Origin: a virus
Length of the DNA: 20,850 nucleotides
IMG/VR virus record: IMGVR_UViG_3300046530_000140
Location: 1 to 20,850 of that record
Reading direction: 5' to 3' (one strand)
A program made the position numbers and the translations under genes. The notes under the pieces were generated by a model. It saw only the letters and a program-made list of their open reading frames with translations. It was not told the DNA's origin and searched no databases. Below, piece after piece: positions 1 through 20,850 of the stretch. The stretch's first letter is position 1; every line of letters begins with the position of its first letter.

Positions 1-333
1 ATCGGCACCGATCTGTTGGCCGCTGACAAGGCCAAGCTGTACACCAAACAGGGTGATACCCCGTCCGAGAAAGAACGCATCGAGAATGCCCAGGTCATCT
101 CGACTTACGGTGGTCTGCCAGCGTTCAGTGTGCCGAACTTCCCGGTCAACGCGGTGCTGGTCACCAGCTGGGACAACCTGTCGATCTACTACCAGGACTC
201 CAGCTGGCGTAAGCAGACGGTCGATAACCCGAAACGCTCCCGCGTCGAGGACTACAACAGCCGCAACGAAGGTTATGTGATCGAGCAGCTGGAGAAGATC
301 GCTCTAACCGAGAACGTGGAGCTGGTGGCGTGA
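1..333 (+). CDS. N: Major capsid protein, P2 gpN family (3' part)
   Basis: C-terminal 110 codons of the coat protein; the frame is open to base 1, so the true start lies outside the window. The protein builds the icosahedral head. The segment VTSWDNLSIYYQDSSWR followed by DNPKRSRVEDYNSRNEGYVIE is the typical end of P2-family capsid proteins, where a conserved Asn-Leu-Ser-Ile-Tyr strand precedes a basic stretch and an acidic tail. The stop overlaps the GTG start of the next gene by three bases, matching the P2 order N-M-L. Family assignment rests on recognition of this C-terminus; the proteolytic and scaffold-related regions cannot be seen. Confidence 0.9.
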   Translation: MGTDLLAADKAKLYTKQGDTPSEKERIENAQVISTYGGLPAFSVPNFPVNAVLVTSWDNLSIYYQDSSWRKQTVDNPKRSRVEDYNSRNEGYVIEQLEKIALTENVELVA

Positions 334-1052
334 GCCTGGCCTTGGCGCACAAGCGCCGCACTCTGGCTATGGGAGTGACCGCCGTTGCTGCTGCCCTCTC
401 GGGTGCGGCCATGGCGTACACCCCGGCCGATGCGCTGAGCAGCCCAGCCAATGCCCGCAAGCACCTGTTGCTGCAGGAAGCGGCACTGGACCAGGACCTG
501 GAGCGCATCAGTGCTATCAATGGTCTGGCCGGACGTCAGGCGCTCAAGCGGGAGGAACTGCTGCCCAAGTACCAGGAATACGTCCAGCGCTACTGCGAAT
601 CGGGGCTGAATATCCCCAATCGCGTTGCAGTGCAGGTCATGGTCTGGCTGTTCGACACCGTGCAGTTCGATGACGCCCTGGAACTGGCGGACTTCCTGAT
701 GGAACAGGGCCAGCAAATGCCGGAGCGCTTCAAGCGCCGGGATATTCAGACCTTTGTTGCTGACGCCGTGTGTGAGTGGGCCTACGCCGAATACGCCGCC
801 CAGCGCAGCCCTGAGCCGTACCTTTCCGATCTGCTGCCACGTGTTGACGGCGAATGGCAACTGACGGAGCAGATTCCCAGCAAGTACCACAAGTTGATCG
901 GCATGCGCGCCATGGAGGCGAAGCAGTGGGAAGTCGCGCTTAAGCACTTCGAGCGCTCGACCGAACTGTACGCCCAGGCCGGTAACAACACCCGCATCAA
1001 AGAGGTCCGCAGGGCCCTCGAAAAACAACAAGCCACACCGGCTTCCGAATAA
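330..1052 (+). CDS. M: Terminase small/endonuclease subunit, P2 gpM family
   Basis: Predicted 240-residue protein. In P2, gpM acts with the ATPase gpP to recognise and cut cos DNA during head filling. The start is GTG overlapping the capsid stop, with a GGAG-like site about ten bases upstream. A basic N-terminus (HKRR near residues 7-10) is followed by an alanine-rich stretch and then the helical body typical of gpM, including YVQRYCESG and VMVWLFDTVQFDDALELADF. The C-terminal part (KQWEVALKHFERSTELYAQAG) resembles a TPR-like helix pair and ends in a charged tail. Length and position directly after the capsid gene match the family. A 98-base gap follows, the largest gap before the terminator. 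Confidence 0.88.
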   Translation: MSLALAHKRRTLAMGVTAVAAALSGAAMAYTPADALSSPANARKHLLLQEAALDQDLERISAINGLAGRQALKREELLPKYQEYVQRYCESGLNIPNRVAVQVMVWLFDTVQFDDALELADFLMEQGQQMPERFKRRDIQTFVADAVCEWAYAEYAAQRSPEPYLSDLLPRVDGEWQLTEQIPSKYHKLIGMRAMEAKQWEVALKHFERSTELYAQAGNNTRIKEVRRALEKQQATPASE

Positions 1053-1150
1053 CCGACTACCCCCCCAGCGGGGACCTGTGGAAGTGAGCCGTCCATTTAT
1101 GGATTAGTCCCACTGAAAACAGGCTCCCCGCCCTATTTGAGTGTCCAGCA

Positions 1151-1615
1151 ATGAGCGGCTTTTCCGGGAAACCCACCACCTTTGTGGAGCAAGCGATCGA
1201 GAACGACGGCTTCTGGCCGAACCTCTCCGTGGCTGAGTTCCAGAAGGGTTACCGCCTGCCGGCGGAGTACCTGGTAGACATGCTGGCCACTGATTTGGCC
1301 ACGGCGATGGCCGAGGTCAATCGCGACCTCGCTGAGCGAAAGGCTGGATGGCAAAACGCAGGCGTCACCACAGTGGAATCTGCTGACCCTATGGTGCTGC
1401 CGGAGCGCACATTTCACGCAGCGACGTACAAGCGCGCTGTGTATTGCCGCGCCAAAGCCACCTTGCTGACTCAGTTCGCCACCGTGACCCGCCGTGAAAG
1501 CGCGGAAAACACCGGCAAAGAACTGCCTGAGCGCGGTGAAACCTTCCTGGAGTTCAGTCAGCAGGCTATTCGGTCGCTGCAAGGCCGTGGCCGCATTACG
1601 GCGGCACTCCTGTGA
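1151..1615 (+). CDS. L: Head completion/stabilisation protein, P2 gpL family
   Basis: Predicted 154-residue protein. P2 gpL plugs and stabilises the filled head and prepares it for tail joining. The sequence shows a short N-terminal segment, then DGFWPNLSVAEFQKGYRLP, which is typical of the family, followed by a helical region and a C-terminal part with GETFLEFSQQAIRSLQGRGR. Position after M and before the tail completion gene matches P2 order. The ATG at 1151 has only a weak upstream ribosome site (TTGAGTG); no better in-frame start is visible. Its stop TGA overlaps the next GTG start by four bases, so translation of the two is probably coupled. Confidence 0.85.
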   Translation: MSGFSGKPTTFVEQAIENDGFWPNLSVAEFQKGYRLPAEYLVDMLATDLATAMAEVNRDLAERKAGWQNAGVTTVESADPMVLPERTFHAATYKRAVYCRAKATLLTQFATVTRRESAENTGKELPERGETFLEFSQQAIRSLQGRGRITAALL

Positions 1616-2058
1616 TCAAACTTCGCGCCCTCACCACATTCCTGATCGAGCGCCAGCTGGTGCTGCCGGAGCAGCTCGACAGCTGGACCAACCAGGTGAA
1701 CCTGGAGCTGATCTGGAAGCCCGACATCGGCGGTTTGCACATGGGGGATATGCGTTACAGCGCCACCATTGAGCTCGAGAGTTTCGCCGATCACCCCGGG
1801 CGCTTGATGGCATTGGTGGGCAGTTGGCTGGAAGGCAACGACCAGGACCGCGACGAACTGCCGGCGCCGAAGTTCGACATCACCATGCTCGACGACGACC
1901 TGGCTGACGTAGACATCACCCTGGAGTTCAACGAGCCGCAATACCTGGCCGAGGATCCCACTGGCGAGATCGTGGCGTTTGGCAAGACCTGGGCATTTGT
2001 CCCGTTTGATTTGTGGATTGCTGAACACGGCGAGGTATCGAGCCTTGGCCGGTCGTAG
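1612..2058 (+). CDS. R: Tail completion protein, P2 gpR-like
   Basis: Predicted 148-residue protein starting at GTG in the GTGA overlap with L. P2 gpR is needed to finish the head-proximal end of the tail. The sequence shows the family's N-terminal LRALTTFLIER, an aromatic middle (NLELIWKPDIGGLHMGDMRYSA) and the acidic LDDDLADVDITLEF region followed by a short C-terminus. In P2 a lysis cassette separates L from R; here they are adjacent, as in HP1/K139-type relatives. Its 3' end overlaps the following gene by 14 bases if that gene starts at TTG 2045. Confidence 0.8.
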   Translation: MIKLRALTTFLIERQLVLPEQLDSWTNQVNLELIWKPDIGGLHMGDMRYSATIELESFADHPGRLMALVGSWLEGNDQDRDELPAPKFDITMLDDDLADVDITLEFNEPQYLAEDPTGEIVAFGKTWAFVPFDLWIAEHGEVSSLGRS

Positions 2059-2728
2059 CACCTTCGAGCTCGATGCCCGGGGCTACCTGGGCGTGCGCGA
2101 GCAGCTGGCGTTGCTCAGCCTGCCGCCACAGCTGCGCCGACGCCTGCTGAACAACGTCACCAAGCGCGTGCGGACGATGAGCCGTAAGCGTGTGCGCGAT
2201 CAGCAGAACCTCGACGGCACCCCGTTCGAAGCGCGCAAAGGCACCGGCAAGGGCAAAAAGAAGATGGAAGCGGGGCTGGCCAAGCTGATGTTGGTCACCC
2301 GCGTGAGTCCCGATGAAGCCGAGCTGGGCTGGCGGAATGCCCTGACCAGTTGGGTCGCGGCGCAGCAGCACAACGGCGTCAGCGAGCGCCGCACCGCCGC
2401 CCAGATGAAGCGCTGGAACAACGTTCCCGCCGGACTGGCAGCCACGGAAAAGCAGGCCAAGCGCCTGCGCCGGCTGGGCTTCAAGGTTCGCCAAGAGGGC
2501 AAGAAATCCCTGTCCCGGCCATCAGTGGCCTGGATTCAAGAGCATGTGAACTACGCCAAGGCCGGACTGCTGATCCGCATCCTGGACGACGAAAAAGCCG
2601 AAAGCAGCGGCGCGCAAAGCTGGGAGATCACCTTGCCAAAGCGCCAGTTCATCGGCGTCAGCACCGAACGAGACACCGGCTTGCTGCTGAACCAGGTGCT
2701 CCAACAAATCCTTAATTCACCCCGCTAG
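2045..2728 (+). CDS. S: Tail completion/virion morphogenesis protein, P2 gpS-like
   Basis: Predicted 227-residue protein. P2 gpS works with gpR in tail completion and joining. The chosen start is TTG 2045 because a GAGG site lies nine bases upstream (2032-2035) and the protein then begins in the conserved LAGRSTFELDARGY region. An upstream TTG at 1979 would add 22 residues that lie entirely within the R gene. The body is strongly basic (KRVRTMSRKRVRDQQN, KGTGKGKKK) with the C-terminal segment around residues 197-215 (WEITLPKRQFIGVS) that marks phage virion morphogenesis proteins. It overlaps R by 14 bases and ends 11 bases before the sheath gene. Confidence 0.78.
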   Translation: MAGRSTFELDARGYLGVREQLALLSLPPQLRRRLLNNVTKRVRTMSRKRVRDQQNLDGTPFEARKGTGKGKKKMEAGLAKLMLVTRVSPDEAELGWRNALTSWVAAQQHNGVSERRTAAQMKRWNNVPAGLAATEKQAKRLRRLGFKVRQEGKKSLSRPSVAWIQEHVNYAKAGLLIRILDDEKAESSGAQSWEITLPKRQFIGVSTERDTGLLLNQVLQQILNSPR

Positions 2729-2739
2729 CGAGGCACTGC

Positions 2740-3855
2740 ATGGCACTCGGCAAAGTCAGCGTAAACAATCTCAATCTGGGCCAGGGTGCCGTGACTGAGA
2801 TCGAACGCTATTTCCTATTTATCGGCGTCGGTGCGAAGAGCGTCGGCCAGCTGATTCCCTTGAACACCGACAGCGACCTGGACAGCGCCCTGGGCATTCC
2901 TGCCAGTGACCTGAAAACCCAGATCACTGCCGCCAAACTGAACGGCGGCGATCGCTGGGCCTGCCTGGCTGCGCCGATCGCGGCCGACGGTGATTGGTCC
3001 GACGCACTGGAATACGCCCAGCAGCAGGGGTTTTCGGTGGAGGCGGTGGTCATCACCAAGCCGGTGACCGCTGCAGCGCAGCTGTCGGCCATGCATGACG
3101 CCGCCATCGAGCTGAACAACGTCTACGGCCGTCGGGCTTTTGTGATGGCCGCGAGCGCGGGCATCACCGCGCTGCAGACGTGGGATCAATATCTGATCGC
3201 GCAGCGGGCCATCACCGCAAATCTGGCCGCGCCGCGTGTCCTGGTCGTACCGCAATTGCACGGCAATGACCTGGGCGTGTTGGCGGGTCGTTTGGCCAAC
3301 GCGGCTGTGAGCATTGCCGACAGCCCGATGCGTGTGGCGTCCGGCGCAGTGCTGGGCTTGGGCGCAATTCCTTCCGACGTTGACGGCGTGCCGCTGCCAT
3401 CGGCGATCCGTTCCGAACTGGATAAGGCGCGGTTCTCTGTGTCGCAGACCTATCCCGATTACCCGGGCGTGTTCTGGGGCGACGGCAACATGCTCGATGC
3501 ACCGGCCAGTGACTTCCAAGTGGTCGAGTACCTGCGTTTGGCTGACAAGGCCGCTCGCCAGGTGCGCCCGCTGCTGATCCGTCGCGTGGCCGATCGCCGA
3601 TTGAACAACACCCCCAACAGCATGGCCGCCGCCATCAGTGCGCTGATGAAGCCCCTGCGCCAGATGGCCAAGTCCGTCACGTTCGCCGGCCAGGTGTTCC
3701 CTGGTGAGATCGAGGCACCCAAGGACGGCGACATCGTCCTGGTGTGGCTCAGCAAAACCAAAGTCGAGGTTTACATCAAGATCCGGCCGCTCAACTGCCC
3801 GAAAGACCTGACGGCCAATATCGCGCTCGACCTTTCCAACGACGAATCGGAGTAA
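2740..3855 (+). CDS. Contractile tail sheath protein (DUF2586 family)
   Basis: Predicted 371-residue protein with a CGAGG ribosome site ahead of the ATG. It is the contractile sheath that surrounds the tail tube. The family is recognised from the N-terminal ALGKVSVNNLNLGQGAVTEIERY and the C-terminal block containing GQVFPGEIEAPKDGDIVLVWLS, which closes with KVEVYIKIRPLNCPKDLTANI as in DUF2586 sheath-like proteins of K139-type phages. The sequence is clearly diverged from P2 gpFI, and this supports the HP1/K139 affinity. The following gene, the tube protein, starts six bases downstream, as is usual for sheath-tube pairs. Confidence 0.8.
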   Translation: MALGKVSVNNLNLGQGAVTEIERYFLFIGVGAKSVGQLIPLNTDSDLDSALGIPASDLKTQITAAKLNGGDRWACLAAPIAADGDWSDALEYAQQQGFSVEAVVITKPVTAAAQLSAMHDAAIELNNVYGRRAFVMAASAGITALQTWDQYLIAQRAITANLAAPRVLVVPQLHGNDLGVLAGRLANAAVSIADSPMRVASGAVLGLGAIPSDVDGVPLPSAIRSELDKARFSVSQTYPDYPGVFWGDGNMLDAPASDFQVVEYLRLADKAARQVRPLLIRRVADRRLNNTPNSMAAAISALMKPLRQMAKSVTFAGQVFPGEIEAPKDGDIVLVWLSKTKVEVYIKIRPLNCPKDLTANIALDLSNDESE

Positions 3856-3861
3856 CCCCCT

Positions 3862-4311
3862 ATGTCACGTATTGGCGGCAAGAACTTCGACGTGAACCTG
3901 GGCGATCTACTGGTCCACGTCGAAAGCTGCACCCTGGATATCACGGACAACACTGCCGTGGCGCAAAGCCGGGGCGTACCCGACGGCCACGTCGATGGCG
4001 ACGTGGCGGCCAGCGGGGAAATGGAGTTCGACACCAGCAACTTCAATTTGCTGATCGAAGCTGCACGCGCTGCCGGCAGTTTTCGCGAGCTTGAGCCCTT
4101 CGACTCAGTGTTCTTCGCCAAAGCCGGCGAGGAGGAACTGCGCGTTGAGGCCTTCGGTTGCAAATTGAAGGTCTCCAGCCTGCTCAGCATCGACCCGAAA
4201 GGCGGCGAGAAGTCCAAGCACAAGGTGCCGTTTGACGTCACCAGCCCGGACTTCATTCGCATCAACGGCGTGCCTTATCTGGCTGCTGCCGAGATCGAGG
4301 GCCTGCGCTGA
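3862..4311 (+). CDS. Tail tube protein (DUF2597 family)
   Basis: Predicted 149-residue protein immediately after the sheath gene, with GGAG about nine bases upstream of the ATG. It is expected to polymerise into the inner tube of the contractile tail. The opening MSRIGGKNFDVNLGDLLVHV and the following LDITDNTAVAQSRGVPDG are characteristic of DUF2597 proteins; the rest alternates beta strands (GEMEFDTSNFNLLIEAAR, VEAFGCKLKVSSLLS), consistent with a tube beta-barrel. The functional call combines family recognition with gene order (sheath then tube); P2 gpFII similarity is not obvious by eye. Confidence 0.72.
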   Translation: MSRIGGKNFDVNLGDLLVHVESCTLDITDNTAVAQSRGVPDGHVDGDVAASGEMEFDTSNFNLLIEAARAAGSFRELEPFDSVFFAKAGEEELRVEAFGCKLKVSSLLSIDPKGGEKSKHKVPFDVTSPDFIRINGVPYLAAAEIEGLR

Positions 4312-4523
4312 TGGTCTGCCCGTTCGATCGTGCCCAGGCGCTGGAACAACGCCAGCGTGAACAGGCGATTACCGCCCAACTCGCCAAGGCACGTCCGACC
4401 GGGCCGAGCCGCAGCCATTGCCTGGAGTGTGACGAGCCGATCCCGGAGAAGCGCCAAGCGCTGGGTGGCATCACTCGTTGCACGCCGTGCCAATCCCTTT
4501 TCGAGCAAGGAAAACGCCGATGA
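4311..4523 (+). CDS. TraR/DksA-type zinc-finger protein
   Basis: Predicted 70-residue protein whose ATG shares one base with the preceding stop. It contains CxxC at residues 37-40 and a second CxxC at 57-60, separated by a loop with PIPEKRQALGGITR. This is the zinc finger of the TraR/DksA family, which binds the RNA polymerase secondary channel. The N-terminal half is a short Gln/Arg-rich helix, much shorter than the DksA coiled coil and more like TraR (about 73 residues). Related small proteins are common in P2/HP1-type phages at this place. A role in modulating host transcription during late growth is plausible but inferred. It overlaps the endolysin gene by four bases. Confidence 0.8.
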   Translation: MVCPFDRAQALEQRQREQAITAQLAKARPTGPSRSHCLECDEPIPEKRQALGGITRCTPCQSLFEQGKRR

Positions 4524-4912
4524 GCACCATTACCTGGCCGCACTTCGCCGCGGCTGAATTGCGCTGCAAGTGTGGCAAGTGCAACAGCACCGGCGCCGAG
4601 ATGGATCCGGCGTTCATGGCCGAGCTGGTGACCCTGCGTCAGCAGTTTGGCCGGCCCATGGCACTGAGCAGCGCTTACCGCTGCCCGAAACACCCGGTGG
4701 AGGTGAACAAGCCTGCACCAGGTGAGCACTGCACCGGCCTGGCGGTTGATGTGCGCTGTCGTGGTGAAGACGCAGTGGAGATCCTGCGCCTGGCCATGAA
4801 CCTGAAGTTCACCCGCTTCGGCATCAGCCAGCGCGGTAACGCTCGTTTCCTGCACCTGGGCATGGCGCCGGCCGGTGGCCGATTCCCCAGCCCCGCGATC
4901 TGGAGCTACTGA
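4520..4912 (+). CDS. Endolysin, M15-type D-Ala-D-Ala peptidase
   Basis: Predicted 130-residue zinc peptidase expected to cut peptidoglycan cross-links at lysis. Visible zinc-ligand pattern: H70 and D77 (EHCTGLAVD, the HxxxxxxD motif) and H112 in FLHLG; SSAYRCP at residues 50-56 is the conserved substrate-site block. The N-terminal CKCGKC (residues 16-21) is common in phage and Mu-like M15A members. There is no signal peptide, so a holin would be needed for export. The ATG at 4520 sits in an ATGA overlap with the zinc-finger gene. Endolysin genes in P2 lie between X and R; here the gene lies between the tube and tape-measure genes. Confidence 0.82.
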   Translation: MSTITWPHFAAAELRCKCGKCNSTGAEMDPAFMAELVTLRQQFGRPMALSSAYRCPKHPVEVNKPAPGEHCTGLAVDVRCRGEDAVEILRLAMNLKFTRFGISQRGNARFLHLGMAPAGGRFPSPAIWSY

Positions 4913-5149
4913 ATGCACCGCAACCGTAAACAGTTGCTCGTACCTGCTGGCGTGCTGATGGCGGTGCTTCTCATGCAATGGGACAGCTTCGCCGAGTACT
5001 TCGAGGGCTCCTATGCGGACGACGTGGCAATCGTCGCTGGGGCGTACTGCCTGGCCCCTGAAAAGTGGCGCGGCATGTTCCGTCAGGTGATCGATGACGC
5101 TGCTGCGCCGAACAAGATCCGTGTGGAGTGCGCCGCCGATGGCCTTTAG
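4913..5149 (+). CDS. Small membrane or exported protein, lysis block
   Basis: Predicted 78-residue protein that starts directly after the endolysin stop. Residues 1-6 are basic (MHRNRK), followed by a hydrophobic stretch (about residues 8-21, LLVPAGVLMAVLLM), which makes a signal anchor or uncleaved signal peptide; the remainder is soluble and contains two cysteines. Placement next to the endolysin suggests a lysis function such as a holin partner or spanin subunit, but no family motif is recognised and a single membrane segment with a sizeable outer domain is not diagnostic. It overlaps the next gene by 11 bases. The reading frame is certain from spacing; the function is unknown. Confidence 0.6.
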   Translation: MHRNRKQLLVPAGVLMAVLLMQWDSFAEYFEGSYADDVAIVAGAYCLAPEKWRGMFRQVIDDAAAPNKIRVECAADGL

Positions 5150-5501
5150 GAGCGAGCTGGTCGTCAAGGCCGTGAAGGGCACCAAGCAATGGCAGCTGAT
5201 CAGGCCGCTGTTCTACCTGACGGCCAGCAACAAGCTGGTGACGGTGCCCAAGTGCTACCGCACCGACCTGGCCAGCGTGCCCCGGCCGGTCTGGTGGTTG
5301 ATCCCGCGTGACGACGAGTGCGCCCGGCGCCCATCGGTGGTGCACGACTTCATTTACACCCATGGCACCTGGACCTTCACCAAGGCCGAGGCTGACCAGA
5401 TCTTTTATGACGCCTTGCTCGAGGAGGGCATGCCCAAGCCTCTGGCCTGGCTGATGTACGCCGCCGTCCGGATTGGCGGGCGTGGCAACTGGAGCGCGTG
5501 A
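5139..5501 (+). CDS. DUF1353 family phage protein
   Basis: Predicted 120-residue protein. The ATG at 5139 lies in the end of the preceding gene; it gives the usual family N-terminus (FRSELVVKAVKGTKQWQL). The family signature is clear: YRTDLASVPRPVWWLIP at about residues 37-53, then RRPSVVHDFIYTH with the conserved VVHD, followed by ADQIFYDAL. DUF1353 proteins are frequent in phage lysis and tail regions; their biochemical role is not established. Its location in the small-gene block between endolysin and tail chaperone fits that pattern. An upstream ATG at 5094 would add 15 residues inside the neighbouring gene and is less likely. Confidence 0.8.
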   Translation: MAFRSELVVKAVKGTKQWQLIRPLFYLTASNKLVTVPKCYRTDLASVPRPVWWLIPRDDECARRPSVVHDFIYTHGTWTFTKAEADQIFYDALLEEGMPKPLAWLMYAAVRIGGRGNWSA

Positions 5502-5502
5502 A

Positions 5503-5760
5503 ATGGAGCTTTCAGCCATGGCCGTGAGCGTACTGCTGATGCTGACCGAACTGGTTCTCACCGGTGTGGTGGGCTTTCAGATGTACCTCTTCAAACAGAT
5601 CAGCGCGGCCCGTCGTGAGCACCTGGAGTTTCGTATCGAGGTCGCCGAGCGATACGTGCGGGCCGAGCACATCGACAAGGCCATGGAAAAGCTGGAAGAC
5701 CGGCTGGAACAACGCCTGCAGCACCTTTTTAACCAACCCCCACAACGGAAAAGAACATGA
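5503..5760 (+). CDS. Small membrane-anchored coiled-coil protein
   Basis: Predicted 85-residue protein with one hydrophobic segment near residues 6-28 (AMAVSVLLMLTELVLTGVVGF), then a heavily charged helix (RREHLEFRIEVAERYVRAEH and KAMEKLEDRLEQRLQHL), and a basic tail. The topology of one N-terminal anchor plus a long helical domain resembles inner-membrane spanins and some tail-associated membrane proteins, but no family is recognised. The ATG at 5503 follows the DUF1353 stop by one base and its own stop overlaps the chaperone ATG in ATGA. I consider an i-spanin or accessory lysis role possible, not shown. Confidence 0.6.
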   Translation: MELSAMAVSVLLMLTELVLTGVVGFQMYLFKQISAARREHLEFRIEVAERYVRAEHIDKAMEKLEDRLEQRLQHLFNQPPQRKRT

Positions 5761-6044
5761 GCGAAAAACGCGATATCACCCTGGAAGTCGGCACCCAAGA
5801 ATTCACCTTCACCCTGACGCCCCAGGACGTGACCAAGTACTTCAACGCCGTGACCGCCAACAACAAGGTGGCGCCATCCCACAACCTGCTGAGCAACACC
5901 GTCGTGGCCGAGCAGCGCGCCGATCTGCGCACGTTGTTGGCCAACCCGGTGATGACCATGCAGATCGCCGGTGCCCTGCTCGAGGAGTACGCGCCGGACG
6001 TTGAGATCATCGTAAAAAAGCACTCGACCACGCTGAGCGCCTGA
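5757..6044 (+). CDS. E: Tail assembly chaperone, short form (E-like)
   Basis: Predicted 95-residue protein made by normal decoding. In P2-type and lambda-type phages this protein, with its frameshifted longer form, coats the tape measure during tail tube assembly and is absent from virions. It begins with beta-rich DITLEVGTQEFTFTLTPQDV and KYFNAVTANNKVAPSHNLL, typical of phage tail assembly chaperones just before the tape measure. The ATG overlaps the preceding stop. Codons 86-88 (GTA AAA AAG) contain the frameshift site described separately. Gene position next to the tape measure strongly supports the call. Confidence 0.82.
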   Translation: MSEKRDITLEVGTQEFTFTLTPQDVTKYFNAVTANNKVAPSHNLLSNTVVAEQRADLRTLLANPVMTMQIAGALLEEYAPDVEIIVKKHSTTLSA

Positions 6045-6208
6045 GCGAGGACGGACTAGGTCAGCTGCTGGCCTTGTCCAGTCGCTGGCTACCTGGTCAG
6101 GAGCCCACACCCGAGGTGATGGGCACGGCCAAGTGGCTGGAAGACGAACACTGGAAACGCATGGAAATCGCCGTGGCTAACGGCATCGCCCATGCTCTGA
6201 ACGGATAA
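5757..6208 (+). CDS. Tail assembly chaperone, frameshifted long form (E+E')
   Basis: Fusion made by -1 frameshifting at 6014-6020. Zero-frame decoding to codon 88 is followed by codons from 6020 in the -1 frame, giving about 150 residues and ending at TAA 6206-6208, six bases before the tape measure ATG. The added part is open and protein-like: AERLSEDGLGQLLALSSRWL, then PEVMGTAKWLEDEHWKRMEI and ANGIAHALNG. It has no credible start codon of its own with a ribosome site, and it fills what would otherwise be an empty 170-base gap. This matches the P2 E/E+E' and lambda G/GT arrangement. The extension probably contacts the tube protein; that is known from lambda and inferred here. Confidence 0.78.
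6014..6020 (+). promoter_or_regulatory. Programmed -1 ribosomal frameshift site, A AAA AAG
   Basis: The heptamer AAAAAAG sits in the X XXY YYZ phase relative to the E frame (GTA AAA AAG). This is the same slippery heptamer used by E. coli dnaX. After a -1 slip both lysyl tRNAs re-pair with AAA AAA and reading continues from 6020 without a stop until 6206. A short hairpin is possible with CGCT 6031-6034 pairing AGCG 6044-6047; I could not fold the region to judge its strength. Confidence 0.8.
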
Positions 6209-6214
6209 AAACAC

Positions 6215-8197
6215 ATGGCTGACCGCGCCGCCCGCCTGGCCTTCATCTTGAGTCTGACCGACAAGGTCACCGCGCCCCTGGGCAAGGTGAAAATGGGTTT
6301 TTCCGACCTTGCTGAGCAGGGCGAAAAGAACATCAAGACGATGGGCTTGGGCTTGGGCGGCTTGGTCGGCGCCGGTGTGGCAATCACCCAGTCTTTGGCA
6401 CCAGCCCTGGAGATGAACCGCGCCCTGGGCGAGGTCAGATCGCTGGGCGTGGCCGAAGACGCGCTGACCGCGCTCAATCAAAAGGCGCTGGAGTTCTCTG
6501 TCGACTACGCCGCCAATGCCCGGGATTTCGTGGCATCGGCGTCGACGATCGATGGCGCCATCAAAGGATTGACCGCCAGCCAGCTGACCTCGATCACCAA
6601 CACCAGCAACGTGCTGGCCAAGGCGACCAAGGCCGACGCAGAAACCACCAGCGCCTACGTGGGCACCATGTACAACCTGTTCAAGGGTCAGGCGGACGCC
6701 TTCGGCAAAACCGAATGGATCGAGAAGCTGGGCGGGCAGACTGCGCTTGCGGTGAAGCTGTTCCGCACCGATGGCGCGCAGTTGAAGGATGCCTTCAAGG
6801 AAGTCGGCTCGATCGCCACCACGGCGGGAGTGGACCTGGCCGAGCAGTTCGCGGTGATCGGCTCGCTGAGCAGCACCATGGAAGGCGGCGACGCCGGCGG
6901 CATTTACAAATCGTTCTTCGAAAACATCGGCAGCGCCTCGGAAAAGCTGGGGATGAAGTTCGTCGACCAGAACGGCAAGTTGCTGCCGATGCTCGACATC
7001 CTTGGCAAGTTGGAGGGTAAGTTCGGTGATCTGAACAGTGCCAACGCGGGCGCCAAGCTGATCGACGCCTTTGGCGGCGAAGGTGCGCGCGTGATCACGG
7101 CACTGGCCAAGGACACCGATCGCCTGCGCATCGGCATGGACCAGTTGGGCAAGATTCGCGGCTTGGAGAGTGCCGAGCAGATGGCCAAGGCCATGGTCGA
7201 TCCGTGGGCGCAATGGACGTCCCTGGTCGAAAGCATGCGCGCTTTGTTTGGCCAGGTGCTGATCCCGGTCCTGGCGCCGTTCATGGAGAAGATGGTGGCG
7301 ATCGGCAAGGCGCTGATGCGCTGGGTCACCCTGTTTCCCAACATCACCCGCGTGATTGGCATCACCGCACTGACCATCTTCGGCATCATCGCCGCTATGT
7401 CCCTGCTGACACTGGCGGTGGGCATGTCGAAGATGGTGTGGTTGGGGATGCTGACGGTCTGGAAGCTGCTGAACTGGACCGGCTACCGCAGCATCGCCAT
7501 GTTCCTGTTCCACACCGTCATGACGATCGCCTTCGTCGCCGGCCTGGTGCTGCTGTACACCTGGATGGGCCTGGTCAAGGTCGGGATGGTGGCGTGGCAG
7601 GCCGCTATCTGGCTGGTCAACGGCGCGCTGCTGGCCAACCCGGTGCTGTTGATCGTTGTCGGCATCGTTGCCCTGGTCGCGGCGGTGGTCGCCGCCATCT
7701 ATTACTGGGACGAATGGACCGCCGCCTTGATGAACAGCGCCGCCTTCCAGTGGGTCAGCGATCAGTTCAAGGCCCTTTCCGACTGGTTCAGCTCCATGGG
7801 CGGCTGGTCCGCCATGGCCAAAGGCGCTTGGGACAGCATCGTCGGTGTCTTCTACAAGGCCATCAACAGCCTGATCGAGATGATCAACAGCATCCCGGGC
7901 GTGAACATCGAAGCGCGCTTTGGCGGCATCCCTGAAGTACCAGGAGTCGACGCGGCAGTAAGTGCAGCCAACACCGCCGGCGCTGGGCAGAAAGCTCAGG
8001 AGAGCATCAACGGGGCCATTCCAAGCCTTTCCCCCACGCGGCCGACGGCCGTGCCCCCGGGCGGATTGCTGACCAGCATTCAGAACACCAAAAACCAGAC
8101 CAAGACCACTCCAGTGGAGAACGTGAACATCTACACCAGCAAACCAATGACCCCGCTGGAGCTGGAAAACATGGTCGCGATGGGGGTAGGCGGATGA
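6215..8197 (+). CDS. T: Tail tape measure protein (gpT-like)
   Basis: Predicted 660-residue protein, the longest in the tail block before the spike. It sets tail length and is threaded through the tube into the host membrane. Residues 1-30 (RAARLAFILSLTDKVTAPLGK) and the region up to about 330 resemble the TP901-type tape measure core (helical, Ala/Gly-rich, with EFSVDYAANARDFVASAS). Four hydrophobic segments follow at roughly 380-405, 428-450, 456-472 and 474-498, suited to membrane penetration. The C-terminus is Pro/Thr rich. It starts six bases after the E' stop and overlaps the next ATG in ATGA form. The length predicts a tail of the order of 100 nm using the usual 1.5 angstrom per residue rule. 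Confidence 0.88.
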   Translation: MADRAARLAFILSLTDKVTAPLGKVKMGFSDLAEQGEKNIKTMGLGLGGLVGAGVAITQSLAPALEMNRALGEVRSLGVAEDALTALNQKALEFSVDYAANARDFVASASTIDGAIKGLTASQLTSITNTSNVLAKATKADAETTSAYVGTMYNLFKGQADAFGKTEWIEKLGGQTALAVKLFRTDGAQLKDAFKEVGSIATTAGVDLAEQFAVIGSLSSTMEGGDAGGIYKSFFENIGSASEKLGMKFVDQNGKLLPMLDILGKLEGKFGDLNSANAGAKLIDAFGGEGARVITALAKDTDRLRIGMDQLGKIRGLESAEQMAKAMVDPWAQWTSLVESMRALFGQVLIPVLAPFMEKMVAIGKALMRWVTLFPNITRVIGITALTIFGIIAAMSLLTLAVGMSKMVWLGMLTVWKLLNWTGYRSIAMFLFHTVMTIAFVAGLVLLYTWMGLVKVGMVAWQAAIWLVNGALLANPVLLIVVGIVALVAAVVAAIYYWDEWTAALMNSAAFQWVSDQFKALSDWFSSMGGWSAMAKGAWDSIVGVFYKAINSLIEMINSIPGVNIEARFGGIPEVPGVDAAVSAANTAGAGQKAQESINGAIPSLSPTRPTAVPPGGLLTSIQNTKNQTKTTPVENVNIYTSKPMTPLELENMVAMGVGG

Positions 8198-8511
8198 GCC
8201 TCTACATCGATCTGCTGATCACCAATAACGACCTGACCCTGGATCCGTCGAACCAGCCCCTGCTGGTGGACGATCGGGCCAGCATCGCCCAGGACATCGG
8301 CCACATGATCCGCGAAAGCGGCCTGCTGGTGACGATGGTGGCCGAGCGCGATCGCTTCCGCCAAGCCGACTGCATCCAGCAGCTGGAGCTGCTGGTCGAG
8401 AACGACGTGCGCCTGGTACCCGGCACCGTCCGCATCCTTGGCGAGGGGACAGGCAAGTACCTGGTGACGGCGAAAACCGTTGAATTTGGATCTGTCGAGG
8501 TAGTGCTGTGA
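8194..8511 (+). CDS. DUF2590 baseplate/tail protein
   Basis: Predicted 105-residue protein with ATGA overlap to the tape measure. The sequence starts MSLYIDLLITNNDLTLDPSNQPLLVDDRASIAQDIGHMIRESG (shown only to indicate order: a DLLI block, LTLDPSNQP, then the AQDIGHMIR helix) and continues with VENDVRLVPGTVRI. This is the pattern of DUF2590 proteins of K139-type phages, which occupy the place of P2 gpW (gp25-like) just ahead of J. A baseplate wedge role is therefore inferred from position and the gp25-like arrangement of an N-terminal strand block and a helix. It overlaps J by four bases. Confidence 0.72.
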   Translation: MSLYIDLLITNNDLTLDPSNQPLLVDDRASIAQDIGHMIRESGLLVTMVAERDRFRQADCIQQLELLVENDVRLVPGTVRILGEGTGKYLVTAKTVEFGSVEVVL

Positions 8512-9683
8512 GTGACGTGGACTTCAAACAGGCGTTGAGCGACGCCGGCATTCCGACCACCGAGGCCAAGCTGCGCGCCGCGTGGGAACTCGAAGTGGTC
8601 GCCCAGGGCAGCAAGTTGAGCAACACCAGCGCCTGGTCGCCATTCTGGCGGGTGATCACCGCCCTGGTGACCAAGCCGGTGATGTGGCTGATCGAATTCA
8701 TTGCCGGCACCGTACTGCCGAACTTCTTCGTGAAGACGGCGATCGGCGCCTGGCTGGACATGTTGGCCTGGGCGGTCAACGTCACCCGCAAGCCAGCGAC
8801 CAAGGCCGAAGGGTTGCTGTTGTTCACCCGAAGCGCCCTGGCCGGCTTACTGGAGATTCCCGCCGGTACCCGGGTGCAGTCGATCGCCATCAACGGCAAC
8901 GTCTACGAACTGTTGACGGTGGCAGCGGCGAGCTTTGCCGATGGCGAATCGCAGATCCGCGTGCTGGCCCGAGCGAAATACGCCGGCAGCGGCTTCAACC
9001 TTGCACCAGGTTACTTTTCCATCCTGCCAGAGCCGGTGCCCGGCGTTGTCCAAGTGGTGAATGCTGACGGCTGGTTGAGCCAGCCAGGCGCTGACACCGA
9101 GCCCGATGATGAGCTGCGCCTGCGCGTGCGCAACCAATTCTCCGCGGTCAACCAATGGCACACCGACGCGGTGTATCGCGCCATGATCGCCGCGTTCCCA
9201 GGTGTGCAGCCAGACGGCGTTTATTTTGAACACAACGCGCCTCGGGGCCCCGGCAGCGCCAATGCCTTTGTGCTGTTCGAAGCGGACTCACCGGCGGATA
9301 CCTACCTGGCTGAAATCAACAACTCCATTCGAGATCAGGGCAACCATGGTCACGGCGACGACCTGCTGGTGCTGGAAATGCCGGCCACGCTGCACACCGT
9401 GAATTTGACGGTCTGGCCGAAAGCCGAAGTCGGTGCCGAGCGCTGGCCGAAGCTGAAATCTGACATCGAGCTGTTTATCCGCGCAGCGTTTCGCGAGAGC
9501 ACTGCGAGCGACTATCAGCCGACCCTGACCCATCCGCAGTCCCGTTTTTCCTTCAGCCGTTTGGGGGAGGAATTGCACCAGCAGTTCCCGGGAATTGACT
9601 CCCTGGTCTTCGACAACGACGACATCATTTCAGAGCTGACCATCCCGCGCCTGTCCGGGGTTGAGGTTGTGCTGAATGCTTAA
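8508..9683 (+). CDS. J: Baseplate assembly protein J
   Basis: Predicted 391-residue baseplate wedge protein of the J/Mu gp47 family. The start is GTG in GTGA overlap with the DUF2590 gene. Family features: a helical, partly hydrophobic N-terminus, the FFVKTAIGAWLDMLAWAVNVTRKPATKAEG block near residues 73-102 (entry into the beta domain), IPAGTRVQS, then GSGFNLAPGY and the acidic TEPDDELRLRVRNQF block near residues 196-210, which is the best conserved part of J proteins. The C-terminal half ends in GVEVVLN. It overlaps the next gene by eight bases, as J and I do in P2. Confidence 0.88.
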   Translation: MSDVDFKQALSDAGIPTTEAKLRAAWELEVVAQGSKLSNTSAWSPFWRVITALVTKPVMWLIEFIAGTVLPNFFVKTAIGAWLDMLAWAVNVTRKPATKAEGLLLFTRSALAGLLEIPAGTRVQSIAINGNVYELLTVAAASFADGESQIRVLARAKYAGSGFNLAPGYFSILPEPVPGVVQVVNADGWLSQPGADTEPDDELRLRVRNQFSAVNQWHTDAVYRAMIAAFPGVQPDGVYFEHNAPRGPGSANAFVLFEADSPADTYLAEINNSIRDQGNHGHGDDLLVLEMPATLHTVNLTVWPKAEVGAERWPKLKSDIELFIRAAFRESTASDYQPTLTHPQSRFSFSRLGEELHQQFPGIDSLVFDNDDIISELTIPRLSGVEVVLNA

Positions 9684-10269
9684 GTTGAGCCTGCCTTTTT
9701 GGCTGGACGGGCCGGAACTGGCCAAGCTCAAGGCCGCCGCGCAGTCCTGGTGGGGCAAGGTTGAGGGCTGGGTGAACTGGCCGTTGCTGCAGCTGGACGC
9801 CGAGACCTGCCACCTGAGCGTGCTCGATCTGCTCGCCTGGCAGCGCGACATCCAGCGCTTCCACGGTGAGCCCGAAGGGTTGTATCGCCGACGGGTGAAG
9901 TACGCCTTCGTCAATGCCGTCGACGCCGGCAGCACCGCCGGCATGGTGCGCATCTTCGAACGCCTGGGCGTGGGTTATGTGGAGATCCAGGAGCGCCTGC
10001 CGGATCTGGATTGGGACGTGGTCCTGCTGCACCTGTCCGACACGCAATTGAGCGAGAACCCGGTGCTGCTGCGCGTCCTGATGCAGCAATACGGGCGCAC
10101 TTGCCGGCGTTATGACTTCGTCACGATCACCCCGGTGAAGCTGAACATCGGCGTGGCCGACTTCAACGACGACCAACAGACCCTGATTGCCACGCTCGAT
10201 GACAGCGCAAGCCGCCTGGTCGTGATCAACGAGCTCGCCGTTCTCACCTTTCTGACCGATTCATTTTAG
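9676..10269 (+). CDS. I: Tail protein I (baseplate wedge)
   Basis: Predicted 197-residue protein. The P2 gpI/Mu gp48 family links baseplate wedge to tail fibre. Visible features: CHLSVLDLLAWQRDIQRFHGEPEGLYRRRVKYAF near residues 46-79, which matches the family's conserved LxxLAW...PE..RRRxv segment, followed by a region with GSTAGMVRIFERLG. Order J-I-H (fibre) is as in P2. The start ATG lies within the J stop region and a GGAG-free but overlapping context suggests translational coupling. The C-terminal 60 residues vary in the family, as expected for the fibre contact side. Confidence 0.83.
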   Translation: MLKLSLPFWLDGPELAKLKAAAQSWWGKVEGWVNWPLLQLDAETCHLSVLDLLAWQRDIQRFHGEPEGLYRRRVKYAFVNAVDAGSTAGMVRIFERLGVGYVEIQERLPDLDWDVVLLHLSDTQLSENPVLLRVLMQQYGRTCRRYDFVTITPVKLNIGVADFNDDQQTLIATLDDSASRLVVINELAVLTFLTDSF

Positions 10270-10277
10270 GAGCCCCC

Positions 10278-11954
10278 ATGGGAGCGAGCATTACCCTTGC
10301 CGGCGAAAGCCTCATTGCCCAAAAACAAGGCGCTGGGGAGAAGCTTGATATTGCTCGCTTCGTGTTGGCCCTTGTTCCTGGGCTTGATCCGAACGCGCCG
10401 GTTGATCGAGCTGCCGGAAAGCCGCCGGCGGATCAGATCGTTTACACCAAAGTCTATGACCGCAAAGGCTATGTCAGCCCCAACCAGGTGATCTACAGCC
10501 TGATGGTGGGCTCTGATGTGGGTGACTGGGACTTCAACTGGATCGGCCTGGAAGCCGCCGAAGGCGTGCTGCTGGCTGTTGCCACGGTCCCGGTACAGCA
10601 GAAGCGCAAGAACATCCCGCCGCTGCAGATCGGCAACAACGTCACCCGCAACTTCCTGGTCGAGTTCAACGGCGCCCAGGCGCTGACCGGCGTCACCGTG
10701 GATGCCAGCACCTGGCAACACGACTTCACGGTGCGCCTGAACGGCATCGATCGGCGCGAGCGCATGAGTAATCGTGACGTGTTTGGCCGCGCCTGCTACC
10801 TGGCCAACAGCCTGCAGATGGAGCGCAACGGCTTCGGGTTGTATCAACTCAAGGCGGGGACTGCCTATGTGGAAGGGATCCGCGTCGAACTGCCTGAGCC
10901 TGTCCAGGTGCAATTGCCGGAACTGCCGGCCAAAGCCTGGCTGGACGTAGCGCTGGCCCGCGAAGGCAGTGACACCGTGGCCGTCTGGAAGGTGGTGTTT
11001 GGCGAGGCGAAAGCGGATTACGGCGACAGCAATGGAACAGCCCACTACGTGGTGGAGCTGGCCAGCGTGGCGGTATCGGGGGACATCACCGACCAGCGTC
11101 AAAGCGAGCCCATCACCGACGCCCTGGTCAAACGGATCGCTCTGCGCGATGGCGACTACGAGGGCCTGCGCGCCCGGGCGACGACCAAGGACGACGTCGA
11201 GCTGGGCAACCTGCCCAACGCCAAAAGCGATGATCCGGAAACAGACAGCAGCGAGATCCTGGCCACCACCAAGGCGCTCAAGGCGCTGCGCAAGATTATC
11301 GAAGACTCCGAAGTGGGGCGCATCGGCACTTTTGCCATGGCCACGCCACCGCCGGGTTGGTTCCGGGCCAACGGTGCGGCCGTGTCGCGCACGGTCTATG
11401 CCGCCCTGTTCGCCAAGATCGGCACCACCTACGGCGCCGGCGACGGCGTCAGCACGTTCAACCTGCCGGATCCACGCGGCAAGTTCATCCGCGTCCTGGA
11501 CGATGGCCGGGGCATCGATGTCGGCCGGGTGCTGGGCAGCTCTCAGGCTGATGAGATCCGCAGCCACGGCCACACCGGCAGTTCCGCTGCGGCCGGTAGC
11601 CACACCCACACCGGCAGTTCCGGCGCCGCCGGTAACCACACCCACACAGCGTCAAGCGATGCCCAAGGTGGCCACGCCCACACTGTGAAAGAGGGTTCGA
11701 CCAACCCAAGCATGACCGGTGGCGAGCTCTTGGCGTCCGGCGACGACGTCACTCAAGTCGCCGGCTCTACCTCAACGACGTCCACCGATGGCGTGCACAA
11801 CCACAACGTCACCGTCAATGCAGTGGTCGACCACGTCCACCCCATCACGATCAACGCAATTGTCGATCACTCCCACGCCATCACGATCAACGCGACCGGT
11901 GGAGGCGAAACCCGACCTCAGAACATCGCGTTCCTCGCTTGCATCAAGTACTGA
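10278..11954 (+). CDS. H: Tail fibre with collar domain and His-x-His repeat tip
   Basis: Predicted 558-residue receptor-binding fibre; AGGAG lies upstream of the ATG. The N-terminal 160 residues (ITLAGESLIAQKQGAGEKLDI and DQIVYTKVYDRKGYVSPNQVIYS) match the phage tail-collar fibre N-terminal domain that docks on the baseplate. Residues 350-425 (GTFAMATPPPGWFRANGAAVSR, FNLPDPRGKFIRVLD) form a Phage collar domain. From about residue 428 to the end there are seven HxH motifs in 12-residue registers, followed by a terminal ETRPQNIAFLACIKY, a typical C-terminus of collar fibres. Comparable HxH arrays in the T4 long fibre tip coordinate iron between three chains; the same is inferred here. Confidence 0.85.
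   Translation: MGASITLAGESLIAQKQGAGEKLDIARFVLALVPGLDPNAPVDRAAGKPPADQIVYTKVYDRKGYVSPNQVIYSLMVGSDVGDWDFNWIGLEAAEGVLLAVATVPVQQKRKNIPPLQIGNNVTRNFLVEFNGAQALTGVTVDASTWQHDFTVRLNGIDRRERMSNRDVFGRACYLANSLQMERNGFGLYQLKAGTAYVEGIRVELPEPVQVQLPELPAKAWLDVALAREGSDTVAVWKVVFGEAKADYGDSNGTAHYVVELASVAVSGDITDQRQSEPITDALVKRIALRDGDYEGLRARATTKDDVELGNLPNAKSDDPETDSSEILATTKALKALRKIIEDSEVGRIGTFAMATPPPGWFRANGAAVSRTVYAALFAKIGTTYGAGDGVSTFNLPDPRGKFIRVLDDGRGIDVGRVLGSSQADEIRSHGHTGSSAAAGSHTHTGSSGAAGNHTHTASSDAQGGHAHTVKEGSTNPSMTGGELLASGDDVTQVAGSTSTTSTDGVHNHNVTVNAVVDHVHPITINAIVDHSHAITINATGGGETRPQNIAFLACIKY
11571..11714 (+). repeat. Four degenerate 36-bp tandem units in tail fibre gene
   Basis: Units start at 11571, 11607, 11643 and 11679. 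The first two share CACACCGGCAGTTCCG exactly; the third and fourth keep the CACAC start and diverge. Each unit encodes 12 residues beginning with a histidine of an HxH pair (HTGSSAAAGS-type spacing). The array lies in the fibre tip, so unit number may vary by recombination between fibres. Confidence 0.7.
11790..11897 (+). repeat. Three 36-bp tandem units in tail fibre gene
   Basis: Units start at 11790, 11826 and 11862. The second and third share most bases, including ATCACGATCAACGC. They encode GVHNHNVTVNAV, VDHVHPITINAI and VDHSHAITINAT, so each carries one HxH motif. The period equals that of the upstream array (11571-11714) but the spacer residues are hydrophobic rather than Ser/Gly. Confidence 0.7.
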
Positions 11955-11963
11955 GGCCATCCC

Positions 11964-12674
11964 ATGGACACGAAAATCGTCTACCAAACCGATCACCTGG
12001 GCATCTTCACCGGAATCGCCGTGGCCGATCGCTCGCCGCTGGAACCCGAGGTCTGGTTGATCCCGGGTGGTTGCGTGGAAGTCGAGCCGCCGGTGGTACC
12101 GGAAAAGAAGGCAGCGTTCTGGGATGGTCGGCGTTGGCAGTTGGTCGACTCCTATCAGGGGCTGACGGCGTACAACATCGTCACCCGTGAACCCCTGCTG
12201 ATCGAGCGCGCCGGTTCGCTGCCGACGGGTTACACGCTGGAAAAGCCAGGCCCGGGGCAGATCTGGGGCAATGGTCACTGGATCGATGACATCCCGGCCG
12301 TGATCGAACTGCGTTACGTCGCCCAGGTGGCCATGGTCAACACCGCGTGTCTGCAGGAGATCACCGGCGGGTTCTGGTCGTCGGTGCTGGGCGATCGCTT
12401 TTTCTACGAGACCGAGCTGGAAGACCAGTTGAACCTGACCGGCATGATCCTGCGTGGCTTGGACGGCGCCTACGCCTGCCGCGATGAGTCGGGATTGAAA
12501 GCTTTCCTGGACCACACCAGCGAGCAGCTGCGTGAGATTGGCGACGAGTTCACCGAGTTCAAGCTGCAGCGCCTGCGCAAAGCCAACGACCTCAAGCAAG
12601 CACTGGCAGCGGCGCGATCGGCGTCGGATCTGGACGCGATCAACGCTGTGGTGTGGGAGTCGGCACCGGTATGA
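11964..12674 (+). CDS. Tail fibre assembly chaperone-like protein
   Basis: Predicted 236-residue protein ten bases after the fibre gene. Its likely role is to help fold or trimerise the fibre. The N-terminal part holds EKKAAFWDGRRWQLVDSYQG (about residues 46-65), the W-x-x-x-W...DYRG-type element of Tfa/DUF4376 proteins. The C-terminal part contains YACRDESGLKAFLDHTSEQLREIGDEF, resembling DUF4376, where a short alpha-helical tail follows. No catalytic residues are expected. Fibre followed by its chaperone is the P2 H-G order, supporting the call; similarity to P2 gpG itself is weak. It overlaps the next gene by four bases. Confidence 0.7.
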   Translation: MDTKIVYQTDHLGIFTGIAVADRSPLEPEVWLIPGGCVEVEPPVVPEKKAAFWDGRRWQLVDSYQGLTAYNIVTREPLLIERAGSLPTGYTLEKPGPGQIWGNGHWIDDIPAVIELRYVAQVAMVNTACLQEITGGFWSSVLGDRFFYETELEDQLNLTGMILRGLDGAYACRDESGLKAFLDHTSEQLREIGDEFTEFKLQRLRKANDLKQALAAARSASDLDAINAVVWESAPV

Positions 12675-13591
12675 CTTGGGCGCCCATCACCCTGCGCTGG
12701 CCGGAGCAGTCCACCCAGTGGCTTGACGACCTCGAGGCGGCAAAGGGCCTGGCCAGCAGCGAGCTGGCCAGCACCGGGCAACGTCTGGCAGGTCTGGCCG
12801 ACTTGGTCACCACTTCACCAGGTCCGGTCGGTGCCGCAGCAGAAGCCGCCGTGGCTGCTGGCCGGGCGGGGCTGACCGATGCCCTGGGCGAAGTGCCGGC
12901 CTGCCTGGTGGTGACGCCATTTCAAAGCGGGGTGGGGCAGGGTCGCGGTTACCAGCGTTACCTGTCCGCGCCCAACTTGCTGCAGCAGCTGGGCGAGAAG
13001 CTCGAGGACACCGGTGATGACGGCCGACCGGCTGGCTCGCAATATGCCTTGGCCGTGATGTTCCTGGGCACGCGCTATGACAAGTTCGCGGCGACCTTGG
13101 CGCGGTTCAATGCTGTGCTGCCCATGTCAGACCTGCAGCGCGCCGAACGCCGAGCGAAAAACCTGTTCGCCCTGGACGCGGAAAAGTGGGAACTGCCCAC
13201 CGCCGGCACACTGCCGCGCTGGGGTGCGTTGCCCCTGGAGCGTTGCACCGTGACCAAGGCCGCCACGCAAGCCTTGAACGGTCAGCTGTCGTCACTGGAA
13301 AGTTATGCGGATAGTTCACCGATGGGCGATCTGGCGAAGCTGGCTGTCCGCAAAGCCAGCCAAGCCCAGGCACAGGCGCAGAAACTGGCCGACCTCAAGT
13401 CGCAGTTCGCCGGCGGTACCGCCGACGACAGCATGCGCGCGCGCCTGATCGGTCCGGGGAATGCCGCCGAGTTGCGTCACCAGCTGCTGCAGGGCGAAGC
13501 CCCCGGTCATGAGTGGGGACTGTCCGCCGGCGTGCTCCTGGTCGGCTCACTGAAGGGGTTGTCATTCGTTCGGGAATTGGTGGGCCTATGA
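12671..13591 (+). CDS. Unidentified tail-operon protein
   Basis: Predicted 306-residue protein with ATGA overlap to the fibre chaperone gene; the next gene begins in its stop. I do not recognise a family. The sequence is Ala/Leu/Gln rich and largely helical, with no membrane segment and no signal peptide. Residues 40-75 are alanine/glycine rich (GPVGAAAEAAVAAGRAG), residues 205-260 are helix-forming (KASQAQAQAQKLADLKSQF), and the C-terminus is hydrophobic (SAGVLLVGSLKGLSFVRELV). Its place, between fibre chaperone and the hub-spike genes, corresponds loosely to where Mu-like phages keep the gp43 (DNA circularisation/baseplate) gene, so a structural or assembly role in the baseplate is the best guess. 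Confidence 0.6.
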   Translation: MTWAPITLRWPEQSTQWLDDLEAAKGLASSELASTGQRLAGLADLVTTSPGPVGAAAEAAVAAGRAGLTDALGEVPACLVVTPFQSGVGQGRGYQRYLSAPNLLQQLGEKLEDTGDDGRPAGSQYALAVMFLGTRYDKFAATLARFNAVLPMSDLQRAERRAKNLFALDAEKWELPTAGTLPRWGALPLERCTVTKAATQALNGQLSSLESYADSSPMGDLAKLAVRKASQAQAQAQKLADLKSQFAGGTADDSMRARLIGPGNAAELRHQLLQGEAPGHEWGLSAGVLLVGSLKGLSFVRELVGL

Positions 13592-14136
13592 CCTTATTGC
13601 TCGATGGCGAAGAGGTGCGCGGCAAAAACCTCAAAGTCACCGCCAACCTGCGAATCGAAAGCGACGACCTGTCGGGGCAGACCAGCAATACCGATTCGGC
13701 GCACAAGGGATTCAAGCCCAAGACACTGGCCGTCACCTTATTGATCCCCTTCGTCGATGCGGGGCATCTGCGCAACCTGATGCGCCTGGCCGAGTCGACT
13801 GGCACCGGTGGCGAGCTGAAAACCTATCGGGTGGTCAACGATACCGCGGCTGCGTTTGGCGTTCGTCAGGTGCAGTTCACCGACGGCGTCAGCGCCCGTG
13901 AAGACGATTCGGTGAGAGCTTGGCTCGTGCAATTCACTCTGGCGGAAAAGCTCTCCAATCCTGAGCGGGTGGAGGCACGCCGCGCCGGCAAAGCAGTGAC
14001 GCAGCAAGGCGCCCCGGGCCAGTCCGTAACTGCACCAGGTGCAGGTGCCGGTGGAGCGGACGCACCAGGACAGGAGCTCACCGGCTTCGAAGCCACGCTG
14101 AAGAAACTGGATAACTACCTGGGCGGTGGGTCATGA
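13588..14136 (+). CDS. Baseplate complex protein (hub adaptor-like)
   Basis: Predicted 182-residue protein. The ATG at 13588 overlaps the preceding stop; an upstream in-frame start would lie within that gene. The first 130 residues are beta-rich and regular (LLLDGEEVRGKNLKVTANLRIESDDLSGQTS, then KPKTLAVTLLIPF and AWLVQFTLAEKLSNPERVE), resembling small baseplate proteins that link the tube end to the hub. The C-terminus is a Gly/Ala/Pro linker (GAGAGGADAPGQ) and an amphipathic helix. It ends in an ATGA overlap with the hub gene, which supports working together. The name follows the neighbourhood and overall pattern, not a specific motif. Confidence 0.55.
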   Translation: MTLLLDGEEVRGKNLKVTANLRIESDDLSGQTSNTDSAHKGFKPKTLAVTLLIPFVDAGHLRNLMRLAESTGTGGELKTYRVVNDTAAAFGVRQVQFTDGVSAREDDSVRAWLVQFTLAEKLSNPERVEARRAGKAVTQQGAPGQSVTAPGAGAGGADAPGQELTGFEATLKKLDNYLGGGS

Positions 14137-14843
14137 GCATGAAGTTGCACAAGGTGCTGACCATCGGCGGAGTTGTGTATCCCCTGGTCAGCGATGACGT
14201 CCGCCTTGAACTGCGCACACCCGGCCGCGCCACGCTGACCATTCAGGCAGCGGCGCCGGTGAAAGGGCTGGTGACACTGGATATTGGTTACAACGACAGC
14301 CCCCTTCAGCGCCACTTCATCGGTTACGTCGAGCGCTGCACCTCGTCCAATGCGATCGAGCAGGTGCTGTTCTGCCGCGAGCTGGCCGCGATCCTGACCA
14401 ACCCGTTGCCGATCAACCTGCGCCATGCGGACCTGAGCACCGTGCTGGCTGATATCAACCAGAAAACCGGGCTGAGCTTTCGGGTTCCTGACAAGGCGTA
14501 CGCCAAGGTAAAAGCCCCGTTCTTTTACAACCTGGCCGCCGGCTACCAGGCCATGGACAGTTTGGCCCGGGTATTCGGGATCCGCGACTTCATGTGGCAA
14601 CAGCAAGGCGACGGCGAAGTGTTTGTGGGCAGTTGGGCCGACAGTTTCTTTGGCTCCCGATCGCCGCTGCAGCTGCCTGTCGCGCTGTTCGACGGCTACC
14701 AAAACAACCAGAGCGCGATGATCGCGGCCCTTCCCGGGTTGCGACCAGGTGCATCCATCAACCAAGGCGAGCGGATCACCCAGGTGACGCTCACCGGCAA
14801 CCAAATGGCGATCCGATGGAAGACGCAATCCGCCGCAGCGTAG
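14133..14843 (+). CDS. D: Baseplate hub protein, gpD/gp27-like
   Basis: Predicted 236-residue protein, shorter than P2 gpD (387). The hub forms a ring at the tail tip that carries the spike. Features: N-terminal strand block HKVLTIGGVVYPLVSDDVRLELRTPGRATLTI, HFIGYVERC, then RELAAILTNPLPINLRHADLSTVLADINQKTGLSF with the INL...LSTVLADI segment seen in gpD-type late control proteins, and GSWADSFFG (residue 165 onward). Position just upstream of the V-like spike gene is the P2 V-D pairing in changed order. The short length suggests that the domain after gp27-like barrels is missing or supplied by the previous gene. Its 3' end overlaps the spike gene by 28 bases. Confidence 0.68.
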   Translation: MSMKLHKVLTIGGVVYPLVSDDVRLELRTPGRATLTIQAAAPVKGLVTLDIGYNDSPLQRHFIGYVERCTSSNAIEQVLFCRELAAILTNPLPINLRHADLSTVLADINQKTGLSFRVPDKAYAKVKAPFFYNLAAGYQAMDSLARVFGIRDFMWQQQGDGEVFVGSWADSFFGSRSPLQLPVALFDGYQNNQSAMIAALPGLRPGASINQGERITQVTLTGNQMAIRWKTQSAAA

Positions 14844-15766
14844 AGCGGCAATTCCCCGAACTCACCGGCGGTTATCACCTGCCGCGCTTTGCCCGGGTGG
14901 TCGGTGTGGCGGATGCCCCGGCCGGCGCCGGGATCTGCGACGACTTCCGTCCGCGCTTTGCGGTGGACCTCGAACTGCTGGGCGAAGACGACGAGCCGGA
15001 TCCGGCGCTGCCAGTGTTGGCCGGCGTGCCGCTGCCGATGCCGATGGGCGGCGACGAGATGGGTTTTTTCGCCTTCCCGGAAGAAGGCACCCGTGTGGTC
15101 GTGTCCTTTGCCTACGGCCTGCCGAGCAAGCCGTTTATCCAGGCGATCCTGCCGCACGGCCTGAGCCTGCCCAAGGTGCCGAAGGGTGACCAGGTGTGGC
15201 AACACAGCGACGCCGCCCAGCAGCGCGCCGATGCCGACGGCAACTGGCTGCGCCAGACCGATGGCCGAATCCTGGACAAGTCGATCGATCGCGAGGTTGA
15301 GAGCCTGACCAACGTCGAGCGCCATCAGAGCAGCACGGTGGCGGTGGACGCCCATTCGACCGAGTCGGTCGGGGGCATCAAGACGCTCGAGGCGATCGGC
15401 GCACTCAAGCTGCTGTCGGGCGGGGCTGCAAGTCTGGCCGCTCTGGATGATCTGCACCTGGCCAGCGGCCGCGATCTCAACCAGGTGGTGGGCCAAAAAC
15501 TGAACCTGACGGTGGGTGGCAGCCTGCAGGAGCGAATCGAAGGCGCCCGCCGCAGCATTGCGCCCACGACCTGGCTGGGTTCTGAGTCGGTGAACGTGCT
15601 GCAGGTGCTGTGTGACCTGATCGAGGTGGTCATCCAGATGAATACCGATATCGCCAGCCACCAACACGGGTCGAGCCCAGTCCCAACCAACGCGGCGAGC
15701 TTCGCCGGTCATGCCGGTACCGGCGCACAACTTTCTGGGCAACTGACGCCCATCACCGGAGCCTAA
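14816..15766 (+). CDS. V: Baseplate spike protein, gpV-like
   Basis: Predicted 316-residue protein, larger than P2 gpV (211). The ATG at 14816 gives MEDAIRRSVERQFPELTGGY; the frame is open further upstream only because it overlaps the hub gene. Residues 1-130 form the OB-fold domain (FARVVGVADAPAGAGICDDF, GFFAFPEEGTRVVVSFAYGLPSKPFIQAIL, the typical gp45/gpV closing motif). The middle is the beta-helix needle repeat region, and near residue 280 the SHQHGSS motif is the kind of HxH iron site found at spike tips. The last 20 residues are Gly/Ala rich. The spike pierces the outer membrane on contraction. It ends one base before the TTG of the next gene. Confidence 0.82.
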   Translation: MEDAIRRSVERQFPELTGGYHLPRFARVVGVADAPAGAGICDDFRPRFAVDLELLGEDDEPDPALPVLAGVPLPMPMGGDEMGFFAFPEEGTRVVVSFAYGLPSKPFIQAILPHGLSLPKVPKGDQVWQHSDAAQQRADADGNWLRQTDGRILDKSIDREVESLTNVERHQSSTVAVDAHSTESVGGIKTLEAIGALKLLSGGAASLAALDDLHLASGRDLNQVVGQKLNLTVGGSLQERIEGARRSIAPTTWLGSESVNVLQVLCDLIEVVIQMNTDIASHQHGSSPVPTNAASFAGHAGTGAQLSGQLTPITGA

Positions 15767-15767
15767 T

Positions 15768-17921
15768 TTGGAACTCAAGAACTTTTTCGTCCTGGACGAC
15801 CAGGGCAACACGCTCCCCGATGCGATCTGCTATCTGTATGTGCGGGGCACCGAAAGCCTGGCCACCGGCCTGCAGAAAGCTAATGGTGTGGGGCTGCTCA
15901 ACCCCTTCAATGCCGACCAGGACGGCCTGGTGCAGCTTGCAGCAGCGAACGGGCTCTATGATCTGCGCGTGGTTAAAGGCGGTCGGGATAACCGGATCCA
16001 GGTGCAGTTCAATGATGTCACTGACGACCTGGCTACCGCGCAAGCAGCAGCAGATCGATCCGAGGCCGCCCGGGATGCTTCACAGCTGTCGGCAGGCTTG
16101 AAGGACGACATCGCCCATGGCTTGGCCACCACGACCTCAGGGCAACACTTCAGCGTTGCTGCGGGTAACAGTAACGGGTTTCTCATCCTCTACAAGAACG
16201 TCGCCGGCGCTGCCGTCTGGGTGGGCGAGTACCCGAGCGCGTCGGCAGTGGCCTCTGTGCGTGACCGGATCGGCGATAGCTCGAGGGTAGTGCTGGCCGT
16301 TACCGATGATGCCGGCTACACCGGCCTCGAGGTCACTCCCAGCTCATTCAAGACATCTGATCTTGAACTTTCCACCCAGCGCCTGCGAATGGGGGACCAG
16401 TCGTTCGAACGCTCAGACGGCCACGCCCTGGCTGTTGTCGATGACTTTGGCTTCGTCGGTTACGTGCTGCCCCTTAATGGCGAGTCCAAAACTGCAGAAC
16501 TCCCTGGCTTCACCGCTGATGCGATCCTGCAGGCCAATCAAAAGGCATTGGCATCGGCCGCCGGCGTATTGCGCGAGTACAACACCGAGGTGGCGCGCCC
16601 GATCTGGGACTACAACCACTTCGCGGAATATGGCCAATCGCTGTCTACGGGGTTCGAGGGTTGGCCAGCACTTTCCAAAACTCCGAAGTTTGGCAACTTG
16701 ATGCTGGGTGATTCAGTTCGCCCCGCATCCCGGACAGCAGGGGCATTCACGCCGATCGGATCCGCGACACTGACCCCGTTGAAAGCCGTGGTTCATGATG
16801 CCGGATCCGGTGCGACGATTTTGTCGGATGTAGAAGTGGCAGCGCTTGCACCAGGTGCAGGGAATGAAGGTGAGTCCACCGTCATTGGCATGGCCAACCT
16901 GGCTAAGAAGCTGCACAACCAGCGACTGCAGGTCTTGAACGATGAGTCCAGGGCGTTCGTAGCAAGTTGCTGTGGAGTGGCTGGTCAACCCATCGAGAGG
17001 CTAATCAAAGGGGACTCGACCAATCGCTGGCAGCGTCTGACGCAAGCAACGGAAAAGGTAAAGGCCGTGGCGCTGGCCGAGGGAAAAACCTACGGACTGG
17101 TCGGCGTTTCATTCCTTCAGGGCGAGTTCAACTACAAACCCGACTGGGGTGGTGTAGTGACGGTTGAAGAGTACAAGCAAAAGCTTGCCACGCTGTATGC
17201 GGACATCGAGGCCGACATCGTAGCTGCGATCGCCGGGCAGTCGCAGCCTCCGTTGTTCCTGACGTACCAAACGGGTGCGAGCTATACCAGTGACCAGAAC
17301 AACCTCGCTATCGGCATGGCGCAGTGGGAGCTTTCGAAGGAGCGCCACAACTGGGTATTGGCGACACCGGTGTATCCATACCCAGACAAAGGCGGGCACC
17401 TGACTTCGAACAGCTATCGCTGGGTTGGTAAGCAGTTCGCGAAGGTATGGCACCGCGTGGTTGAACTGGGCCAGAACTGGAAGCCCCTGTCCCCGTTACA
17501 GGCCGAGGTGAAAGGACGCGAAGCGCTGATTACCTTCCATGTGCCCCATCCGCCATTGGCGTTTGACACGCCGTATGTTGGGCGTACTGCCACGAACTAT
17601 CTGAACAAGGGTTTTACCGCTTTGGACAATGGCGGCGCTCTGGACATTCAGGCGGTAACAATTGCCGCAGATTGCGTTGTTCAACTGGTGTTCGCCCGAG
17701 ATCCGATCGGCCCGGTCTATATCCGGTATGCGGATAAAACAACTCACAATGGCAATGGCTGTCTGCGCGACAGCGATCCTACTGTGAGTGATGACGTATA
17801 TGAGTTTACCCCCGGCGTTGGTCAATACGCTGATGAAAACATCCCCGCCCTGGTGGGCAAGCCATACCCGTTGCACAACTGGTGCATCGCATTCCATATT
17901 CCTGCAGTAGGAGCTAATTAA
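15768..17921 (+). CDS. Tail spike with SGNH/acetylesterase-like domain
   Basis: Predicted 717-residue tail spike; the start is TTG with GGAG six bases upstream, one base after the gpV stop. Residues 1-80 look like a phage fibre docking domain (NFFVLDDQGNTLPDAICYLYVRGTE), followed by a short coiled coil (AAADRSEAARDAS, 93-105). The large middle domain carries esterase marks: YGQSLSTG with the nucleophile candidate S291 (block I of SGNH/sialate O-acetylesterases), FLQGEFN near 449-455 (QGE-x-D-like block), and PDKGGHLTSNSYRWVG with H544, where D540 and H544 would complete the triad. The C-terminal 140 residues are beta-rich. A capsule or O-antigen deacetylase role is inferred. Confidence 0.75.
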   Translation: MELKNFFVLDDQGNTLPDAICYLYVRGTESLATGLQKANGVGLLNPFNADQDGLVQLAAANGLYDLRVVKGGRDNRIQVQFNDVTDDLATAQAAADRSEAARDASQLSAGLKDDIAHGLATTTSGQHFSVAAGNSNGFLILYKNVAGAAVWVGEYPSASAVASVRDRIGDSSRVVLAVTDDAGYTGLEVTPSSFKTSDLELSTQRLRMGDQSFERSDGHALAVVDDFGFVGYVLPLNGESKTAELPGFTADAILQANQKALASAAGVLREYNTEVARPIWDYNHFAEYGQSLSTGFEGWPALSKTPKFGNLMLGDSVRPASRTAGAFTPIGSATLTPLKAVVHDAGSGATILSDVEVAALAPGAGNEGESTVIGMANLAKKLHNQRLQVLNDESRAFVASCCGVAGQPIERLIKGDSTNRWQRLTQATEKVKAVALAEGKTYGLVGVSFLQGEFNYKPDWGGVVTVEEYKQKLATLYADIEADIVAAIAGQSQPPLFLTYQTGASYTSDQNNLAIGMAQWELSKERHNWVLATPVYPYPDKGGHLTSNSYRWVGKQFAKVWHRVVELGQNWKPLSPLQAEVKGREALITFHVPHPPLAFDTPYVGRTATNYLNKGFTALDNGGALDIQAVTIAADCVVQLVFARDPIGPVYIRYADKTTHNGNGCLRDSDPTVSDDVYEFTPGVGQYADENIPALVGKPYPLHNWCIAFHIPAVGAN

Positions 17922-18692
17922 TTGGGCCTGACTCTCAAAGCAAGTGGTGCAAACTTCGAAGCAAACGCAATTTCTTTCATCCCACCTGTACCAGAAGGGT
18001 TGTTGTATTGGGGGTTTCCGAATGACTCACTTGAGAAGTTAGGCCGAAACTTTGCACCAGGTGGAGGCCCCATTGCGGTTGTTGGGCAGCCCGCTGTGGA
18101 TGTTCGAGGAGCGGTGCTCGACGACGACAAGTATGTAAACACTGGTATCGCTCAAACGCCATCGTTGACTCTGATCGCTGTAGGTCGCCCGGTCAGTGAC
18201 GGTGCGGAAGTGGGTATGTTCATTTCAAACTATTCGGGGCCGCGACCTGCAGGAAAAGCTGGCACCTCCTTCGGGGTGTCCCTTTTCTGTGGTTTCGATG
18301 ATGCCAACGCTGGTGTGTATGAAGTGCGTGCCAGCGTGGCGCGGTTTACGGGAGAGAGTGGGAGCGGTTCAGGGCTGAACTACGTGACGATCCCTAACCT
18401 GGACATCACGAAGCCCGCATTCCTGGCGATGACGTTTGATAGCGCTGAGAAGGTGGTACGGGCATACAACCTGTCGACAGGCTTTTCAGGTCAGCGGCCG
18501 CCGATCGCTGACTTCGTGGATATGGCCACCACGCCGTACCACGTCGGCGCTTGTCCTAATGCTACCTGGGTCAATCACCCAAAGCACATCCACTTTGCCG
18601 CGATCTACAATCGCAAATTGTCTGAGGCGGAGCTGGGGCTGATCTATTCGCGAATGAAGCCATATCTGGCCACGCGCAACGTCATTTTCTAA
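17922..18692 (+). CDS. LamG/concanavalin-like tail protein
   Basis: Predicted 256-residue protein, starting at TTG 17922 directly after the spike stop with AGGAG eight bases upstream. The fold suggested is a single beta-jelly-roll (laminin-G/concanavalin type): YVNTGIAQTPSLTLIAVGRP, then KPAFLAMTFDSAEKVVRAYNL and the closing helix with IYNRKLSEAELGLIYSRM, a typical end of such domains in phage and secreted proteins. The first 40 residues are unusual (GLTLKASGANFEANAISFIP) and may dock on the spike or on tail fibre. It is the last gene of the late transcript and is followed by the terminator. A carbohydrate-binding function is inferred; no enzymatic motif is visible. Confidence 0.65.
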   Translation: MGLTLKASGANFEANAISFIPPVPEGLLYWGFPNDSLEKLGRNFAPGGGPIAVVGQPAVDVRGAVLDDDKYVNTGIAQTPSLTLIAVGRPVSDGAEVGMFISNYSGPRPAGKAGTSFGVSLFCGFDDANAGVYEVRASVARFTGESGSGSGLNYVTIPNLDITKPAFLAMTFDSAEKVVRAYNLSTGFSGQRPPIADFVDMATTPYHVGACPNATWVNHPKHIHFAAIYNRKLSEAELGLIYSRMKPYLATRNVIF

Positions 18693-18716
18693 AGGGAGTG
18701 AGGGATTTCGGCTCAC

Positions 18717-18743
18717 AAAAAACCCGCTAAGTGCGGGTTTTTT
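18717..18743. terminator. Bidirectional rho-independent terminator
   Basis: A perfect 11-bp stem (AAAAAACCCGC with GCGGGTTTTTT) around the loop TAAGT. The six T's on each strand make it functional in both directions. It ends the late tail transcript from the left, 24 bases after the last stop, and the leftward DUF2335 transcript from the right, six bases after its stop at 18750. Confidence 0.92.
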
Positions 18744-18749
18744 GTGTGT

Positions 18750-19274
18750 CTATTTCCGTTTACCGGCGGGTTTTTCTTCTTCGCTCTCGCTCGGAGTCCG
18801 CTTCCGTCGTCCAGTGATGAATGCAGCGATGATGCCCCCGAACCCGACGGTTCCGATTGCGCTAGCAGCTATCTCATGCCCTTGAAGAGCTAGGTACACC
18901 ACGGCACCAATTACGGCTAACGCAATGATCAAAGCGAACAGCTGGCCTACCAAGATTTCTACGACATACCATGTCGATAGCTTTTCATCGATGGCAATGG
19001 ATCGACTTTCTATACCCTGCCGGTGAGCAGTTTGACTGGTTGTCCAATGGACAATTTCCTGAGCAAGCCCAGGAACCACTGAGTCATATTCGCTGAGAAG
19101 CGAAGGTGGAGGAAGAGGACCTTGAAAGGCGGTGGTGACCATTCCGGTCCGCTTTCTCTCACGTTCAATTGTGCCTGTTCGAGGCTCTTCGCGAGCCTCA
19201 GGCTTGTTGGGCACCACGTTCTTTGGCTTCTGTGACACGCTGGCTGCCTTGCTCTGCTGCTTTATAGAAGTCAT
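18750..19274 (-). CDS. DUF2335 membrane protein (moron)
   Basis: Predicted 174-residue inner-membrane protein on the minus strand. The chosen start is the ATG at 19274 because AGG lies about nine bases upstream and the N-terminus then becomes MTSIKQQSK; longer versions with a basic Cys-rich extension are possible. The N-terminal 60 residues are charged and disordered. The central PPPSLLSEYDSVVPGLAQEIV and TAHRQGIESRSI segments resemble DUF2335, and two hydrophobic segments (about 105-130 and 136-155, the second with GTVGFGGIIAAFITG) follow, ending in a basic tail. Orientation opposite to the tail operon and its own candidate promoter suggest expression in the lysogen. The function is unknown; exclusion or host modification is speculation. 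Confidence 0.68.
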   Translation of the reverse strand: MTSIKQQSKAASVSQKPKNVVPNKPEAREEPRTGTIERERKRTGMVTTAFQGPLPPPSLLSEYDSVVPGLAQEIVHWTTSQTAHRQGIESRSIAIDEKLSTWYVVEILVGQLFALIIALAVIGAVVYLALQGHEIAASAIGTVGFGGIIAAFITGRRKRTPSESEEEKPAGKRK

Positions 19275-19425
19275 GACCGATCGCCTGCACATCTTCTTGC
19301 AGCGCTTCAAAGTCGGTTCGTGCTAGTTCGGATCCGTGGCCACGATAGTGGCTATAGCCTTGTGCTGGCCAAAGCACCAAAACGGACCCGATGCCTGAGA
19401 GCAGATTCTTGAGCATACGATTCAC
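19198..19425 (-). CDS. Small exported protein overlapping DUF2335 gene
   Basis: Predicted 75-residue protein on the minus strand starting at GTG 19425 (ATG 19416 is an alternative three codons in). The N-terminus has a basic start and a hydrophobic core (LLSGIGSVLVLWPAQG, about residues 7-22), consistent with a signal peptide or anchor; the mature part is hydrophilic and helical (TDFEALQEDVQAIGHDFYKAAEQ). It overlaps the next gene by 77 bases in another frame, longer than the usual 4-20 bases, so translation is probably coupled. It likely works with the DUF2335 protein. No family is recognised, but a short signal peptide with small helical tail before a membrane protein suggests an envelope function. 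Confidence 0.6.
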   Translation of the reverse strand: MNRMLKNLLSGIGSVLVLWPAQGYSHYRGHGSELARTDFEALQEDVQAIGHDFYKAAEQGSQRVTEAKERGAQQA

Positions 19426-19460
19426 ATTCTTAGTCCAATGTCAGTGAAAATGGCGCGCAC

Positions 19461-19489
19461 ATTCTACAGAGGTAGCAATCTGCGCACAA
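19461..19489 (-). promoter_or_regulatory. Candidate sigma70 promoter for the minus-strand pair
   Basis: On the minus strand the -35 element TTGTGC (19484-19489) and -10 element TAGAAT (19461-19466) are separated by 17 bases. The expected start site near 19454 gives a leader of about 29 bases before GTG 19425. This is a match by eye with two mismatches in the -35; strength is unknown. Confidence 0.45.
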
Positions 19490-20640
19490 TAAATAAGACA
19501 CCTTTCAATCACTTCCGTTTCAGTCCGTTTGGAATTGGTTGACAGTTGCCTCAAGTCAAGAATGGCATGCTGATGGAAGCCTGTACAGTGTGGTTTTGAA
19601 CACGCTGTAAATATGTCCAGGCTGGTTAGGGTTCGAGACTCACCTCTTCAGCGGTTCAAGGTCCGCTCAACTTGCAGCATAGCTGCACCCAGCAAAAATC
19701 CGACCCGAGAATAAAAAACGGTCGGAAAAATCACTTATCCCCCTCCCGCCGACGGGCCTTGCGTCCTTTTTTTGTGCAAATCCGGATGTAGTGCAAACGA
19801 AGCTGCAGCCCAGGCGGGCCGTGGGGCTCTGCAGGCGATCGGCAATTTCACAAAGTGCAAAGTTTTGAAGGGAAATGAAGCGCGGTTGCGCTGCGGTGCA
19901 CGGGGTGGTCACGAAGGGGATATCGCTGGAGTGCCCGGTTTCATTGGGCGAAAACTTTGAAAACGTAGGTTTCAGTGGATTTTCAAAAACGCACACGATC
20001 TTTTTCGGGCGGAGAAAGGCAGTGGGTGGGTATAGGCTTAATTCCCTGTAAGCCACGTGCGGCAAGGGTTTCGGGCGGGATGCAGCGTTTCAGTGGCTTT
20101 CACACTCGGGAGGCATTCGGTAGGGGATCACAGGAAGGCGCCAAGGCTTCAGAAAAAACCTTTTCTAGGTAACCCCCTCCAGACGTGTAAGTGGTGTCAG
20201 GAGTGTCAGAAAGCGGCTGGAAGCCCCGTATTTGCTGGGGATAGTCACTTACAGTAGGAGTGTAGGAAACTGTAAGTGGAGTATGGCTCGAAAAAAAAGC
20301 CTTATAAATCAATGGTTTGAGATAGCCTTCACTTACAGTCTAAAACTGTATGCAAAAAACAGCTGTCCGACACTTCACTTACAGTTTTGAGAATCTTCAA
20401 TCCCTTGATTTGTAAGGGTTTAAGAGAAAATAGAAATCTCACTTACACTTCTTACATGTTTTTGAGGGTAGGACCGGAAAACTTTTTCCCCTCGCATAGG
20501 GGGTGTGTGATTGATGCGAGGACACTCATTGCGGACTTGAGAAATCGGGACTCTCGAGCATGCCTCTCACCCGCTGGCCACCTGGTCTCTGGCAGCTGCA
20601 GCAGGAACCTGTCCGCAACGCGAAACAGGGGAGGGTGGTT
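19490..20640. other. Non-coding stretch between moron genes and attachment end
   Basis: No reading frame here has convincing composition; the frames present are short and of low coding character. Visible structure: an inverted repeat TCCGACC/GGTCGGA (19699-19705/19720-19726), two repeated 10-mers (GTTTCAGTGG at 19969 and 20087; TTTCGGGCGG at 20003 and 20069), the CACTTACA cluster (20186-20447), and an inverted repeat CCTCGCAT/ATGCGAGG (20490-20497/20514-20521). The region is more AT rich in its right half than the tail genes. I see no RNA gene that I can name. Confidence 0.6.
20186..20447. repeat. Six CACTTACA motifs in both orientations
   Basis: Copies: TGTAAGTG at 20186-20193 and ACTGTAAGTG at 20269-20278 (one orientation), and CACTTACAGT at 20246-20255, 20330-20339, 20376-20385 plus CACTTACA at 20440-20447 (opposite orientation). 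Spacing between neighbouring starts is about 60, 23, 61, 46 and 64 bases. Partial copies (ACTGTA at 20345, TGTAAG at 20411, CTTACAT at 20451) lie among them. A cluster of this kind next to an attachment end suits arm-type integrase or excisionase sites; iterons of a replication origin are an alternative. Confidence 0.7.
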
Positions 20641-20681
20641 GGTGGCGTAAAAAACTGCGGTTACGCCATTTTTACGCCACC
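20641..20681. repeat. 13-bp inverted repeat GGTGGCGTAAAAA
   Basis: GGTGGCGTAAAAA (20641-20653) and TTTTTACGCCACC (20669-20681) are perfect inverted copies with a 15-base centre that holds a third TTACGCC (20661-20667). It lies 44 bases from the encoded CCA of tRNA-Leu. It could be a protein binding site at the prophage end or a hairpin. Confidence 0.7.
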
Positions 20682-20683
20682 CA

Positions 20684-20713
20684 TAAAAAAAGGCCTTGAT
20701 AATCAAGGCCTTT
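20684..20713 (-). terminator. Rho-independent terminator of tRNA-Leu
   Basis: Read on the minus strand: AAAGGCCTTGAT and ATCAAGGCCTTT form an 11- to 12-bp near-palindromic stem, then a run of T's (plus-strand A's 20684-20690). It begins 11 bases after the encoded CCA of the tRNA. Confidence 0.85.
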
Positions 20714-20724
20714 CTTCGTTGTGT

Positions 20725-20809
20725 TGGTGCCCCGAGGGAGACTCGAACTCCCACTCCTTTCGAAAACGGATTTTGAATCCGCCGCGTCTACCAATTCCGC
20801 CATCAGGGC
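20725..20809 (-). tRNA. tRNA-Leu, anticodon CAA
   Basis: An 85-base tRNA including the encoded 3' CCA (20725-20727). The acceptor stem pairs GCCCTGA (ends at 20809) with TCGGGGC with one G-T pair. The D-arm carries GGCGGAATTGGTAGACGC, the anticodon loop TTCAAAA gives CAA (plus-strand 20773-20775), the long variable arm is typical of class II leucine tRNAs, and the T-arm contains GTTCGAGTC. The 3' end faces the prophage, so the tRNA 3' half is the expected attachment core; no second copy of it lies in the window. Confidence 0.95.
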
Positions 20810-20820
20810 AATGGCCGCGG

Positions 20821-20849
20821 AGTATAGAGATGAGATAACCGTCGGTCAA
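20821..20849 (-). promoter_or_regulatory. Sigma70 promoter of tRNA-Leu with GC-rich discriminator
   Basis: Minus strand: -35 TTGACC (20844-20849), 17-base spacer, -10 TATACT (20821-20826), followed by CCGCGGCC as the discriminator. GC-rich discriminators mark stable-RNA promoters under stringent control. The transcription start would be about five bases before the tRNA body. Confidence 0.85.
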
Positions 20850-20850
20850 T

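Follow-up and report, generated by a model that had tools for sequence, protein, structure and literature searches.

The cluster of short repeats at positions 20186–20447 of the window (the whole 20,850-bp stretch of virus DNA analysed here) is very probably a phage replication origin, whose repeats would be iterons read by the phage's fused primase-helicase. We favour this reading because the repeat motif covaries with the primase, eight of nine arrays classed later go with the matching primase class, a sister lineage has its array beside the primase gene, and the predicted fold of the primase is that of an iteron-reading helicase family. The reading is also favoured because each genome has one main array, with an A+T-rich centre and with IHF matches at preferred offsets.

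The array and its setting in the window

The window, a virus record with P2-like tail genes, covers part of a Pseudomonas P2-like prophage and its junction with tRNA-Leu. The phage closest to it is Pseudomonas phage UFJF_PfPro (PQ412991, Peduoviridae), and searches of plasmid and phage DNA with the window gave matches mostly to the tRNA-Leu. The prophage end is organized as follows.

19734–19750, plus strand: cos-like sequence CTTATCCCCCTCCCGCC (ends of PQ412991, and relatives)
20186–20447, both strands: iteron array, putative replication origin (repeat count, shuffles, place and span kept in relatives)
20186(+), 20246(−), 20271(+), 20330(−), 20376(−), 20411(+; TGTAAGGG) and 20440(−): TGTAAGTG-oriented sites of the array
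20195–20211, plus strand: pair of sites matching the nearest sister class of arrays, TGTCAG(A/G)A at 20195 and 20204
20285–20435, unstranded: A+T-rich part of the array, candidate melting region between two iteron sets (GC per 100 bp)
20307–20319, plus strand: IHF consensus match WATCAANNNNTTR, one of the only two in the window
20398–20410, minus strand: the other IHF consensus match, inverted to the first
20641–20679, unstranded: probable integrase arm-type sites, TTACGCC at 20644(−), 20661(+) and 20672(+) (comparison with relative G003)
20685–20698, unstranded: probable attR core AAAAAAAGGCCTTG, adjoining tRNA-Leu (G003 repeat and identity)
20725–20809, minus strand: tRNA-Leu, anticodon CAA, integration target (tRNA call)

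Since the linear PfPro record starts and ends within CTTATCCCCCTCCCGCC, this sequence is probably cos. The same 17-mer is present in at least 118 related loci, and in the window the array begins 452 bp downstream of it. Between the tail genes and cos lies a minus-strand ORF (18750–19310) that matches DUF2335 membrane proteins and is likely a cargo (moron) gene. At the other side of the array, positions 20658–20849 are 93.8% identical to the right end of the G003 prophage.

The array contains six exact CACTTACA/TGTAAGTG sites in both orientations (20186(−), 20246(+), 20271(−), 20330(+), 20376(+) and 20440(+) in the CACTTACA/TGTAAGTG listing), together with the near-copy CCCTTACA at 20411, which has one mismatch and is (−) in that listing; the fuller form of the site is the 10-mer cTGTAAGTGA. 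The initial annotation had described a six-copy cluster in both orientations at 20186–20447, with partial copies in between, adjoining the prophage end and at a density absent from the tail genes, and the description stands. Exact counting found no copy of CACTTACA elsewhere in the 20,850 bp, the partial copies include the two TGTCAG(A/G)A sites, and tRNA-Leu(CAA) was found at the expected end. The highest count of any 8-mer per 300 bp was 6 in the array and 2–3 in 100 dinucleotide shuffles of the whole window, and in 500 local shuffles every 8-mer stayed at three copies or fewer per 300 bp.

GC content is 35–39% at 20285–20435, compared with 50–60% in the surrounding DNA, and an A+T-rich centre is seen in every array class. 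Across arrays, 34 IHF consensus matches were observed against 1.95 expected, at preferred offsets. Imperfect hairpin-like stretches common to the arrays lie between the iterons (CTGGAGGCC..GTTTTACTGGGG and CCTTGATTTnnAAGGG; 20210–20240 and 20395–20425 in the window). They show weak base-pair covariation; apart from the iterons, an alignment of 66 arrays yielded no convincing conserved hairpin in RNAalifold.

Conservation of the array and covariation with the primase

Relatives were fetched from IMG/VR by the cos-like 17-mer, which gave at least 118 loci with enough downstream sequence. Among the matches listed, 84 of 118 loci have an array downstream of cos, with a span of mostly 246–271 bp. 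The array starts by default about 465 bp past cos, and at 0.8–4 kb where other genes are inserted; the cos-to-array stretch is an insertion hotspot, holding 1.5–3.5 kb of variable genes in loci L073, L085, L094, L113, L118, L120, L129, L150 and L030. Every full genome read has a single main array. In two loci with a primase (L097 and L126) no array was found within the stretch available.

The 8-bp motif itself varies by phage, being TGTAAGTG, TGTCAGAT, RGYRATAT or GGTAATTT. The PfPro array, at the matching place, has TCTGACAG instead of CACTTACA, and we therefore gave up the explanation by a fixed motif. Four motif superclasses are seen: TGTCAGA(T), TGTAAGTG (that of the window), RGYRATAT and GGTAAT(T/A). 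Inter-site offsets are similar between array classes, and in the RGYRATAT and GGTAATTT classes most early sites point one way and most late sites the other. Because arrays can be aligned across classes and share the sequence between iterons, they look like homologous elements in which the repeat unit has changed.

As judged by comparison of sequences, the array motif tracks the Toprim primase fused to a SaPI-Rep/Cch-type helicase, and not the integrase, terminase, regulators or structural proteins. We used a label-free test, in which array-PWM similarity was compared with protein identity by Spearman correlation in up to 40 phages per test. Because phage relatedness inflates all of these values, the proper control is the remaining proteins of those phages. 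The 903-aa primase gave 0.69, compared with 0.19–0.30 for the integrase, small ORFs, CII-like and HTH proteins, ogr, portal and large terminase; the integrase gave 0.24 (n=22). In the 11 fully read phages the primase reached 0.73, and the remaining proteins present phage-wide ranged from −0.16 to 0.23 (small terminase, −0.11; large terminase, −0.16; integrase, −0.02, n=7). For an ORF of 119 aa situated between cos and the array the value was 0.92, yet this ORF is found in only 5 of these 11 phages.

The primase also separated the motif superclasses with an AUC of 1.000 (other proteins, at most 0.705), on labels in which four RGYRATAT sub-motifs had been merged after the primases had been seen. 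The first labels, with RGYRATAT split in four, gave an AUC of 0.89 and apparent exceptions; the sub-motifs were merged because single arrays mix the variants, and the label-free test is independent of the merging. Primase residues from about 280 to 903 separate the motif classes, the N-terminal 240 residues (Toprim part) less so. For arrays classed after the classes had been fixed, the primase class matched in eight of nine. The exception and sole clear mismatch, G074 (L030), has a GGTAATTT array with an RGYRATAT-type primase; the closest variants of the two motifs differ by one base, and a recombinant, tolerant binding or mis-assembly are possible causes. In G042, where the array was lost to an assembly gap, the surviving edge site AAGGTAATT is the motif predicted from the primase class. 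The window record is without its own primase and integrase; G045, with the same motif, stands for its class.

The large early protein is annotated as DNA primase in PHROG, with Pfam matches to Toprim_2 and DUF927 (DUF927 in the PfPro homologue). A search for PDB relatives by sequence found none. In an AlphaFold model of the G045 primase (TGTAAGTG class; pLDDT 80.5), residues 84–306 match DnaG primases, and residues 325–902 match SCCmec Cch (5dgk; Z 19.9 over 448 residues) and SaPIBov1 Rep (8tch; Z 18.9 over 430 residues). The predicted layout is a zinc finger, a DnaG-like Toprim primase, a SaPI-Rep/Cch-type helicase and a C-terminal domain. The C-terminal 198 residues folded without an alignment gave an uninformative model (pLDDT 38). 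In SaPI Rep it is the C-terminal domain that recognises the iterons (PMC7581432).

A sister lineage, including phi3, phita81A/2, PaBSM and G107, has primases about 33% identical to those of the window lineage. It has no array beside cos. A motif-free search found its densest array, of TGTTCCGG or GTGGAAGG in 10–15 copies with frequent spacings of 10–13 bp, directly 3′ of the primase gene (in phi3, gene 4638–7328 and array 7402–7713). Inside this lineage there is no clear correlation between primase and motif. In phage phi3, a gene for a reverse transcriptase (L172:1071–2756) separates cos from the integrase, in DNA that resembles a group II intron.

Alternative readings of the array

In phage P4, the crr element is separate from ori. 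The array might by analogy be a partition or incompatibility element, or a crr-like second element, recognised by the same primase-helicase and not the start site; the same covariation with the initiator would be expected of it. We consider this unlikely, as the full genomes read show no second array that might be the actual origin, and PICI origins, which resemble the array, suffice as ori with Pri-Rep (PMC6092414).

The initial annotation had proposed that the cluster binds a repeated-site protein, preferring integrase or excisionase to a replication initiator. Covariation across the sequences supports a repeated-site protein and points to the initiator, and it goes against the preference. 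If the N-terminal domain of the tyrosine integrase bound the repeats as arm-type sites in one attP arm, this would explain why the array lies 240–500 bp from the attachment core, why it holds IHF consensus sites and inverted repeats, and why its site number and scale are similar to those of HP1, as had been pointed out. However, the motif does not follow the integrase: integrases about 80% identical are paired with different motifs, and one motif is paired with different integrases. The HP1-like integrase/excisionase reading is not supported. Nor do the sites lie on both sides of the core: the array is confined to one side in G045 and in every other full genome read. The comparison with the integrase end, suggested at the outset as a check on arm sites, gave no exact array sites beside the integrase in complete relatives. 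In the phi3 lineage the motif lies by the replication gene and not at the integrase end, the very arrangement that had been named as speaking against arm sites. Altogether, we hold it to be very improbable that the array is a set of arm sites.

Other sequences fit arm sites better. The attachment core of G003, which uses the same tRNA-Leu, is a 17-bp direct repeat, CGAAAAAAAAGGCCTTG, beside that tRNA and present at both prophage ends. Each end also has the TTACGCC pair seen in the window close to this core, and one of the pairs is where the integrase gene starts; yet the array motif of G003 is TGTCAGA and occurs at the array end only. In G006 and G020 the attachment core is a 49–50 bp repeat of tRNA-Thr, and in G006 TTGTTACG sites adjoin the core at both ends. 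In all 35 of 35 loci (genome and virus contigs), a TTACGCC pair and a related integrase are at most 500 bp apart, with a median of 14 bp.

The 19-mer TTACGCCATTTTTACGCCA (window 20641–20679; L239–L368) occurs in more than 100 genome stretches from several phyla, with hosts that include Pseudomonas, Acinetobacter, Lachnospiraceae and Prevotella; where a relative of the G003 integrase was found, the two are at most 500 bp apart. The 19-mer looks like a widely conserved pair of integrase arm sites across very distant hosts. The commonest integrase of the phage group (L003:2367–3515; homologues in G045, G009 and G020) matches PF22022 weakly and is recognised by phrog_1 and phrog_14425. Integrases were located by homology because a PF00589 search missed it.

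Proteins of the Cox type have several short binding repeats close to attP. An operator cluster for a Cox-like excisionase or a repressor, controlling integration and excision, would suit the place of the array, close to the prophage's att end. Against this, no covariation with the motif is seen for HTH, CII-like and small early proteins (−0.07 to 0.30), and the phi3 lineage has its array away from attP, 3′ of the primase gene, and its Cox-like gene elsewhere. Such an operator is, in our view, hardly more than a slim prospect.

A terminase recognition region for packaging, as part of cos, would suit the default position about 450 bp downstream of cos, but it is extremely improbable, given that phages with differing motifs have the identical cos 17-mer, that neither terminase covaries with the motif, that insertions shift the array to 3–4 kb from cos, and that the phi3 array is away from cos.

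A putative replication origin and its relation to known systems

If the array is the phage replication origin, each 8–10 bp repeat would be an iteron, recognised by the primase-helicase through its C-terminal half. The two iteron sets, in largely opposite orientation, flank the A+T-rich stretch. The bound initiator, perhaps with the help of IHF, would melt this stretch, and would then load as helicase hexamers and prime synthesis. GC skew in three phage records gave no origin signal. A literature search of partial coverage found no description of the array as an origin.

On the circular map of the window lineage, the array follows the 3′ end of the primase gene, with the integrase and attP in between. 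With attP between the putative origin and the initiator gene, the two therefore come to lie at opposite prophage ends after integration. We suggest, tentatively and with rather less than even confidence, that this is a split replicon in which origin and initiator switch specificity jointly, despite free recombination of the genes between and around them. Joint switching of this kind is what one would expect were diversification driven by incompatibility of co-resident prophages, or by satellites using those same iterons.

The array is a testable candidate origin of replication in a large group of Pseudomonas P2-like phages. P2-like phages, too, are probably replicated by a module of the kind known in satellites (PICI and P4). 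The array classes and their matched primases form a natural set for asking how an initiator helicase reads iterons, and could predict cross-replication among prophages or satellites.

The attP arm sites of P2 and HP1 resemble the array in having several short repeats and IHF sites near an attachment core; here, however, the arm sites are TTACGCC and TTGTTACG, near the core at both prophage ends. Phage P2 initiates rolling-circle replication with GpA, at an ori inside gene A. The structural genes and terminase of the phages studied here are P2-like, whereas their replication module appears to be a Toprim primase with a DUF927 helicase and an iteron array, probably in place of GpA.

The alpha protein of P4 is a multifunctional Toprim primase fused to a replicative helicase, an architecture that the primase here shares, and its winged-helix domain binds the origin repeats (PMC4234260). 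In contrast to P4, the helicase part here is of the DUF927/SaPIBov1-Rep/Cch type, by Pfam and by fold.

In organization, the array resembles the origins of PICIs. These origins, which with Pri-Rep make autonomous replicons, have two iteron sets flanking an A+T-rich region, an organization reported for no other known bacterial replicon (PMC6092414). The array likewise has short iterons in two sets around an A+T-rich region, and the G045 primase has the predicted SaPI Rep/Cch-type helicase fold, here fused to a Toprim primase. PICI origins lie just 3′ of the initiator gene (PMC6092414), as does the array of the phi3 lineage. In the window lineage, however, the putative origin has cos on one side and attP on the other, and about 3.4 kb separate it from the primase gene on the PfPro map. 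PICIs, moreover, are satellites, whereas these are P2-like phages with structural genes of their own. Because the array of the window lineage is not immediately 3′ of the initiator gene, we propose that it works like a PICI origin, and not that it is one.
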